Assembly: GCF_029238095.1 (NCBI RefSeq)
Contig: NZ_JAQWGS010000010.1
Coordinates: 1 to 64,000 of the forward strand
Direction: 5' to 3'
DNA from: Lacinutrix sp.
GTDB lineage: Bacteria; Bacteroidota; Bacteroidia; Flavobacteriales; Flavobacteriaceae
Length of the DNA stretch: 64,000 bases
A model generated the notes under the pieces. That model saw nothing but the letters and a program-made list of their open reading frames with translations, did no database searches and was not told the origin of the DNA. Both the position numbers and the translations under genes were made by a program. Positions 1 to 64,000 of the stretch are shown here, piece by piece. The first letter of the stretch is position 1; each line of letters begins with the position of its first letter.

Positions 1-825
1 TGTTGCTGGTGTTAAGCCCATTGCAACATGAGGATTATTTGTTGATGTTGGAGTTCCTGAACCTGTTGGCAAACCTGTGCCTTGAGGCTGTATAGCTATT
101 TCCCAAGCTGTTTCTGTTCCACCTGCTGTCCATGATAAATTAGCGGTTGTAGCTGTAGTACTTACTACATTTGCATTATTAGGTTCTGGACATGTAACTT
201 CAAAAACATTTATGTCATCAAAAGCAACACCTTCATCTTGCACTGATCCATCTGAACCAAAAATAAAACGCAATAATACGTTTGATTGACCAGCTAAACC
301 ATCAAGTGAGTGACTTGCTAACACCCAACCGTTTGAACCAGTTCCATTACGACCTGTCCAACCTTCTTGTTGTCCTGCTGGAAGACCGTTTATTGTGCCA
401 TCCGTATACCAGTTTCCTGTATCTCCTAGCATTCCTACAGTTATCCATGTTGTTCCTCCGTCTATTGAAGATTGTAGCGCAGTTCCATCCCAACTAAATT
501 CTGATTCCCACCAAAGGCTAAAAGAAATTGCTGGTGCAGCTAAAGCTGAAAAATCAAAAATAGGACTAGTAACAGTTGATGAATCATTATTGTTATAATT
601 TCCTGTTAAATTTGTTGCCCATGAATTAACTCCTGAGGCAGCACTGTTAATAACAGCTCCTGTTGGTGTACCAAGAGCCCAAGTACCATTGTTGGTATTA
701 TCTTCTATCCAGCCACCTGCTCCGGCTTCAAAATTTTCAGTGTAAGGATATACAGTAATTTGCGCATTGATATTTTGGCTTATAAATAAAGTCACAATTA
801 TCAAAAAAAGTGTAATTTTTTTCAT
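1..825 (-). CDS. Secreted FN3 / jelly-roll surface protein, N-terminal part (3' end outside window)
   Basis: An open frame of 275 codons runs from an ATG at 825 to the window edge without a stop, so only the N-terminus is present. It begins with a signal peptide (MKKITLFLIIVTLFISQNINAQ). Residues about 25-190 resemble the choice-of-anchor J / MAM-like jelly-roll domain of flavobacterial exoproteins (WALGTPTG, WATNLTGNY, TSPIFDFSAL, then a FDDINVFEV strand at its end). A fibronectin type III-like unit follows (CPEPNNANVVSTTATTANLSW). Proteins of this build usually carry a T9SS sorting domain at the missing C-terminus; that is inference. The role is probably cell-surface binding or polymer attachment. 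The substrate cannot be told. Confidence 0.8.
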   Translation of the reverse strand, partial: MKKITLFLIIVTLFISQNINAQITVYPYTENFEAGAGGWIEDNTNNGTWALGTPTGAVINSAASGVNSWATNLTGNYNNNDSSTVTSPIFDFSALAAPAISFSLWWESEFSWDGTALQSSIDGGTTWITVGMLGDTGNWYTDGTINGLPAGQQEGWTGRNGTGSNGWVLASHSLDGLAGQSNVLLRFIFGSDGSVQDEGVAFDDINVFEVTCPEPNNANVVSTTATTANLSWTAGGTETAWEIAIQPQGTGLPTGSGTPTSTNNPHVAMGLTPAT

Positions 826-907
826 CTTCGCTATTTTCAATTAGTTTTAAAAAGTTTCCTAAGCTAAAAAAAATAACATTCCTATTATCACTAAGTTTGT
901 GTTTATA

Positions 908-943
908 GATTAAATACGCTTTTTATCGATTAAATGCGCTTTA
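908..943. repeat. Direct repeat upstream of the FN3 surface protein gene
   Basis: Two near-identical 16-base units, gattaaatacgctttt (908-923) and gattaaatgcgcttta (928-943), lie exactly 20 bases apart, which is two helical turns. They sit about 85-120 bases upstream of the start codon at 825. Spacing and place suit an activator-binding site, but no regulator is identified. Confidence 0.4.
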
Positions 944-966
944 AATAAAATTGTTCGGTTTTTATA

Positions 967-2004
967 TTATGGAGCCGGATTTGGTATTACGTTATGGATT
1001 TTATTAATAGCATTTAAAACCTCATCGCTTAACTCTAAATCGATACTGCTAATATTTTCTTTTAACTGCTCTAGGTTTGTAGCTCCAATTATGTTACTCG
1101 TAACAAACTCTCTTTGATTAACAAAGGCCAAAGCCATTTGTGCTAAAGACATATTATTGTCTTCGGCTAATTCTAAGTATTGTTTAGTAGCATTTGTTGC
1201 TTGGTTACTGCTATATCTTGCAAATCTTGGAAATAACTTTAATCTTGAATCTTCTGCAGCAGTGTTTTTAATATATTTTCCAGAAAGCACTCCAAAAGCC
1301 ATTGGTGAGTAGACTAATAATCCAATATTTTCTCTCATGGATATTTCAGCCATATCACCTTCATAAACACGGTTTATTAATGAGTATGCATTTTGAATTG
1401 TTATTGGTCTTGGTAAATTACTTTTTTTAGATTCTTCGATATAGCGCATAGTTCCCCAAGCTTTTTCGTTAGATAAACCTATATTACGTACTTTGCCTAC
1501 TTTAATAACTTCATCTAAACTCTCTAAAACTTCTTTAAAATTATCTTGCCAAGCATCATTAGGACTATGTTGATAATCTCTTACTCCAAAAGTATTTGTA
1601 TTTCTCTCAGGCCAATGCAATTGAAATAAATCTATATAGTCTGTTTGCAGTCTATTTAATTCGTTATCTACAGCATCTTTTATGCTTTGTTTGCTAAAAC
1701 CTGTGGTTCTAATATGAGCTGTATAATCTCCAGGTCCTGCAATTTTAGAGGCTAGAATTACTTTATCTCTATTTCCAGATTTTTTTAACCAAGTTCCAAT
1801 AATTTTGCTTGTTTTTCCTTGTTTTTCTGCTGTTGCGGGAACAGGATACAACTCTGCTGTATCTATAAAATTTACGCCTTGATCTAAGGCATAATCTAGT
1901 TGTAAGTGGCCTTCGGTTTCAGTATTTTGGTTTCCCCAAGTCATGGAGCCTAAACATATTTTACTAACTTTTATATCTGTATTTGGTAGTTTTGTGTATT
2001 TCAT
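967..2004 (-). CDS. tas: NADPH-dependent aldo-keto reductase, Tas family
   Basis: This 345-residue protein matches the E. coli Tas family of aldo-keto reductases over its full length. Landmarks are the start MKYTKLPNTDIKVSKICLG, the active-site Asp/Tyr segment FIDTAELYPVPATAEKQG, the RLQTDYIDLFQLHWPERNTN strand with the catalytic His, and the C-terminal NIIGATNLEQLKENI cofactor-binding stretch. It ends in NPAP as Tas ends in YPAP. It should be a cytoplasmic TIM-barrel enzyme reducing aldehydes or ketones with NADPH; the physiological substrate of the family is not settled. It stands alone, with a terminator for the next gene upstream of it at 2037-2074. Start, end and length agree with the family. 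Confidence 0.93.
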   Translation of the reverse strand: MKYTKLPNTDIKVSKICLGSMTWGNQNTETEGHLQLDYALDQGVNFIDTAELYPVPATAEKQGKTSKIIGTWLKKSGNRDKVILASKIAGPGDYTAHIRTTGFSKQSIKDAVDNELNRLQTDYIDLFQLHWPERNTNTFGVRDYQHSPNDAWQDNFKEVLESLDEVIKVGKVRNIGLSNEKAWGTMRYIEESKKSNLPRPITIQNAYSLINRVYEGDMAEISMRENIGLLVYSPMAFGVLSGKYIKNTAAEDSRLKLFPRFARYSSNQATNATKQYLELAEDNNMSLAQMALAFVNQREFVTSNIIGATNLEQLKENISSIDLELSDEVLNAINKIHNVIPNPAP

Positions 2005-2036
2005 AATAAAGTAAAACTTTTAATTTTTTATAAATA

Positions 2037-2074
2037 TAAAAAGACCTTTCTGCTTTTGGTAAGTAGAAAGGTCT
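2037..2074 (-). terminator. Rho-independent terminator of the OmpA-family gene
   Basis: A perfect 10-bp stem (agacctttct 2042-2051 with agaaaggtct 2065-2074) is followed on the minus strand by a T-run. It begins 25 bases after the stop codon of the gene ending at 2099. Confidence 0.85.
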
Positions 2075-2098
2075 AAATATTTGTTAATTATTGATGGT

Positions 2099-3058
2099 TT
2101 AAATATCGTTTAATAGTTTAGAAATCTCATCTAACTTTGGTGTTAATATGACTTCTATTCTTCGGTTTTTTGCTTTTCCTTCAGTAGAGTCATTATCTGC
2201 TATTGGTGCAAATTCTCCACGTCCAGCTGCAGTAAGGTTTTCAGGATTAATACTTTCGTTCTCTTGTAAAATCTCCACTATTGCAGTTGCTCTTTTAGTA
2301 GATAAATCCCAATTTCCTTTAACTTGTCCTGAACCTGTATAAGGTGCATTGTCTGTATGACCTTCTATTAAAACTGCTATTTCTGGGTTATCACCTAAAA
2401 CAGTTCCTAGTTGTTTTACAGCTTTTTTTCCTTCTACTCCTACAGCCCAACTACCTGAATTAAACAATAGCTTATTTTCCATAGATACATATACTTTGCC
2501 ATTACGTTGCTCTATAGTTAAACCTTTACCTTCAAAATCTGTTAACGCATTTGAAATTGCATTTTTTAAATTTGTCATTGCTGCATCTTTTGCTGCAATA
2601 ACACTTTCTAGCTCTGCAACTCTATTTGATCTTGCTTCTAGTTCTTTCTTTAGTTTCTCTAATCTTTCATTTTCTGAAGCCAAGGCTTGTTCTTTTGCTT
2701 CTAATTGAGCCAACAACTCTCTATTCTTTTTTGAATTGGCTGCAATTGCCGAAGAACTATTTGCTTCTAGAGCATTGTAAGATGTTTTAAGGTTGTCGTG
2801 TTCTTTTACCAAAGCTTTATATTCTGCTTCCCAATTATTTCTATCAGCTATTGCATTATCATAATCTTCTTTGGTAGTATTGTATTGGTTTTCTGCTATA
2901 TTTTTCGCCTTTAATAAAGCATCATATTCATTTTGCAGACTTCTGTTTTCTTTTTTTAATGCTGCATATTTATCTTCTAAGTTTTTATATACTTTAGGTG
3001 AGACACACGATGTAACAAACACTAATAATAAGGCAATGATTGTGAATTTGTTTTTCAT
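2099..3058 (-). CDS. OmpA-family lipoprotein with coiled-coil stalk
   Basis: This is a 319-residue lipoprotein. The lipobox VTSC puts the lipidated Cys at residue 18. Residues about 25-165 form a long charged heptad coiled coil (YKNLEDKYAALKKENRSLQ and similar). Residues about 190-310 are an OmpA-like peptidoglycan-binding domain with the motif EGHTDN and the loop KAKNRRIEVIL. It probably tethers the outer membrane to peptidoglycan with the coiled coil as spacer. It is transcribed alone and ends in a strong terminator. Exonuclease III lies upstream on the same strand only 11 bases away, so the two may be cotranscribed. Confidence 0.9.
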   Translation of the reverse strand: MKNKFTIIALLLVFVTSCVSPKVYKNLEDKYAALKKENRSLQNEYDALLKAKNIAENQYNTTKEDYDNAIADRNNWEAEYKALVKEHDNLKTSYNALEANSSSAIAANSKKNRELLAQLEAKEQALASENERLEKLKKELEARSNRVAELESVIAAKDAAMTNLKNAISNALTDFEGKGLTIEQRNGKVYVSMENKLLFNSGSWAVGVEGKKAVKQLGTVLGDNPEIAVLIEGHTDNAPYTGSGQVKGNWDLSTKRATAIVEILQENESINPENLTAAGRGEFAPIADNDSTEGKAKNRRIEVILTPKLDEISKLLNDI

Positions 3059-3069
3059 TTTTATTCTTT

Positions 3070-3831
3070 TTAATTTTCTAATTCAAGAAGTATAGGACAA
3101 TGGTCACTATGTTTTGCTTCTGTAAGTATAACGGCTCGTTTTATTTTTTCTTGTAATGGTTTTGTTACCATAGCATAATCTAAACGCCATCCTTTATTAT
3201 TGGCTCTTGCATTTGCTCTATAACTCCACCAACTATACTCTACTTTTTCTGGGTTTAAATAGCGAAAGCTGTCTGTAAGACCACTTTCTATAAAATTACC
3301 AATCCACTCTCTTTCTACAGGAAGGAAACCCGAAACATTTTTCATTTTTGGATTATGAATATCTATCGCTTCATGACAAATATTATAATCTCCACAAACC
3401 ACTAAATTAGGAATAGTTATTCTTAATGCATTTATATAATCTTGAATTTCTGCCATGTAATTTAGTTTAAATTCAAGTCTATCCATATTTGTTCCAGAAG
3501 GCAAGTACATGCTCATTACAGAAACACCATTATAATCTGCACGAATATTTCGCCCTTCAAAATCCATGGTTTCTATTCCTGTACCATATTCTATATGGTT
3601 TGGCTCTATTTTACTTAAAATGGCAACACCACTGTAGCCTTTTTTTTGTGCGCTATACCAATAGCTATATTTATAACCAGCATCTTCAAAAAGCGATAAG
3701 TCTAATTGGTCTTCCATTGCCTTAATTTCCTGTAGACACACTACATCTGCATTTGTACTCACTAACCATTCTATAAACCCTTTTTTAAGTGCTGCACGTA
3801 TTCCGTTAACGTTATAAGAGATAATTTTCAT
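3070..3831 (-). CDS. xth: Exodeoxyribonuclease III (AP endonuclease)
   Basis: This 253-residue protein belongs to the ExoIII/APE1 family of AP endonucleases, which cleave DNA 5' of abasic sites in base-excision repair. The start MKIISYNVNGIRAALKKGF is canonical. The metal-binding Glu is E35 in CLQEIKAME. The catalytic Asp-Asn pair is in VVCGDYNICHEAIDI, the WWSYR loop is present, and the final DH pair is in AKHSDHCPILLEL. Length is typical. It is divergent from the barrel gene at 3967, with a shared upstream region of 135 bases. Confidence 0.96.
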   Translation of the reverse strand: MKIISYNVNGIRAALKKGFIEWLVSTNADVVCLQEIKAMEDQLDLSLFEDAGYKYSYWYSAQKKGYSGVAILSKIEPNHIEYGTGIETMDFEGRNIRADYNGVSVMSMYLPSGTNMDRLEFKLNYMAEIQDYINALRITIPNLVVCGDYNICHEAIDIHNPKMKNVSGFLPVEREWIGNFIESGLTDSFRYLNPEKVEYSWWSYRANARANNKGWRLDYAMVTKPLQEKIKRAVILTEAKHSDHCPILLELEN

Positions 3832-3966
3832 GTGTCTTATTTTTATTCTGTAATTGTTATTTCTGCTAAAATAAATAATGCGTTACTTTTACAACATTAA
3901 TTAACGTTGAAATTAAACACAAACTATTAACAAAATAATTCGTTCTGTTTTTAGTTAAACTACTAT

Positions 3967-6900
3967 ATGAAGTTTACTGTTACTCTTTTTATCTTTTTCT
4001 TCGGAATTGCTATTGCGTTCTCTCAAGATCGTAGTACAAATTTGAAACAAAAAACAGTAGCAGTAACTAAAACCGTTACAATAGATAGCGTAAGTATAAA
4101 TCCTAACTTTTTCTCCATAACACTTAAAGATTCAACATTAATTGATAGTACTTATTATTCTGTAGATTTCTCTAAGTCTCTTTTAACTTTTAATAAACCT
4201 GTAGAAGCAGACTCTCTTGTTATTAACTACCTTAAATATCCAGAATATCTTACTAGAACCTATCAGCAATTTGATGAAGCTATTATTGTTGAAAATAATG
4301 AGAAAGCAAATAAACTTTATAAAATTAAACAATCTAATACTGATAATATTTTTACACCTTTTGATGGCTTAACTACAAGCGGAAGTATTTCTAGAGGAGT
4401 AACTATTGGTAACAACCAAAACTCGGTATTAAATAGTGAATTAGACCTTCAAATTACAGGGAAGTTAAACGATAATGTTTCGCTTCGTGCATCTATTCAA
4501 GATGCAAATATTCCCTTACAAGAAAGTGGCTATTCTCAACGTTTAGATGAGTTTGATCAAGTTTTTGTAGAAATTTTTAGTGACAAATGGAATATAAGAG
4601 CTGGTGATGTTGACCTAGAAAACAAGAACTCTTACTTTGCAGAATATTCTAAACGTGTACAAGGACTCTCATTAAAAGCCAGACTGGGAGATGACGATGC
4701 TCAAACCAATCTTTTTGCAGCTGGCGCATTAGTACGTGGACAATTTACAACCAGTCAATTTACAGCTCAAGAAGGCAATCAAGGACCATACAAACTACAA
4801 GGACAAAATGGCGAATTATTTGTGCTTATTGTCTCTGGAAGTGAAACCGTTTATGTAAATGGAATTATAGCCGAACGTGGTGAAAATGAAGATTATATAA
4901 TAGATTACAACGCTGGAGAACTAATTTTTAACTCTACATTTCCCATCACTAGCGAAATGCGAATTACTGTAGACTATCAATTTAGCGATAGAAATTATTC
5001 GCGTTTGGTAGCTTATGCAGGTGGAAACTTCGAATCTGAAAAATTTAAAATTGGTGCTTCGGTATATTCAGAAAACGATGCAAAAAACAATCCGTTACAG
5101 CAAAATTTATCTGCACAACAAGTTGAAATTCTTGGAACAGCTGGTGACGATAGATCACAAATGGTAGCACTTTCTAGTGTAGAAGAAGCCTTTAACGAAA
5201 ACCGAATTCTTTATAAAAAAGAAAATATTAATGGAGTAGAAGCTTTTGTTTTCTCTAATAATCCAGACGATACGCTGTTTAGCGTTCGCTTTACAAATGT
5301 TGGCGACAATCAAGGTAATTACGTTATAAGCAGTATTAATGCCATAAACACAATTTACGAATATATTGAACCTATTATAGGTGAGCCACAAGGAAATTTT
5401 GAACCTATTGTACAATTAGTTGCTCCAGTAAAATTACAAATTGCAGTGGTTAATGGAAGTTATACACCATCAGAAAAAACCACCATTACTTTTGAAGCTG
5501 CTGGTAGTAAAAACGATTTGAATTTATTTTCTAGTATAGACGATAATGATAATAATGGTTTTGCAGCAAAACTTAATATTAAGCATTCTATTATAAAAAA
5601 AGATAGTTTGTGGAATTTAGATGCCTTTGTAGATACAGACTTTATTCAACAGGAATTTAGAAATATTCAAGGTTTATATAATCCAGAATTTAATAGAGAC
5701 TGGAATATTAATGCCACAACTACTACTGGCTTAAATTCTAACTTTGGAGATCAGGTTTTATTTTCTGCGGGAACTAGGGCTTTTCATAATAAAAAAGGTA
5801 CTGCTAATTATTTATTTGAACATCTAGGTTTATCAAATAACTTTAGTGGTAATAAACATACCGTTAATGCTAGATTATTTTTAAACGAAAAACTAGCGCT
5901 TACCACAAATACAAGTCTTTTAAATAGTAATGCTACAGAAAATACTTCAACTTTTCTTCGCACATATAATGAAGCGCGTTACAATTTTAAAAAGAGTTGG
6001 GTAGGTACAAGACTCTCTGCCGAAAATAACGAACAAAAAGATGTCGCTACAGATAATTTTACCCAATTAAGTCAGCGTTTTAAAGCTTACGAAATTTTTA
6101 CAGGCGTTGGAGATAGTACTGGTGTTTTTGCAGAAATTGGCTATAAATATAGAGTAAATGATAGTTTGCGAAACAACAACTTACAACGTGTAAACACATC
6201 TAACACCTATTATTTAAACTCTAGAATTATTAAAAACGAACGTACAAACCTTTCTTTATTTGCTAATTACAGAACTTTAAAAAACACAGACGAAAACAGT
6301 GACGACGAACAATCTCTAAACTCGAGATTATTATATAATCAGCAATTTTTTGAGAATATTGTGAATTGGAATACCGTTTTCGAGACCAATTCTGGCACAT
6401 TGGCACAGCAAGACTTTACATATGTAGAAGTTGAGCCAGGTCAAGGCGCTTATACTTGGATAGATTATAATGGCAACGGTATTCAAGAATTAGAAGAATT
6501 TGAAATTGCTCAATTTCAAGATCAAGGACAGTATATTAGAGTATTACTGCCCAATCAAATTTTTATAAAAACACATCAAAATAGATTAAGTCAATCGGTA
6601 ACATTAAATCCTTCAAGCTGGATTAATGAAGACAGCAAAAGCAAAAAATTCTGGTCTCATTTTTACAACCAAAGCAGTTATTTAATAGACCGTAAAATTA
6701 AACGCGAAGGCAATGCTTTTAACATCAATCCGTTTGAAAACAATGAAGACAACCAATTAGGCCTACAACTTAATTTTAGAAATGTATTGTTCTATAATCG
6801 CGGAAAACAAAATTACACAACCTCTTATACTTACTTAAGCAACCAAACTAGAAATGTATTAAGCGTTGGTTTTATTGCTAATAGTTTACGTAGTCATCAA

Positions 6901-7407
6901 TTAAATTTTAACCATAAGTTTGCAACAAGTTGGCTTATTAATATATTAACAGGTTTAGATAAAAATGAAAGTGAAAGTGAAAATTTTGTTACTAAAAATT
7001 TTAAAATAAACGAAGAACGCTTTAACCCAAAATTATCTTATTTACTAAGCGATAATATTCGTTTTGATGTATTCTACCAATACACAAATAAAGAAAACAC
7101 CATAGGAGACCTAGAGACTTTAAACCAACAAAAATACGGCTTGTCTTTTGCCTTTACAAAAAACATAAAATCTGCCATTTCTGGCGAGTTTAACATCTTC
7201 TCAAATACCTTTACAGGTAATGCAAATTCACCTGTAGGTTATCAAATGCTTGAAGGTTTACAATCTGGTAAAAACTTAACATGGAGTGTTTTAGCCCAAC
7301 AAAAAATAACTAAGTTTTTAGATTTAAATCTTACGTATTTTGGACGTAAAACCGAAACCAGTAAGACCATTCATACTGGAAACGTACAGTTAAAGGCCTA
7401 TTTTTAA
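3967..7407 (+). CDS. Large outer-membrane beta-barrel protein, SprA-like N-terminal signature
   Basis: This 1146-residue exported protein starts with a signal peptide (MKFTVTLFIFFFGIAIAFSQ). From about residue 135 it has the segment GSISRGVTIGNNQNSVLN followed by LDLQITGKLNDNVSLRASI and FVEIFSDKWNIRAGD. This resembles the repeated strand pattern of the T9SS translocon protein SprA, although the protein is about half of SprA's length. The rest is alternating short polar and hydrophobic strands typical of a large outer-membrane barrel, ending on an aromatic residue (LKAYF). I do not know its function; an outer-membrane channel or surface assembly protein is likely. It stands alone, and its 3' flank holds a gene remnant. 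Confidence 0.75.
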   Translation: MKFTVTLFIFFFGIAIAFSQDRSTNLKQKTVAVTKTVTIDSVSINPNFFSITLKDSTLIDSTYYSVDFSKSLLTFNKPVEADSLVINYLKYPEYLTRTYQQFDEAIIVENNEKANKLYKIKQSNTDNIFTPFDGLTTSGSISRGVTIGNNQNSVLNSELDLQITGKLNDNVSLRASIQDANIPLQESGYSQRLDEFDQVFVEIFSDKWNIRAGDVDLENKNSYFAEYSKRVQGLSLKARLGDDDAQTNLFAAGALVRGQFTTSQFTAQEGNQGPYKLQGQNGELFVLIVSGSETVYVNGIIAERGENEDYIIDYNAGELIFNSTFPITSEMRITVDYQFSDRNYSRLVAYAGGNFESEKFKIGASVYSENDAKNNPLQQNLSAQQVEILGTAGDDRSQMVALSSVEEAFNENRILYKKENINGVEAFVFSNNPDDTLFSVRFTNVGDNQGNYVISSINAINTIYEYIEPIIGEPQGNFEPIVQLVAPVKLQIAVVNGSYTPSEKTTITFEAAGSKNDLNLFSSIDDNDNNGFAAKLNIKHSIIKKDSLWNLDAFVDTDFIQQEFRNIQGLYNPEFNRDWNINATTTTGLNSNFGDQVLFSAGTRAFHNKKGTANYLFEHLGLSNNFSGNKHTVNARLFLNEKLALTTNTSLLNSNATENTSTFLRTYNEARYNFKKSWVGTRLSAENNEQKDVATDNFTQLSQRFKAYEIFTGVGDSTGVFAEIGYKYRVNDSLRNNNLQRVNTSNTYYLNSRIIKNERTNLSLFANYRTLKNTDENSDDEQSLNSRLLYNQQFFENIVNWNTVFETNSGTLAQQDFTYVEVEPGQGAYTWIDYNGNGIQELEEFEIAQFQDQGQYIRVLLPNQIFIKTHQNRLSQSVTLNPSSWINEDSKSKKFWSHFYNQSSYLIDRKIKREGNAFNINPFENNEDNQLGLQLNFRNVLFYNRGKQNYTTSYTYLSNQTRNVLSVGFIANSLRSHQLNFNHKFATSWLINILTGLDKNESESENFVTKNFKINEERFNPKLSYLLSDNIRFDVFYQYTNKENTIGDLETLNQQKYGLSFAFTKNIKSAISGEFNIFSNTFTGNANSPVGYQMLEGLQSGKNLTWSVLAQQKITKFLDLNLTYFGRKTETSKTIHTGNVQLKAYF

Positions 7408-7466
7408 ACAGCCTATGTAACTTTTATCACACTCAATTAAAATAAATTTTATACTTTCGCTTTAAT

Positions 7467-7607
7467 ATGAGTAAACTGCTAGCAGTCACCTATTCCTTTT
7501 TGATTCTTATACAAAGTTTCAATATAAACTTAGAAGATATTTCTAAGTTTAGTGCTTTGTTAGAACATGCTAGTTTCCATAAAGAAATGTATGGAGATAC
7601 GTGTTAG
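7467..7607 (+). pseudogene. Truncated 46-codon remnant of a small flavobacterial protein
   Basis: An ATG-started frame of 46 codons reads a hydrophobic start then SFNINLEDISKFSALLEHAS and FHKEMYGDTC, then stops. From memory, this matches the N-terminus of a His-rich flavobacterial protein of well over 100 residues that continues YGDSFFxFLxxHYG. Here the sequence ends at that point and nothing like the remaining part follows in any frame. A -7-like TACTTTCG lies at 7452-7459. The rest of 7408-7861 holds only a 9-bp hairpin (7753-7761 with 7773-7781) and the glyS terminator. A genuine 46-residue protein cannot be excluded. Confidence 0.5.
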
Positions 7608-7795
7608 TTTTAATGTCATTGTTCATAAAAATATAGCAATTTTTATTCTGTGAATAACAATTTAAAACAAAAAATAAAACAATAAAATTTAGAATAGGTT
7701 TCATAGATAGATAAAATTAGTCATTCAAAGATTAAAAAACTATTGTATTATTAAAAGTAGTAATGAGTGAACACTACTTTTTAATGAGTGACAAC

Positions 7796-7833
7796 AAAAA
7801 AAGCTCGATTATACTATAATCGAGCGTTTTTTT
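7796..7833. terminator. Bidirectional terminator downstream of glyS
   Basis: A perfect 10-bp stem (gctcgattat 7803-7812 with ataatcgagc 7816-7825) has a 3-base loop. It is flanked by seven A on the left and seven T on the right, so it can stop transcription from both sides. It lies 29 bases beyond the glyS stop codon. Confidence 0.9.
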
Positions 7834-7861
7834 AGGATTCCTTTTTTTAATGAATTTATGG

Positions 7862-9406
7862 TTATTTCATTTTCATTAACCACGTTTTTACATCCACTTC
7901 TTTTTTAATAATACTTCTTAAATCTTCAATTTTAACACGCGTTTGTTCCATAGTATCTCTGTGTCTTATGGTTACTGTGTTATCTTCTAAGGTGTCGTGA
8001 TCTACCGTTATACAAAATGGTGTTCCATTGGCATCTTGCCTTCTGTAACGTCTTCCTACTGCATCTTTCTCGTCGTAAGCAATATTAAAATCCCATTTTA
8101 AATCGTCTACAATTTGTTGTGCTACTTCTGGTAAACCATCCTTTTTTACTAGTGGTAAAACGGCTGCTTTAAATGGTGCTAAAACGGCTGGTAATTTTAA
8201 AACGGTTCTTGTAGTGTTATTATCTAGCTCTTCGTCTTCTAGCGCGTTAGAAAATACTGCTAAAAACATACGATCTAAACCAATAGAGGTTTCTAAAACA
8301 TAAGGTGTGTAATTTGCATTGTCTTCATGATCGAAGTATTGCAATTTCTTACCAGAATGCTCTTCGTGTGCTTTTAAATCGAAATCTGTTCGCGAATGTA
8401 TACCTTCTAGTTCTTTAAATCCGAAAGGGAATTTAAATTCTATATCTGTAGCTGCATCTGCATAATGTGCTAATTTCTCGTGATCGTGAAAACGATAATT
8501 ATCTTCGCCTAAACCTAGAGAATTATGCCATTTCATTCGGGTTTCTTTCCAATATTCAAACCATTCTTTTTGGGTGCCTGGTTTAATAAAAAATTGCATT
8601 TCCATTTGCTCAAACTCACGCATTCTAAAAATAAATTGTCTGGCAACAATTTCGTTTCTAAACGCTTTTCCTGTTTGTGCAATACCAAAAGGAATTTTCA
8701 TGCGTCCCGTTTTCTGTACGTTTAAAAAGTTTACAAAAATACCTTGTGCTGTTTCTGGTCTTAAATATAAGTCCATGGCAGTTTCTGCACTTGCACCTAA
8801 TTTAGTGCCAAACATTAAATTAAATTGTTTAACGTCTGTCCAGTTGCGACTTCCTGTTAATGGGTCTGCAATTTCTAATTCTTCAATTAGTGCTTTTACA
8901 TCTGCTAAATCTTCAGCCTCAAGAGATTTTCCTAGACGTTTTAAAATACCATCTATTTTTTCTTGATAACCTAATACTCTTCCGTTTGTGGCTAAAAACT
9001 CTTCTTTATTAAAAGCGTCTCCATAGCGTTTTTCGGCTTTTTTAACTTCTTTTTCTATTTTGGTTTCTATTTTAGCACAATACTCTTCAACTAAAACATC
9101 TGCTCTGTAGCGTTTTTTAGAATCTTTATTATCTATTAATGGATCGCTAAAAGCATCTACGTGACCAGAAGCTTTCCATGTTTTTGGATGCATAAAAATT
9201 GCTGCGTCTATACCAACAATATTATCATGCATTTGCACCATGGCTTTCCACCAATAATCGCGAATGTTCTTTTTTAATTCTACGCCATTTTGTGCGTAAT
9301 CGTAGACTGCGCTTAGTCCATCGTAAATTTCACTACTCTGGAATACGTAACCATATTCTTTAGCGTGAGAAATTACTTTTTTAAATTTATCGTCTTGATT
9401 TGCCAT
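7862..9406 (-). CDS. glyS: Glycyl-tRNA synthetase (single-chain class II type)
   Basis: This enzyme charges tRNA-Gly with glycine. It is the single-chain, homodimeric class II form also seen in archaea, eukaryotes and many bacteria, not the alpha2beta2 form. Class II motifs are visible: motif 2 around GKAFRNEI and FRMREFEQMEMQFF, the TAQGIFVNF segment, and motif 3 in LETSIGLDRMFLAVF. The C-terminal anticodon-binding domain carries FCITVDHDTLEDNTVTIRHR. The open frame extends nine codons upstream to 9433, but I chose the ATG at 9406 (MANQDDKFKKVISHAKEYG) because family members start there. That gives 514 residues. Transcription ends at the bidirectional terminator. Confidence 0.97.
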   Translation of the reverse strand: MANQDDKFKKVISHAKEYGYVFQSSEIYDGLSAVYDYAQNGVELKKNIRDYWWKAMVQMHDNIVGIDAAIFMHPKTWKASGHVDAFSDPLIDNKDSKKRYRADVLVEEYCAKIETKIEKEVKKAEKRYGDAFNKEEFLATNGRVLGYQEKIDGILKRLGKSLEAEDLADVKALIEELEIADPLTGSRNWTDVKQFNLMFGTKLGASAETAMDLYLRPETAQGIFVNFLNVQKTGRMKIPFGIAQTGKAFRNEIVARQFIFRMREFEQMEMQFFIKPGTQKEWFEYWKETRMKWHNSLGLGEDNYRFHDHEKLAHYADAATDIEFKFPFGFKELEGIHSRTDFDLKAHEEHSGKKLQYFDHEDNANYTPYVLETSIGLDRMFLAVFSNALEDEELDNNTTRTVLKLPAVLAPFKAAVLPLVKKDGLPEVAQQIVDDLKWDFNIAYDEKDAVGRRYRRQDANGTPFCITVDHDTLEDNTVTIRHRDTMEQTRVKIEDLRSIIKKEVDVKTWLMKMK

Positions 9407-9588
9407 AGCTGCAAAAGTATAAAACCGCTGCAAATTTTAAACGTTTTCTGTTAAAATATTGCACTATTTTTTATTTACTCAATTCTGCAGATAATTTGCA
9501 CATAAATTGTAATTGTATTAAATTTTACAACTCATTATCAAATTGTTAGTGTATTTTAGTGTCAACACATACACACTATTTATTATAC

Positions 9589-10266
9589 ATGTTTAAAGCG
9601 CTTTTAAATATCTTTTTTCCAGAGGTTTGTTTAACGTGTCAATTACAACTTATTGATAACGAAAAATACTTGTGTACTGCTTGTAGACATAAGCTTCCGT
9701 TAACCAATTACCATTTAGATAATAATAATTTTTTGTCTAAACTTTTTTACGGAAGAGCAAAAATTGAAACTGGTACAGCCTTGCTACATTTTGAAAAAAA
9801 AGGCATTACACAACAATTAATGCACCAATTAAAATACAGAGAACACCAACAAATTGGTACTTTTTTAGGTGTTTGGCTAGGTAAAGAATTAAAACAGTGT
9901 GAAGCATATTCTAACGTAGATCTTGTAATTCCTGTACCATTACATAAAAAGAAACTTAGAAGTAGAGGTTATAATCAAGTCTCTAAATTTGCACTAGAAA
10001 TAGCAAATGCGCTTGGAGCAGATTATGAAGAGGATGTTTTAATAAAAGTAACAAATACAGCCTCTCAAGTTACTAAAAACAGATTTGCAAGATGGACAGG
10101 TAAAGACGATTTATTTGCTCTAAATATGGCTGAAAAAATTTCTGGTAAGCATATTCTTTTGGTAGATGATATTATTACCACTGGAGCGACTTTAGAAGCT
10201 TGCATTCAAGAATTAAATAAAGCAGAAAACATAAAAATTAGTATTGCAACTATGGCAATTGCTTAA
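9589..10266 (+). CDS. ComF-family phosphoribosyltransferase-like protein
   Basis: This is a 225-residue ComF family protein. It has an N-terminal zinc-ribbon (CLTCQ and CTACRHKLP) and a type I phosphoribosyltransferase fold with LVIPVPLHKKKLRSRGYNQ and the PRPP loop ILLVDDIITTGAT. ComF proteins support DNA uptake or single-strand DNA handling in competent bacteria; the catalytic activity is not established. The longest frame begins at a GTG at 9559, but the ATG at 9589 (MFKALLNIFFPEVC) matches the family start. It is divergent from glyS. Confidence 0.9.
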   Translation: MFKALLNIFFPEVCLTCQLQLIDNEKYLCTACRHKLPLTNYHLDNNNFLSKLFYGRAKIETGTALLHFEKKGITQQLMHQLKYREHQQIGTFLGVWLGKELKQCEAYSNVDLVIPVPLHKKKLRSRGYNQVSKFALEIANALGADYEEDVLIKVTNTASQVTKNRFARWTGKDDLFALNMAEKISGKHILLVDDIITTGATLEACIQELNKAENIKISIATMAIA

Positions 10267-10385
10267 TTTATAATATAGTATTACTTATCGCTGTGTTAAA
10301 TTCTTTATAAATAGACTGTTTAATACACTACTATTTGTGTTACTTTACAAATATGTTGTTATTTTGCGAACAATTAATTAGTAGC

Positions 10386-11999
10386 ATGAAAAACAGGTTT
10401 CACAATACTTTATTTTTTATTTCTATAGCACTTATTATTGCAAGCTGTGCTAATAGAGGCTCGCCTAGTGGTGGAGAAAAAGATATTTTACCTCCAGTAA
10501 TACTAAAATCTGTTCCTGAGAATTATAGCACTAATTTTAAAGGAAATGAAATTAGAATTTACTTTGATGAGTATGTAAAAACCAAAAATTTAAGTAGGCA
10601 ATTGGTTATTTCTCCTCCCATGAATACGCAACCAAATATTACACCTTTAGGTTCTGCTAGTAAATATATTACCATTAAAATTTTCGACACACTCCAACCT
10701 AACACAACTTACGCCTTTAACTTTGGCAATAGTATTGTGGATAACAACGAAGAAAATCCGTTTAAATATTACAGGTATGTATTCTCAACTGGCGATTTTA
10801 TAGATTCTCTTGCTGTAAAAGGAAATATTAAAGATGCTTTAAAATTTGATGTAGACGATTTTGTTTCGGTTGGCCTGTATGAATTAGATTCTACTTATAC
10901 AGATTCCTTAATCTATAAAACACAACCCAATTATATTACCAATACCTTAGATAGCACTACAAATTTTACAATAGAAAACGTTAAAGCTGGAAAATATATG
11001 CTGCGTGCTTTAAAGGATAACAATAGTGATAATAAGTTTCAGCAAAAGACAGAAAAAATAGCATTTTATGAAACTCCTATTACCTTACCTCAAGACACCT
11101 CTAAAACTTTTGAGCTTCAGTTATTTGCAGAAGAAGTAAATTATAGAACTGTAAAACCTAGTTTAGTTGCAGGTGAGAAAATTATTTTTGGATACGAAGG
11201 TGATTACAAAAACACCAAAATAGAATTACTTTCTAAAGTAACAGATAGCTTTAAAGGACGCTATTATAAAAATGAAAAAACCGATTCGCTTTTCTATTAC
11301 TATAATCCACGATTAAAGGTTGATTCGCTTATATTTAAAGTCTCCAATCGAAAGGTCATAGATACTTTTACAGTAAGAATAAAAGACAAAGAACGTGATT
11401 CTCTTGTAGTTAATTCTAGCCCTAAAGGAACTATTGGTATTGAAAAAGACCTTTACGTTTCTGCAAATATACCATTTGAAAGTATAGACGAAACCAAAAT
11501 ATCTATTAGAGATAAAGACTCTAGTATAGTCGCTTTTAAAACAGAATATGATAGTTTAAAGAATAGCTATGCTCTAAAATTTAAAAAAGCACAAGACAAT
11601 AAATATAAAATACAACTGCTTCCAAATGCTCTAACAGATTTGTTTGAAAATACAAACGACACATTAAATTACAGCCTTAACACGCAAACAGAATACCAGT
11701 TTTTTAATTCAAGAATTATTCTTGAAAACGCAAAATATCCAGTAATTGTTCAGCTTACAGATTCTAAATTTGAAGTCATGGCAGAACAATACATTACTGA
11801 AGCTCAGCCAATAGATTTTAGATTTTTAGAGCCAAAAAAATTCTATTTACGTGTGATTTACGATAGTAATAAAAACGGAAAATACGATACTGGTGATTAC
11901 TTAAAAGGTATCCAACCAGAACGTGTAAGTTACCATCCAGATATTATAGAAGGTACTGCTGGATTCGATGAAGTGACTACGCTTAAACTGTTAGATTAA
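10386..11999 (+). CDS. Lipoprotein with Ig-like (Big_5/SbsA) domain
   Basis: I place the start at the ATG at 10386, giving 537 residues, because the lipoprotein signal begins there (MKNRFHNTLFFISIALIIAS, then Cys). The motif NRGSPSGGEKDILPPVI and the following strands (EIRIYFDEYVKTKN, TTYAFNFGNSIVDNNEENP) are those of the Bacteroidetes family with an N-terminal SbsA Ig-like domain (Big_5). Two or more beta-rich domains follow, ending with an EF-like loop YDSNKNGKYDTGDYLKG. The role is unknown, probably periplasmic or surface-exposed. Its last 17 bases overlap the end of the convergent amidase gene. Confidence 0.85.
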   Translation: MKNRFHNTLFFISIALIIASCANRGSPSGGEKDILPPVILKSVPENYSTNFKGNEIRIYFDEYVKTKNLSRQLVISPPMNTQPNITPLGSASKYITIKIFDTLQPNTTYAFNFGNSIVDNNEENPFKYYRYVFSTGDFIDSLAVKGNIKDALKFDVDDFVSVGLYELDSTYTDSLIYKTQPNYITNTLDSTTNFTIENVKAGKYMLRALKDNNSDNKFQQKTEKIAFYETPITLPQDTSKTFELQLFAEEVNYRTVKPSLVAGEKIIFGYEGDYKNTKIELLSKVTDSFKGRYYKNEKTDSLFYYYNPRLKVDSLIFKVSNRKVIDTFTVRIKDKERDSLVVNSSPKGTIGIEKDLYVSANIPFESIDETKISIRDKDSSIVAFKTEYDSLKNSYALKFKKAQDNKYKIQLLPNALTDLFENTNDTLNYSLNTQTEYQFFNSRIILENAKYPVIVQLTDSKFEVMAEQYITEAQPIDFRFLEPKKFYLRVIYDSNKNGKYDTGDYLKGIQPERVSYHPDIIEGTAGFDEVTTLKLLD

Positions 12000-12765
12000 A
12001 AGAATCTCTATCGTTTAAAAAGCCTAAATGTCTTCGGTTTATCTCTATATGAGATTTACTTAACGTTATCATTTCTATAGTTTCTTTGTTGCTGTTCTCT
12101 CTAGTTAATTTTTTGCCTAAAACATCGTACACTGCAGAATGTCCTGGATACTCATAATTATTTGCATCTAATCCTACTCTATTTACACCAATACAATAAC
12201 TCATGTTTTCTATTGCTCTAGCTTTTAGCAAAGTGTCCCAAGCTGTAATTCTGGGTTTTGGCCAATTGGCAACGTATAACAAAACATCGTAATTATCTGT
12301 GTTTCTAGCCCAAACAGGAAAACGAAGATCGTAGCATATTTGTGGACAAATTCTCCAGCCTTTATACTCTATAATCACTCTTTCTGTTCCTGAAGTATAA
12401 ACTTTGTCTTCTCCTGCTAAAGAAAATCCGTGCCTTTTGTTATACTGTATTATTTTTCCTTTTGGTTCAACAAATAATAAACGGTTATAATAATTATTAT
12501 CCTCCTCTATTACAAGGCTACCAACAATTGCTGTTTGCTTCTGTTTTGCCATGTCTAGCATCCAGTGTACTGTTTCACCTTCCATACGTTCTGCTGCTGT
12601 TTGGGCGTTCATAGTAAAACCAGAAGTAAACATTTCTGGAAGTATAATTACATCTACAGCTTCAGTAATTTGTTCAAGCTTACTAGCAAAATTTAATCTA
12701 TTTTGCAGAGGATTTTCCCAAACTAAATGAGATTGAATAATAGCTATTTTTAATTCCTCTTGCAT
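11983..12765 (-). CDS. Nitrilase-family omega-amidase (YafV/Nit2 type)
   Basis: This 260-residue carbon-nitrogen hydrolase has the catalytic triad of the nitrilase superfamily: Glu44 in LPEMFTSGF, Lys110 in YNKRHGFSL and Cys144 in ICYDLRFP. The sequence is closest to the YafV/Nit2 omega-amidases, which hydrolyse 2-oxoglutaramate or 2-oxosuccinamate formed by glutamine- or methionine-linked transamination. This suits the methionine aminotransferase encoded just upstream at 13349-14491 on the same strand. The start ATG lies one base after the stop of a broken Lys-rich gene, so the three genes probably form one operon. Confidence 0.92.
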   Translation of the reverse strand: MQEELKIAIIQSHLVWENPLQNRLNFASKLEQITEAVDVIILPEMFTSGFTMNAQTAAERMEGETVHWMLDMAKQKQTAIVGSLVIEEDNNYYNRLLFVEPKGKIIQYNKRHGFSLAGEDKVYTSGTERVIIEYKGWRICPQICYDLRFPVWARNTDNYDVLLYVANWPKPRITAWDTLLKARAIENMSYCIGVNRVGLDANNYEYPGHSAVYDVLGKKLTRENSNKETIEMITLSKSHIEINRRHLGFLNDRDSFNLTV

Positions 12766-12766
12766 A

Positions 12767-13305
12767 TTATAGTTTTCTTAAACGTTTTTCAGCTTTTGCA
12801 ATATTACCTTTAAGTTTTGAGAATTTTTTCTCCCATTTAGTATGATCATCAATAGATAATTTCCCTTTTCTTTATAGCTTTTCAAATTTTTTGTTTTGAG
12901 ATACGTACTTTGCTTTAGCCTTTTTTAAATTCTGCTCTGCAGATTTTAATTTCTTTTCAGCCTTTTCTTTCTTTTTTAGTTCTTTTTCTGCTTGTTTTTG
13001 CTTCTTTTCAGCCTTTTTTTGAGATTTTTGGGCTTTTTTAAGCACTTTCTCTTGTTTTTTGCTTGCTTTTCTTCTTTCTTTATTGCTGCTGCTTCACTAT
13101 CTAAAGTGTCTTGAATACGTTTGGCTTCTGCAAACATATCTTCTTTTTCCTTTTCAGTAAATGACTCAGTTACATCATCACCATTTACAAGGATTCTATT
13201 TTCTTTAACTTCATAAGTTCTTCCATTGTTTAATACTTTTTGTGAGAATGCAAAAGTTGAAACAAAAAATAATATTAATAATAAAAGTGGTTTTATTGTT
13301 TTCAT
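12767..13305 (-). pseudogene. Broken Lys-rich coiled-coil exported protein (one frameshift, one stop)
   Basis: The intact part reads a signal peptide (MKTIKPLLLLILFFVSTFAFSQ), then a short domain (NGRTYEVKENRILVNGDD). It leaves frame in a run of six bases (13055-13060) and stops after 109 codons. Adding one base restores a long alternating Lys/Glu/Ala coiled coil (KKAEKKQKQAEKELKKKEKA). That frame meets a TAA at 12872-12874 but continues sensibly (RKGKLSIDDHTKWEKKFSKL) to a stop at 12767, one base before the amidase start. The repaired protein would be 179 residues. The length of the region (539 bases) fits one lost base. It is either real decay or partly sequencing error at the homopolymer. 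Confidence 0.75.
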
Positions 13306-13348
13306 TCTATATCTAATTTCAAAGTTATAATCGGTTCAATATAATAAT

Positions 13349-14491
13349 TTAAATCCTATTTAAAATTGCTGCAGCTTGTTTAATTGTATCATCGGTTTTT
13401 GCGAAACAAAAACGTAACACTTTATCATCTTTATTATTATCGTTAAAAAACGATAATGGTATAGATGCTATTCCATGTTCTATTGTTAATCGCTTGGCAA
13501 AGTCAACATCATTCTCTTGAGTGATTTCAGAAAAATCTAACACTTGAAAATAAGTACCTTTTGAAGGTTTAAAATTAAAACGCGAGTCTTTAATTAAACC
13601 TAAAAACAAATCTCTTTTCTCTTGGTAAAATGGAGATAATTCTAAATAGTATTTCGGTTCATTTAAATACTCTGCTAGTGCTTTTTGCGTTGGACTATTT
13701 ACGCTAAACACATTAAATTGGTGTACTTTTCTAAACTCTTCCATGAGATTTTTTGGTGCACAACAATAACCTACTTTCCAGCCTGTATTATGAAACGTTT
13801 TACCAAAAGATGCTGTAATAAAGCTTCTTGATTTTAAATCTGAGAACTTACAAACACTTTGGTGTTCTAAACCATCAAAAATAATATGTTCGTATACCTC
13901 ATCACTTAAAACTATACAGTTAGTATTTTGTGTTAGATTTTGTAATGCTAACAAATCTGCTTCAGAAAATAATGAACCACTTGGGTTTTGTGGTGTGTTT
14001 ACAATAATCATTTTTGTTTTATTAGAAAATTGGGATGCTACGCCTTCCCAATCAACTTTATAATCTGGTGCGTTTAATTGCACAGAAATGGTTTTTCCAC
14101 CATTAACTGCTATTGCAGGTTCATAACAATCGTAAGCAGGACGAAAAATTATAACCTCATCATTCTGTCTAATGAAAGCAGAAATAATAGTATAAATAGC
14201 CTGTGTTGCTCCTGCAGTTATAGTAATCTCAGACTTTGGGTTATAGCTAGATTTGTATAACATATCCATTTTAGTAGCAATGGCTTCACGCAACTCCAAA
14301 TTTCCTGGCATTGGTGCATATTGATTGTAACCAGAATTCATAGCTTGCGATACTAAATCAATAAGTTTTTGGTCGCTATTAAAATTTGGAAACCCTTGAG
14401 ATAGGTTAATGGCATTGTGTTTATTTGCCAATGCACTCATTACAGAAAAAATGGTAGTGCCAACATTTGGAAGTTTAGATTGGTGTTTCAT
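13349..14491 (-). CDS. ybdL: Methionine aminotransferase (YbdL-like, PLP-dependent)
   Basis: This 380-residue class I/II aminotransferase resembles E. coli YbdL throughout, from KLPNVGTTIFSVMSALANKH and NLSQGFPNF to the C-terminal LRFCFAK. The PLP lysine is K231 in ASFGKTFHNTGWKVGYC. The NPQNPSG loop (NTPQNPSG, residues 165-172) and SDEVYEHI bind the cofactor. The family transaminates methionine and some aromatic amino acids with 2-oxo acids. Together with the omega-amidase downstream it fits a methionine salvage or transamination pathway. It is the first gene of a probable three-gene minus-strand operon that includes the broken Lys-rich gene. Confidence 0.93.
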   Translation of the reverse strand: MKHQSKLPNVGTTIFSVMSALANKHNAINLSQGFPNFNSDQKLIDLVSQAMNSGYNQYAPMPGNLELREAIATKMDMLYKSSYNPKSEITITAGATQAIYTIISAFIRQNDEVIIFRPAYDCYEPAIAVNGGKTISVQLNAPDYKVDWEGVASQFSNKTKMIIVNTPQNPSGSLFSEADLLALQNLTQNTNCIVLSDEVYEHIIFDGLEHQSVCKFSDLKSRSFITASFGKTFHNTGWKVGYCCAPKNLMEEFRKVHQFNVFSVNSPTQKALAEYLNEPKYYLELSPFYQEKRDLFLGLIKDSRFNFKPSKGTYFQVLDFSEITQENDVDFAKRLTIEHGIASIPLSFFNDNNKDDKVLRFCFAKTDDTIKQAAAILNRI

Positions 14492-14550
14492 ATTCTCTAA
14501 ATATAATGAGAAATTTGGTTGATTTTAACAAAACTTAGCTCTTGATTATT

Positions 14551-14558
14551 TATATTTG
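14551..14558 (+). promoter_or_regulatory. -7 box of the S46 peptidase gene
   Basis: TATATTTG matches the Bacteroidetes -7 consensus TAnnTTTG and lies 28 bases before the ATG at 14587. No convincing TTG is at the usual distance upstream. Confidence 0.5.
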
Positions 14559-14586
14559 AGACTATTCAAACAAAACAGCATTACTT

Positions 14587-16677
14587 ATGAAATTTTTTAA
14601 ATTCCTTTTACTTTTTATCACCATTAATGTGTCTGCACAACAAGGTGGAATGTGGATTCCTTCGCTTTTAGAAGGGATGAATGAAGACGAAATGACAAAT
14701 CTTGGAAGTAAACTCACCGCAAAAGATATTTACGATGTTAATAATTCTAGTCTTAAAGATGCCATTGGCCACTTTAATGGTGGATGTACCAGTGAGATAA
14801 TTAGTGATCAAGGTTTAATTTTAACCAATCACCACTGTGGATTTGGACAAATACAATCGCACTCTTCTTTAGAAAACGATTATCTAAAAGATGGTTTTTG
14901 GGCAAAGAATCTTGAAGATGAATTGCCAAACGAAGGATTATACATTGAGTTTATAGTGAGAATTGAAGATGTAACCACTAAGGTTTTAGCCAACGTAAAC
15001 GATACAATGACTGAGAAAGAGAAGCAATCTCAAATTAGTAAAAATAGTAATGCTGTTGAAGGTTCTACTGCCAAAGAAGCTTGGCAAGACACTAAGGTTA
15101 AATCTTTTTACAATGGTAACCAATACTTTTTATTTGTAACAGAACGTTTTGAAGATATTAGATTAGTTGGTGCTCCACCAACAAGTATTGGGAAATTTGG
15201 TAGTGATACAGACAATTGGGTGTTCCCAAGGCATACAGGAGATTTTTCTATGTTTCGTATTTATGCAGATGCCAATAATAGACCTGCAAAATATAGTAAA
15301 GACAACAAACCATATAAACCAAAACACTTTTTATCAATTTCATTAGATGGTGTTGAAGAAGGCGATTTTACATTAGTTTTTGGCTTTCCAGGAACTACAA
15401 GCGAATATTTACCTGCTGTAGCAATAGAGCACATTACAAAAGAATTTAACCCTACAAATATTGCTATTCGCGAGGCTGCTTTAAAAGTTATTGATGCTAA
15501 AATGAAAGAAAGCGACGCTGTACGTATTAAATATGCTTCTAAACAAGCTCGTATCGCAAACGCTTGGAAAAAATGGATAGGCGAAAACCTTGGGATTGAT
15601 AAGAGTGATGCTGTTGCAAAAAGACGTGCTTTTGAAGCTTCTTTTACTAAAGCTTTAAAAGAAAATAATTTAGAACAGAAATACGGAACTATTTTACCAG
15701 AATTTGATAGGCTTTACAAAGACTTTGCACCTACAAACATTAAACGTAGAAACTTTATTGAGGTATTCTTAGTTACTAATGAACTTATGCAAATGACCTT
15801 TAGAGCTTACCAAATGGAACAAGCGATAGCTGCTAATCCTGCAAATTTAGAAGCTGCAAAAGAGCGTTTGGTAGGCACATTAAACGGTATTCATAAAAAT
15901 TACGATGTTACTGTAGATAAAGGTGTTTTTAGTAATGTGATGCCTTTTTATAATGAAAATGTAGATGTTTCTATTTACAATAAAACAGCACTTACTAATT
16001 TAGATTCTGCCTTAAAACTATTAAAAGGAGATGCAACAGAGGTTCTTAAAAAACTTAACGAAGATGCTGCATATAGTTACGCAAAACCAATGATAGAGGA
16101 GTTTTTTAATACTATAAATGCAGAGTATCAAAACAAAAACGAACCTATAACTGCTTTACAAACAAAATACATGACAGCACTTATGGAAGCCTTACCAAAC
16201 GCACGTTATTTTCCAGATGCAAACAGTACACTTCGTGTAACTTATGGTCAAGTTCGTGGTTATGCACCTAGAGATGCTGTATATTATAATCCTGTAAGTT
16301 ACCTTGATGGTGTTATTGAGAAATTTGTACCTGGCGATTATGAGTTTGATGTACCTAAAAAACTATTGGATTTATATGAAGCTAAGGATTATGGACAGTA
16401 TGCTGATGCTAACGGAAAAGTACCTGTTTGCTTCTTAGGTACAAACCATACAACTGGTGGAAACTCTGGAAGTCCTGCTATTGATGCGCATGGAAATTTA
16501 GTTGGTTTAAACTTCGACCGTGTTTGGGAAGGCACAATGAGTGACATGAACTACGATCCGGAAATATGCAGAAACATTATGGTAGATGCACGTTATGTAC
16601 TATTTATAGTAGATAAGTTTGCAGGTGCTACTCGATTGATTGATGAGATGACGTTGGTGCATCCTAAGAAGAAGTAG
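14587..16677 (+). CDS. S46 dipeptidyl peptidase, DPP11 type (Asp/Glu specificity)
   Basis: This 696-residue exported serine peptidase releases dipeptides from the N-terminus of peptides in the periplasm. The signal peptide is MKFFKFLLLFITINVSAQQ. The triad residues are His83 in LTNHHCGFG, Asp219 in HTGDFSMFRIY and Ser627 in GGNSGSPAID. Arg645 in NFDRVWEG lies 18 residues after the catalytic Ser, the spacing of Ser655 and Arg673 in Porphyromonas gingivalis DPP11. In the family, Arg at this place gives Asp/Glu preference at P1, and Gly gives the broad DPP7 type. Specificity is thus inferred from one residue. It stands alone between the aminotransferase gene (divergent) and the repeat-bounded GIY-YIG gene. 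Confidence 0.93.
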   Translation: MKFFKFLLLFITINVSAQQGGMWIPSLLEGMNEDEMTNLGSKLTAKDIYDVNNSSLKDAIGHFNGGCTSEIISDQGLILTNHHCGFGQIQSHSSLENDYLKDGFWAKNLEDELPNEGLYIEFIVRIEDVTTKVLANVNDTMTEKEKQSQISKNSNAVEGSTAKEAWQDTKVKSFYNGNQYFLFVTERFEDIRLVGAPPTSIGKFGSDTDNWVFPRHTGDFSMFRIYADANNRPAKYSKDNKPYKPKHFLSISLDGVEEGDFTLVFGFPGTTSEYLPAVAIEHITKEFNPTNIAIREAALKVIDAKMKESDAVRIKYASKQARIANAWKKWIGENLGIDKSDAVAKRRAFEASFTKALKENNLEQKYGTILPEFDRLYKDFAPTNIKRRNFIEVFLVTNELMQMTFRAYQMEQAIAANPANLEAAKERLVGTLNGIHKNYDVTVDKGVFSNVMPFYNENVDVSIYNKTALTNLDSALKLLKGDATEVLKKLNEDAAYSYAKPMIEEFFNTINAEYQNKNEPITALQTKYMTALMEALPNARYFPDANSTLRVTYGQVRGYAPRDAVYYNPVSYLDGVIEKFVPGDYEFDVPKKLLDLYEAKDYGQYADANGKVPVCFLGTNHTTGGNSGSPAIDAHGNLVGLNFDRVWEGTMSDMNYDPEICRNIMVDARYVLFIVDKFAGATRLIDEMTLVHPKKK

Positions 16678-16685
16678 TGTTTTAC

Positions 16686-16799
16686 TTCTCGATACAATTT
16701 GCTCGTGCCTCACAAATCACTCGAAGTGACAAACTTAATACTAAACTGAAACTCTTTGTCAGTTCGAGTGATGCGACCAAAGGAGCATTGTATCGAGAA
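16686..16799. repeat. Palindromic repeat copy 1, left of GIY-YIG gene
   Basis: The ends are inverted: ttctcgatacaat (16686-16698) and attgtatcgagaa (16787-16799). Further inside, atcactcgaagtgacaaa pairs imperfectly with tttgtcagttcgagtgat. The whole element can fold into one long interrupted hairpin. A second copy in the same orientation is at 17123-17235, on the other side of the GIY-YIG gene. It ends 4 bases after the gene's stop codon. Confidence 0.9.
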
Positions 16800-16803
16800 C
16801 CTT

Positions 16804-17097
16804 TTAATCTTTAAATTTCTTTTTTGAAAGATTAGGTAACTTCTCAAATTCATTATTTATTAGAGCTTCTTTCTTTGCTCTTGACCATTTTTTTATTTGT
16901 TTTTCAGAATCTATTGCATAATTTGGGTCTGTAAATTCAGCATGAAAAACCAATTTAACTGGTAGTCTTGTATAAGTGTAGCAATCTGGATATTTTCCAG
17001 TTTGGTGTTCTATTATTCTCGAGTACAATTTTGAGCTAAAACCTGTATAATAACTTTTATCGGAGCATTCGAGTATATAAACGTAGTAAGTTTTCAT
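16804..17097 (-). CDS. Small GIY-YIG nuclease-domain protein
   Basis: This 97-residue single-domain protein belongs to the short GIY-YIG (UPF0213/YhbQ-like) family. The GIY position reads YVY (residues 5-7), the YIG position YTG (17-19), the catalytic Arg is R27 in SRIIEHQTG, and the metal-binding Glu is E65 in DSEKQIKKW. All key residues are kept, so the nuclease fold is probably active. The gene is bracketed by two same-orientation copies of a long palindromic repeat, and the whole block abuts a gene remnant. This suggests a small mobile or repeat-linked nuclease. No other gene shares its transcript. Confidence 0.92.
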   Translation of the reverse strand: MKTYYVYILECSDKSYYTGFSSKLYSRIIEHQTGKYPDCYTYTRLPVKLVFHAEFTDPNYAIDSEKQIKKWSRAKKEALINNEFEKLPNLSKKKFKD

Positions 17098-17122
17098 GCT
17101 TAAAGATAGTTAAAAAGTAAGC

Positions 17123-17235
17123 TTCTCGATACAATTTTCTCGTGCCTCGAAAACCACTCGAAGTGACAAACATAATATTAAACTTGAACACATTGTGAGT
17201 TCTATTGACGTGACGAAGGAGCGTTGTATCGAGAA
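17123..17235. repeat. Palindromic repeat copy 2, right of GIY-YIG gene
   Basis: The inverted ends are ttctcgatacaat (17123-17135) and ttgtatcgagaa (17224-17235). Shared inner blocks with copy 1 include ctcgtgcctc, cactcgaagtgacaaac and gaaggagc (aaaggagc in copy 1). Both copies have the same orientation. The element ends two bases before the stop codon of the LytTR remnant. Confidence 0.9.
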
Positions 17236-17237
17236 CT

Positions 17238-17660
17238 TCACCCAATCTTCAACTTACTTAACAGCTCCTGCTTGTACGTTCTACCAATTGGTAATCTATT
17301 TCCTGAAACATAAATTTCGTTTCCAGCAATTTTATCGACATCATTTTTATTTATAATAAACGATTTATGTATTTGAATAAAATCGGTTGTTGCTAGTTTT
17401 TCTTTCCAATTTTTAAGAGATTCTATATACGATAGCTTTTGTGTTTTGGTAACAACTGTAATATAATTTCTATTACTTTCTATAAATAAAATATCACTTA
17501 CTACTATTTTATGATGCGTTTTATCGACATTTAAAAATAGTGTTTCTGTGTTATCTTGTACTCTTGTATTTGGTGCTTTATTACTACGTTTTTCTGCTTT
17601 ATTAATCGCTTTTAAAAACCTATCGAAAGCAAAAGGTTTTACTAGCTGTTGTTGAATTAA
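17238..17660 (-). pseudogene. LytTR response regulator, C-terminal half only
   Basis: The minus strand reads an open frame ending in TGA at 17238 that encodes a complete LytTR DNA-binding domain. It has LFLNVDKTHHKIVVSDILFI, ESNRNYITVVTKTQKLSYIE, FIQIHKSFIINKNDVDKI and NRLPIGRTYKQELLSKL. Before it is the last helix of a receiver domain (LVKPFAFDRFLKAINKAEKR), where the Lys of KPF is the conserved receiver residue. The remaining receiver domain, with the phospho-acceptor Asp and any start codon, is absent; the sequence changes to a GldM-like fragment on the other strand. The exact junction is somewhere at about 17645-17666. No partner histidine kinase is present. Confidence 0.85.
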
Positions 17661-17665
17661 GTAAT

Positions 17666-18203
17666 ATGAATATAGTCTATAGAGATGTTAGAAATCCTGT
17701 TAGAATTTCTTTTCCAAATGCTATTAAAATTGAAGCTGAAGGAAAAGGTTTGAAAAAAATTGATGATTTTGGAAATTATGAAATTGTTCCACAATCTGGA
17801 AGAACAATAGATATTACTTTAAATGCTACTATGATTGATGGTACATGATGACTGATGTAAAGTAGATTAGAATTAAAAATATAGGTAAGCTTGAAGGAAC
17901 TATTAATGGGCTACTATGTACTAAATATTGTGAAGTGTTACTCAATAAAAATCAATTTAAAGAAGCTGAAATAAAAGCTAAACTAGTTGATTTTTTATTT
18001 GCTTTTAGATTTGATGTTGTTGGATTTAAAATAAAAAAACCATTAGTATCGATAGAAATAAAATTACCGAAGATTTATTTAATAAATTTAAAGACAACTT
18101 ATATATTGGTGATTTAGTACAAATTTTTGATCTAAAAGTTAATACTAATTCTGGATATCTAATAAAACCTCCATCTCCAATAATAATTAGAATAATTGAG
18201 TAA
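17666..18203 (+). pseudogene. Decayed GldM C-terminal domain fragment
   Basis: Three frames joined in order read as the C-terminal domains of the T9SS motor protein GldM. Frame 1 (17666-17848) has MNIVYRDVRNPVRISFP and GNYEIVPQSGRTIDITLNAT. Frame 2 (about 17850-18045) has RIKNIGKLEGTING and KAKLVDFLFAFRFDVVGFKI. Frame 3 (to TAA at 18203) has DLFNKFKDNLYIGDLVQIFD and NSGYLIKPPSPII. There are in-frame stops near 17846-17870 and a frameshift near 18040-18060. The first ATG corresponds to an internal GldM residue, so the N-terminal half with the membrane helix is missing. It is a dead partial copy. GldM identity comes from memory of family motifs. Confidence 0.75.
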
Positions 18204-18233
18204 AAAGATTTCGTTTTTTACTCTGCAAATTCA

Positions 18234-20003
18234 CTAAACAATCTCCATTTTCTTCAATAGAAAACTAGCGTTCATATTCTGGCAAATGCCTTTTTTAAAG
18301 GTATAATCGAAATACAACTCGTTATCTATAATTTGCGCATCGAAATAGTAGTTTTTAACTTCCTCAAGTTCTTTTTCTATTTCACACAAGCTTAAATCGT
18401 GAGTAGCAATAATTCCTGTTGCATTAGTCGCTACCAATTTTTCTACAAATTTTCTTGAACCAATGGCCTTATCTCTGCTGTTAGTACCTTTTAAAATTTC
18501 GTCAAGAATAATAAAATAATTATCGTTGGCAATGGCATCGACTATATATTTTAAACGCGTTAATTCGCTAAAAAAGTAAGAACTATCATCTGTTAACGAG
18601 TCGCTTGTTCGCATACTTGTTATGAGTTTTACAGGTACGTATTCGCTAGATTTTGCACAGACTGGCAAACCTACATTCGCCATAACAATATGTAAAGAAA
18701 CAGTTCTTAAAAACGTACTTTTTCCTGCCATATTTGCTCCTGTAACTATAAAAAATTGTTCGTTATCTGTAGTAAAATCGTTGTCAATACGTTTCTCTGT
18801 TTTTAATAATGGATGTCCTAATGCAGTAACTTTTGTTTGCTTACCTTGTTCTAAAACCTTTGGATATATATAGTGTTTATGGTTAAAGGCATAATTTCCT
18901 AAACTGTTATAAGCATCGAAAAAAGTGACAACTTTAAACCAATCGTTCACCTTATTATTGTAAGTTTCAATCCATTGTTCTATTATAAAGCTGTTTTTTA
19001 TATCTGTTAGAAAATAACCATTCCCAAAAATTGCTGAAATTAAATTATTTCTGTTATCTAAGGCGTCCATAGCTTTAGATAAATCGGTTAAAATAGCCGA
19101 CGCTTTTTTACCTTCTAACTGAATTTCCTTTTGCTTTTCAATTAATAATTCTGAACTAAAAGTTTCATTTTCAATTGCATTTAGTAGTTGTGCGTACTGC
19201 CTAAAGGTATCACGTATTTTATCTGTGTTAGCAGCTAAATCGTTTATTTTTTTTAAATATTTACCAGTAATTGCCAAACCTATTAACAGCCAATACCCAA
19301 AAAATGATATTGAAATTATTTTAGTAATTCCTAAAACAAGAAGCGTAATTGAAATAATAGAAAAGATTAATGGTAGCCGTTTTAAAGCCTTTGGTAAAAA
19401 GGATTGGTGCTGGTGTAACCATTTTATAATTTGATCTGGTTTAGTCTCAACCTTTATTAAGTTAGCTTTTGCTTGAAACTGTTGTCTCCATTCTGGCTTT
19501 GTTGATAGTTCTTTAATAGCTTCTTGTCTTTTTTCGATATTTAAAATAGCATTAGCCTTTAAAGCATTAGACAATGCAAGCGCTCCAATTTTTGTGGCTG
19601 TTCTATCTACAAATTGAAAAAAAGAACCACGACCAAACAAATCAATATCTAAAGCATAATTATGCTGAGGATCATGAAATTCTAGACCTTCGGTTTTATA
19701 AAAAAAATCTCCAGAACCAATTTTTAGTTCTTCTTCATTTATTGCAACTAAAGCTTTTTTAAAGTTGTATTCTGCTTTTAAAGCCGTGTATTTTGATAGT
19801 AAATACAAAAATAAAACAATACCTAATAAAGCAAAGCCAACAGCTAATTGCCAATTACTAATTGTAAAATAAACTCCTACAGCAGTAGCAATAAAAACCA
19901 AAAGTCTAATAGTGCTTAATCCTGTAAGTTGTTTATATAATTTTGAAACCTCAGCTTTGTAAGTTTCGAGTTGTTGCAGATAGTATTTAAAAGAGTCTTG
20001 CAT
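18234..20003 (-). CDS. Membrane-anchored MutS-like ATPase
   Basis: This 589-residue protein has the MutS ATPase domain at its C-terminus: Walker A GANMAGKST (422-430), Walker B YFIILDEIL (about 496-504) and the downstream GTNSRDKAIGSRKFV and THDLSLCE motifs. It lacks the mismatch-recognition domains. Instead it has two hydrophobic pairs, about residues 32-70 and 209-249, that look like membrane helices. Such short MutS-like proteins are common in Bacteroidota and their job is not known; mismatch repair should not be assumed. The start lies 5 bases after the stop of the M28 peptidase gene, so the two are cotranscribed. Confidence 0.85.
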   Translation of the reverse strand: MQDSFKYYLQQLETYKAEVSKLYKQLTGLSTIRLLVFIATAVGVYFTISNWQLAVGFALLGIVLFLYLLSKYTALKAEYNFKKALVAINEEELKIGSGDFFYKTEGLEFHDPQHNYALDIDLFGRGSFFQFVDRTATKIGALALSNALKANAILNIEKRQEAIKELSTKPEWRQQFQAKANLIKVETKPDQIIKWLHQHQSFLPKALKRLPLIFSIISITLLVLGITKIISISFFGYWLLIGLAITGKYLKKINDLAANTDKIRDTFRQYAQLLNAIENETFSSELLIEKQKEIQLEGKKASAILTDLSKAMDALDNRNNLISAIFGNGYFLTDIKNSFIIEQWIETYNNKVNDWFKVVTFFDAYNSLGNYAFNHKHYIYPKVLEQGKQTKVTALGHPLLKTEKRIDNDFTTDNEQFFIVTGANMAGKSTFLRTVSLHIVMANVGLPVCAKSSEYVPVKLITSMRTSDSLTDDSSYFFSELTRLKYIVDAIANDNYFIILDEILKGTNSRDKAIGSRKFVEKLVATNATGIIATHDLSLCEIEKELEEVKNYYFDAQIIDNELYFDYTFKKGICQNMNASFLLKKMEIV

Positions 20004-20008
20004 TAGTT

Positions 20009-20944
20009 TTATAACTCTAAAGTATCAAGTTGTATAAACACTTGAATGATAGTTTCTACTGCATCTTGATAAAACTGATTGTCTATACGCTCGAAATCGT
20101 CTGTAGGTTTATGGTAATCTTCATGATCTGCAACACCAAAGTATATAAAAGGTATCTCTGCTTTATGGAAAGCAGCATGATCGCTTGAATTGGTCCAGTT
20201 GTCACCATCTCCTATACCTTCATGACCAATTAATAAATCTACTTTCCCTAAATCTTTAAAGTTTTCAATGGTTGGTTTTAAGTGTGGGTTATAACGCGTT
20301 CCAACTGCGAAGAGTTCGTTCTTTTCGCTTCTACTAATCATGTCCATATTTAAATTTAAAACAATATTTCTTTGTTGAATGGTATTGTCTTTTACAAAAT
20401 GATAAGCGCCTTTTAAGCCTAACTCTTCTGCATCAAAGGCTGCCAAAATTACATTGTATTTAGGCGGATTGAGTTTAAGATACTGAGCAAAAGCAATTAA
20501 TGCGCTTATACCAGAAGCGTCATCATCTGCTCCATTATATATTTTACCATTTTTTACACCTTCGTGATCGTAATGTGCAGATAAAACAAAATACTTGTTG
20601 GTATTCCCAGTTCCTTTTATTTCACCTAGAATATTTACTGCATTATAGTTTCCAAATGTAAAGTGTTGCTCAAAATCTCCACCTAGCGGTTTAACTCCTT
20701 CTTCTTTAAAGGCATTTATAATATATGTTTTAGCTTTTTCTGCTCCTTTAGTTCCTGTTCTTCTGCCTTCAAAAGCATCAGAAGATAGAGTTTTAATATT
20801 GTTTAACAGGTCTTTGGTAGAATAGGAATACTCTATCGAAACTGTTTTGTTTTCTTCCTTTTTTTGTGCCTCTGTAGTTTGCGTTTTACAACTTACAAAC
20901 GCTGTACAAATTACTAAAGCATATAATAAATATGTTTTGTTCAT
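20009..20944 (-). CDS. M28-family zinc aminopeptidase, lipoprotein
   Basis: This 311-residue lipoprotein has its lipidated Cys at residue 19 (TAFVSCKTQ). The M28 metal ligands are visible: His124 in SAHYDHEG, the Asp cluster 140-142 in NGADDDASG, Glu173 and Glu174 in DAEELGLKG, Asp201 in NLNMDMI and the final His in SSDHAAFHK. It should be a di-zinc aminopeptidase anchored in the periplasm or on the surface and feeding on peptides. It precedes the MutS-like gene in a two-gene operon. It is separated from sdhB by a terminator at 20971-20994. Confidence 0.92.
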   Translation of the reverse strand: MNKTYLLYALVICTAFVSCKTQTTEAQKKEENKTVSIEYSYSTKDLLNNIKTLSSDAFEGRRTGTKGAEKAKTYIINAFKEEGVKPLGGDFEQHFTFGNYNAVNILGEIKGTGNTNKYFVLSAHYDHEGVKNGKIYNGADDDASGISALIAFAQYLKLNPPKYNVILAAFDAEELGLKGAYHFVKDNTIQQRNIVLNLNMDMISRSEKNELFAVGTRYNPHLKPTIENFKDLGKVDLLIGHEGIGDGDNWTNSSDHAAFHKAEIPFIYFGVADHEDYHKPTDDFERIDNQFYQDAVETIIQVFIQLDTLEL

Positions 20945-20970
20945 TTTTAAAAATTTTAAGTAAATCTAAT

Positions 20971-20994
20971 AAAAAACCCAAGCATAAGCTTAGG
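20971..20994 (-). terminator. Terminator after sdhCAB
   Basis: On the minus strand a 7-bp stem (20988-20994 with 20977-20983, one G-U pair) and 4-base loop is followed by six T (20971-20976). It lies 35 bases after the sdhB stop. Confidence 0.85.
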
Positions 20995-21028
20995 TCCTTT
21001 TTATTATTAAATAGACTTTAGTTATTTA

Positions 21029-21775
21029 TTATCCTTTTAAACTTGCTGCTAAATACTCACGATTCATACGTGCAATATTTTCTAAAGAAATACCTTTTGG
21101 GCATTCTACTTCACAAGCTCCTGTATTAGTACAATTACCAAAACCTTCGTCGTCCATTTGTTTTACCATATTTAAAACACGGTCGGTTGCTTCTATTTTA
21201 CCTTGTGGTAATAAGGCAAACTGAGAAACTTTTGCTCCTACAAACAACATTGCCGATGAGTTTTTACAGCTTGCTACACAAGCTCCACAGCCAATACAAG
21301 TTGCTGCTGAGAAGGCTTCATCTGCATCTTCTTTATTTATAGGAATTGCATTTGCATCTATAGTGTTTCCTGAAGTATTCACCGAAATAAATCCTCCAGC
21401 ATGTTGTATACGATCGAAAGCTGATCTGTCTACAACTAAATCTTTAATTACAGGAAATGCTTTTGCTCTAAATGGCTCTATAAAAATAGTATCTCCATCT
21501 TTAAACATACGCATGTGTAATTGACAAGTTGTTATGCCTCTGTCTGGTCCATGAGCTTCTCCATTAATATATAGAGAACAAGAACCACAAATGCCTTCAC
21601 GACAATCGTGATCGAATGCTACTGGCTCATCTCCTTTTTCTATTAGTTCGTTATTTAAAATGTCTAACATTTCAAGAAAAGACATATCTGGTGACACATC
21701 GCTGATTTGATAATCAACCATTTTCCCTTTATCGTTAGCGTTTGCTTGACGCCAAATTTTTAACGTTAAATTCAT
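21029..21775 (-). CDS. sdhB: Succinate dehydrogenase iron-sulfur subunit
   Basis: This 248-residue subunit carries electrons from the flavin of SdhA to the membrane cytochrome. The [2Fe-2S] ligands lie in [13 protein letters not shown] and the downstream TTCQLHM. Two ferredoxin-type sets, [13 protein letters not shown] and [14 protein letters not shown], bind the [4Fe-4S] and [3Fe-4S] clusters. Sequence and gene order place it in the succinate:quinone oxidoreductase group with a single large cytochrome subunit. It is the last gene of sdhCAB, 8 bases after sdhA. Confidence 0.97.
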
Positions 21776-21783
21776 AGCTTTTC

Positions 21784-23781
21784 TTATTTATAACTTCTTT
21801 CTTTTACCTTAATATTATCGTATTCTAATGCTTCTTGATGAAGTACTGCGTCTTTAGGTTCTCCTTTATATTCCCATGCCGAAACATATTGAAATTCTTT
21901 ACGACGAACAGCTTCTCCTTCTGGTGTTTGATACTCATCTCTAAAATGACCTCCTGCAGATTCTTCACGCTGCAAAGCATCTTTTGCAAATAATTCTCCT
22001 AATTCTAGAAAGTCTGCTACACGACCTGCTTTTGCTAATTCTTCATTAAACTCGTTAGCAGTTCCAGGTACACGAACGTCTTTCCAGAATTCTGCTCTAA
22101 GTTCTGAAATTTCAGTAATTGCAGATTTTAAATCTTTTTCGTTTCTAGCCATACCACATTTGTTCCACATAATTTTTCCTAATTTCTTATGGAAATAATC
22201 TACAGAATGTGACCCATTATTATTGATTAAATGATCAATGTTTTTTCTAACTTCTGCTTCGGCTTCTTCAAACTCTTTTGTGTCTGTTGAAATTGGACCT
22301 GTACGAATATCATCAGCTAAATAATCTCCAATAGTATATGGTAATACAAAATAACCATCTGCTAAACCTTGCATTAAAGCAGAAGCTCCTAAACGGTTAG
22401 CACCATGATCGGAGAAGTTTGCTTCTCCAATTGCATATAGTCCTGGAACAGTGGTCATTAAATTGTAATCTACCCAAACGCCACCCATTGTGTAGTGCAC
22501 TGCTGGATAAATCATCATTGGTGTTTCGTATGGATTTTCATCTACAATCTTCTCATACATTTGGAATAAGTTTCCATATTTAGTTTTAACAATTTCTTGT
22601 CCTAATTTTCTAACTAAAACATCATCATTTTCATCTAAACCTTTAACGTGTGCTTGTTCTTTTCCATAACGCATAAAAGCTGAAGCAAAATCTAAATATA
22701 CTGCTTCTCCTGTTGCATTTACACCAAAACCAGCATCGCAACGTTCTTTTGCTGCACGAGAGGCTACATCACGAGGTACTAAATTTCCAAAGGCAGGATA
22801 TCTACGCTCTAAGTAGTAATCTCTATCTTCTTCTTTTATTTGCGTAGGCTTTAATGTTTTATTACGAATAGCCTCGACATCTTTTTTATGTTTTGGAACC
22901 CAAATACGTCCGTCGTTACGTAAAGACTCAGACATTAAGGTTAGTTTAGACTGATGGTCTCCAGAAACAGGAATACAAGTTGGGTGAATTTGTGTGTAAC
23001 AAGGGTTTGCAAAGTAAGCACCACGTTTGTGTGCTTTCCAAGCAGCTGTTACGTTACTTCCCATAGCATTAGTAGATAAGAAAAACACGTTACCATAACC
23101 TCCTGTTCCTAAAACAACAGCGTGGGCTGAGTGTCTTTCTATTTCACCATTGATTAGATTTCGAGTAATGATACCTCTCGCTTTACCATCGACCTTAACA
23201 ACGTCAAGCATTTCATGACGATTGTACATTTTAATTTTTCCACGTCCTATTTGACGGTTCATTGCAGAATAGGCACCTAATAATAATTGCTGTCCTGTTT
23301 GTCCTGCTGCGTAAAAAGTTCTTGAAACCAAAACACCACCAAACGAACGGTTATCTAATAATCCACCATATTCTCTTGCAAAAGGAACACCTTGTGCAAC
23401 ACATTGGTCGATAATATTAGTAGAAACCTCAGCTAAACGATACACGTTTGCTTCTCGTGAACGGTAATCGCCTCCTTTTACAGTATCGTAGAACAATCTG
23501 TAAGTAGAGTCTCCATCACCTTGATAGTTTTTTGCTGCATTAATTCCACCTTGTGCTGCAATAGAATGCGCACGTCTTGGAGAATCTTGAAAACAAAATG
23601 CTTTTACATTATATCCAAGCTCTGCTAAAGTAGCAGCTGCAGATCCACCAGCTAATCCTGTTCCTACAACAATAACATCTATGTTACGCTTGTTTGCTGG
23701 ATTTACTAAATCGATATTATTTTTATAATTTGTCCATTTGTCTGCAATTGGACCTTGAGGTATTTTAGAATCTAAAGCCAT
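21784..23781 (-). CDS. sdhA: Succinate dehydrogenase flavoprotein subunit
   Basis: This 665-residue subunit oxidises succinate to fumarate. The dinucleotide-binding motif [12 protein letters not shown] is at about 38-50. The covalent FAD His is H72 in [10 protein letters not shown]. Substrate-binding elements include [14 protein letters not shown] and [12 protein letters not shown]. The length matches the Bacteroidetes/Wolinella type (about 660 residues). It lies between sdhC (15-base gap) and sdhB (8-base gap). The complex feeds the TCA cycle into the menaquinone pool. Confidence 0.98.
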
Positions 23782-23796
23782 AAATCTCTCTGTGTA

Positions 23797-24483
23797 TTAA
23801 TGATTAAAATAGTGAAATAACGCAATAAAAATGAATCCTAATGGAACTCCAATTGCATAAACTTTACTAAACCCTTTTAATCCTTTAGTATATTTGTTAT
23901 TTGCTCCAACCGATTGGAATGCTGAGTTGAAACCGTGTAATAAATGTAATGCTAAGAATACAAATGATATAACATATAGTGCAACTCTCCAACCGTCAAC
24001 AAATTTATGTTGTAAGTGCTCTAAGTATCTGTAACCACTATCTGCATTGTTTGGGTCTATAAGGCCTGACATATCACCTTCTATAAACTTGATGTTTATT
24101 TCTGGAAACCAAAAATCATAAAAATGTAATGCCATAAATCCTAAGATTGCAAGACCACTCCAAATCATGTTTCTACTCATCCAAGTAGAATTTGCACCAC
24201 CATTGTTTTTAGCATAGCTGATTTGTCTTGCTTTATTATTTTTAATTTCTAGAACAAATCCCATTACAAAATGGAAAATAACGCCAAAAATTAGCACTGG
24301 TTGTAGTAGATACTGAATAACCCAAAATGTTCCCATAAAATGAGATACATCGTTAAAGGTGTCTCCATCTAAAACAGAAAGCAAGTTAATAGTAAAATGC
24401 TGAAGTAAGAATACCATAAGAAAGAGTGCCGAAAGTGCCATCGCAAACTTTCTTCCTATTGAAGAATTTAAAATTCCGCTCAT
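23797..24483 (-). CDS. sdhC: Succinate dehydrogenase cytochrome b558 subunit
   Basis: This 228-residue membrane subunit belongs to the single-subunit, probably diheme cytochrome b class. Five hydrophobic helices are visible. Candidate heme His residues are in LQHFTINLL, VIFHFVMGF, MALHFYDFW, HLQHKFVDGW and LALHLLHGFNSAFQS. It anchors SdhAB and passes electrons to menaquinone. It is the first gene of the operon, with a promoter at 24512-24542. Confidence 0.95.
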   Translation of the reverse strand: MSGILNSSIGRKFAMALSALFLMVFLLQHFTINLLSVLDGDTFNDVSHFMGTFWVIQYLLQPVLIFGVIFHFVMGFVLEIKNNKARQISYAKNNGGANSTWMSRNMIWSGLAILGFMALHFYDFWFPEINIKFIEGDMSGLIDPNNADSGYRYLEHLQHKFVDGWRVALYVISFVFLALHLLHGFNSAFQSVGANNKYTKGLKGFSKVYAIGVPLGFIFIALFHYFNH

Positions 24484-24511
24484 TGTTTTTGTAGTTAAAG
24501 TATAGTTACTA

Positions 24512-24542
24512 CAAAGATAAGGCTCAATGGATATTGAAACAA
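24512..24542 (-). promoter_or_regulatory. Promoter of sdhCAB
   Basis: On the minus strand TTG (24542-24540), 20 bases, then TATCTTTG (24519-24512) match the Bacteroidetes -33/-7 pattern TTG / TAnnTTTG. The -7 box is 28 bases from the sdhC ATG. Confidence 0.75.
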
Positions 24543-24623
24543 ATTTTAACTATTATTTATGCTATTTAGAATGGGTATAAGTTAAAAGTTAAACCTAGCA
24601 ATTATTTAATAAATATAATTTGC

Positions 24624-25496
24624 TTAATTAGATACACTAGGAATTAAACCACGAAGTCCCATATCTACAACTTGCTCTCCAGCAGCTGGCTCGTATTTCC
24701 CATCGTTGTTAACTTCTGTCCACTCAAAACTATTGTTTATAGAAAACGATAAAACCACTTCAATATCATCTGTCTCATTTCCTGTAATAATAAATGGTGT
24801 AGAAAATTCTCCTGTTACCACACAAGAGCCTTGAGGAATTGGAGATGAATTAAATAATGGATTAGGAACTGTTGTAGCGCCTTCTGGCGCTTGACCTTGA
24901 GAAGTAAAGCCTAAGGCTTCAAAAGCCCAAAAGCCTTGTAATTTATTATCGTTTACATTAAATGTGCTACCGTTTATGTTAAAAGAAGTAATATAATTAT
25001 TGAAGCCAACAAAACTACCTAGAGTTCCAGTAATTTCATTTCCATTTGCAATAAGATTTATACCTCCTTCTTGATAGGCAAGAGATATACGAACCCATTC
25101 GTAATTTCCTGCCGCAACATCGCTTAATGGAATGGTTACAAACGTTTGGTTATTTCCGGCAAACTGCGCATTTTCAAAATCTATTGCAATGCTTCCTCCT
25201 TGTGTAGTTTCTGCGCCTTGATAGAGTATTTCGCCTTGACCTAATGCAGTAAAAGCAGAAGGTGCAAGCTCTATATAATTAGCACTCATTCTAGAAACAA
25301 CTGGAGATTGAGCTGCGTTTCCTACAGGAATTGTAGAAGGTTGCCCAATATTATTTAATCGCTCTTGATTTGGATCGAATTTAAATTTAATGATAAGATT
25401 AGCTTCAGAATTATTTACAACGGTTTCATTTTCATCACTACTACACGACACCAAAAAAACAGCAACTGAAAGTAAAGTCAATATTATATTTTTCAT
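24624..25496 (-). CDS. Uncharacterised beta-rich lipoprotein
   Basis: This 290-residue lipoprotein has the lipobox VSC with Cys at residue 18 (AVFLVSCSSDENE). No enzyme motif is recognised. The mature part is beta-rich with a small Gly/Asn-rich core (QGGSIAIDFENAQFAGNN, EWVRISLAYQEGG). It ends with an acidic segment that could bind calcium (EVNNDGKYEPAAGEQ). It lies downstream of the propeller gene ending at 25546 with a 49-base gap on the same strand, so the two may be cotranscribed. Its function is unknown. Confidence 0.7.
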   Translation of the reverse strand: MKNIILTLLSVAVFLVSCSSDENETVVNNSEANLIIKFKFDPNQERLNNIGQPSTIPVGNAAQSPVVSRMSANYIELAPSAFTALGQGEILYQGAETTQGGSIAIDFENAQFAGNNQTFVTIPLSDVAAGNYEWVRISLAYQEGGINLIANGNEITGTLGSFVGFNNYITSFNINGSTFNVNDNKLQGFWAFEALGFTSQGQAPEGATTVPNPLFNSSPIPQGSCVVTGEFSTPFIITGNETDDIEVVLSFSINNSFEWTEVNNDGKYEPAAGEQVVDMGLRGLIPSVSN

Positions 25497-25545
25497 TTTG
25501 AATATGTTTTTTATAAAACTATATAACGCTATTTTTATAAAAGTA

Positions 25546-28386
25546 TTATTCTACTTCTAAACTAGTAGTTACTCCATTAATATAAATTAAGTATTCTCCT
25601 TTTGGTAAATAATATTTGTTGTTTTTAGCTTTATTAATGTCTATTTTAGTGTTCTCTTTTAAAAGCTTCTTTCTTCCTTTTTCTGTTATCGACAAATCAT
25701 AATCAACATAATTAAAACCTAAATCTGCATTAGCTACTATGGTTTTTAAGACTGTGTTTTTATCACTTCTAATTTCAATAATCTTCTTTTCTGCTGTATT
25801 AGCAAAAAACTTAATTTGTGTTGAGGGTTCGTAAGGTTTCATCCATTTACTCCAGCTATTTCCCCAACGACTACTTGCTCTAATTTTATTGATATTAAAT
25901 AAAGTTACGGCTTCGTTCATTAAACCAGTATTCATTTTTTGTAATGGCTCCACATTTGTTTTGTAGATACTTCTTCCGTGCGTTCCTAGTAACAAATCGT
26001 TACTTGCTTCTTGCAACACCATATCGTGTACTGCAACAGCAGGTAAGTTCTTAGAGAAAGCTTCCCACATTTCTCCATTATTAAACGACACATAAGCGCC
26101 ATTATCTGTGCCTAAGTATAAGATGTCTTTATTTACATGATCTTCTCGAATAACATTTACTGGAGCATTTGGGATATTAGAATTAATAGTGGTCCAAGTT
26201 TCTCCATAATCTTCAGACATATAGACATAACTAGTAAAATCATCAAATCGATAACCATTTAATGTTGCATAAACACGCTCTTTTTTATGCTTTGATGCCA
26301 CTACTCTAGTCAACCATAAATCTTTTGGTAAGTCTGCTGTTATGTTTTCCCAACTGCCACCTCCATTTTTAGTAAGTTGCACATTTCCATCATCTGTACC
26401 AATATAAATTAAACCAAAATCGAAAGGCGATTCGCTAATGGTTGTTAATGTTCCATAGGCTACATTTCCTTTTTTACCTCCTTGTGTTAAGTCTGGTGAA
26501 ATGGCTTTCCAAGTGTCGCCTTTATCCATAGAACGCATTAATTTATTACCTCCTAAGTATAAAATGTCTTGATTGTGCCTAGATAAATGAATAGGTGTTT
26601 GCCAATTAAAACGATATGGAGTTTCGCCTAATTCATGTTTTGGTTGAATATATTTTTGCGCTCCTGTCTCTCTATTAATTCTGTAATAATTTCCAAACTG
26701 GTAACCAGTATACACTATGTCTGAATTGCGATTATCAATTTCAATTTGCATACCATCGCCACCCATTATACTTTTCCATGGATACTCGCCATTTTGATGC
26801 CAAGCTTTATTTTCTGGAGCATTATGAGCACCAACCCAAACACCATTATCTTGCAAACCTCCATACACTCTATATGGTTTTTGGTTATCTACATTTATAG
26901 CATAAAATTGCCCTACTGCTGGAGTATTGTTTTTTATCCAGCTTTCTCCATCGTCGTATGTAATATTTACGCCTCCATCGTTTCCATTAATTAAATGATT
27001 TGTGTTTTTTGGATTAATCCATAACGCGTGATGGTCTGCATGCACATTTTCTGCACTTATAGACGTAAATGTTTTTCCGCCATCTTTTGACTTTATTATT
27101 GGTACACCATAAACATATATGTGATCTTGATTATCTGGAGCCACATGAATGTGTCCAAAATAATAACCGTAGCTATAGTATAAATCGTCTAAATAATCTT
27201 CATGAGTTTTGTTCCAGGTTTGCCCACCATCTGTACTTTTATAAACCTCAGCACCAATAACTGGTGTATCGAACAGCATAGAATTTGCATCTTCAAGATA
27301 GTGAGCCAAATCAATTGGTTTTACATTTCCGCTACGAACCATTTGTTTTACGTTTTCGGCTCTGTATTTTTCTTGAAATCCATTAGTTTTTAAAAATCCG
27401 TTAAGTTTTTTATCATCTAGATCTAAAAAGACTTGAGTACTCATCGTTTTAAAGTGGTCTTTTTTAAGCCCTCTAGTTTGTTCTTTTTCTCCTTCTAAAG
27501 GTCTTCTAAATTGGCTATCATGAATAGCATAAACAATATTATCATCGTAAATTGCCAATCCTATTCTACCCACACCTTCACCTATTGGAAAACCACTAGC
27601 ATCGGTAGATACTTTAGTCCAAGTTTCTCCAGCATCAACACTTTTATAAATGGAAGAATTGTTTCCACTACCATCAAAATTCCATGCTTTTCTGTCTTTA
27701 GTCCAAGACGATGCAAACATAACATTATAGTTATTTGGTGCATGTTGCACATCTATAATACCACTAACATTATCTACAAATAGTGTTTTGCTCCATGTTT
27801 TACCACCATCTTTTGTTTTATAGATGCCTCTATCCTCACTTTTAGAATATAAAGCTCCTGTAACACCAACCACAACTTCGTCTCCATTGTTTGGGTTTAT
27901 TAAAATACGTCCAACATGCTGCGAATTTGGCAAACCTACATGTTCCCATGATTCGCCATTATTGGTCGATTTTAACATACCTATTCCAGAATAGGAAGAA
28001 CGCGAGGCGTTGTTTTCTCCTGTTCCTACCCAAATAGTTCTAGTTTTCCAGTCTACAGCAATATCACCAACATTCTGGGTTTGAGAGCTGTCTAGAATTG
28101 GCATAAAAGTGGTTCCGTTATTTGTAGTGTGCCAAAGTCCTCCTGAGGCATAACCAACATAAAATTCTGTTGAATTTTCCGGGTTTACCGCTAAATCCAC
28201 AACTCGACCACTCATTACCGTTGGTCCAATATTTTGAAAAGGAACATTTTTAACTAAAGACTCTTGTTGTCGTTTCGTTTTTTTCTGAAGACTTTCTTCA
28301 ACCTTATTAGAATTTAATGTGGCTTGTTGGGCTTCAGTATTTAGAATAGCTAAAAAACAGAATGCAAGAAAAATTTTGAATTTCAT
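25546..28386 (-). CDS. Exported sortilin/BNR-type beta-propeller protein
   Basis: I set the start at the ATG at 28386 because it opens a signal peptide (MKFKIFLAFCFLAILNTEAQ). That gives 946 residues; the open frame extends further but overlaps the divergent gene. At least nine BNR/Asp-box motifs of the S-x-D-x-G-x-T-W type occur (STNNGESWEHV, TKDGGKTWSK, SVDAGETWTKV, STDGGQTWNKT, SMDKGDTWKAI, SEDYGETWTTI). They indicate two stacked propellers like sortilin/Vps10 or GH74-type proteins. No catalytic residues for a glycosidase can be assigned. There is no T9SS sorting domain; the C-terminus is a small beta domain (KGEYLIYINGVTTSLEVE). Confidence 0.85.
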   Translation of the reverse strand: MKFKIFLAFCFLAILNTEAQQATLNSNKVEESLQKKTKRQQESLVKNVPFQNIGPTVMSGRVVDLAVNPENSTEFYVGYASGGLWHTTNNGTTFMPILDSSQTQNVGDIAVDWKTRTIWVGTGENNASRSSYSGIGMLKSTNNGESWEHVGLPNSQHVGRILINPNNGDEVVVGVTGALYSKSEDRGIYKTKDGGKTWSKTLFVDNVSGIIDVQHAPNNYNVMFASSWTKDRKAWNFDGSGNNSSIYKSVDAGETWTKVSTDASGFPIGEGVGRIGLAIYDDNIVYAIHDSQFRRPLEGEKEQTRGLKKDHFKTMSTQVFLDLDDKKLNGFLKTNGFQEKYRAENVKQMVRSGNVKPIDLAHYLEDANSMLFDTPVIGAEVYKSTDGGQTWNKTHEDYLDDLYYSYGYYFGHIHVAPDNQDHIYVYGVPIIKSKDGGKTFTSISAENVHADHHALWINPKNTNHLINGNDGGVNITYDDGESWIKNNTPAVGQFYAINVDNQKPYRVYGGLQDNGVWVGAHNAPENKAWHQNGEYPWKSIMGGDGMQIEIDNRNSDIVYTGYQFGNYYRINRETGAQKYIQPKHELGETPYRFNWQTPIHLSRHNQDILYLGGNKLMRSMDKGDTWKAISPDLTQGGKKGNVAYGTLTTISESPFDFGLIYIGTDDGNVQLTKNGGGSWENITADLPKDLWLTRVVASKHKKERVYATLNGYRFDDFTSYVYMSEDYGETWTTINSNIPNAPVNVIREDHVNKDILYLGTDNGAYVSFNNGEMWEAFSKNLPAVAVHDMVLQEASNDLLLGTHGRSIYKTNVEPLQKMNTGLMNEAVTLFNINKIRASSRWGNSWSKWMKPYEPSTQIKFFANTAEKKIIEIRSDKNTVLKTIVANADLGFNYVDYDLSITEKGRKKLLKENTKIDINKAKNNKYYLPKGEYLIYINGVTTSLEVE

Positions 28387-28561
28387 GTAGATAATATTTA
28401 AGACCTTGAAGGTAAGTATTCTGTTAAATATGAGCAAAACTGAAATGCTTTTTAGTAATAAAATGTTATTTTTACGACTCAGAGATTTTTTAACTTCACT
28501 AAAAAAAATACTATTATTAATAAAATTTCCATTGCTAATGGAAATAAAAATAAATTCCTCA

Positions 28562-29857
28562 ATGAAATACCACAAAATAGATTCTTCTCTTTTTATTAAA
28601 AACCGTAAAAATTTTATGGCTCATATGCAACCTAATAGCATTGCTGTATTTAACTCTAACGATATTTATCCTATAAGTGCAGATAGTACAATGCCTTTTG
28701 AGCAACATAGAGATATCTTTTATTTAAGTGGTGTGGATCAAGAAGAAAGTATTTTAATACTATATCCAGATTCTCCAAACCCAAAAAATCGTGAAGTCTT
28801 ATTTTTAAAAGAAACAAACGAACATATTGCTGTTTGGGAAGGCGAAAAACTAACCAAAGACGCTGCTTTTGAAACTAGCGGAATTAAAACTGTGTATTGG
28901 CTACAGGACAAAGAAAAGTTGCTATTTGAAATGATGACTCAAGCTGAAACCGTTTACATTAATACTAATGAGCATTATCGTGCAAACATAGAAACAGAAA
29001 CTCGCGAAGACCGTTTTACAAAATGGTTAAAAAATAAATATCCTGCACATCGCGTTGCAAAAAGCAATCCAATTTTACAACGTTTACGCTCTGTTAAAGA
29101 TAAACTAGAATTAGACTTAATACAAAACGCTTGTAATATTACAGAAAAAGGATTTAGACGTGTTTTAGAATTTGTAAAACCTGGCGTTTGGGAATTTGAT
29201 ATTGAAGCAGAATTTATGCATGAATTTTTAAGAAACCGCTCTAAAAAATTCGCTTATACTCCAATTGTTGCTTCAGGAAATAACGCTAACGTGTTACATT
29301 ATATAGAAAACAACCAACAGTGTAAAGCTGGTGATTTAATATTGCTTGATGTTGGTGCAGAATATGCAAATTATTCTAGCGACATGTCGCGTACTATTCC
29401 TGTTTCTGGGAGATTTACAAAAAGACAAAAGGAAGTTTACAATGCTGTAAACAGAGTTAAAAACGACGCTACAAAACTATTAGTTCCAGGAGCGCTATGG
29501 GCAGAATACCATAAAGAAGTTGGTAAATTAATGACAAGCGAATTATTAGGCTTAAGCTTAATAGATAAGGCAGATGTTAAAAACGAGAATCCAGATTGGC
29601 CTGCTTACAAAAAGTATTTTATGCATGGCACAAGCCATCATATGGGATTAGACACGCATGATTATGGTTTATTACATGAACCTATAAAAGAAAATATGGT
29701 GTTTACTGTAGAGCCTGGAATTTATATTCCAGATGAAGGTTTTGGTATTAGATTAGAAGACGATGTCGTTGTGCAGAAAAGTGGAGAGCCTTTTAATTTA
29801 ATGCGAAATATCCCAATTGAAGCTGATGAGATTGAGGCATTAATGAATAAATCTTAA
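28562..29857 (+). CDS. pepP: Aminopeptidase P (M24 family)
   Basis: This enzyme removes the N-terminal residue from peptides with Pro at the second position. I start at the ATG at 28562 (MKYHKIDSSLFIKNRKNFMA), giving 431 residues as in the family; the open frame upstream overlaps the divergent gene's leader and has no homology. Residues about 1-130 form the AMP_N domain. The catalytic domain keeps the di-manganese ligands: Asp in LLDVGAEYANYSSDMSRT (two), His in GTSHHMGLDTHD, Glu in FTVEPGIYIP and Glu in GIRLEDDVV. It fits the peptide-use theme of the window. Confidence 0.95.
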   Translation: MKYHKIDSSLFIKNRKNFMAHMQPNSIAVFNSNDIYPISADSTMPFEQHRDIFYLSGVDQEESILILYPDSPNPKNREVLFLKETNEHIAVWEGEKLTKDAAFETSGIKTVYWLQDKEKLLFEMMTQAETVYINTNEHYRANIETETREDRFTKWLKNKYPAHRVAKSNPILQRLRSVKDKLELDLIQNACNITEKGFRRVLEFVKPGVWEFDIEAEFMHEFLRNRSKKFAYTPIVASGNNANVLHYIENNQQCKAGDLILLDVGAEYANYSSDMSRTIPVSGRFTKRQKEVYNAVNRVKNDATKLLVPGALWAEYHKEVGKLMTSELLGLSLIDKADVKNENPDWPAYKKYFMHGTSHHMGLDTHDYGLLHEPIKENMVFTVEPGIYIPDEGFGIRLEDDVVVQKSGEPFNLMRNIPIEADEIEALMNKS

Positions 29858-29892
29858 CTTTAACAAAGAGACTGTTCTTAAAAACTATTTTT

Positions 29893-30486
29893 ATGCTTTC
29901 TAATTTTAATAAGCTTGTTTTAGTTATTTTTTCGACTCTGTGTTTCTCTTTTCATTCGGAAGCTCAATCTCAACCAGAAAGATTTATAGATGCTTCTTTA
30001 GGTTTTGGAGATAGCTTCCCATTTGATGAAGTTGATATTATGGGTTCCGGTTTCTATGCAGAAGGAGAGTATGTGCTGCGTTATTCTAAATGGATTGATT
30101 TTAGACCTTATGCTGGACTAATATTAGCAACTTCTAATGATAGTGATGCACAATTAGCACAATTTGGTTTTAAGTCTACTGCACAAGCTTTTATGGTTGG
30201 TGGAAAGGTTAGGCTTACTTTTCCTATTCCTTGGATCGCTCCTTATTTAGAAGGTGGACTAGGTGCTTCTTTAGGTTCTTTTGAGACTATTACTCCTTTT
30301 ACCAATGTAAAGAAAAGCGGTTTAACTCCTCATATTCCAATAAGTATAGGTTTAAAGATTGGTCGCAAACATAGATTTGATTTTTCATTCTCATATTATT
30401 TTCATCCATCTGCCGAACAGTTTACAGGTTCTGCTGCGTTTGGTTTTTCTTTTCCATTGAGTCAAAACCAAACAAAAAAGGTGTAG
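29893..30486 (+). CDS. Small outer-membrane beta-barrel protein
   Basis: This 197-residue protein has a signal peptide (VIFSTLCFSFHSEAQ) and then alternating strands with aromatic ends (FIDASLGFGDSFPF, RPYAGLILATS, FDFSFSYYFHP). This is typical of an eight-strand porin-like barrel. The last strand (AAFGFSFPL) is followed by a short polar tail. It begins 35 bases after pepP and may share its transcript. No function is assigned. Confidence 0.75.
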   Translation: MLSNFNKLVLVIFSTLCFSFHSEAQSQPERFIDASLGFGDSFPFDEVDIMGSGFYAEGEYVLRYSKWIDFRPYAGLILATSNDSDAQLAQFGFKSTAQAFMVGGKVRLTFPIPWIAPYLEGGLGASLGSFETITPFTNVKKSGLTPHIPISIGLKIGRKHRFDFSFSYYFHPSAEQFTGSAAFGFSFPLSQNQTKKV

Positions 30487-30565
30487 ATTAAGACTTGAGG
30501 GTGTTTTGTGAAAAAATGAAACTTCGTTTTAACGATAGATAAAAATATTGTCTTGCTATTCTTAA

Positions 30566-31853
30566 TTATAGCATCGTTTTTTTTGTAGTAATCGTTTTAA
30601 TATTTAATACTACAAATGTTAATATTGCTGGTAAAAGCCATCCTAAATTTTGATTAGCAAATGGAATAAGTGCTTTTAGACTCGTTAAACTTCCTTTTGG
30701 CAATAAAAATACTAAAAAAATCTGGAATACTAAATATAAAAGTTACCAAAGCAACACCTTTAAAAACAGTTGAGGAAGCATATTTTTGTGGTATTACATT
30801 TAATATAATAAGGATTATAGTTATTGGATAAATAAACATTAACGCTGGTAAGGCTACAACAATAATATAACTTACATCAAACTGTCCAACAAAAACACCT
30901 ATTAAGCAAGAAATAACAGCTGTAATAGTATAAACTATTTGTGAATTTTTAAATAGGCCTTTAAAAAAATCTGCTGTACCAACAATAACAGAAACTGCTG
31001 TAGTAAAACAGGCTAATGCTATTAATACGCTTAAAAACACATTGCCTATGTTTCCTAAAGTTTTTATGCTTAAACTAGTTAATAATTCTGGTCTAGAAAT
31101 GGAAGCTTCAAATTCGGTATTATGTAATGCTCCAACTGCAATCATTCCTGTATATATTAAAAATAATCCAATGGCAGCTACTAAACCTGATTTTGCAATG
31201 ATTGCTTTTTTATCTTCAAATGAAATACCTCCTTCAAGATTTAATGATATAATAACAACACCTCCAATTAAAACACCTCCAAGTGCATCATACGTTTGGT
31301 AGCCTTCAAGTAATCCTGCTATTATAGCTGGAGAGTCTAAAACTGATGGGTTCATACTCTCTGGTGAAGTAAAAAGTCCAATACCTATTATTGCTAAAAG
31401 AATTAAAACTATTAAAGGCGTAAGAAACTTACCTAGTATACTTAATATTTTGTCCCTTTTCATGATAAATATGAAAGCAATTCCAAAATAAAGAGTACTC
31501 GTTAATAAAGAGGATGAATTAAAGAATGGCTGAATAGCCATTTCATGAGTTACAGCAGCTGTTCTAGGTATAGGTAAGGTAATAGCAATTATATAAACAC
31601 ATAAACAATACACTAAACTAAATAAAGGAGACACTTTGCTACCAAAGTCTAACATAGTGCCTTGCAATCTTGCATGACCAAATAATGCTAGCAATGGTAT
31701 TATAATTGCAGATGCTATAAAACCAAGCGTTACAAGCCACCAGTCTGGTCCAGAATTAAAACCTAGTTGTGGTGGCAATATTAAGTTACCTGCACCAAAA
31801 TAACTGGCGAATATGGCAAAACCAATTATTAATATTGTTTTTCTATTATTCAT
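30566..31853 (-). pseudogene. brnQ: Branched-chain amino acid transporter BrnQ with a 3' frameshift
   Basis: The first 390 or so residues match the LIVCS-family Na+-coupled branched-chain amino acid carrier BrnQ, with its start (GFAIFASYFGAGNLILPPQL) and many membrane helices. In a run of seven T (minus strand, 30720-30714) the frame shifts and ends at 30654 with an unrelated tail. Removing one T restores the expected C-terminus (SLTSLKALIPFANQNLGWLL, then a last helix PAILTFVVLNIKTI) and a stop at 30566. The repaired protein has 428 residues, the usual length. The region's 1288 bases fit one extra base. It could be a sequencing error, a recent inactivation or slippage-tolerant expression. 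Confidence 0.88.
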
Positions 31854-31893
31854 TTCTGAAAAATTATCTTTGCCAAGATACTAATTTCAATCT

Positions 31894-32679
31894 ATGTCGT
31901 TTTTCCACAAGTTTAAAAATTTAAAGATTCATTACACAGACCAAGGCTCTGGAAAAGCCATTGTTTTACTACATGGTTTTTTAGAAGATTTATCTATGTG
32001 GAATATTATTGTTCCTGAATTGTCTAAAAAAAATAGAGTTATTTGTATCGATTTATTAGGTCATGGTAAAACAGGTTCCATAGGCTACGTTCATAAAATG
32101 GAAGATATGGCTGAAGCCGTAAATTCCGTTTTAAAACATTTAAAACTTCGTAAATACATTCTTATTGGACACTCCATGGGTGGTTATGTGGCTTTAGCTT
32201 TTGCAAAACGACACACTGAAAGTATTAAAGGTTTATGCTTATTAAATTCTACTTATGAAGCTGATGACAATGAGAGAAAGCAATTAAGAATTCGTGCAAA
32301 TAAAATGGTACAAACCAATTACGAAAATATGGTTCGCATGAGTTTTGCTAATCTTTTTAGTGAAGAAAGCAAACTAAAACAGACTGAAGCTTATAATACT
32401 GCATTACAAATTGCTTTAAAAACTCCTCTTCAAGGTTATATGGCTGCTAACGAAGGCATGATGCAACGTGTAGATTATTCAACTTTCTTTGCAAAAGCTA
32501 CCTTTAAAAAAATGGTATTATTAGGACAAAAAGACACTATTTTAAATTCAGAAAACATCCTAAAGTATACAAAATTGCATAGTATTGAAACCCATGTTTT
32601 TAGTGAAGGACACATGAGTCATATAGAAAATAGTAAGGCATTTATTACAAAAACAATGCGTTTCGTCGAAAAAACATAA
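31894..32679 (+). CDS. Alpha/beta-fold hydrolase
   Basis: This 261-residue protein has the alpha/beta-hydrolase landmarks: oxyanion-hole segment LLHGFLEDLSMW, nucleophile Ser94 in IGHSMGGYVA, an acid near LGQKDTILN and the catalytic His in EGHMSHIEN. There is no signal peptide, so it acts in the cytoplasm. It is related to esterases and MenH-like enzymes, but the substrate cannot be told from sequence. It is divergent from brnQ with only 40 bases between starts. Confidence 0.9.
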   Translation: MSFFHKFKNLKIHYTDQGSGKAIVLLHGFLEDLSMWNIIVPELSKKNRVICIDLLGHGKTGSIGYVHKMEDMAEAVNSVLKHLKLRKYILIGHSMGGYVALAFAKRHTESIKGLCLLNSTYEADDNERKQLRIRANKMVQTNYENMVRMSFANLFSEESKLKQTEAYNTALQIALKTPLQGYMAANEGMMQRVDYSTFFAKATFKKMVLLGQKDTILNSENILKYTKLHSIETHVFSEGHMSHIENSKAFITKTMRFVEKT

Positions 32680-32754
32680 CTTTTAATCGGTTTTTTGTTT
32701 TTTATACTTAAGTTTAACTAATCAATAGTCCCAACTATTTTAAATAAAAAACCT

Positions 32755-32997
32755 ATGTCTGTATATTGTAATATTTTTGGTCATCGATTTGAAGTTTCTA
32801 AAAAAGTAACATACCACGTTAGTGAATACAAATGCGATAATTGCAGTAAAGAATTAACTACCAATAGTGATGGTGGATTAATAGAACTTACTCCTAAATT
32901 TAGAGAAATAAACTCTATTTTATTCAGAATATACAGTAAAAGACAAGCTAGACAAATAAGAAAAGAATTACATAAAGCCTACAAAATATCTTCTTAA
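32755..32997 (+). CDS. Small protein with a putative zinc-binding motif
   Basis: This 80-residue protein is not recognised. It has Cys5, His10 (CNIFGHRFEVSKKV) and a C-x2-C pair at about 27-30 (YKCDNCSKEL), which together could bind zinc. The C-terminal half is a basic helix (YSKRQARQIRKELHKAYK). The last four bases overlap the end of the convergent thiL. Confidence 0.65.
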   Translation: MSVYCNIFGHRFEVSKKVTYHVSEYKCDNCSKELTTNSDGGLIELTPKFREINSILFRIYSKRQARQIRKELHKAYKISS

Positions 32998-34040
32998 CTC
33001 TCAAAGTTTTTCCAACCTTGAGCTTGTAACGGAATTTTTGTTTCTGCTCTGGTTACTAGATTTGCTCCAGAATTTTCATCTGTCATAAAACCAATTACAG
33101 TGAAATTTGGATTTGCTTTTATTTTTGGAAAATCGTCTTGAGAAATAGTCATTAACAATTCGTAATCTTCGCCACCATTTAGTACAACAGTAGTACTGTC
33201 TATATTAAACTCTTCACAACTAGAAATAACCTGAGGATCTAAAGGCAGTTTATCCTCATATACATCACAACCCACTTTACTAGCTTTACAGATGTGTAGA
33301 ATTTCAGAAGATAAACCATCGCTTATATCTATCATTGCAGTTGGTTTTACATTTAAGTCTTTTAAGAGTTTAATAATATCTTTTCTTGCTTCCGGTTTTA
33401 ATTGACGCTCCATTATGTATGTATAAGCATCTAAATCTGGTTGATTATTTGGGTTTACTTTAAACACTTCTTTTTCACGCTCTAAAATTTGAAGTCCCAT
33501 GTAAGCTGCTCCTAGATCTCCAGAAACCACTAATAAATCGTTTGGTTTTGCGCCTTTTCTATAGACAACATCATCTGCATTAACTACTCCAATTGCAGTA
33601 ATAGAAATTAGTAATCCAGAAGTAGAAGATGTAGTATCTCCTCCAACAACATCTACATTATAAATTTTTGATGCCAACGCTATACCTTCATACAAAGCTT
33701 CTAATGCTTCTAATGGAAAACGATTTGAAACAGCTATAGAAACTGTAATTTGAGTTGCTTCTGCATTCATTGCATAAACATCAGATAGATTGACTATGAC
33801 AGATTTATAGCCTAAATGTTTTAAGGGCACATAACTTAAATCAAAGTGCACACCTTCAACCAACATATCTGTTGTAACTACAATTTGTTTCTTTTTAAAA
33901 TCTAAAACAGCAGCATCATCACCTATGCTTTTAATGGTCGAGCTTTGTTTTATTTCAAATTGCTCAGTTAAGTGTTCTATTAACCCAAACTCTCCTAGTT
34001 TGCTTAATGGAGTTCTTGATTGATTTTTATCTTCTATCAT
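32994..34040 (-). CDS. thiL: Thiamine-monophosphate kinase
   Basis: This 348-residue enzyme phosphorylates thiamine monophosphate to thiamine diphosphate. It shows the PurM-like fold motifs SIGDDAAVL, VTTDMLVEGVHFDL, VNLSDVYAMNA, VGGDTTSS and the C-terminal TAMIDISDGLSSEIL and NGGEDYELLMT. Metal- and ATP-binding Asp residues are all present. Length is typical for Bacteroidota. It stands alone. Confidence 0.96.
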   Translation of the reverse strand: MIEDKNQSRTPLSKLGEFGLIEHLTEQFEIKQSSTIKSIGDDAAVLDFKKKQIVVTTDMLVEGVHFDLSYVPLKHLGYKSVIVNLSDVYAMNAEATQITVSIAVSNRFPLEALEALYEGIALASKIYNVDVVGGDTTSSTSGLLISITAIGVVNADDVVYRKGAKPNDLLVVSGDLGAAYMGLQILEREKEVFKVNPNNQPDLDAYTYIMERQLKPEARKDIIKLLKDLNVKPTAMIDISDGLSSEILHICKASKVGCDVYEDKLPLDPQVISSCEEFNIDSTTVVLNGGEDYELLMTISQDDFPKIKANPNFTVIGFMTDENSGANLVTRAETKIPLQAQGWKNFES

Positions 34041-34116
34041 ATTGCAAAAATAAGAAGTTGAAACACAAATTAAGCAAAATTATTTTTTAATTATTTGATT
34101 TATAAAAACAATTAAG

Positions 34117-34215
34117 GTGATTAAAATTACAAGCTTTAGTGATTTCAAAAGAATGGATGAAGGTATTCAATCCGATATTAAGAAATATATAAAAAAACAT
34201 AAAGTAGAATACTAG
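34117..34215 (+). other. Possible 32-codon small ORF or gene remnant
   Basis: A GTG-started frame of 32 codons reads ITSFSDFKRMDEGIQSDIKK and ends HKVEY before a TAG at 34213. The composition looks coding (charged amphipathic helix) and unlike the AT-rich spacer around it. There is no recognised family, no clear ribosome site and no ATG at the start. It may be the tail of a deleted gene. The rest of 34041-34291 shows nothing. Confidence 0.25.
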
Positions 34216-34291
34216 CATTTTAACAGTAAAACTGAATATTATATAGTTTTTTTAATTAATTTTGTTGGTGCCCTAATTATTAATAAACCTC

Positions 34292-35836
34292 ATGTTTAAA
34301 AATTACTTTTTAGCAGTATTGCTATCATTTTCTTTTCTTAACGTTACAAATGCTCAAACTCCATGCGAATCCGGAATGGCAGGCATTTATCCTTGTAATG
34401 ACTATGACTTAATGTCTAGAATCCCAATATCGACTTTAGCAACCTCATTAGGTAATCCTGAAGGTAGCGATGTTTGGGGATGGACAGATTCATTAGATGG
34501 AAAAGAATATGCCATTATTGGCACAACAAATAGTACTGCATTTGTTGATGTTACAAATCCTGTAAATCCTATTTTTTTAGGACGCATAGAAACAGCAAAT
34601 GGAAACACTTCTTTTTGGAGAGACGTAAAAGTATATAATAATCATGCGTTTATAGTTGCAGATATTATTGGAAATCATGGTATGCAAGTTTTTGATTTAA
34701 CCATTTTAAGAAATGGTGTAGATCCAGATTTAACTTTCGATGGTAATCAAGTATTAAGATATCAAGGTGATGGTGGTCCTGGAGATTTAGTGATTGGGAG
34801 TTGCCATAATATTGTAATTAATGAATCTGAAGGTGTTGCTTACCTCGTAGGCTGTAATTCGGCAAATGGAGGAGGTCCTATTTTTGTAGATATTACAAAT
34901 CCTGCTAATCCAACTGTTCTTGGCGATTATACATTAGGTGGTTATTCTCACGATGCGCAAGTTGTTACTTATACTGGACCAGATACAGATTATTACGATC
35001 CAGCAAATGGAATTACTAATAGACAAATATATATTGGAAGTAATGGGAATTCAGATAAAGTAGTAATTTTAGATGTAACTGATAAGTCTAATGTAGTCCC
35101 AATTAATGCTTTCGATTATCCTCAAATTTCATATGCACATCAAGGGTGGTTTACAGAAGATCAACGTTATTTTATTTTAGGAGATGAAGTAGATGAACAA
35201 AGTTTTGGTAATAATTCTAGGACTTTAATTTTCGATTTTCAAGATCTTAATGCAGATTTTGATCTTGATGTAAATATGGATCAAATACCAGATTTAATAA
35301 ACATCTACTCAGGACCAACTGCTGCAATTGACCATAATGGATATGTAAAAAACAACACGTTTTATTTAGCTAACTATAGAGCTGGAATGCGAGTTCTAGA
35401 TGTCCCAACACTTATCTCAGCTAACAATTCATCTTCCGAAATTGGTTTTTTTGACACTTTCCCAAGTAGTAATGGAGCAAGTTTTAATGGTGCTTGGAGT
35501 ATTTATCCTTATTTCTCAAGCGGAAATATTATAATTAGTGATATAGAAAGAGGGATGTTTATTGTAAGAAAAAGTGGCACACTTAATACAATTGAGTTTA
35601 CTCAATCTTCTAGTTTTTCATTATCGCCAAACCCAACAACATCTATTTCTACATTAAAAAGTAATAACGACAACTCAATAATAACTGTAGAAATATATAA
35701 TATTATAGGACAAAGGGTATTTAATAAAGGCAATATAAATAAACAAGAATTCGTTTTACCTACAAAAGATTATAACTCTGGAGTTTATTTAGTTAAGATA
35801 AATAATTCTTTAACTAAGAAACTGGTTATAAAATAA
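34292..35836 (+). CDS. Choice-of-anchor B (LVIVD) surface protein with T9SS sorting domain
   Basis: This 514-residue exoprotein has a signal peptide ending NVTNAQ and then CESGMAGIYPCNDYDL, the signature start of choice-of-anchor B family proteins. A beta-propeller with LVIVD-like blades follows (TAFVDVTNPVNPIFLGR, PIFVDITNPANPTVLGDY, KVVILDVTDKSNVV). The last 75 or so residues are a T9SS type A sorting domain (FSLSPNPTTS, GVYLVKINNSLTKKLVIK), so it is secreted through the T9SS and fixed to the cell surface. It is first in a five-gene cluster and has a close tandem paralog next to it. Confidence 0.92.
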   Translation: MFKNYFLAVLLSFSFLNVTNAQTPCESGMAGIYPCNDYDLMSRIPISTLATSLGNPEGSDVWGWTDSLDGKEYAIIGTTNSTAFVDVTNPVNPIFLGRIETANGNTSFWRDVKVYNNHAFIVADIIGNHGMQVFDLTILRNGVDPDLTFDGNQVLRYQGDGGPGDLVIGSCHNIVINESEGVAYLVGCNSANGGGPIFVDITNPANPTVLGDYTLGGYSHDAQVVTYTGPDTDYYDPANGITNRQIYIGSNGNSDKVVILDVTDKSNVVPINAFDYPQISYAHQGWFTEDQRYFILGDEVDEQSFGNNSRTLIFDFQDLNADFDLDVNMDQIPDLINIYSGPTAAIDHNGYVKNNTFYLANYRAGMRVLDVPTLISANNSSSEIGFFDTFPSSNGASFNGAWSIYPYFSSGNIIISDIERGMFIVRKSGTLNTIEFTQSSSFSLSPNPTTSISTLKSNNDNSIITVEIYNIIGQRVFNKGNINKQEFVLPTKDYNSGVYLVKINNSLTKKLVIK

Positions 35837-35848
35837 AAATTACAGAAA

Positions 35849-37204
35849 ATGAAAAAAACAATAAAAATTGCATCACTTCTAATAATTTGTTTCACATTAA
35901 GTGTTGTAATTCAAGGTTGTCAGGATGAACCTGTAAGCATTGCAACTTTTGTAGATACTGATAACGATGGTATAAATGATGACTTAGATAACTGTCCATT
36001 AATAGCAAATCCAGACCAAGCAGATGCTAACAACAATGGTTTAGGTGATGTATGTGACAATCAACCTCTTTCACCTTGTGAAAATGGAATGGCAGGAATA
36101 TATCCATGTAATGGAATAGATCTATTAGCTGTTATAGACGCACAAACTTTAGGAGGAAGTGCTAGTGTGGAAGGTAGTGATATTTGGGGATGGACAGACC
36201 CAACTAATGGTAAAGAATATGCATTAGTAGCATTAACAAATAGTACTGCGTTTGTAGATGTTACTAATCCTATAAATCCAGTATTTTTAGGAAGATTAGA
36301 CACAAATGCAGGAACAAGTTTTTGGAGAGATGTAAAAGTTTATAATAACCATGCCTTTATTGTTGCCGATAATGTTGGTGCACATGGTATGCAGGTTTTT
36401 GATTTAACAAGATTAAGAACTGTAGCAAATCCTCCAGAAACTTTTAATGCAGATGCTGTATATAATGGTGTTGGAAGTTGTCATAATATTGTAATAAACG
36501 AGAGTGAAGGCGTAGCTTATTTAGTAGGTTGTTCTTCAACTAATGGTGGTGGCCCAATTTTTGTTGATATATCTAATCCAACAAATCCCACTTTTATAGA
36601 CGATTATACAGCTGGAGGATACTCTCATGATGCTCAAGTAGTAACTTATAATGGGCCAGACTCAGACTATACAGGAAAACAAATATATGTTGGTAGTAAT
36701 GGTAATACAGACAAAGTTGTTATTTTAGATGTCACAGATAAATCTAATGTTATTCCAATTAGTGACTTTACCTACCCACAAACAGCTTATGCACATCAAG
36801 GTTGGTTTACAGAAGATCAAGCATATTTTATTTTAGGAGATGAAGTAGACGAACAAAGTTTTGGTTTTAATACAAAAACATTAGTTTTCGATTTTACAGA
36901 TTTGGATAATCCTATATTATCGTCAACCTATACTGGTGAGACAGCTGCAATAGACCATAACGGTTATGTTAAAGGAAACGAATATTATCTCGCTAACTAC
37001 AGAGCTGGTTTAAGAATACTAGATATCACAAATATTTCTGCTTCTAATAATGCAATGACAGAAATTGCATTTTTTGATACTTTTCCAAACAGTAACAGTG
37101 ATAATTTTAATGGTCTTTGGAGTGTTTATCCTTATTTTGCTAGTGGTAATATCATTTTAAGTGATATTGAAGGTGGTCTTTTTATTGTAAGAAAAAGTAA
37201 TTAA
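35849..37204 (+). CDS. Choice-of-anchor B (LVIVD) lipoprotein with TSP3 repeat
   Basis: This 451-residue paralog of the preceding gene has a lipoprotein signal (lipobox VIQGC, Cys24) in place of a T9SS domain. Residues about 38-70 are a thrombospondin type 3 calcium-binding repeat (DTDNDGINDDLDNCPLIANP). The propeller then follows the neighbour closely, starting CENGMAGIYPCNGIDL with TAFVDVTNPINPVFLGR and KVVILDVTDKSNVIP. Tandem duplication followed by a change of anchor is the simplest reading. It starts 12 bases after its paralog and its stop touches the next start. Confidence 0.92.
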   Translation: MKKTIKIASLLIICFTLSVVIQGCQDEPVSIATFVDTDNDGINDDLDNCPLIANPDQADANNNGLGDVCDNQPLSPCENGMAGIYPCNGIDLLAVIDAQTLGGSASVEGSDIWGWTDPTNGKEYALVALTNSTAFVDVTNPINPVFLGRLDTNAGTSFWRDVKVYNNHAFIVADNVGAHGMQVFDLTRLRTVANPPETFNADAVYNGVGSCHNIVINESEGVAYLVGCSSTNGGGPIFVDISNPTNPTFIDDYTAGGYSHDAQVVTYNGPDSDYTGKQIYVGSNGNTDKVVILDVTDKSNVIPISDFTYPQTAYAHQGWFTEDQAYFILGDEVDEQSFGFNTKTLVFDFTDLDNPILSSTYTGETAAIDHNGYVKGNEYYLANYRAGLRILDITNISASNNAMTEIAFFDTFPNSNSDNFNGLWSVYPYFASGNIILSDIEGGLFIVRKSN

Positions 37205-38548
37205 ATGAATCAAAAAAGACACATACTAATTTATTTACTAGTTATAGTTACTGCTTTAAGTTGTAAAAATGATGATGATAATATTACACTTAACAATCCA
37301 TCAGCAATAGGAATACTAGAATCTGTTAATACATTTGGTGGTTCAAAAAATGATAGTGCACAAGAAGTTGTAAGCACGAGCGATGGTGGTTATGCTGTGC
37401 TTGGTTTTACACAAAGTATGGATGGAGATATTCTAGATAAACAAAACGAAAGTTTCGATTTTTGGGTACTAAAATTCAATGCAGAAAATGAAATAGAATG
37501 GAATAAAACGTTCGGAGGTACAGCAGATGATAAAGGGAGCGATATTATTCAAACTACAGATGGTGGTTTTGCAATTCTAGGTTCAAGTTTTAGTAACGAC
37601 GAAGACGTTTCTGGAAATCAAGGTCAAAATGATTATTGGTTAGCTAAACTAGACGCTTCAGGTAATATTTTATGGCAAAAATCTTACGGTTATCAAGGTG
37701 CAGATTATGGTATATCTGTCATACAAACAAGTGACTCTGGATACTTAGTAACTGGAGTTTTAGATGTCACTGCATCTAATGGAGAAGGGAATACATCTAG
37801 AACCAGTAATAGACATGCAGGTGGAGATTATTGGGCAATAAAGTTAGACGCTTCTGGAACTATAGAATGGAGTAAATATTATGGTGGTTTATTTACAGAT
37901 ACACCTGAAGGAATTGTTGAAACAGATGATAACGAATTTATTATTGTTGGTGGTTCAGATAGTATGGATACAGATATCTCAAGCAACATTGGTTCTTACG
38001 ATTTTTGGGTTGTAAAAATTTCTAATACAGGAGCAATAGTTTGGGAAAAATCTTTTGGAGGAGATGAAATTGATGAAGCTTGGTCAATTACAAAATCTAA
38101 CGATGGTAATTTTATTATTGCTGGAGATACTAGAAGTAACAATGTAGACGTCTCTAATAATATTGGAGCTGCAGATTTATGGTTAATTAAAATTTCAACT
38201 AACGGAGAATTACTTTGGGAAAAATCTATTGGTGGAACAAGTTTCGATGTCGCTAGAGATATAACTCCTACTCAAGATGGAGGCTTTTTAGTTGCTGGCA
38301 GCTCAAGAAGTAACGATGTAGATGTCTCAGAAAATAAAGGACAAAATGATGCATGGGCAGTTAAAATAGACAGCAACGGTTCTATTGAATGGGAAAAATC
38401 TGTGGGAGGAACAAATATAGATTTTGCCTATGGAATAGTAGAATTAAATAATAAAAAAGTGGTAGTCGTTGGTGATACAACAAGTAACGACGAAGATATA
38501 ATTCAAAACAAAGGTTTTACAGATTTATTGATAATTAACATTGAATAA
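37205..38548 (+). CDS. Lipoprotein with repeated propeller units
   Basis: This 447-residue lipoprotein (lipobox ALSC, Cys20) consists mainly of about seven repeats of roughly 55 residues. The units look like GGSKNDSAQEVVSTSDGGYA, then a G-F-S-x-S-x-D-x-D-V turn and DYWLAKLDASGNILWQKSYG. The pattern predicts a beta-propeller. The repeated D-x-D turns could bind calcium. No enzyme motif is seen. The start codon directly follows the stop of the previous gene, so translation is coupled. Confidence 0.8.
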   Translation: MNQKRHILIYLLVIVTALSCKNDDDNITLNNPSAIGILESVNTFGGSKNDSAQEVVSTSDGGYAVLGFTQSMDGDILDKQNESFDFWVLKFNAENEIEWNKTFGGTADDKGSDIIQTTDGGFAILGSSFSNDEDVSGNQGQNDYWLAKLDASGNILWQKSYGYQGADYGISVIQTSDSGYLVTGVLDVTASNGEGNTSRTSNRHAGGDYWAIKLDASGTIEWSKYYGGLFTDTPEGIVETDDNEFIIVGGSDSMDTDISSNIGSYDFWVVKISNTGAIVWEKSFGGDEIDEAWSITKSNDGNFIIAGDTRSNNVDVSNNIGAADLWLIKISTNGELLWEKSIGGTSFDVARDITPTQDGGFLVAGSSRSNDVDVSENKGQNDAWAVKIDSNGSIEWEKSVGGTNIDFAYGIVELNNKKVVVVGDTTSNDEDIIQNKGFTDLLIINIE

Positions 38549-38560
38549 AAACAGAATATA

Positions 38561-39325
38561 ATGAAACAGATTTTTGCTTTATTAATGTGTGTTGCTTTAG
38601 CATTAACTTCATGTGGTGAAGATATGGATGACAACGCTCTTTCAAATGCAAACATAAACTTTAAATTTTCGCATACTTGGGATAACACATTAATAAATAG
38701 TTCTAATTTAACGACCCAAACGTTAACTAATGAAAATGGCGAAAATATTAACATAACTCGTATAAGATATCTTATTTCTAAACTACAATTAGTAAATAGT
38801 TCTGGAACAACTTTTACTTTCGATGGTTATAAATTTACAGATTTAGAGAACGAAGACACCTATAATTTTACACCAGAAAACAACTCTATTCCTACAGGAA
38901 CCTATACTTTAAAATTTGTTTGGGGATTTAATGAAGAAGATAATATAGATGGTGCCTATTTAGATTTAAATAGTGCTTCTTGGAATTGGCCTACTATGTT
39001 AGGTGGTGGCTACCATTTTCTTCAATTTGATGGCATGTACAATGTAGACACAACACCAAGTCCATTTAATTATCATAATGGAACAGCAAGAGTAAGTGTT
39101 GGTAATTTTGAGCAAAACTTTGCTATCATTGAATTAGAAACACCACTAAACATAACAAAAAATGCAACAATTAATGTAAATATGAATATTTCAGAATTCT
39201 TTAAAAACCCAAACACATGGGATTTAAATGTTCTAGACACACCACTAATGCCAAATTATAATGCGCAAAAAATGATGCAAGAAAATGTAATGAGCGTATT
39301 TAATGTAGAAGGAATTACCCAATAA
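38561..39325 (+). CDS. MbnP-family lipoprotein (partner of diheme enzyme)
   Basis: This 254-residue protein has a lipoprotein signal (LALTSCGEDMDD, Cys19). The pattern matches the MbnP family: INITRIRYLISKLQLVNSSG, a KFVWGFNEED strand, then SWNWPTMLGGGYHFLQFDG with the conserved Trp/Gly/Tyr block. In characterised methanotroph pairs, MbnP is modified by the diheme enzyme MbnH, which converts a Trp to kynurenine and so creates a copper-binding site. Here an MbnH-like gene follows 2 bases downstream, which supports the assignment. That copper is the ligand here is inference. Confidence 0.85.
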   Translation: MKQIFALLMCVALALTSCGEDMDDNALSNANINFKFSHTWDNTLINSSNLTTQTLTNENGENINITRIRYLISKLQLVNSSGTTFTFDGYKFTDLENEDTYNFTPENNSIPTGTYTLKFVWGFNEEDNIDGAYLDLNSASWNWPTMLGGGYHFLQFDGMYNVDTTPSPFNYHNGTARVSVGNFEQNFAIIELETPLNITKNATINVNMNISEFFKNPNTWDLNVLDTPLMPNYNAQKMMQENVMSVFNVEGITQ

Positions 39326-39327
39326 AA

Positions 39328-40395
39328 ATGAAAAACTGGATTGCATATTTATTATTAATCGTTTCCGTTTTAGCTTGTTCTAAAGAAAATGCCTCAGATA
39401 CAGAAACGTATGAACCTACTCCATTACCTCTTAATATTCCGCAAATTTTTTCAAATAATATCATTCCACCAGTAATACCAAATAACAACCCACAGACGGT
39501 TGAAGGTGTTGCTTTAGGAAAAAAACTGTTTTTCGATAAAACCCTTTCTGCAAATCAAACAATAGCGTGTGCAAGTTGCCACGCACCACAAAACGCATTT
39601 ACAGATAACACTCCAACAAGCGATGGCATAGATGGTATTTTTGGTACTAGAAACTCAATGCCTTTATTTAATTTAGCATGGAATTATGGAGAACGTTTTA
39701 CTTGGGACGGAAAAGAACTTAGTCTAGAGCGTCAAGCCATAGAACCTGTACAAAATCCAATTGAAATGCATAGCGATTGGGATGATGTAGTCGATAGATT
39801 GCAAGTAGACAACGACTATCCAGAATTATTTCGTTTAGCATTTAAAACTAGCACGATAACTAAAGAATTAACAACAAAAGCAATAGCTCAATTTGAACGA
39901 ACACTTATATCTGCAAACTCAAAATTCGATAGATTTTCTCTGGGACAAGCAACATTAACACCACAAGAACAAAATGGTTTAAACGTATTCATGGATGAAG
40001 AAAAAGGAGACTGCTTTCATTGCCATGGAAACCCAAATAACCCATTATGGACAGATAATGTTTTTCATAATAATGGTTTAGATGCCACATTTACAGACCT
40101 TGGCTTAGGTGGAGTAACAGGTGATCCAAGCGACAATGGGAAATTTAGAAGCCCATCACTTAGAAATTTAGCGTACACTGCTCCATATATGCACAATGGT
40201 AGATTTGCAACATTAGATCAAGTAATAGAATTTTACAGCACTGGATTACAACAGTCTCCCACTATAGATGCTTTAATGAAAAAAGTAGACCAAGGAGGCG
40301 TTAATCTATCTGCTCAAGATAAAGCAGATTTAAAAGCCTTCCTGCTAACGCTATCAGACCCTTCTTTTCTTTCTAATCCTGGTTTTCAAGACTAA
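39328..40395 (+). CDS. MbnH-like diheme cytochrome c peroxidase family lipoprotein
   Basis: This 355-residue protein of the CcpA/MauG/MbnH superfamily has two c-type heme sites: CASCH (81-85) and CFHCH (229-233). The conserved FRSPSLRNLAYTAPYMHNGR segment follows near the C-terminus. It has a lipoprotein signal (SVLACSKE, Cys17), so it faces the periplasm or outside. Next to an MbnP gene, the likely role is oxidative tryptophan modification of MbnP rather than peroxide removal, but both remain possible. It ends the five-gene cluster, and a spacer with the suf promoter follows. Confidence 0.9.
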   Translation: MKNWIAYLLLIVSVLACSKENASDTETYEPTPLPLNIPQIFSNNIIPPVIPNNNPQTVEGVALGKKLFFDKTLSANQTIACASCHAPQNAFTDNTPTSDGIDGIFGTRNSMPLFNLAWNYGERFTWDGKELSLERQAIEPVQNPIEMHSDWDDVVDRLQVDNDYPELFRLAFKTSTITKELTTKAIAQFERTLISANSKFDRFSLGQATLTPQEQNGLNVFMDEEKGDCFHCHGNPNNPLWTDNVFHNNGLDATFTDLGLGGVTGDPSDNGKFRSPSLRNLAYTAPYMHNGRFATLDQVIEFYSTGLQQSPTIDALMKKVDQGGVNLSAQDKADLKAFLLTLSDPSFLSNPGFQD

Positions 40396-40440
40396 ATATT
40401 TTAAAACTTATTTTGTATAAGTAATACCTATTAAACCATA

Positions 40441-40459
40441 TGCTAATATAATGTTAGCA
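40441..40459. promoter_or_regulatory. Inverted repeat upstream of suf promoter
   Basis: The perfect inverted repeat TGCTAA-N7-TTAGCA ends 4 bases before the -33 TTG. It has no T-run and so is more likely a regulator site than a terminator. Confidence 0.45.
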
Positions 40460-40463
40460 CTCA

Positions 40464-40493
40464 TTGTTAAAAGCGACTAATATTGTATATTTG
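40464..40493 (+). promoter_or_regulatory. Promoter of the suf operon
   Basis: TTG (40464-40466), 19 bases, TATATTTG (40486-40493) is a textbook Bacteroidetes promoter. The expected start of transcription is near 40500, about 25 bases before the sufA ATG. Confidence 0.85.
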
Positions 40494-40494
40494 C

Positions 40495-40508
40495 ACTCTA
40501 TTTAGAGT
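40495..40508. promoter_or_regulatory. Palindromic operator candidate over the suf start site
   Basis: ACTCTA-TT-TAGAGT is a perfect 14-base palindrome covering the predicted transcription start. A repressor bound here would block initiation. An Rrf2/IscR-type iron-sulfur sensor is a reasonable guess, but no such gene is in the window. Confidence 0.6.
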
Positions 40509-40524
40509 AAATCTATATAAGATT

Positions 40525-40854
40525 ATGATAAAAGTTTCTGAAACAGCAAAAAAGAAAGTCGTTGAATTAATGAAAGACGACGGTTTTAATCCTACAAAAG
40601 ATTTTGTTCGTGTTGGAGTTAAAAGTGGTGGATGCTCTGGTTTATCTTATGACCTAAAATTTGATAAAGATCAAAAAGAAGAGGATAAAATTTTTGAAGA
40701 TAATGGTGTAAAAATCATTATAGATAAAAAAAGTTTTTTATACCTTATAGGTACAACATTAGAATATTCTGGTGGATTAAATGGCACAGGTTTCGTGTTT
40801 AATAATCCAAACGCTAACCGAACTTGTGGTTGTGGAGAAAGTTTCTCATTATAA
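40525..40854 (+). CDS. sufA: Iron-sulfur cluster carrier, HesB/IscA/SufA family
   Basis: This 109-residue A-type carrier binds a nascent Fe-S cluster and delivers it to apo-proteins. The three Cys ligands are Cys37 (KSGGCSGL) and Cys101 and Cys103 in the C-terminal CGCGESFSL. I start at the ATG at 40525 (MIKVSETAKKKVVELM); the longer frame runs into the promoter. It is the first gene of the suf operon, with sufB starting 18 bases after its stop. Confidence 0.95.
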   Translation: MIKVSETAKKKVVELMKDDGFNPTKDFVRVGVKSGGCSGLSYDLKFDKDQKEEDKIFEDNGVKIIIDKKSFLYLIGTTLEYSGGLNGTGFVFNNPNANRTCGCGESFSL

Positions 40855-40872
40855 AAATTGAAAGAACACATT

Positions 40873-42321
40873 ATGTCGAAATATACAGAAGACGATTTAA
40901 GAGAAGAACTTAAAACTAAAGAATACGAATATGGTTTTTATACAGATATTGAGTCTGATACATTTCCTATTGGATTAAACGAAGATATTGTTCGTGCCAT
41001 TTCAAAGAAAAAGGAAGAGCCAGAATGGATGACAGAGTGGAGACTTGAAGCCTTTAAAGTTTGGAAATCTATGGAAGAGCCTAATTGGGCAAACGTAAAT
41101 TATAAAAAACCAGACTTTCAATCTATTGCATATTATTCTGCCCCAAAAACCATAGATCCTAATAAGACACTAGACGATGTAGATCCAGATTTGCTAGCCA
41201 TGTATAAAAAGTTAGGAATCTCTGTCGACGAACAAAAGAAAATGAATAATGTAGCTATGGATATTGTTGTAGATTCTGTTTCTGTAGCAACAACATTTAA
41301 AAAAACATTAGGAGAAAAAGGGATTATTTTTATGCCTATTTCTGAGGCTATTCAAGAACATCCCGAACTTGTTAAAAAATACATTGGTACCATTGTGCCA
41401 ACAAAAGACAATTTCTATGCAGCCTTAAATAGTGCTGTATTTAGTGATGGCTCTTTTTGCTACATTCCAAAAGGTGTAAAATGCCCAATGGAATTATCTA
41501 CTTATTTTAGAATAAACCAAGGTGGAACAGGACAATTTGAACGCACACTAGTAATTGCAGACGAAGGTAGTTATGTTTCTTATCTAGAAGGTTGTACTGC
41601 ACCAAGTCGTGATGAAAACCAATTACACGCTGCTGTAGTAGAGCTTATTGCTCTTGACGATGCCGAAATAAAATACTCAACGGTTCAAAACTGGTATCCT
41701 GGAAACGATAAAGGTGTTGGAGGCGTTTACAACTTTGTAACCAAAAGAGGTCTGTGCGAGAAAAATGCAAAAATTTCTTGGACACAGGTAGAAACTGGAA
41801 GCGCAGTAACCTGGAAATATCCAAGTTGTGTATTAAAAGGAGATAATTCTGTAGGAGAGTTTTATTCTATTGCAGTAACAAATAATTACCAACAAGCAGA
41901 TACTGGAACTAAAATGATTCATTTGGGAAAAAACACCAAATCAACCATTATTTCTAAAGGTATTTCTGCTGGAAAATCTCAAAACTCATATAGAGGTTTA
42001 GTACAAGTTAGCTCTCGAGCAGATAATGCTCGTAATTTCTCTCAGTGCGATAGTTTGTTAATGGGTAACGAGTGTGGTGCACACACCTTTCCTTACATAG
42101 AAGCAAAAAACAAAAGCGCCATGATTGAGCACGAGGCCACCACAAGTAAAATTGGCGAAGACCAAATTTTTTATTGTAACCAACGTGGTATCGATACAGA
42201 AAAAGCAATTGCTTTAATTGTTAATGGCTTTAGTAAAGAAGTACTAAATAAATTACCAATGGAGTTTGCTGTAGAAGCACAAAAACTATTAGAAATTAGC
42301 CTTGAGGGCTCAGTAGGATAA
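40873..42321 (+). CDS. sufB: Fe-S cluster scaffold protein SufB
   Basis: This 482-residue protein is the scaffold subunit of SufBC2D, on which clusters are built. The beta-helix core is recognisable by [40 protein letters not shown] and [10 protein letters not shown]-like [15 protein letters not shown]. The C-terminus reads [21 protein letters not shown] use the ATG at 40873 ([20 protein letters not shown]), as in other SufB proteins. A small lipoprotein gene lies between it and sufC. Confidence 0.97.
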
Positions 42322-42337
42322 ACCAAACATTAATAAA

Positions 42338-42751
42338 ATGAAGAAAATTTTCATGCTCCTTTTATGTCTTTCACTTTTTACTAATTGTAAAGAAGAAACA
42401 AAACAAGAAACAACTGTAGCTAACGAAAATCCTTATGGGAAAACTGCAAAACAAAGTGACGGCTTAACGCTTTTAGGTGGAGAGTTTTCGTATTATGCAG
42501 ATGCAGCAGTGCTACAAATAGGAAGTAGTTCTATTTATGGTGTCGTGTTAAACGATAAAATGAAAGAACTTTACACCATGGGAAAACCATATAGAACTGA
42601 ACCAACAGACGGAATACAGGTGCAAGTTCGAGGTAAAATTATACCTAAAGAAGAAGGGAAAGAAGGTTGGCCTAACAGTATAGAAATTAAAGAAATTATT
42701 AGTGTTAAAGCATTAACTAATAAAAATGAAGTGATTAAAATTGGAAAATAA
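42338..42751 (+). CDS. Small lipoprotein inside the suf operon
   Basis: This 137-residue lipoprotein (lipobox LFTNC, Cys17) is of unknown function. After an acidic linker the mature part is beta-rich ([40 protein letters not shown]) and may be an OB-like barrel. It sits 16 bases after sufB and 4 bases before sufC, so it is certainly cotranscribed. SUF proteins are cytoplasmic, while a lipoprotein acts in the envelope, which makes the location odd. Confidence 0.8.
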
Positions 42752-42755
42752 AACT

Positions 42756-43508
42756 ATGTTACAAATAAAAAATTTACACGCAAGTGTTGAGAATAAATCG
42801 ATTTTAAAAGGAATTAACCTTGAAGTAAAAGCTGGTGAAGTACATGCTATTATGGGACCAAATGGTTCAGGAAAAAGTACTTTAGCATCAGTTATTGCTG
42901 GTAAAGAAGAATATGAAGTAGAAAAAGGACAAATTCTTTTAAATGGTGAAGATTTAGAAGATTTAGCTGCCGAAGAACGTGCTCATAAAGGCATATTCCT
43001 ATCGTTTCAATATCCTGTTGAGATTCCAGGAGTTTCTGTAACAAACTTTATAAAAACAGCAATAAACGAAACTAGAAAAGCAAAAGGTCTTGAAGATATG
43101 CCAGCAAAAGACATGCTAAAAATGATTCGTGAAAAAGCTGAAATGCTAGAAATAGATCGTAAATTCTTATCACGTTCTTTAAACGAAGGATTTTCGGGTG
43201 GAGAAAAGAAACGTAACGAGATTTTTCAAATGGCAATGCTTGAACCTAAACTAGCAATCTTAGACGAAACAGATTCTGGTTTAGATATCGATGCCTTACG
43301 TATTGTAGCAAACGGTGTAAACAAATTAAAATCTAAAGACAATGCAGTAGTGGTTATTACGCACTACCAACGTTTGTTAGATTATATTGTTCCTGACTTT
43401 GTACACGTATTATATAATGGTCGTATAGTTAAATCTGGCGGAAAAGAATTAGCGCACGAATTAGAAGAAAAAGGTTACGACTGGGTTAAAGAAGAAGTAA
43501 ATGCGTAA
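42756..43508 (+). CDS. sufC: SUF system ATPase SufC
   Basis: This 250-residue ABC-type ATPase drives SufBCD. Walker A is GPNGSGKST, the signature is [19 protein letters not shown] and Walker B is [18 protein letters not shown] with the H-loop in [14 protein letters not shown] start at the ATG at 42756 ([17 protein letters not shown]). An in-frame TTG at 42741 overlaps the previous gene and is not needed. Confidence 0.98.
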
Positions 43509-43617
43509 AATTAGTAAGCAGTGATTAGTTTGCAGTAAGTAGTTACTTACTCTAATGTAATTACTATCAATATTAAAAAAGTAATCAAGTAACAAAGTGT
43601 TGTTTCCTTTTGAGTGA

Positions 43618-43655
43618 ACTGAAGACTGAAGACTGAAGACTGATTACTGAAGACT
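43618..43655. repeat. Short tandem actgaag repeat before sufD
   Basis: Three actgaag units in a row, then one interrupted unit (gattactgaagact), fill most of the 154-base sufC-sufD spacer. The left part of the spacer holds an imperfect inverted AGTAAG-type repeat (43510-43555). There is no gene here. Confidence 0.7.
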
Positions 43656-43662
43656 TATAATA

Positions 43663-44976
43663 ATGGAATTAAAAGAAAAATTAGTATCATCCTTTTTAGC
43701 ATTCGAAGACACTATCGATATACATTCTCCTGTTCACGATATTCGTAGTGAAGCCATCAAGACATTCGAAACTAATGACTTTCCTTCAAAAAAGGAAGAA
43801 GCTTGGAAATATACCCCTTTAAATAGTATTTTAAAACATGACTATAGCGTATTTCCAAAACAAGAAAACGCATTAGAATATAGAGATATAAAAAAGTACT
43901 TTATTCACGATATAGACACTTATAAAATTGTGTTTATAGATGGTAAATACTCGTCTCATTTGTCTCAAACCACTCACGATGGTATAGATGTTTGTTTAAT
44001 GTCATCGGCTTTAAACAAGCCAAAATACAGGCTGATTATTGAAAATTATTTTAATAAAGTAGCCACAAAAGATAGTTTAGCATCTTTAAACACGGCATTT
44101 TCGAGTGAAGGTGCTTACATTCACATTCCAAAAAATAAATTGGTAGAAAAACCAATTCAAATTATACATTTCTCTACAGGAAACGAAGCGGCTTTAATGC
44201 TTCAACCTAGAAATTTAATTGTTGTAGACGAAAACTCTCATGTTCAAATTATAGAGCGTCATCAAAGTTTAACAGATAATCCAGTACTTACAAATAGTGT
44301 AACAGAAATATTTGCAAATAAACGTGCTATTGTTGATTACTACAAAGTTCAAAACGATAACAAAAATGCGTCTTTAATAGATAGTACTTTTGTAAATCAA
44401 AAAGATCAAAGCCATTGTTTAGTGCACACATTTTCGTTTGGAGGAAAACTAACGCGTAATAATCTTAACTTCTATCAAAATGGAGAGCGTTTAGATTCTA
44501 CAATGAAAGGCATTACTATTATAGGCGAAAAACAACACGTAGACCATAACACATTAGTGCACCATATAGAACCTAATTGCGAAAGTCACCAAGATTATAA
44601 AGGTATTTTTGCAGATAGTTCAACAGGTGTATTTAATGGTAAAGTTGTTGTTGAAAAGCTAGCCCAGAAAACAAATGCGTTTCAATCTAACAATAATATT
44701 TTATTGAGTGATAAAGCATCTATAAACACAAAACCTCAATTAGAGATTTTTGCAGACGATGTAAAATGTTCTCATGGCTGTACTATTGGACAACTAGACG
44801 AAAGCGCCTTGTTTTACATGAAACAACGTGGTATTCCAGAAAAAGAAGCAAAAGCTTTATTAATGTTTGCTTTTAGTAACAACGTTTTAAATTCTGTAAA
44901 AATTCCAGAATTAAAACAACGTATCACTAAATTAATCGCCATGAAATTAGGTGTTAATATTGGGTTTGACTTATAG
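43663..44976 (+). CDS. sufD: Fe-S cluster assembly protein SufD
   Basis: This 437-residue SufB paralog completes the SufBC2D scaffold and helps iron uptake into the cluster. Typical elements are FPSKKEEAWKYTPLNSIL near the N-terminus, the beta-helix region (HVDHNTLVHHIEPNCESHQD, FNGKVVVEKLAQKTNAFQSN) and the C-terminal DDVKCSHGCTIGQLDESALF and RGIPEKEAKALLMFAF. The conserved Cys and His (SHGC) are present. It follows sufC after a repeat-rich 154-base spacer and is closed by a terminator. Confidence 0.96.
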   Translation: MELKEKLVSSFLAFEDTIDIHSPVHDIRSEAIKTFETNDFPSKKEEAWKYTPLNSILKHDYSVFPKQENALEYRDIKKYFIHDIDTYKIVFIDGKYSSHLSQTTHDGIDVCLMSSALNKPKYRLIIENYFNKVATKDSLASLNTAFSSEGAYIHIPKNKLVEKPIQIIHFSTGNEAALMLQPRNLIVVDENSHVQIIERHQSLTDNPVLTNSVTEIFANKRAIVDYYKVQNDNKNASLIDSTFVNQKDQSHCLVHTFSFGGKLTRNNLNFYQNGERLDSTMKGITIIGEKQHVDHNTLVHHIEPNCESHQDYKGIFADSSTGVFNGKVVVEKLAQKTNAFQSNNNILLSDKASINTKPQLEIFADDVKCSHGCTIGQLDESALFYMKQRGIPEKEAKALLMFAFSNNVLNSVKIPELKQRITKLIAMKLGVNIGFDL

Positions 44977-45000
44977 TAACAAAATCCAAAACAGATAAAA

Positions 45001-45035
45001 AAGCCTCTAACTAATATAAGTTTGAGGCTTTTTTA
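45001..45035. terminator. Bidirectional terminator between sufD and the 59-aa gene
   Basis: aagcctc (45001-45007) pairs with gaggctt (45024-45030), with a minor inner act/agt pairing. A run of T follows on the right and A on the left. It serves sufD (+) and the convergent small gene (-). Confidence 0.8.
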
Positions 45036-45038
45036 TTT

Positions 45039-45218
45039 CTAATGTTTAGCTAATTTATACTTTTGATAGAAATATAAAGGCATTAACCCAAAGTTTAAAA
45101 ACAATAAGCCTATAGAAACTATAACTCCTCTGTAAGGCCAATTTAAAAATTCGAACATGGCTCCAATTCCTAAAATAAAAAAGGTTAAAAAGCCAACAAT
45201 ATAAAATGATTTTTTCAT
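45039..45218 (-). CDS. 59-residue two-helix membrane protein
   Basis: An ATG-started frame encodes a 59-residue protein with two membrane helices: YIVGFLTFFILGIGAMFEF, then NWPYRG, VIVSIGLLFLNFGLMPLYFY and the basic end QKYKLAKH. It resembles the C-terminal membrane part of the gene just upstream (45229-45657), which reads IGSLFKIMHWPYSSALLIV and FGVIPLIFYSKYKK. The two look like relatives. The start is 11 bases after the stop of that gene, so they form an operon with padR. The WPY motif after helix 1 recalls the FKxMHWP turn of GldL; function is unknown. Confidence 0.8.
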   Translation of the reverse strand: MKKSFYIVGFLTFFILGIGAMFEFLNWPYRGVIVSIGLLFLNFGLMPLYFYQKYKLAKH

Positions 45219-45228
45219 GTGTAAAGGT

Positions 45229-45657
45229 TTAAGAAAATTTGTGATTAGATTTTTTATATTTAGAATAAAAAATAAGCGGTATTACTCCAAAAGCAAATAA
45301 TACTATTGCAACAATTAATAGTGCACTTGAATAAGGCCAATGCATTATTTTAAATAAAGAACCAATTACTAAAAGCATAACCATAGCTAAACCAACCATA
45401 AACAATAAGTTATTAATAACTCTTGCTTGCTTAGCAAACTTTTGAAAATTAGTTTCTAATTGTAAATTTTGAAAACTAGAATAACCACCAAATTTTTGTA
45501 ATGCCTCTTGATAAAGCCTATTAAAATCGTTAGAATCTTGACTTTCAATATAGGTGCAGATATGGTCTACTAAATCTTCTTTTAAAGCCTCAGATTTAAT
45601 ACCATGAAACTTTAAACTGTTCTCTATAAACTCAACATGTTTGTCTTCTATTTGCAT
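45229..45657 (-). CDS. PadR-linked protein with helical domain and two membrane helices
   Basis: This 142-residue protein has a soluble N-terminal domain of about 75 residues (HVEFIENSLKFHGIKSEALK, EDLVDHICTYIE, QEALQKFGGYSSFQ). Two membrane helices follow (NNLLFMVGLAMVMLLVIGSL, then FKIMHWPYSS, ALLIVAIVLFAFGVIPLIFY). Its start codon overlaps the padR stop by one base, so the pair is coupled. PadR regulators are often next to small membrane proteins or permease-like domains they control, so it may be an envelope-stress or transport modulator. The family is not recognised by me with certainty. Confidence 0.8.
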   Translation of the reverse strand: MQIEDKHVEFIENSLKFHGIKSEALKEDLVDHICTYIESQDSNDFNRLYQEALQKFGGYSSFQNLQLETNFQKFAKQARVINNLLFMVGLAMVMLLVIGSLFKIMHWPYSSALLIVAIVLFAFGVIPLIFYSKYKKSNHKFS

Positions 45658-45992
45658 TATATAATAGGTTTAGGATTAAAAATTAAGTTTAAAGTCGCAA
45701 TAAAATTATTAATTTCTTCGGTTACTTCTTCTACTGCTTTTTTTCCTTCAGATGTCACTTTATAATATTTTCTTACACGTTTACCAATAAATACTTTCTC
45801 GGTTTCTAATGTGCCTTTGGCTTCTAACTTATGTAAAATAGGATATAAAGCACCTTCAGAAATGTCAATCTTATTAAGTGTCAATTTCTTTACTTCTTGA
45901 GTAATCTCATAACCATACATTTGATCTCGCTCACTAATGAGTTTTAAAATAATAGGTTGTAATGTCCCTTTTGTTAATTCTTTACTATACAT
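45657..45992 (-). CDS. PadR-family transcriptional regulator
   Basis: This 111-residue winged-helix repressor starts MYSKELTKGTLQPIILKLIS, followed by MYGYEITQEVKKLT and SEGALYPILHKLEAKGTLET, the PadR signature. The C-terminal helix is for dimer formation. The frame extends ten codons further to 46022, but the ATG at 45992 matches other PadR proteins. It heads a three-gene minus-strand operon. A palindrome covers its start codon (45983-45996), pointing to autoregulation. Confidence 0.93.
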   Translation of the reverse strand: MYSKELTKGTLQPIILKLISERDQMYGYEITQEVKKLTLNKIDISEGALYPILHKLEAKGTLETEKVFIGKRVRKYYKVTSEGKKAVEEVTEEINNFIATLNLIFNPKPII

Positions 45993-45996
45993 AGTA
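45983..45996. promoter_or_regulatory. Palindrome over padR start: likely autoregulatory operator
   Basis: TACTAT-AC-ATAGTA is a perfect palindrome spanning the padR start codon. A -7-like TATATTTG on the minus strand (46004-45997) directly abuts it. PadR proteins commonly bind AT-rich dyads at their own promoter. If this promoter is used, the transcript starts at or just inside the start codon. Confidence 0.55.
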
Positions 45997-46087
45997 CAAA
46001 TATACATTTTATTTAAATGCATATATAATAAATATTAAAAAAATTATCTTTTATATTTTCTTTATACATCTTTTATTAAACAAAACG

Positions 46088-46095
46088 TAAATTTG
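46088..46095 (+). promoter_or_regulatory. -7 box of sufS
   Basis: TAAATTTG fits TAnnTTTG and ends 4 bases before the sufS ATG at 46100. Initiation 5-7 bases downstream would give a leaderless or nearly leaderless mRNA. No TTG is at the -33 distance. Confidence 0.45.
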
Positions 46096-46099
46096 TAGT

Positions 46100-47314
46100 A
46101 TGTTAAATTTGAAGAAAATAAGAGCAGATTTCCCTATACTTTCACGCAAAGTAAATGGTAAACCACTAGTGTATTTTGATAACGCTGCAACCTCGCAAAC
46201 TCCACAACAAGTTATAGATGTTATTGTAGATTATTATAGTAATTACAATGCAAATATTCACAGAGGAGTACATACTTTAAGTCAAGAAGCAACAGATAAA
46301 TATGAAGCTGCAAGACAAACAATTCAAGCACATTTTAATGCTAAACATGCCTACGAGATTATTTTAACTGCTGGAACAACAGAAAGTATTAATCTAGTCG
46401 CAAGTGGTTTTGCTTCTATTTTACAAAAAGGAGACGAAATTATAGTTTCGGCTTTAGAACACCACAGTAATATTGTGCCTTGGCAAATGCTATGTGAAAA
46501 AACTGGTGCCATTTTAAAGGTCATTCCTATGAACTTAGAAGGCGAATTGGAAATGGATAGTTATACTCAATTGCTTTCTAATAAAACGAAGTTAGTTTTC
46601 GTCAATCATATTTCTAATGCATTAGGCACTATAAATCCTATAGAAACTATAATAGAACAAGCTCATAATGTAGGAGCTGCTGTTTTAATAGATGGTGCTC
46701 AAGCTTGTCCGCATATTAAACCAGATGTACAAGCTCTAGATGTTGATTTTTATGTGACCTCAGCTCATAAAATATGTGGTCCAACAGGAGTTGGTATGCT
46801 GTATGGCAAACAAGAATGGTTAGAAAAATTACCTCCATATCAAGGTGGTGGCGAGATGATAGACCAAGTAAGTTTCGAAAAAACAACATATGCAGGATTA
46901 CCTCATAAATTTGAAGCTGGCACACCTAACATTTCTGGTGGTATTGCCTTTGGTGCTGCTTTAGATTATATGAATGCTATAGGTTTTGACAACATTTCAG
47001 AATACGAAAATGAGCTTTTAAAATATGGTACAAAAGAACTATTAAAAATTGAAGATTTAAAAATCTATGGTACTTCAAAAAATAAGACGTCTGTAATTAG
47101 CTTTAATATTAAAGGTATTCATCCTTACGATATAGGAACCTTATTAGATAAAATGGGAATTGCTGTAAGAACAGGTCATCACTGTGCACAACCAATCATG
47201 ACGTTTTATAATATTCCAGGAACTGTTCGTGCTTCGTTTGCATTCTATAATACAAAAGAAGAAATTGACGTTTTGGTTAATGGTGTTAAAAAGGCTAAAA
47301 TGATGCTCTCTTAA
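46100..47314 (+). CDS. sufS: Cysteine desulfurase SufS
   Basis: This 404-residue group II cysteine desulfurase takes sulfur from cysteine for Fe-S assembly. PLP is bound by Lys224 in YVTSAHKICGPTG. The persulfide Cys is Cys362 in RTGHHCAQPI. The start MLNLKKIRADFPILSRKVNG fits the family, so the very close -7 box does not argue for a later start. It is separated from sufD by the padR cassette on the opposite strand. SufE is encoded two genes downstream. Confidence 0.97.
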   Translation: MLNLKKIRADFPILSRKVNGKPLVYFDNAATSQTPQQVIDVIVDYYSNYNANIHRGVHTLSQEATDKYEAARQTIQAHFNAKHAYEIILTAGTTESINLVASGFASILQKGDEIIVSALEHHSNIVPWQMLCEKTGAILKVIPMNLEGELEMDSYTQLLSNKTKLVFVNHISNALGTINPIETIIEQAHNVGAAVLIDGAQACPHIKPDVQALDVDFYVTSAHKICGPTGVGMLYGKQEWLEKLPPYQGGGEMIDQVSFEKTTYAGLPHKFEAGTPNISGGIAFGAALDYMNAIGFDNISEYENELLKYGTKELLKIEDLKIYGTSKNKTSVISFNIKGIHPYDIGTLLDKMGIAVRTGHHCAQPIMTFYNIPGTVRASFAFYNTKEEIDVLVNGVKKAKMMLS

Positions 47315-47362
47315 AAGTTTGGCGCCTTTTTTGTTTATATTTATTAAAATAAATATATAATC

Positions 47363-48175
47363 ATGAAAATCATTACTATTCTTTTAACTGTCTTTGCATT
47401 AAATTCTTGTGGAAGCACTAAATCTAAAACAAATATGAAAGAAGTTTCAGACGAAAATAAAACAGAGAAACTTTCAGGAAAATACGTTATTACTTCTTTT
47501 AATAGTACTGAGGATTTACCAGAAAACATGCATTTAGATTTTGACAATGAAAACAATAAAGTCTCTGGTTTTTCTGGATGTAATACATTTTTTGGGAACT
47601 ATACTATAGAAGGAAACACTATTAATTTTAAAGGCTTAGCTTCTACAAAAAAATACTGTTCGAAAGTCGAAAATGATATTGAAAGTAAAATGCTAAAAGC
47701 TATAAACCAAACTAACAACTTTAAAATTAAAAATAATTCCATAACCTTACTTAATAATAAAACAACATTGCTTAATGCAATCAAAGCAACAGATGCCAAA
47801 ATAGCTCAAGAAACTATAAAAATTGAGTACAGAGCACACACTAGAGGCTATTTAAATAAAATAGTTTTAGAGAATAAAACAGTAAGTGTTCAAGAAAGTT
47901 TTAATGTAGAACCAACAGTTAAACCATGTAGTGATGAAGAGTGGAATGCAATAATGAAACTAGTTTCAGAATATAATTTAAAAAACCTGAATACATTGGA
48001 AGCGCCATCAAAAGCGTTTCAATATGATGGTGCAGCAATAACAAACCTAACTGTTTATAAAAATGGTGAAACCTACCAAACACCTCCTTTCGATAATGGG
48101 AAACCAAATCAAGAAATTGCATCTATTGTTGAAATGATTTTAAAGATTGCAAAATCAAGTAAAGAAAAGAACTAA
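47363..48175 (+). CDS. META-domain (HslJ-like) lipoprotein
   Basis: This 270-residue lipoprotein (lipobox ALNSC, Cys16) has an N-terminal META domain at about residues 30-135. The signature is VSGFSGCNTFFGNYTIEGNT and INFKGLASTKKYCSKVEN. The C-terminal half is a separate domain (KIEYRAHTRGYLNKIVLENK, VEPTVKPCSDEEWNAIMKL) often found with META domains in Flavobacteria. META proteins are linked to stress and motility in other bacteria, but this one has no assigned job. A perfect dyad (47336-47345 with 47348-47357) precedes it. The sufE promoter follows. Confidence 0.85.
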   Translation: MKIITILLTVFALNSCGSTKSKTNMKEVSDENKTEKLSGKYVITSFNSTEDLPENMHLDFDNENNKVSGFSGCNTFFGNYTIEGNTINFKGLASTKKYCSKVENDIESKMLKAINQTNNFKIKNNSITLLNNKTTLLNAIKATDAKIAQETIKIEYRAHTRGYLNKIVLENKTVSVQESFNVEPTVKPCSDEEWNAIMKLVSEYNLKNLNTLEAPSKAFQYDGAAITNLTVYKNGETYQTPPFDNGKPNQEIASIVEMILKIAKSSKEKN

Positions 48176-48184
48176 AGAATTTTG

Positions 48185-48192
48185 TATTTTTG
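48185..48192 (+). promoter_or_regulatory. -7 box of sufE
   Basis: TATTTTTG fits TAnnTTTG and lies 22 bases before the ATG at 48215, just after the stop codon of the META gene. Confidence 0.55.
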
Positions 48193-48214
48193 CAGTTGTA
48201 AAATTTTTATAAAA

Positions 48215-48640
48215 ATGCAAAGCATTAAAGAGATACAAGAAGAAATTATAGACGAATTCGCAATGTTTGAAGATTGGGAAGAACGCTATCAATACATGAT
48301 AGATTTAGGTAAGGATTTGCCATTAATAGACGACCAATTTAAAATAGATGATAACATTATTAAAGGCTGCCAAAGTAAAGTTTGGGTTCATGCAGAATTG
48401 AATGATGATAAAATTGCGTTTACAGCAGATAGTGATGCCATAATAACTAAAGGAATTATTGCTATTTTAATTAGAACCTTCTCTAACCAACATCCTAAAG
48501 CTATTTTAGAAGCAGATACAGATTTTATTGATGCTATTGGCTTAAAAGAACATTTGTCTCCAACACGAGCAAATGGTTTAGTAAGTATGATAAAACAATT
48601 AAAAATGTATGCCATTGCATACCAAACACAATTAGATTAA
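48215..48640 (+). CDS. sufE: Sulfur acceptor protein SufE
   Basis: This 141-residue protein takes persulfide sulfur from SufS and passes it to SufB. The active Cys is Cys52 in IIKGCQSKVWVHAEL. The surrounding helices (EEIIDEFAMFEDWEERYQYM, GLVSMIKQLKMYA) are typical. I start at the ATG at 48215 (MQSIKEIQEE); the longer frame includes the promoter. sufT follows. Confidence 0.96.
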   Translation: MQSIKEIQEEIIDEFAMFEDWEERYQYMIDLGKDLPLIDDQFKIDDNIIKGCQSKVWVHAELNDDKIAFTADSDAIITKGIIAILIRTFSNQHPKAILEADTDFIDAIGLKEHLSPTRANGLVSMIKQLKMYAIAYQTQLD

Positions 48641-48682
48641 GCACTATTACTGTAAAATAAGTAATCTAATTTTATCAAAACT

Positions 48683-48702
48683 ATTTCTGTATTTACAGAA
48701 AT
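48683..48702 (+). promoter_or_regulatory. Hairpin and mini-ORF in the sufT leader
   Basis: atttctgt (48683-48690) and acagaaat (48695-48702) form a perfect 8-bp stem with a 4-base loop. The right arm begins an ATG (48701) that opens the five-codon frame M-K-K-K-stop. Its stop overlaps the first possible sufT ATG at 48712. This is a possible control point, but chance is not excluded. Confidence 0.35.
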
Positions 48703-48720
48703 GAAAAAGAAATGAATATT

Positions 48721-49044
48721 ATGAGTGAAACAATAGATACAACAAAGTTAGGAGAAAAGATAGTAGCAGTAATTAAAACCATTTACGATCCAGAAATTCC
48801 TGTAGACATCTACGAACTAGGCTTAATTTACGATGTTTTTGTAAACGAAGATTACGACGTTAAAATATTAATGACGTTAACAACACCTAATTGTCCAGTA
48901 GCAGAAACATTACCACTAGAAGTTGAAGAAAAAGTAAAATCAATAAAAGACGTAAATAACGCTGAAGTAGAAATTACTTTCGATCCACCATGGACTCAAG
49001 AGCTTATGAGTGAAGAAGCAAAGCTTGAACTTGGTATGCTTTAA
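48721..49044 (+). CDS. sufT: DUF59/MIP18-family Fe-S protein (SufT type)
   Basis: This 107-residue protein of the MIP18/DUF59 family helps to mature Fe-S proteins. Motifs are YDPEIPVDIYELGLIYDV, MTLTTPNCPVAETLPLEVEE and ITFDPPWTQELMSEEAKLEL, with the conserved Cys in PNCPVAE. Two ATGs are possible, 48712 and 48721; I prefer MSETIDTTKLG at 48721. Its place behind sufE suggests a role in the same pathway. Confidence 0.92.
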   Translation: MSETIDTTKLGEKIVAVIKTIYDPEIPVDIYELGLIYDVFVNEDYDVKILMTLTTPNCPVAETLPLEVEEKVKSIKDVNNAEVEITFDPPWTQELMSEEAKLELGML

Positions 49045-49075
49045 TTTTTATTAATATTTTAATAAATAGTAAAAA

Positions 49076-49579
49076 TTGTCTAACGAAATAATAAATCGCG
49101 TAGCGAACAGTAAACTAGTAACTTTTGATCTTGAAGATTTTTATCCAGATGGCAAACGTGTGTTGTTTGATATAAAAGATTGGCTACTAGAAGGTCTCGT
49201 TTTACGAGAAAAAGATTTTCGGGAATATGTAAAAAATTACAATTGGTCTCAACACCAAAACCAATACGTAGCCTTAACATGTTCTACAGATGCTATAGTG
49301 CCTGCTTGGGCATATATGCTTTTAGTCGTTAATTTAGAACCATTTGTCGAAAAGGCCGTTATTGGAACTTTAGACGATTTAGAAACTTCCATTTATCAAG
49401 ACATTATAAACAAAATAGATGTAGATTCTTTTAAAAACAAACCTATAATTATTAAAGGTTGTGCCAATAAACCAGTACCAGTAAACGCTTACACGATGCT
49501 CATTAAAAAATTAAAGCCCGTAGCAAAATCTTTAATGTATGGTGAAGCTTGCTCATCTGTACCACTTTTTAAACGTTAG
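49076..49579 (+). CDS. DUF2480-family protein
   Basis: This 167-residue cytoplasmic protein belongs to a Bacteroidota-only family (DUF2480) that follows the suf genes. Typical segments are FDLEDFYPDGKRVLFDIKDW and VALTCSTDAIVPAWAYMLLV. The start is a TTG at 49076 (encoded as SNEIINRVANS after the initiator); there is no ATG nearby. Its function is unknown, but its neighbours suggest a link to Fe-S assembly. Cys residues are present (CSTDAIV, KGCANKPV, EACSSVP). Confidence 0.85.
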   Translation: MSNEIINRVANSKLVTFDLEDFYPDGKRVLFDIKDWLLEGLVLREKDFREYVKNYNWSQHQNQYVALTCSTDAIVPAWAYMLLVVNLEPFVEKAVIGTLDDLETSIYQDIINKIDVDSFKNKPIIIKGCANKPVPVNAYTMLIKKLKPVAKSLMYGEACSSVPLFKR

Positions 49580-49637
49580 CTAGTCTGTTATTTTTTACAA
49601 ATACCTGTTTATTAAGGTTTTATGTTTTTTTCGTTTT

Positions 49638-49667
49638 TTGGTTAAACACTAACAAAACATATATTTG
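49638..49667 (+). promoter_or_regulatory. Promoter of the DUF3078 gene
   Basis: TTG (49638-49640), 19 bases, TATATTTG (49660-49667). The leader to the ATG at 49716 is about 40 bases. Confidence 0.8.
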
Positions 49668-49715
49668 CAGTCGTTTTTAAAAACGTGCGAATAGTAAATA
49701 TTAAATAAAACAAAC

Positions 49716-50621
49716 ATGAAAAAATTATTACTATTATCTGTGTTCTTTATCGGAATGGTTTCGATAAATGCACAAACTAAAGAAGAGTTACAAACTCAAA
49801 AATCTGAAAAACAAGCGATTGCAGATGCTGCTCAAGCAGAAGCTGATGCTTTACAGGCTCAAATTAATGCACTTCCAGGTTGGAAAAAAGGAATGTTTGG
49901 TACTATAGGTGGTACGCTTTCTAACTTTAACAACTGGTACTCTCAAGGTGCTCCAAATAATGCTTCTGGAAACATTGGTGTTTCTATTAATGCATTTGCA
50001 AACTTACAACAAGAGAAATTTTTCTGGAGAAACGCATTAACTTCAAACTTAAACTGGGTAAAATTAGATAACAAGGATACTAACTTAGATAGTGAAGATT
50101 TTAACCCAACAACAGACGTTTTTAATATCTCTTCTTTATACGGTAGAAAATTAAGCGAAAAGTTTGCGGTTTCTGGATTGGCTGAATATAGAACTATTCT
50201 ATTAGATAACTTTAACGATCCTGGATATTTAGATCTTGGTGTTGGTGGTACATGGACTCCTATGGAGAACTTGGTAGTTGTTATTCATCCATTAAACTAC
50301 AACTTTGTTTTTGCTAAAAACGATGCTATTTTCGAATCTTCTTTGGGTGCAAAAATTGTTGCAGATTATACAAGACAAATTGGAGCTATAAGTTTTAAAT
50401 CTAACTTATCTACATTCCAAAGTTATAAAGATGGAGATTTATCTAACGTTACTTGGACGAACTCTTTTAGCTATACTTTATGGAAAATGATTGGTGTTGG
50501 CTTCGATTTTGGATTAAGAAGCAATAAACAAGAAGCTGCTAATTTTCAAAACGTAATGTTACCTGCTGCAGACAATAAATTACAATCTTACTGGTTATTA
50601 GGTTTAAGTTACAACTTATAA
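49716..50621 (+). CDS. DUF3078 outer-membrane beta-barrel protein
   Basis: This 301-residue exported protein has a signal peptide (LSVFFIGMVSINAQ), then a short coiled coil (KEELQTQKSEKQAIADAAQA). A beta-barrel domain of the DUF3078 family follows (WKKGMFGTIGGTLSNFNNWY, ASGNIGVSINAFANLQQEKF, WRNALTSNLNWVKLDN) and ends LQSYWLLGLSYNL. It lies in the outer membrane; no substrate is known. It has its own strong promoter and terminator. Confidence 0.88.
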   Translation: MKKLLLLSVFFIGMVSINAQTKEELQTQKSEKQAIADAAQAEADALQAQINALPGWKKGMFGTIGGTLSNFNNWYSQGAPNNASGNIGVSINAFANLQQEKFFWRNALTSNLNWVKLDNKDTNLDSEDFNPTTDVFNISSLYGRKLSEKFAVSGLAEYRTILLDNFNDPGYLDLGVGGTWTPMENLVVVIHPLNYNFVFAKNDAIFESSLGAKIVADYTRQIGAISFKSNLSTFQSYKDGDLSNVTWTNSFSYTLWKMIGVGFDFGLRSNKQEAANFQNVMLPAADNKLQSYWLLGLSYNL

Positions 50622-50641
50622 TAATTTCTATTATACATAAT

Positions 50642-50675
50642 AAAAAAGGTGAAACATTTCTGTTTCACCTTTTTT
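50642..50675 (+). terminator. Terminator of the DUF3078 gene
   Basis: ggtgaaaca (50648-50656) pairs with tgtttcacc (50661-50669), extended by A/T runs on both sides, and six T follow. Confidence 0.9.
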
Positions 50676-50679
50676 ATTT

Positions 50680-50765
50680 GCGTTAAGGATGGTAGCGACA
50701 TCCTTTTTTTGCTGCTATATATGGCAAAAAAAGATATAGCGTACAGCCTGACCTTTAGGTAACGC
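50680..50765. repeat. Structured intergenic element, cloverleaf-like
   Basis: The outer arms gcgtta (50680-50685) and taacgc (50760-50765) enclose two hairpins: aggatg/catcct (50686-50691 with 50699-50704) and tttttttgc/gcaaaaaaa (50704-50712 with 50724-50732). A weak third stem lies in acctttaggt. From memory this resembles a dispersed noncoding repeat of flavobacterial genomes. It lies 11 bases after the hflX stop. Confidence 0.6.
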
Positions 50766-50775
50766 CAAAAATATT

Positions 50776-52005
50776 CTACTCTTCTTCTCCCATATTATCA
50801 TAGTCGTAATCTGGATATAGAAAATGATTGTATGGAAAACGGGTTACATGGATATCGCGAACCTCGTCGTAAATACGTTTTTTAAAATCTTCAAGATTCT
50901 GTTTATTTAAAGCAGAAATAAATAGCGCGTTATCTTCTCCAACTCTATTCATCCATGTTTTTTTCCACTCTTGAAGGCTGTAATGCTCTTCTGTACGCTC
51001 TGCAATTAAATCTGTTTCATCAAATGGTTTAGGTTGGTAAGCATCAATTTTATTAAAGACCATAATGGTTGGTTTGTCTCCACTATTTATTTCGCCTAAA
51101 ACTTTTTCTACCGATGCGATATGGTCTTCGAAATTTGGATGTGAAATATCTACCACATGTAATAATAAATCGGCCTCACGAACCTCGTCTAATGTGCTTT
51201 TAAAACTGTCTACCAGTTGTGTTGGTAGTTTTCTTATAAAACCAACTGTATCGCTTAATAAAAAAGGAAGGTTTTGGATGACTACTTTTCTTACTGTAGT
51301 ATCTAAAGTTGCAAACAATTTGTTTTCTGCAAACACTTTACTTTTACTAACCGTGTTCATTAAAGTAGATTTACCAACGTTGGTATAACCTACTAAAGCA
51401 ACACGTACCATTTTACCACGATTACCACGTTGTACAGACATTTGCTTGTCTATTACCTTAATTTTTTCTTTTAGCAGAGAAATGCGATCACGAACAATAC
51501 GTCTATCGGTTTCAATTTCGGTTTCACCAGGTCCACGCATTCCAATACCACCTTTTTGACGCTCAAGGTGAGTCCACATTCCTTTTAATCGAGGTAATAA
51601 ATATTCGCATTGTGCTAATTCTACTTGAGTTCTTGCATAACTTGTTTGCGCACGTTGTGCAAAAATATCGAGAATAAGATTGGTTCTATCTAAAACTTTA
51701 CACTCTAGTATTTTGCTAATATTACGTTCTTGAGCTGCAGAAAGCTCATCGTCGAAAATGGCAGTACCAATATTATTATCATGAATATATTGTCGCACTT
51801 CATCCATTTTACCTGTACCAATAAAAGTTTTTGGATTAGGCATATCTATTTTCTGTGAGAATCGTTTTTTAACCTCTCCTCCTGCTGTGTAAGTTAAAAA
51901 CGCTAACTCGTCTAGGTATTCTTTAGATTTTATTTCGTCTTGATCTTTAGTAATTACACCTATTAAAACTGCGCTTTCTAGGTCTATATCTTTCTTTTCT
52001 AGCAT
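50776..52005 (-). CDS. hflX: Ribosome-associated GTPase HflX
   Basis: This 409-residue GTPase splits stalled or hibernating 70S ribosomes, mainly under stress. The N-terminal domain (about 1-195) has KTFIGTGKMDEVRQYI and the glycine-rich RQKGGIGMRGPGETEIETDR. The G domain has G1 GYTNVGKST (206-214), G3 DTVGFIRKLP and G4 NKID. The C-terminal extension is short. It is divergent from the gene at 52084, with a 78-base spacer. Confidence 0.95.
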   Translation of the reverse strand: MLEKKDIDLESAVLIGVITKDQDEIKSKEYLDELAFLTYTAGGEVKKRFSQKIDMPNPKTFIGTGKMDEVRQYIHDNNIGTAIFDDELSAAQERNISKILECKVLDRTNLILDIFAQRAQTSYARTQVELAQCEYLLPRLKGMWTHLERQKGGIGMRGPGETEIETDRRIVRDRISLLKEKIKVIDKQMSVQRGNRGKMVRVALVGYTNVGKSTLMNTVSKSKVFAENKLFATLDTTVRKVVIQNLPFLLSDTVGFIRKLPTQLVDSFKSTLDEVREADLLLHVVDISHPNFEDHIASVEKVLGEINSGDKPTIMVFNKIDAYQPKPFDETDLIAERTEEHYSLQEWKKTWMNRVGEDNALFISALNKQNLEDFKKRIYDEVRDIHVTRFPYNHFLYPDYDYDNMGEEE

Positions 52006-52083
52006 AACTATTTTTAAAGTACAAAGTTAATCAATTGCAAGCAGATAATATTTGCTATTTTTAGCAACATTAAAACTAAAAAT

Positions 52084-53049
52084 TTGAGACTAAACTTCTT
52101 TAAACCAAGAGAAAAACGGCATACCATAGCCTTTTATAATATTGAAAACCTCTTTGATGTTTATGATGACGAAATAACTCGAGATTACGACATGTTACCA
52201 TCTTCTGAAAAAAGATGGTCTATAAAACGTTATAATAATAAGCTACGCAAAATTGGTTATGTTATTTCTAACATTGGCTTAAAAGAAGTGAAAAGGCATC
52301 CTGCAATTGTAGGCATAGCAGAGGTAGAAAACGATGCTGTTTTAAAAGATTTAATTAACTCCAAGCATTTAGAAGAACACAACTACAGCTTTGTGCATTA
52401 TAACTCTCCAGATGAGCGTGGTATTGATGTGGCGTTGTTATACGATGAAACTGTATTTAAAGTTGCTTTTTCTAAAACGTTTACTGTAGATTTACTTGAT
52501 GATGATGGAAGTATAGATTATACAAGAGACATCCTTTTAGTGAGTGGGTTGTTTGAAGGTCTAGAGCTCCATGTCATAGTAAACCATTGGCCATCAAGAC
52601 GCACTGGTGATATAGAGACCGAACAAAAACGTATGAAGGCCTCAAAAAAAGTAACTGAAATAATTAGCTTTTTAAAAGATAAAAATCCGGAAGCAAAAAT
52701 TGTTATTATGGGAGATTTTAATGATGACCCAAATAGCAATAGCCTTAAAGCTTTAGAACTTAGTCATGGTTTATATAACCCAATGCGTACATTATTGTCT
52801 CATGATAGAGGCACAACGAGCCATAACCAAAACTGGAATTTATTCGACCAGTTTTTAATGACTCATAATTTTTTCGAGCGTAAAAAAAATACGCTGCGTT
52901 TTGTTAAAGCAAATATTTTTGATGAAGCGTATTTAAAAGAATACGAAGGTAAATATAAAGGAAGTCCATACAGAACTTATGTTGGTAAACGCTATAATGG
53001 TGGTTATAGTGATCACTTCCCTGTGTATATGGTTGTTTCTAAGCGATAA
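52084..53049 (+). CDS. Endonuclease/exonuclease/phosphatase-fold protein
   Basis: This 321-residue protein has the DNase I-like fold. The catalytic Glu is in VGIAEVENDAVL, the His in VNHWPSRRTGD, the Asp-x-Asn in IVIMGDFNDDPNS and the final Asp-His in YNGGYSDHFPVY. There is no signal peptide, so it is cytoplasmic. The substrate (DNA, RNA or phosphoester) cannot be told. The start is a TTG at 52084 (RLNFFKPREKRHTIAFYNIE); no ATG occurs before the first conserved strand. Confidence 0.85.
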   Translation: MRLNFFKPREKRHTIAFYNIENLFDVYDDEITRDYDMLPSSEKRWSIKRYNNKLRKIGYVISNIGLKEVKRHPAIVGIAEVENDAVLKDLINSKHLEEHNYSFVHYNSPDERGIDVALLYDETVFKVAFSKTFTVDLLDDDGSIDYTRDILLVSGLFEGLELHVIVNHWPSRRTGDIETEQKRMKASKKVTEIISFLKDKNPEAKIVIMGDFNDDPNSNSLKALELSHGLYNPMRTLLSHDRGTTSHNQNWNLFDQFLMTHNFFERKKNTLRFVKANIFDEAYLKEYEGKYKGSPYRTYVGKRYNGGYSDHFPVYMVVSKR

Positions 53050-53075
53050 AAAAATAGGCTCACGATTGTGAGCCT
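53048..53075. terminator. Terminator between the EEP gene and ssb
   Basis: aggctcac (53056-53063) pairs perfectly with gtgagcct (53068-53075). The A-run to the left gives a strong minus-strand terminator for ssb. The T-run on the plus side is weaker. Confidence 0.85.
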
Positions 53076-53102
53076 GATTTAATTTAACAATACTAGTAGT
53101 GT

Positions 53103-53438
53103 TTACTTAGCACCCAACATTAATAACTCGTTACAAACCACCTCTGTTGTGTAACGTTTTATACCATCTTTATCGTCCCAAGCTCTTGTGGTTAATTTTC
53201 CTTCTATTGCTATTTCTTTGCCTTTAGTAACATATTTCTCTATTATTTGTGCTGTTTTTCCAAAAGCTACAATTCTGTGCCATTGTGTGTCTGTTACTTT
53301 TTCTCCACTTGCATTTTTATAACTTTCGTTTGTTGCAATAGAAAACTTTGCAACCGTGTTTCCAGATTCAAGATTAATAATTTCTGGATCGTTTCCTAAA
53401 TTTCCAATTAACTGTACTTTGTTTCTTAACGTATTCAT
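53103..53438 (-). CDS. ssb: Short single-stranded DNA-binding protein
   Basis: This 111-residue OB-fold protein has the SSB signature MNTLRNKVQLIGNLGNDPEI, FSIATNESY, WHRIVAFGKTAQIIEKYVTK and IEGKLTTRAWDDKDG. It stops right after the OB fold and lacks the acidic C-terminal tip (DDDIPF type) that binds repair proteins. So it is likely an accessory SSB, not the main replication one. The gene stands alone. Confidence 0.93.
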   Translation of the reverse strand: MNTLRNKVQLIGNLGNDPEIINLESGNTVAKFSIATNESYKNASGEKVTDTQWHRIVAFGKTAQIIEKYVTKGKEIAIEGKLTTRAWDDKDGIKRYTTEVVCNELLMLGAK

Positions 53439-53602
53439 AAGATAAGGTTTTTATTATATTGAATTTCATTAGTTCCATTCAACACTGCAAACATAAAACA
53501 GCATCCAAATTTTAGTCGGTATTTACGCATTTAATGTCGATTGTAAACACTTGTAGTCGTTTGTAAACGAATAATTTGTATCTTTCAAAAAATATTTAAA
53601 AA

Positions 53603-54097
53603 ATGAAAAACGCTCTACTTATAATAGCTCTCGTGTTTTTTAGTTGTTGTATAGCACAAGAAAACACAGTTAAATTTCCAGAAAACGGAATAGCTCCAAA
53701 AGCTAATTTAAATCAAGTATCTTGGATTCAAGGTCACTGGAAAGGTGAAGCTTTTGGTGGCATTACTGAAGAAATATGGAGTCCACCTCTTGGTGATTCT
53801 ATGATGTTTAGTTTTAAATTAGTAAGCGATGGCAAAGTTGTGTTTTACGAACTTGGAGGTATTAGACAGGTAGATGAAACCTTAATATTTCAACTAAAAC
53901 ACTTTGGAAACGACTTTAAAGGTTGGGAAGAAAAAGACGAAACTGTAGATGCTAAATTGGTTAAAATTGAAGGAAATCGTGTGTATTTTGATGAATTTAC
54001 TTTCGAAAAAATAAGCGATACCGAAATTAATATTTATGTTGTTATTAAAGAAAATGGCGAAACAGAAGAGGTAAAATTTAATTACAAAAAACAATAA
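53603..54097 (+). CDS. DUF6265-family exported protein
   Basis: This 164-residue protein has a signal sequence (LLIIALVFFSCCIAQ); the Cys pair could make it a lipoprotein. The mature part is a small lipocalin-like barrel (QVSWIQGHWKGEAFGGITEE, IWSPPLGDSMMFSFKLVSDG) of the DUF6265 family. The ligand is unknown. Its stop codon overlaps the next start by one base, so it is coupled to the acetyltransferase gene. Confidence 0.85.
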   Translation: MKNALLIIALVFFSCCIAQENTVKFPENGIAPKANLNQVSWIQGHWKGEAFGGITEEIWSPPLGDSMMFSFKLVSDGKVVFYELGGIRQVDETLIFQLKHFGNDFKGWEEKDETVDAKLVKIEGNRVYFDEFTFEKISDTEINIYVVIKENGETEEVKFNYKKQ

Positions 54098-54633
54098 TGG
54101 CGTTTAATATAGAAACCGAAAGATTACGACTTCGCGAACTTAGAAAATCAGATTTAGAGGGTATGTTTAAATTAGATTCCAACCCAAACGTTCACAAATA
54201 TTTAGGTAATAAACCAATAAAAACTAAAACCGAAGCTCAAAAAATCTTAGATAGTGTTTTACAACAATATACAGAACGTGGTATTGGACGGTTTGCCGTT
54301 ATTGAAAAAGCATCAGGAGATTTTATTGGTTGGTCTGGTTTAAGACTTAATACCGAATACAACATGAACGGTTTTACCAAATATTACGATGTTGGCTATA
54401 GATTAATAGAGCGTTTTTGGGGAAAAGGCTATGCAACAGAATCTGGTAAAGCGTCTGTAGACTATGCATTTAACACTATGAAACTTCCAGAGTTGTATGC
54501 TACTACAGAGATAAGCAATCAAGCATCACATAACGCACTTTTAAAAATAGGATTACAATACAAAACCGATTTCTTTTTTGAACAAGAACAAATGAACTTA
54601 CGTTGGTATACTATTAAAAACCCAAATTTATGA
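54097..54633 (+). CDS. GNAT N-acetyltransferase, RimJ/RimL type
   Basis: This 178-residue protein is a GNAT acetyltransferase of the ribosomal-protein/antibiotic type. Motifs are TERLRLRELRKSDLEGMFKL, the acetyl-CoA loop YRLIERFWGKGYATESGKAS and TTEISNQASHNALLKIGLQ. The acceptor is not predictable. It overlaps the previous gene by one base and the next by four. Confidence 0.9.
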   Translation: MAFNIETERLRLRELRKSDLEGMFKLDSNPNVHKYLGNKPIKTKTEAQKILDSVLQQYTERGIGRFAVIEKASGDFIGWSGLRLNTEYNMNGFTKYYDVGYRLIERFWGKGYATESGKASVDYAFNTMKLPELYATTEISNQASHNALLKIGLQYKTDFFFEQEQMNLRWYTIKNPNL

Positions 54634-54977
54634 ATAAGACTTGTCCAGAATGTGGAGATAAAATTGTAGGTAGAATAGATAAAAAATTCTGTAGTGATGG
54701 CTGTAGAAATGCCCACAATAACAAGGTAAATAAAGATGGTAAAAACCTTATTAGAAATATAAATAACCGTTTACGCAAAAATTGGCGTATTCTAGAAAGT
54801 CTAAATCCAGATCAGAAAACAAAAACCACTAAAACAAAATTAGAAGCCAAAGGTTTCGATTTTAATTACTTTACAAGCACCTATACTACTAAAGCAGGCA
54901 ATGTGTACTATTTTGTATACGACCAAGGTTACTTGCCTTTAGATGGTGATTTTTATGCATTAGTAAAACGAAAATAA
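54630..54977 (+). CDS. Small protein with N-terminal zinc finger
   Basis: This 115-residue protein begins with a Cys4 zinc-ribbon (MNKTCPECGDKIVGRIDKK, then FCSDGCRNAHNNK). A basic helical part follows (NLIRNINNRLRKNWRILESL) and a C-terminal beta segment (TYTTKAGNVYYFVYDQGYLP). Similar proteins are common in Bacteroidota without known function; nucleic-acid binding is plausible. The start overlaps the preceding stop (ATGA). Confidence 0.8.
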   Translation: MNKTCPECGDKIVGRIDKKFCSDGCRNAHNNKVNKDGKNLIRNINNRLRKNWRILESLNPDQKTKTTKTKLEAKGFDFNYFTSTYTTKAGNVYYFVYDQGYLPLDGDFYALVKRK

Positions 54978-54978
54978 A

Positions 54979-55452
54979 TCACTTCCAATTTTGTTGTTTC
55001 AACTGCATAGCAGCCTTTAAAATATCTTTCTGGCTTATTTGTCCAACTAATTTTCCGTCTTCAACAATTGGAAAACGACGTCTTTTTGAATCTAGAAACT
55101 GTTTGGCAGCATCAAAAACATTAAGATTACCATCTATAGTTTCAACGTTTCTAGCCATATATTTTTCGATAGCATTATTTTCTGTAGGCATATTGTAATA
55201 CCTACTGTCGCTAATTTGTTTAATACAATCGCCTTCAGAAATAATGCCAATTAATTCATTATTTTCGTTAACTACAGGTCCTCCAGAAATTCTATGTTTA
55301 ATTAAAATATTAACAACCTCTTCAACAGATTGAGTAGATTTAAAAGTTATTAAGTCTCGCGTCATAAAATCGCTAACTTTAAAATTTTCTTGATTATTAT
55401 TCTTATTTTGTTGAGTCACTTTACGTGCACCTTGAAAGCTTTTAATTCCCAT
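54979..55452 (-). CDS. CBS-domain pair protein
   Basis: This 157-residue protein consists of a short N-terminal tail (MGIKSFQGARKVTQQ) and two CBS domains: KVSDFMTRDLITFKSTQSVE with GGPVVNENNELIGIISEGD, and YMARNVETIDGNLNVFDAAK with RRFPIVEDGKLVGQISQKDI. CBS pairs bind adenine nucleotides and sense energy state; partner unknown. I place the start at the ATG at 55452; an upstream in-frame ATG at 55497 gives a non-homologous extension. Confidence 0.9.
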   Translation of the reverse strand: MGIKSFQGARKVTQQNKNNNQENFKVSDFMTRDLITFKSTQSVEEVVNILIKHRISGGPVVNENNELIGIISEGDCIKQISDSRYYNMPTENNAIEKYMARNVETIDGNLNVFDAAKQFLDSKRRRFPIVEDGKLVGQISQKDILKAAMQLKQQNWK

Positions 55453-55574
55453 AATATAATTATTTTTTAATGTTAGACACAAACTAAAGTTACTCATTTT
55501 AAGGCATTTAACCTAAAGTGTTAACATTCTTAATAATTTACTACTTTTATATCAACTAGTTAAACTCAATACAG

Positions 55575-57875
55575 ATGTTAAAAAAAGGCATTGCTTTATT
55601 AATTATTATAGTTTCAATTTATATAAGCTTTCAAGCTTTATTACCCACAAAAATTTCAGATTTAACTACAGAAAAAACTGAGTTTTCTACAGAACGTGCC
55701 CTTATTCATTTAAAAGAAATTTCAAAAAAACCACATTTTGTTGGCACAGAAGAGCACAAAAATGTTAGACATTATATTGTTTCAGAATTAAAAAAATTAG
55801 GTTTAGAAACTGAAATTCAAGAAGGTTACTCCATAACAACTTGGAATAACCTGACAAAATCTAAAAACATACTAGCGCGTATAAAGGGAAGCGATAAAGG
55901 TAAAGCCTTAATGTTACTAACGCATTACGATAGCAATCCTCACTCTGCAATTGGAGCTAGTGATGCTGGATCTGGAGTCGTGACTATTTTAGAAGGTTTA
56001 AGAGCCTTTTTAGTAAAAAACATTCAACCAAAAAACGATATTATTATTCTAATTACTGATGCTGAAGAATTAGGATTAAATGGAGCAGACATCTTTGTTA
56101 AACAACATGAATGGGCAAAAGATGTTGGTTTAGTTTTAAATTTTGAAGCACGTGGTAGTGGTGGACCAAGTTATATGCTTATAGAAACTAATGATGGAAA
56201 CGCTAATTTAATGAAGGAATTTGTTGCTGCAAATCCACAATTTCCTGTAGCTAATTCTCTAGCCTATAGTATCTATAAAATGCTACCTAACGATACCGAT
56301 TTAACTGTTTTTAGACGCGACGGTAATATTGATGGTTTTAATTTTGCATTTATAGACGACCATTTCGATTACCATACCGTAAAAGATAATTTTGAAAGAT
56401 TAGATAGAAACACTTTAGAGCATCAAGGTAGTTACCTCATGCCTTTGTTACAGCACTTTAGCAATATAAATCTAAATAATATTAAAGCTAATGAAGATTA
56501 CATTTATTTTAATGCGCCATTTGTAAAAACGGTTATCTATCCTTTTTCATGGATTTTGACTTTACTGTCTGTTGCTATAGTTATTTTTATTGTTCTTTTA
56601 ATGTATGGCTACAAGCAAACCGTTTTTAAAACAAAAGCAATTGCTCATGGTTTTATAACCTTTATATTGGCTTTACTGTTTGGTGGATTTCTAACATTTT
56701 TAGGTTGGAAAAGCATACTACTACTCTATCCAGAATACAACGAAATTCTTCATGGCTTTACATATAATGGACATACTTATATTTGGTTTTTTGTGTGTTT
56801 AACAATATCCATTTGCTTCTACCTTTATAGTAAGATAGATTTAAAACACAATGTTGCAAATATACTTGTCGCACCACTAACTATATGGTTAATAATATGC
56901 GTTGGTGTTGCTATAAAGCTTGAAGGTGCTAGTTTTTTTATTATCCCTGTTTACTTTGCATTACTTGCTTTATTTCTTTTAATAAGGCAGCAAAAACCAA
57001 ATCTTATTTTATTGGCATTACTAACAATACCTGTGCTTTTTATAATGCCTCCTTTTGTTAAAATGTTTCCAGTAGGTTTGGGCTTAAAAATAGTTTTTGT
57101 AAGTGCTGTATTTGTAGTTTTAATTTTTGGGTTTCTTTTGCCTGTTTTCGGGTTTTTTAAACATAAAAAAAGATGGAGTTATGTGTTTTTATGCTTCGGA
57201 ATAATTCTATTTTTTAAAGCGCATTTTAATTCAAGTTTTACAGAAAACTCACCTAAACCTAATAGTTTAGTTTACAATTTAAATACAGATACTAATGAAG
57301 CTAATTGGGCTACTTACGATTATGTTTTAGATTCCTGGACAAAAAATTTTTTAAGCAAGACACCAGAGCGCATTACAAACACTAGTACTATCTTTAGTAG
57401 TAAATATGGCACAACGTTAACTTACAGTAAAAAAGCACCTTTAAAAGCGCTTGCACTTCCTATAATTGAAATTACAAACGATACCGTTATTGAACACAAC
57501 AGGCATTTTAAAATTACTATTACACCTCAACGTGATGTTCAACGTTTAGACATGTTTTGTAACGCAAAAAGTCGTTTCAATGCTTTTAATATTAATGGTG
57601 TTTTAGTTAAAAAACTGAAAGATAGCACTCATGTTTTTACAGAAAGAAAAAACAACAGACTATTTAGTGCCTTTTTAGTAGATAAAGAACCTTTAGTAAT
57701 GGAAATTACTATTCCTGCTAATCAAAAAAATACAATATTAGAATTGTATGAATCGTCTTTCGATTTATTAACCAATACTCAATTTACAGTACCAGAACGT
57801 AGTAAAAATATGATACCAAAACCTTTTGTTTTAAATGATGCAATTGTAGTTAAGAAAACAATTGTTATTGAATAA
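55575..57875 (+). CDS. Membrane-bound M28-family peptidase
   Basis: This 766-residue protein has one N-terminal membrane helix and an extracytoplasmic M28 peptidase domain. Metal ligands lie in LLTHYDSNPHSAIGASDAGS, TDAEELGLNGAD and DDHFDYHTVKDNFERLD. About eight further helices occur at about residues 315-560, then a beta-rich C-terminal domain. This layout resembles the eukaryotic ER metallopeptidase ERMP1/Fxna and its bacterial relatives. It probably trims peptides in the periplasm. It is divergent from the CBS gene and ends at a bidirectional terminator. Confidence 0.9.
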   Translation: MLKKGIALLIIIVSIYISFQALLPTKISDLTTEKTEFSTERALIHLKEISKKPHFVGTEEHKNVRHYIVSELKKLGLETEIQEGYSITTWNNLTKSKNILARIKGSDKGKALMLLTHYDSNPHSAIGASDAGSGVVTILEGLRAFLVKNIQPKNDIIILITDAEELGLNGADIFVKQHEWAKDVGLVLNFEARGSGGPSYMLIETNDGNANLMKEFVAANPQFPVANSLAYSIYKMLPNDTDLTVFRRDGNIDGFNFAFIDDHFDYHTVKDNFERLDRNTLEHQGSYLMPLLQHFSNINLNNIKANEDYIYFNAPFVKTVIYPFSWILTLLSVAIVIFIVLLMYGYKQTVFKTKAIAHGFITFILALLFGGFLTFLGWKSILLLYPEYNEILHGFTYNGHTYIWFFVCLTISICFYLYSKIDLKHNVANILVAPLTIWLIICVGVAIKLEGASFFIIPVYFALLALFLLIRQQKPNLILLALLTIPVLFIMPPFVKMFPVGLGLKIVFVSAVFVVLIFGFLLPVFGFFKHKKRWSYVFLCFGIILFFKAHFNSSFTENSPKPNSLVYNLNTDTNEANWATYDYVLDSWTKNFLSKTPERITNTSTIFSSKYGTTLTYSKKAPLKALALPIIEITNDTVIEHNRHFKITITPQRDVQRLDMFCNAKSRFNAFNINGVLVKKLKDSTHVFTERKNNRLFSAFLVDKEPLVMEITIPANQKNTILELYESSFDLLTNTQFTVPERSKNMIPKPFVLNDAIVVKKTIVIE

Positions 57876-57910
57876 ACACTAGTTTTACTAAATCTAGTTT
57901 GTGAAAAATA

Positions 57911-57940
57911 AAAAAAGCCTCGTTTTATACGAGGCTTTTT
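57911..57940. terminator. Bidirectional terminator between M28 and M13 peptidase genes
   Basis: gcctcg (57917-57922) pairs with cgaggc (57930-57935). A run of A precedes and a run of T follows. Confidence 0.9.
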
Positions 57941-57960
57941 ATAATTAAGCTATGTAAATA

Positions 57961-60054
57961 CTACCAAATTCTCACACGATCTTCTGGTGAAATATACATT
58001 TTATCTCCTTCTTTAATATTAAATGCCTCGTAAAAAGCATCAACGTTTAAAAGCGGTTGTACTGCTCTGTTCATTCCTGGAGAATGTGGATCTGTTTTAA
58101 TTCTTGTTTTTAAGGCATCATCACGCATTTTCGTTCTCCAAACCGTTGCCCAACTCATAAAGAAACGTTGTTCTGCTGTAAAACCATCGATATCTTCTGG
58201 TCTTCCATTGTCGTTAAAACTAAGTTGCAAAGCATCATAAGCTGCTAAAACTCCTCCTAAATCACCAATATTTTCTCCCAAAGTAAATTTACCATTAATG
58301 TTTACATCTGGTAATACTTCAATGGCATCATATTGTGCAGCAAGGTCTGCGCCTAAGCCTTCAAATTTGGTTAAATCATCTTTAGTCCACCAATCGTTAA
58401 GGTTTCCGTCTTTATCATAACGTGAACCAGAATCATCGAAACTATGAGAAATCTCATGTCCAATAACTGCTCCAATGCCACCATAGTTTACTGCATCATC
58501 TGCTGTGTAGTTGTAAAAAGGTGGTTGTAAAATGGCAGCTGGAAACACAATTTCGTTATAGGCTGGATTAAAATAAGCATTTACAACTTGTGGTGCCATA
58601 TACCATTCGCTCTTATCTACAGGTTTACCTAATTTGTCGATATCTTTTTTAAAATTCCATGCTCTAGCATTTAAAGCATTTTGCAGGTAAGAGCCTCCAT
58701 TTTGAGTACTCTTTATGTCTAAAGTAGCGTAGTCTTTCCATTGGTCTGGATATGCAATTTTTATTTGAGTCGCCTTTAATTTTTCAATAGCTTTTTGCTT
58801 AGTTTCTGGACTCATCCAATCTAGATTATTGATTCTATTTTCGAATGCTAAAATTACATTCTGAATCATTTTTTCTGCTTTTGCTTTAGCTTCTGGTGGA
58901 AATTTTCTGTCTACATATAGTTTTCCTAATGCTTCACCAAGTGTACCATTTAAGCTTCCTAAAGCACGTTCATCTAGAGCACGTTGCTTTTTTGCTCCGT
59001 TTAGAGTTTTACCATAAAACTCCCAGTTTGCGTTGTCTAATTCTGTAGATAAACGTCCTGCTGCACTATTAAAAGCGTCCCATCTTAGGTAAGCTCTCCA
59101 ATCTTCTACATTTTCTTCTGCTAAAATTTCTTGTAAACGATTAAAATAGCCTAAATCACCAACTATTACAGTATCTAGTTTTTTTGCTCCTATACCATCA
59201 AAGAAATTTCTCCAATTTACAGCTGGCACCATTTCTTGTAAGTCTTCTATAGATCTTGGATTGTAGCGTTTACGTGCATCACGTCTGTCTACTTTATCCA
59301 TTTTAGCTTCTGCTATTCTAGTTTCGAATGCTAATATTTTATCTGCTTGTGTTTTCGCTTCTGCTTCAGTATCACCTAAATACTGTAACATTCTTGCTAC
59401 ATGCTCAAGATATTTTGCTCTTTTTTCTTTAGAATCTTCGTCGTCTTTAACATAGTAATCTCGGTCTGGTAATCCTGTACTTCCACCACCAACATAGGCA
59501 ACATTTCTATTACTGTCTTTAGGGTCTGCGCCAACACCAAAACCGTAAAGTCCACCTCCACCTAATGGCTCCATTTCTATCATATAGGCTTGTAAGTCTT
59601 CACTATTTTTAATAGCGTTAATTTTTGCTAAATAAGGCTCAAACGGTTTTAACCCTTGTTCATTTCTACCTACTGTATCCATTATTGTTTGGTAGTAGTG
59701 TACAGCCTTTTCTTGATCTGAACCAGGAAGCACTTCTATTGTTTCAAGGTCTTTATTTGTGTTCATTGCTGCTTTTAATATTGCTAAAGCATCTTCGTCT
59801 GTTTTCTTTCTAAGCTCTGCAAAACTTCCCCAAGAAGTACGATCGTCTGGAATGTCGTTAGTTTCTAACCATTTACCATTTACGAACTTAAAAAAATCGT
59901 CGTTTGGTTTTACAGAAGGATCCATGAAATCCAAATTAATACCTGAAGTTTCTTCTAACTGAACTATATCTTTTTTTTGTTCTTCTTTACATGCCAAAAT
60001 GCTTGCAAATGCAAAAGCACCTAGCAATGACAATGATTTAAAATTAGTTTTCAT
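57961..60054 (-). CDS. M13-family (neprilysin-like) metallopeptidase, lipoprotein
   Basis: This 697-residue zinc peptidase has a lipoprotein signal (FASILACKEE, Cys22). The zinc site is HEISH at 533-537 (AVIGHEISHSFDDSGSRYD). The third ligand is in TLGENIGDLGGVLAAYDAL. Upstream, QVVNAYFNPAYNEIVFPAAI holds the NAY substrate-binding motif. The C-terminus ends in VRIW, the usual M13 ending. It cleaves oligopeptides outside the cytoplasm. Confidence 0.96.
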   Translation of the reverse strand: MKTNFKSLSLLGAFAFASILACKEEQKKDIVQLEETSGINLDFMDPSVKPNDDFFKFVNGKWLETNDIPDDRTSWGSFAELRKKTDEDALAILKAAMNTNKDLETIEVLPGSDQEKAVHYYQTIMDTVGRNEQGLKPFEPYLAKINAIKNSEDLQAYMIEMEPLGGGGLYGFGVGADPKDSNRNVAYVGGGSTGLPDRDYYVKDDEDSKEKRAKYLEHVARMLQYLGDTEAEAKTQADKILAFETRIAEAKMDKVDRRDARKRYNPRSIEDLQEMVPAVNWRNFFDGIGAKKLDTVIVGDLGYFNRLQEILAEENVEDWRAYLRWDAFNSAAGRLSTELDNANWEFYGKTLNGAKKQRALDERALGSLNGTLGEALGKLYVDRKFPPEAKAKAEKMIQNVILAFENRINNLDWMSPETKQKAIEKLKATQIKIAYPDQWKDYATLDIKSTQNGGSYLQNALNARAWNFKKDIDKLGKPVDKSEWYMAPQVVNAYFNPAYNEIVFPAAILQPPFYNYTADDAVNYGGIGAVIGHEISHSFDDSGSRYDKDGNLNDWWTKDDLTKFEGLGADLAAQYDAIEVLPDVNINGKFTLGENIGDLGGVLAAYDALQLSFNDNGRPEDIDGFTAEQRFFMSWATVWRTKMRDDALKTRIKTDPHSPGMNRAVQPLLNVDAFYEAFNIKEGDKMYISPEDRVRIW

Positions 60055-60126
60055 TTAATATTTAGTGTTTAATTAGTTATTAGTCTGTAATTTACATAGA
60101 TAATTTGATGTTTTCATTTCATTTAA

Positions 60127-60157
60127 CAAAAAAAACACATCCAAAATTTGAATGTGT
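60127..60157. terminator. Terminator of the T9SS propeller gene
   Basis: acacat (60135-60140) pairs with atgtgt (60152-60157), extended by A/T runs on both sides. The T-run is on the minus strand, 24 bases beyond the stop at 60181. Confidence 0.7.
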
Positions 60158-60180
60158 TTTTTGTTTTTTTGTAATTATGT

Positions 60181-63100
60181 TTATTTAAGCATTAATTTTT
60201 TGGTGATTTTTTGCTTTTGATTGTAAATATTTAAGAAATACACTCCAGAGGCATAGCCACTAATATCTAATTGATATTGATTATGATTTGCTTTAACATT
60301 TTTTTGTTGTAATACTAATTTACCGGTTAAGTCGTATACATCAAAACTAAAAGCTTCTGGTGTTTTTGTTTTTATATTAAAAAGACCATTTGATGGGTTA
60401 GGATATACTGCAAAACCATTTGTATTAAACTCATCTACACTTAATGGGTTTTGGGTAACCACTAAATTATCTACAATTACACCTTCTCTTGTTACAGATT
60501 GATCTGAATGAAAAACAAATCTAAACATCATGTTAGTTTCATTTGTAAATGCTGATAAATCATAGCTATAATTAGATAAAGTTGTACTTTGTCCAGTCCA
60601 TTGTGCACCAGGACAGTTAAAACAATCGTTACCTGGCAAAGTATTACTGTTGTACCAGTTTGAATCTGATGCAGTTCCTAAAACAGCCCAATTTAAACCT
60701 TGATCTATTGAATATTCCATATAAACAATATCCCAATCTGTTTCTAATTGAAATGCCATATCAAACTGAATAACAGGACTAGAAAGCGCAGTTAAATCGT
60801 AGCATTCACTTACTAAATAACTTTTAGTATTATCTGTGTATTGACCAGCTAAATTGGTGCCATATACTTGATTTGTAGGGTTTACTGAATCGAATAAAAC
60901 ATTTCCTGTTGGTATACCTCTTTCCCAGTATTGTGTTGTTGCACCATCATCTACAACGAGTAGTTCTTCGTCCACAGTTTCGAATGAATTTATCACTTGA
61001 ACTGCTGCAGAAGCATTTGCAAGAATTGTTTTTTCTTCAGAGTTATTATTTATTATGTAAGCATCATTAGCTGTATTAACTGAGGCTTTAAAAGTATGTA
61101 TACCTTTTGACAAAGCTATTTGTGGTAATGTAACTGTTGTTGAAGCTTCCGAAGCTAAATTACCAAACCAATTAAAAATAGTATCAACTCCATCTACAGT
61201 ATATGTAATATCTACTGATGTAATGGTGCTAATTCCGTTGTTATTTATCTCTACTTGTGGTGTTATGTTAGCATTACACTCTATAGTTGTACCAATTCCA
61301 GATAATGTAACTAGTTTAACATCTGTTGGTGCTAATTCTGTTGGAATAAGAGATTGCCATATACCTCTTCCGTAGGTGGCAGCAGTAATTTTATTATCGA
61401 AAACATTAATTTCAATATCTGTAACGTCTACATTTGGTAAACCTGTATTAAATAATTCCCACGTTAAAGTATCATCATCATAACGGTATACACCTAGACT
61501 TGTCCCTAAAAATAATGGATTTTTAGAATGAAGATTTTGATGTTTAATACTATTCTTAGTAACGTTTGGTAAACCTGAAGAAATGCTATTAAAGTTTAAT
61601 CCACCATCTATAGATTTAAAAACTTGACCATTTGTTCCTGAGGTTGTTACATAAACTATGTTACTATCTGCTGTATTAACTTCTATAGAAGTAATATTTA
61701 CGCCAGGAAAAGACTCTACAGAAGAAAAAGTAAAACCTCTATCAGTACTCTTTCTTAAAGAACCATTTATTCCAATATACATGTTATCTGGATTTAGGTC
61801 ATCTATTTCTATTACATCTACTCGTGTTCCAAAATTTTGTGATACTTGAACCCAAGCTCCGTTTTCTAACTTATACACTGAATTGTATCCTGCGTATAAC
61901 TCGCTATCACTATTCATAAATAAAGGTGTAACCCAATTTCCATTCTCTGGACTTCCTACAGTACTACTTATTCCAGCTCCTGAGGTATTTGAAATATATA
62001 AGGTACCACCACTTTGTATAAACCCATAGTATAGGTTTGAATTTGCAGGATCTATTGCAGTATCCATTCCATCTGCTCCATAATAATTTTGCCAAGTATT
62101 GTTATTAAAAGCATGACCTCCATTGTCTTGTAAGCCTCCAACCATTTTATTTGATGATTGTTTAGAAACTGCAATACGATAAAATTGTCCTATCTGCATT
62201 CCAGAAGTTAAATCTGTAAAACTTACTGCAGCATTATCAGATTTGTAAAAACCTCCATCTGTTCCTACTAACAATTCTCCATCAAAAAATCTAATAAAAT
62301 GAATATCTGCATGAGTATAAGTTGAGCTAAATGGAGCGCTCCAACTATTAATTTTAGTAAATGTTGCTTGGCCATTATTTTGTACAATACCTTTCCATAC
62401 GTTTAATACACCTGTATAAATTTCGTTTTCATTGGTGTCTGAAACTCCAAATGCCATATCGAACCAACTTTGGGTAGATTCGAAAATATCACCAACTGAA
62501 CCTGGTGTCGCAACTGTTGAGAATGTGTTTCCTAAATCGCTAGATTTATAAATCCCTTTAAAGCCGTTTGCATTATCGGCAGCTAAAACGTAAACTAAGT
62601 TTGGGTTTGCTGGTGTAACATCTATTACTAATCTAGAAATATTTGCTAATGGTAATCCTGCAGCAGTTGTATTATTAATACTAAAGGTGCCTCCTGCATT
62701 TGTTGATTTAAAAAAACGATTAGAAGACACAGCATAAATTATATTCTCGTCTTGCGGATTAATTTTAATATCTCTGATATTTTGGCCTTGAGTATTATTG
62801 TTATTATTCCAACTTATTCCAGCATTGGTAGATTTATAAACACCATTGTTTGTTGCAACCCAAATTATATTAGAGTTGGTTGGGCTTACATAAATATCGT
62901 TCATGCTGCTTGGAGTATTTCCTGCATTTAATCCAGTAGTATTCCAATTTAGACCACCATTTGTAGACTTCATTACACCAATACTTGCCGAATCTCCTCC
63001 ATCATCATCTCCAGTTGCTATATAAATTGTTCCTGGATTACCATAATCTACAGCTATTCCAGACACACCTATTTGAGGTAAATTATCTGTGTATGTTTCC

Positions 63101-63606
63101 CAAGTTGCACCATCATTGGTAGATTTCCAAAAACCTCCAGCTGGTGCTCCAGCATAATAAGTTCCAGCTGTAGCTTCGTCTTTCACTATTACATTAACAC
63201 GTCCATGACCAGAAGACCATGAGCCAGTGTTTGTGTGGGTAAATGGACCAATAGGCATCCAGTCACTCTCGTCTGTCAAGAAGTTTTTAGAATTTGCACT
63301 GTTTTTAGTGCTTAAATAAGTTTCCCAAAGTTCTTGAGACGTTGGTAATAAACCATCGGCATTTACAAATTTTTGCCAATAGTTTTCCCAACGTTTAAAT
63401 GGTTTATATCCACTTCCTTTTACATTTGGGTCTCTAGTTTCCCAATAGGTATTAAAAGCGGTAACTACTTCATTAAACTTTACAGGATTGTTTGTTTTTG
63501 CTCTTGCCTCTACATCTATATTTTCCATCCATGGCGCATTATTATTGTATTGTGCATAGGAAAAAGAAAAAAAGAAGAATGCGGTTAAAACAAGTAAATT
63601 TTTCAT
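60181..63606 (-). CDS. Large secreted beta-propeller protein with T9SS sorting domain
   Basis: This 1141-residue exoprotein starts at the ATG at 63606 with a signal peptide (MKNLLVLTAFFFFSFSYAQ); the frame extends upstream without homology. Residues about 100-780 hold many Asp-box/BNR repeats (STNDGATWETY, STNGGLNWNTT, STNAGISWNN, STDRGFTFSS) typical of sortilin/GH74-like propellers. A CARDB-like adhesion domain (VKLVTLSGIGTTIECNANIT) and a jelly-roll domain follow. The last 80 residues are a T9SS type A sorting domain (FAVYPNPSNGLFNIKTKTP, GVYFLNIYNQKQKITKKLML). It is related to the propeller protein at 25546-28386 but differs in anchor and size. Ligand is unknown. Confidence 0.9.
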   Translation of the reverse strand: MKNLLVLTAFFFFSFSYAQYNNNAPWMENIDVEARAKTNNPVKFNEVVTAFNTYWETRDPNVKGSGYKPFKRWENYWQKFVNADGLLPTSQELWETYLSTKNSANSKNFLTDESDWMPIGPFTHTNTGSWSSGHGRVNVIVKDEATAGTYYAGAPAGGFWKSTNDGATWETYTDNLPQIGVSGIAVDYGNPGTIYIATGDDDGGDSASIGVMKSTNGGLNWNTTGLNAGNTPSSMNDIYVSPTNSNIIWVATNNGVYKSTNAGISWNNNNNTQGQNIRDIKINPQDENIIYAVSSNRFFKSTNAGGTFSINNTTAAGLPLANISRLVIDVTPANPNLVYVLAADNANGFKGIYKSSDLGNTFSTVATPGSVGDIFESTQSWFDMAFGVSDTNENEIYTGVLNVWKGIVQNNGQATFTKINSWSAPFSSTYTHADIHFIRFFDGELLVGTDGGFYKSDNAAVSFTDLTSGMQIGQFYRIAVSKQSSNKMVGGLQDNGGHAFNNNTWQNYYGADGMDTAIDPANSNLYYGFIQSGGTLYISNTSGAGISSTVGSPENGNWVTPLFMNSDSELYAGYNSVYKLENGAWVQVSQNFGTRVDVIEIDDLNPDNMYIGINGSLRKSTDRGFTFSSVESFPGVNITSIEVNTADSNIVYVTTSGTNGQVFKSIDGGLNFNSISSGLPNVTKNSIKHQNLHSKNPLFLGTSLGVYRYDDDTLTWELFNTGLPNVDVTDIEINVFDNKITAATYGRGIWQSLIPTELAPTDVKLVTLSGIGTTIECNANITPQVEINNNGISTITSVDITYTVDGVDTIFNWFGNLASEASTTVTLPQIALSKGIHTFKASVNTANDAYIINNNSEEKTILANASAAVQVINSFETVDEELLVVDDGATTQYWERGIPTGNVLFDSVNPTNQVYGTNLAGQYTDNTKSYLVSECYDLTALSSPVIQFDMAFQLETDWDIVYMEYSIDQGLNWAVLGTASDSNWYNSNTLPGNDCFNCPGAQWTGQSTTLSNYSYDLSAFTNETNMMFRFVFHSDQSVTREGVIVDNLVVTQNPLSVDEFNTNGFAVYPNPSNGLFNIKTKTPEAFSFDVYDLTGKLVLQQKNVKANHNQYQLDISGYASGVYFLNIYNQKQKITKKLMLK

Positions 63607-63691
63607 TGCTATTTTTTTTAGAAAAGTAAAAGTAAGCAATTGAATTGTTTTATTTACAACTTTAACACCTTTGGTCGTTATAAACAAACAC

Positions 63692-64000
63692 TTAATTCTT
63701 GAATAAGAGCTTTTTAGTGTAAGTACTATCAAAAACTGCTTTCATTTTTACAACTTCTGAAACATTATCATTTGGTATAGTAATAGATAGTACATAATGT
63801 GCCACTTTCCATTTATTGTTTTCTAACTTTAATATTCCCGAACCACGACAAAGCTTCATTTGTGTGTCTAGCAACTCATCAAACCAAGCTATTTTTTGAT
63901 TATCATAGATGTAAATATTTCTATTTACTGCAGTAAAACTCCATGCTTTTCCTTTATCAAAATAGGGCTTAGAAAATGCTTTAAAAGCTTCATTTTGCCA
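63692..64000 (-). CDS. NTF2/SnoaL-like domain protein, C-terminal part (5' end outside window)
   Basis: An open frame of 102 codons enters from the window's right edge and stops at 63692. It reads WQNEAFKAFSKPYFDKGKAW, WFDELLDTQMKLCRGSGILK and HYVLSITIPNDNVSEVVKMK. This is the second half of a nuclear transport factor 2 (SnoaL_3) fold protein found widely in Bacteroidota. The shorter reading that starts at the in-frame TTG at 63874 is only part of it. The N-terminus and any signal peptide lie beyond the window. Function is unknown. Confidence 0.8.
   Translation of the reverse strand, partial: WQNEAFKAFSKPYFDKGKAWSFTAVNRNIYIYDNQKIAWFDELLDTQMKLCRGSGILKLENNKWKVAHYVLSITIPNDNVSEVVKMKAVFDSTYTKKLLFKN

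Follow-up and report, generated by a model that had tools for sequence, protein, structure and literature searches.

A single-domain GIY-YIG nuclease gene between TGTCA-tagged hairpins in Lacinutrix, a probable unit of a REP-like repeat system

A stretch of 64,000 nucleotides from a Lacinutrix contig, referred to here as the window, contains a small nuclease gene that lies between two copies of a palindromic repeat (Table 1). This arrangement raises the question of whether the enzyme and the repeats belong together, and what kind of unit they would then form. An earlier note, made from the sequence alone, had reported a 97-codon GIY-YIG gene with all catalytic residues, and this description stands; the gene is intact. 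The GIY-YIG family (PF01541) is the sole Pfam domain of the product, scoring 54.7 bits where the cut-off is 22.6, and a HUH/Y1 transposase domain is absent from the protein in the same search. Residues Y7, Y17-T18-G19, R27, E65 and N89 do not vary among 31 aligned relatives, 30 of which also have H31; together we take these to be the catalytic residues. The AlphaFold model of the protein has a mean pLDDT of 87.5, and the best solved structure by fold is the UPF0213 protein BH0048 (1zg2, E = 7e-6). A sequence profile of the window protein also matches 1zg2 (E = 2e-16), and by sequence no solved relatives other than the UPF0213 proteins 1zg2 and 1ywl were found. Pfam, the alignment, the AlphaFold model and the fold search all place the GIY-YIG fold and its motif residues in the window protein.

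Table 1. Features of the nuclease locus in the window (positions are those of the 64,000-nucleotide stretch).
Feature	Position	Strand	Basis
Peptidase S46, upstream neighbour, host gene outside the element	14587..16677	+	PF10459, 745 bits
Left 114-bp element, two half-REPs face to face, tags inward	16686..16799	+	boxes, fold z -7.57
Half-REP 1, GTCAC TTCGAGTG - arm - GTATCGAGAA G on the - strand	16686..16730	-	boxes at 16686, 16718
Half-REP 2, GTCAG TTCGAGTG - arm - GTATCGAGAA C, gene-proximal at the stop side	16758..16799	+	boxes at 16758, 16790
Single-domain GIY-YIG nuclease gene, 97 aa	16804..17097	-	PF01541, motif residues, AlphaFold
Right 113-bp element, copy of the left element	17123..17235	+	identity to left copy
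Half-REP 3, gene-proximal at the start side	17123..17167	-	boxes at 17123, 17155
Half-REP 4, tag box decayed (GTGAGTTCTATTG), GTATCGAGAA end intact	17195..17235	+	boxes, fold
Truncated LytTR-type regulator, downstream neighbour, far end ~17650	17238..17650	-	open in one frame

The gene had further been described as lying between two same-orientation elements of 113-114 bases with inverted ends, the left copy 4 bases from the stop codon of the nuclease gene and the right copy 2 bases from the stop codon of a truncated frame. Coordinates and both distances were confirmed, the two bases being 17236-17237 and the stop codon of the truncated frame 17238-17240 on the minus strand. In the same orientation, the two elements are 83% identical in their first 96 nt and 95% in their last 21, their perfect inverted ends measure 13 nt and 12 nt, and both stand just 3' of stop codons. 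As DNA, the left element folds far better than shuffled sequences (z = -7.57); the right element, in which the inner box is decayed, folds no better than shuffles (z = -1.28), and neither do the single half-elements when compared with full shuffles (z from 0.04 to -1.08). Within the 64 kb of the window the end boxes are confined to this locus, with a lone GTATCGAGAA-like box at 51665 as the exception, and they recur elsewhere in the same genome and in relatives. This distribution, together with a reversed control pattern that was found in 0 of 199 family genomes, excludes chance as the origin of the window repeats. A comparison of the stretch with Rfam returned no family at its curated score, and two sub-threshold microRNA matches were taken as chance. 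The downstream neighbour is named LytTR-type on the assumption that its sequence identifies it; between 17238 and 17860 this regulator ends at about 17650 and is followed by a fragment of a GldM third domain, which marks a rearrangement junction.

The earlier note had treated the 113-bp block as the repeat unit, a view that did not hold. Each block consists of two half-elements of the form GTCA-S-TTCGAGTG-arm-GTATCGAGAA-S', that is, a TGTCA tag followed by a hairpin, as in REP sequences, and the half-element is the unit. The block was rejected as the basic unit on two grounds. Gene-less copies in a nuclease-bearing genome are mostly doublets with their tags outward, and the two S positions, which face each other in full elements, are mispaired in 190 of 194 strand-wise counts (96 C:C and 94 G:G). 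In 331 of 345 distinct halves, S can pair with S' by Watson-Crick rules (C-G 164, G-C 161, A-T 4, T-A 2), and base S is thus matched to its own half. The arms differ in sequence, yet they outfold arm-shuffled copies: over 172 halves the mean z is -2.67, and 95% of the values lie below zero. Since the S-S' pair appears in the predicted fold of just one of the 172 halves, its covariation may reflect a protein contact or, apart from the six A-T and T-A cases, two fixed haplotypes. The tag itself reads GTCA (GTCG once), with a T before it in 18 of 20 orphan loci judged by eye, and a GTAG-type tag is not present in this repeat family. With > for the GTCA box, ] for GTATCGAGAA, [ for TTCTCGATAC and < for the TGAC box, the window can be written as [< >] GENE [<, followed by the last, decayed half, and the two halves next to the gene turn their hairpin sides towards it.

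To see how general this arrangement is, we assembled two sets of close relatives. The first comprised the best 80 of 390 relatives from a protein search of genome contigs, and the second 29 loci from a separate genome search, of which ten were shared with the 80, giving 99 distinct loci. A locus was scored as flanked when TTCTCGATAC or GTATCGAGAA, with at most one mismatch, occurred within 250 bp on both sides of the gene. Boxes on both flanks were found at 76 of the 80 loci and at 27 of the 29, which amounts to 93 of the 99 distinct loci; random 250-bp windows more than 1.5 kb away held any box in 50 of 796 cases. The gene lies in the order >]GENE[< at 57 of the 99 distinct loci (65 of 109 before shared loci were removed) and in the reverse order [<GENE>] at 15 (16 of 109), while the remaining positions are incomplete or mixed. 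Inverted repeats thus flank the gene, as in the definition of RAYT/REP systems, at the 57 loci and, in reverse order, at the 15.

The half-element pattern was detected in 73 of the 199 family genomes, so that the repeat does occur outside the window. Where a close nuclease (E <= 1e-30) is encoded, 30 of 32 genomes carry it, compared with 43 of 167 others (Fisher p = 2e-13); the exact pattern was not found in the other two of the 32. Genomes that had no protein match carried the repeat in seven of 77 cases, among them G070 with 17 hits and G093 with 7. Many genomes hold several GIY-YIG paralogues, and copies containing stop codons are present. At six loci (L056, L058, L065, L079, L081 and L113) long tandem repeat arrays with a near-constant period of about 128-181 bp surround the nuclease gene. 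One contig (G174:C34:6991-9748) shows eight tandem GIY-YIG matches about 365 bp apart. The Rfam RNA Flavo-1 was matched at L055:2608-2682 and L173:457-531, both of which are loci with GIY-YIG genes and repeats, and the L055 match adjoins a repeat array.

Gene-less copies of the repeat do exist, and doublets of the form TGTCA-hairpin-spacer-hairpin-TGACA are dispersed through genomes. Outward doublets (>][<) gave 212 hits in 37 of the 199 genomes and inward pairs 84 hits in 16 genomes, counts in which a pair may be scored on both strands. Inspection of orphan loci in genomes G110 and G168 showed that 12 of 13 begin with the tag and that the spacer between ] and [ measures 11 to 26 nt. All five loci inspected in G101 hold the exact element as a single half.

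The pairing is not restricted to this repeat sequence. We took 40 regions with more distant paralogues. Many of these genes are flanked by other palindromic repeats, whose types include at least CTTCGACTGCGCTCAG..TGACA, GTCTCCTCGAGCGCAGTCGAGAGG and GTCATTGCGAGG..GAAGCAATC among the matches listed. When the two flanks of each gene were compared de novo, with genes whose flanks were shorter than 150 bp dropped, a similarity score of at least 40 was reached by 121 of 163 GIY-YIG genes (L026-L174) as opposed to one of 281 control open reading frames, and by 113 of 153 once duplicate GIY-YIG genes were removed. In a phylum-wide sample the corresponding numbers are 21 of 27 GIY-YIG genes and 0 of 28 controls; its 30 loci, three of which fell to the flank-length filter, were each genome's best match and not a random draw, and genomes G131, G174 and G127 were already part of the family search. 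We read 15 of the 21 positives as REP-like and six as duplications of tRNA ends. Among 16 loci chosen by taxon from 58 plasmid records, six scored at least 40, namely those of Methylobacterium (2), Sinorhizobium, Azospirillum, Sphingobium and Planktothrix; a Spirosoma locus scored 37 and nine others less, although the negative scores of L178 and L180 mean little, since their frame ends were set wrongly. The loci of yazA in B. subtilis and yhbQ in E. coli, both among these nine, showed no flanking repeats.

Small GIY-YIG genes were also seen directly beside tRNA genes at L289, L292, L294, L302, L303 and L306 (ARAGORN: Lys, Val, Asp, Asn, Val and Ser, respectively), and less clearly at L300. At these loci an apparent duplicate of the tRNA 3' end lies on the far side of the gene, which we read as a tRNA-homing lifestyle of related nucleases.

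The type of repeat follows the protein. On a protein tree built from few columns, in which 44 of 81 inner branches are open, repeat class requires 8 changes (minimum 6) as compared with a shuffled mean of 39.2, and class A occupies one side of a branch; the classes were set by our own motifs, 13 genes being assigned by one flank (5 a, 5 b, 3 c) and eight by hand, 40 of the 120 class A rows were kept, and no class was assigned to 4 rows. Genome G168 holds a class A gene (L026) as well as class C and class B genes (L135 and L136), each beside its own repeat type. In class C repeats, two tag-side positions are paired in 19 of 20 and 18 of 20 sequences, with four pair types and expected values of 6.5 and 6.2; class B repeats, represented by 9 sequences, gave no covariation. 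TGTCA is the tag of the window family, whereas Azospirillum and Sphingobium have CGTC and Sinorhizobium has CCTC. The association between GIY-YIG genes and repeats is real and general. The pairing of nuclease and repeat proposed in the earlier note holds in the window family, where flanked relatives are the rule, but its scope was drawn too narrowly, as it extends to other repeat families and other phyla.

Evidence that the unit can be present or absent at one site came from genomes of the same genus. DNA of the peptidase S46 gene was matched in 12 of 13 such genomes, the window's own included, and DNA similar to the LytTR-type neighbour adjoins the peptidase at seven of 11 same-genus loci. 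Five relatives (L198, L199, L202, L204 and L205) have an interval of 84-184 bp between the two genes and no element. At L203 the site holds a repeat pair with an acetyltransferase-like gene (named by eye) and no nuclease, and at L201 an unrelated gene; at L197, L200, L206 and L207 no LytTR-type neighbour was matched beside the peptidase. A second case was found in Azospirillum lipoferum 4B, where sufB and sufC are separated by a GIY-YIG gene that is flanked on either side by REP pairs; the nuclease is absent from this position in all five relatives compared, taken from 11 other Azospirillum records, in an alignment whose insertion breakpoints are approximate. The earlier note had called the block a unit that looks mobile, and the empty sites, the repeat-only site and the orphan repeats support this.

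The organisation closely recalls that of RAYT/REP/REPIN systems, to which the locus had already been likened. According to the available part of PMC2817692, RAYT genes are always found between two inverted REPs. As far as can be judged from the accessible portions of PMC2817692 and PMC3733652, the likeness covers a dedicated enzyme gene flanked by tagged palindromes, dispersed gene-less doublets, and repeats matched to the clade of the enzyme. The analogy holds for organisation and for co-evolution, with flanking repeats and a repeat class that follows the protein tree. The two kinds differ in that RAYTs, in these portions, are HUH tyrosine transposases acting with a GTAG tag, whereas the system described here pairs a GIY-YIG protein with a (C/T)GTC(A) tag.

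A second published class is closer in its tags. CGTC-tagged REPs were defined in 2013 and reported from five phyla (PMC3733652, from the part of the text available). There, the tag is given as CGTC, TGTC or CCTC, the hosts include Bacteroidetes and alpha-proteobacteria, with A. lipoferum and S. meliloti among them, and head-to-head dimers predominate. The repeats are described in the same part as having an 8-9 bp stem with AT as first pairs, a loop of 4-5 nt and a CCA tail, and as not associated with transposase genes and lacking a dedicated transposase. The window family and the Azospirillum repeats share these tags and host groups. The repeat beside the Azospirillum nuclease gene, CGTC-ATCCCCGC-GAAG-GCGGGGAT-CCA, fits the description of CGTC-1 REPs in layout, with the tag, an 8-bp stem starting from AT, a 4-nt loop and the CCA tail, to the extent that this description is accessible. 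The window hairpin differs, being long and interrupted (~45 nt) and lacking the 8-9 bp stem by which CGTC REPs are defined, and the accessible text of PMC3733652 reports no enzyme for CGTC-tagged REPs. The link between the two would rest on the tag and on the full match of the Azospirillum repeat to the CGTC-1 description.

Other GIY-YIG proteins offer partial parallels. The UPF0213 proteins YazA and YhbQ (structures 1zg2 and 1ywl) have the single-domain fold in common with the window protein, and the two housekeeping loci examined are without flanking repeats, unlike the window gene. The Neisseria enzyme Ssn, likewise a small GIY-YIG protein, reportedly has repeated genomic targets, at which it cleaves single-stranded DNA, and influences transformation. 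GIY-YIG homing endonucleases resemble the window system in that the gene sits in a copy of its likely target and sites are occupied or empty, but the target here is a palindromic repeat with many copies, which multiplies in its own right. Among the matches listed in a literature search of incomplete coverage, no paper joined GIY-YIG genes with REP-like repeats; with such coverage, this absence is no proof of novelty. In the part of PMC12306157 available to us, the words 'transposase' and 'nuclease' were not found.

Taken together, the window probably holds a unit of a GIY-YIG-based REP system that is autonomous and built as TGTCA-hairpin-[nuclease gene]-hairpin-TGACA, with the nuclease as the dedicated enzyme of its repeat family. 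Cognate flanking, co-occurrence across genomes, repeat type along the protein tree, hairpin-conserving changes, orphan doublets, and occupied and empty sites all support this. On the best reading, single-domain GIY-YIG nucleases would be to window-type repeats what RAYT transposases are to GTAG REPs, with an unrelated enzyme in their place. We infer that the nuclease would recognise the tagged hairpin, probably in single-stranded DNA during replication, repair or uptake, and would cut by the tag or at the foot of the hairpin. GIY-YIG chemistry hydrolyses DNA and cannot rejoin it by itself, in which it differs from that of RAYTs, and we therefore leave the copying to the host, whose repair or replication would draw on another repeat-bearing template and yield either repeats alone or repeats together with the gene. 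A wider proposal would make single-domain GIY-YIG nucleases the dedicated enzymes that CGTC-tagged REPs, as a superfamily found in different bacterial phyla, have long been missing, and perhaps, by extension, those of Neisseria dRS3 and Rickettsia RPE. These mobile repeats would then be driven by a nuclease of about 97 residues that only hydrolyses DNA, and host repair would finish the copies; we consider the case for this to be evenly balanced.

The main rival holds that the repeats spread by other means and that the GIY-YIG gene, as a selfish homing gene, uses REP doublets as a safe and abundant target, much as tRNA genes seem to be used by other GIY-YIG genes. The two accounts differ mainly in what the enzyme would spread, the repeats or just its own gene. 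The position of the gene in the doublet spacer at 57 of the 99 distinct loci would be expected on this account, as would the occupied and empty sites, the orphan repeats in genomes that have no gene, and the related small nucleases beside tRNA genes with duplicated 3' ends. Genomes with a close nuclease are, however, strongly enriched in the repeat, the gene lies outside the doublet spacer at 15 of the 99 loci, and the 2013 survey, in its available part, reports no other enzyme for repeats of the CGTC type (PMC3733652). We regard homing as possible but distinctly the less likely explanation.

It is rather improbable that nuclease and repeats instead serve the cell and are kept by selection and not by selfish spread, for example by cutting folded single-stranded DNA and so controlling DNA uptake, recombination or mRNA ends. 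Ssn of Neisseria offers an analogy for such a role, but the patchy presence of the unit at one site within a genus, the several paralogues and stop-containing copies in many genomes, and the insertion of a gene inside the suf operon all speak against it.

Movement of another kind was seen in two genomes. In G047 (L240-L247) and G127 (L248-L253), half-elements of the window type lie inside dispersed MITE-like units of about 170-200 bp, several of which have outer inverted ends of the GTTGGGTGCAATTA type and, by eye, duplications of 7-9 bp, such as AGTTTATA in L240. MITE-type movement accounts for at least several of these copies, and not all spread of the repeat need therefore come from the nuclease. 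As a general explanation, in which a classical transposase would move the repeats, either as MITE passengers or as portions of MITEs, and the GIY-YIG gene would hitch-hike, it is unlikely. G047 and G127 have only weak nuclease matches (best E = 1.8e-5 in G047 and 5.7e-14 in G127, where the match contains stops), whereas in the nuclease-bearing genomes G110 and G168 none of 10 complete doublets is flanked by a direct repeat of at least 5 bp (random positions, 7 of 300). No target duplication was seen by eye at the window site, and repeat class tracks the GIY-YIG tree.

That the repeats are ordinary intergenic terminators with a UPF0213/YazA-like housekeeping enzyme between them by chance, a reading to which their place just after stop codons and the UPF0213 structures, the only solved relatives by sequence and the best by fold, might lend some colour, is scarcely credible and was ruled out by the flank boxes, the flank-similarity controls (121 of 163 against 1 of 281), the repeat-free yazA and yhbQ loci and the match between repeat class and protein tree.

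REPs with a dedicated enzyme are already a known kind of system, and the new part lies in the different fold of the enzyme. If the matching of nuclease to repeat is true, an orphan repeat class would become a system with a named enzyme, with clade-by-clade repeat specificity and simple test substrates. It would also provide minimal nucleases with natural and diverse target repeats, and it would mean that REP systems have arisen around two enzyme folds unrelated to each other.
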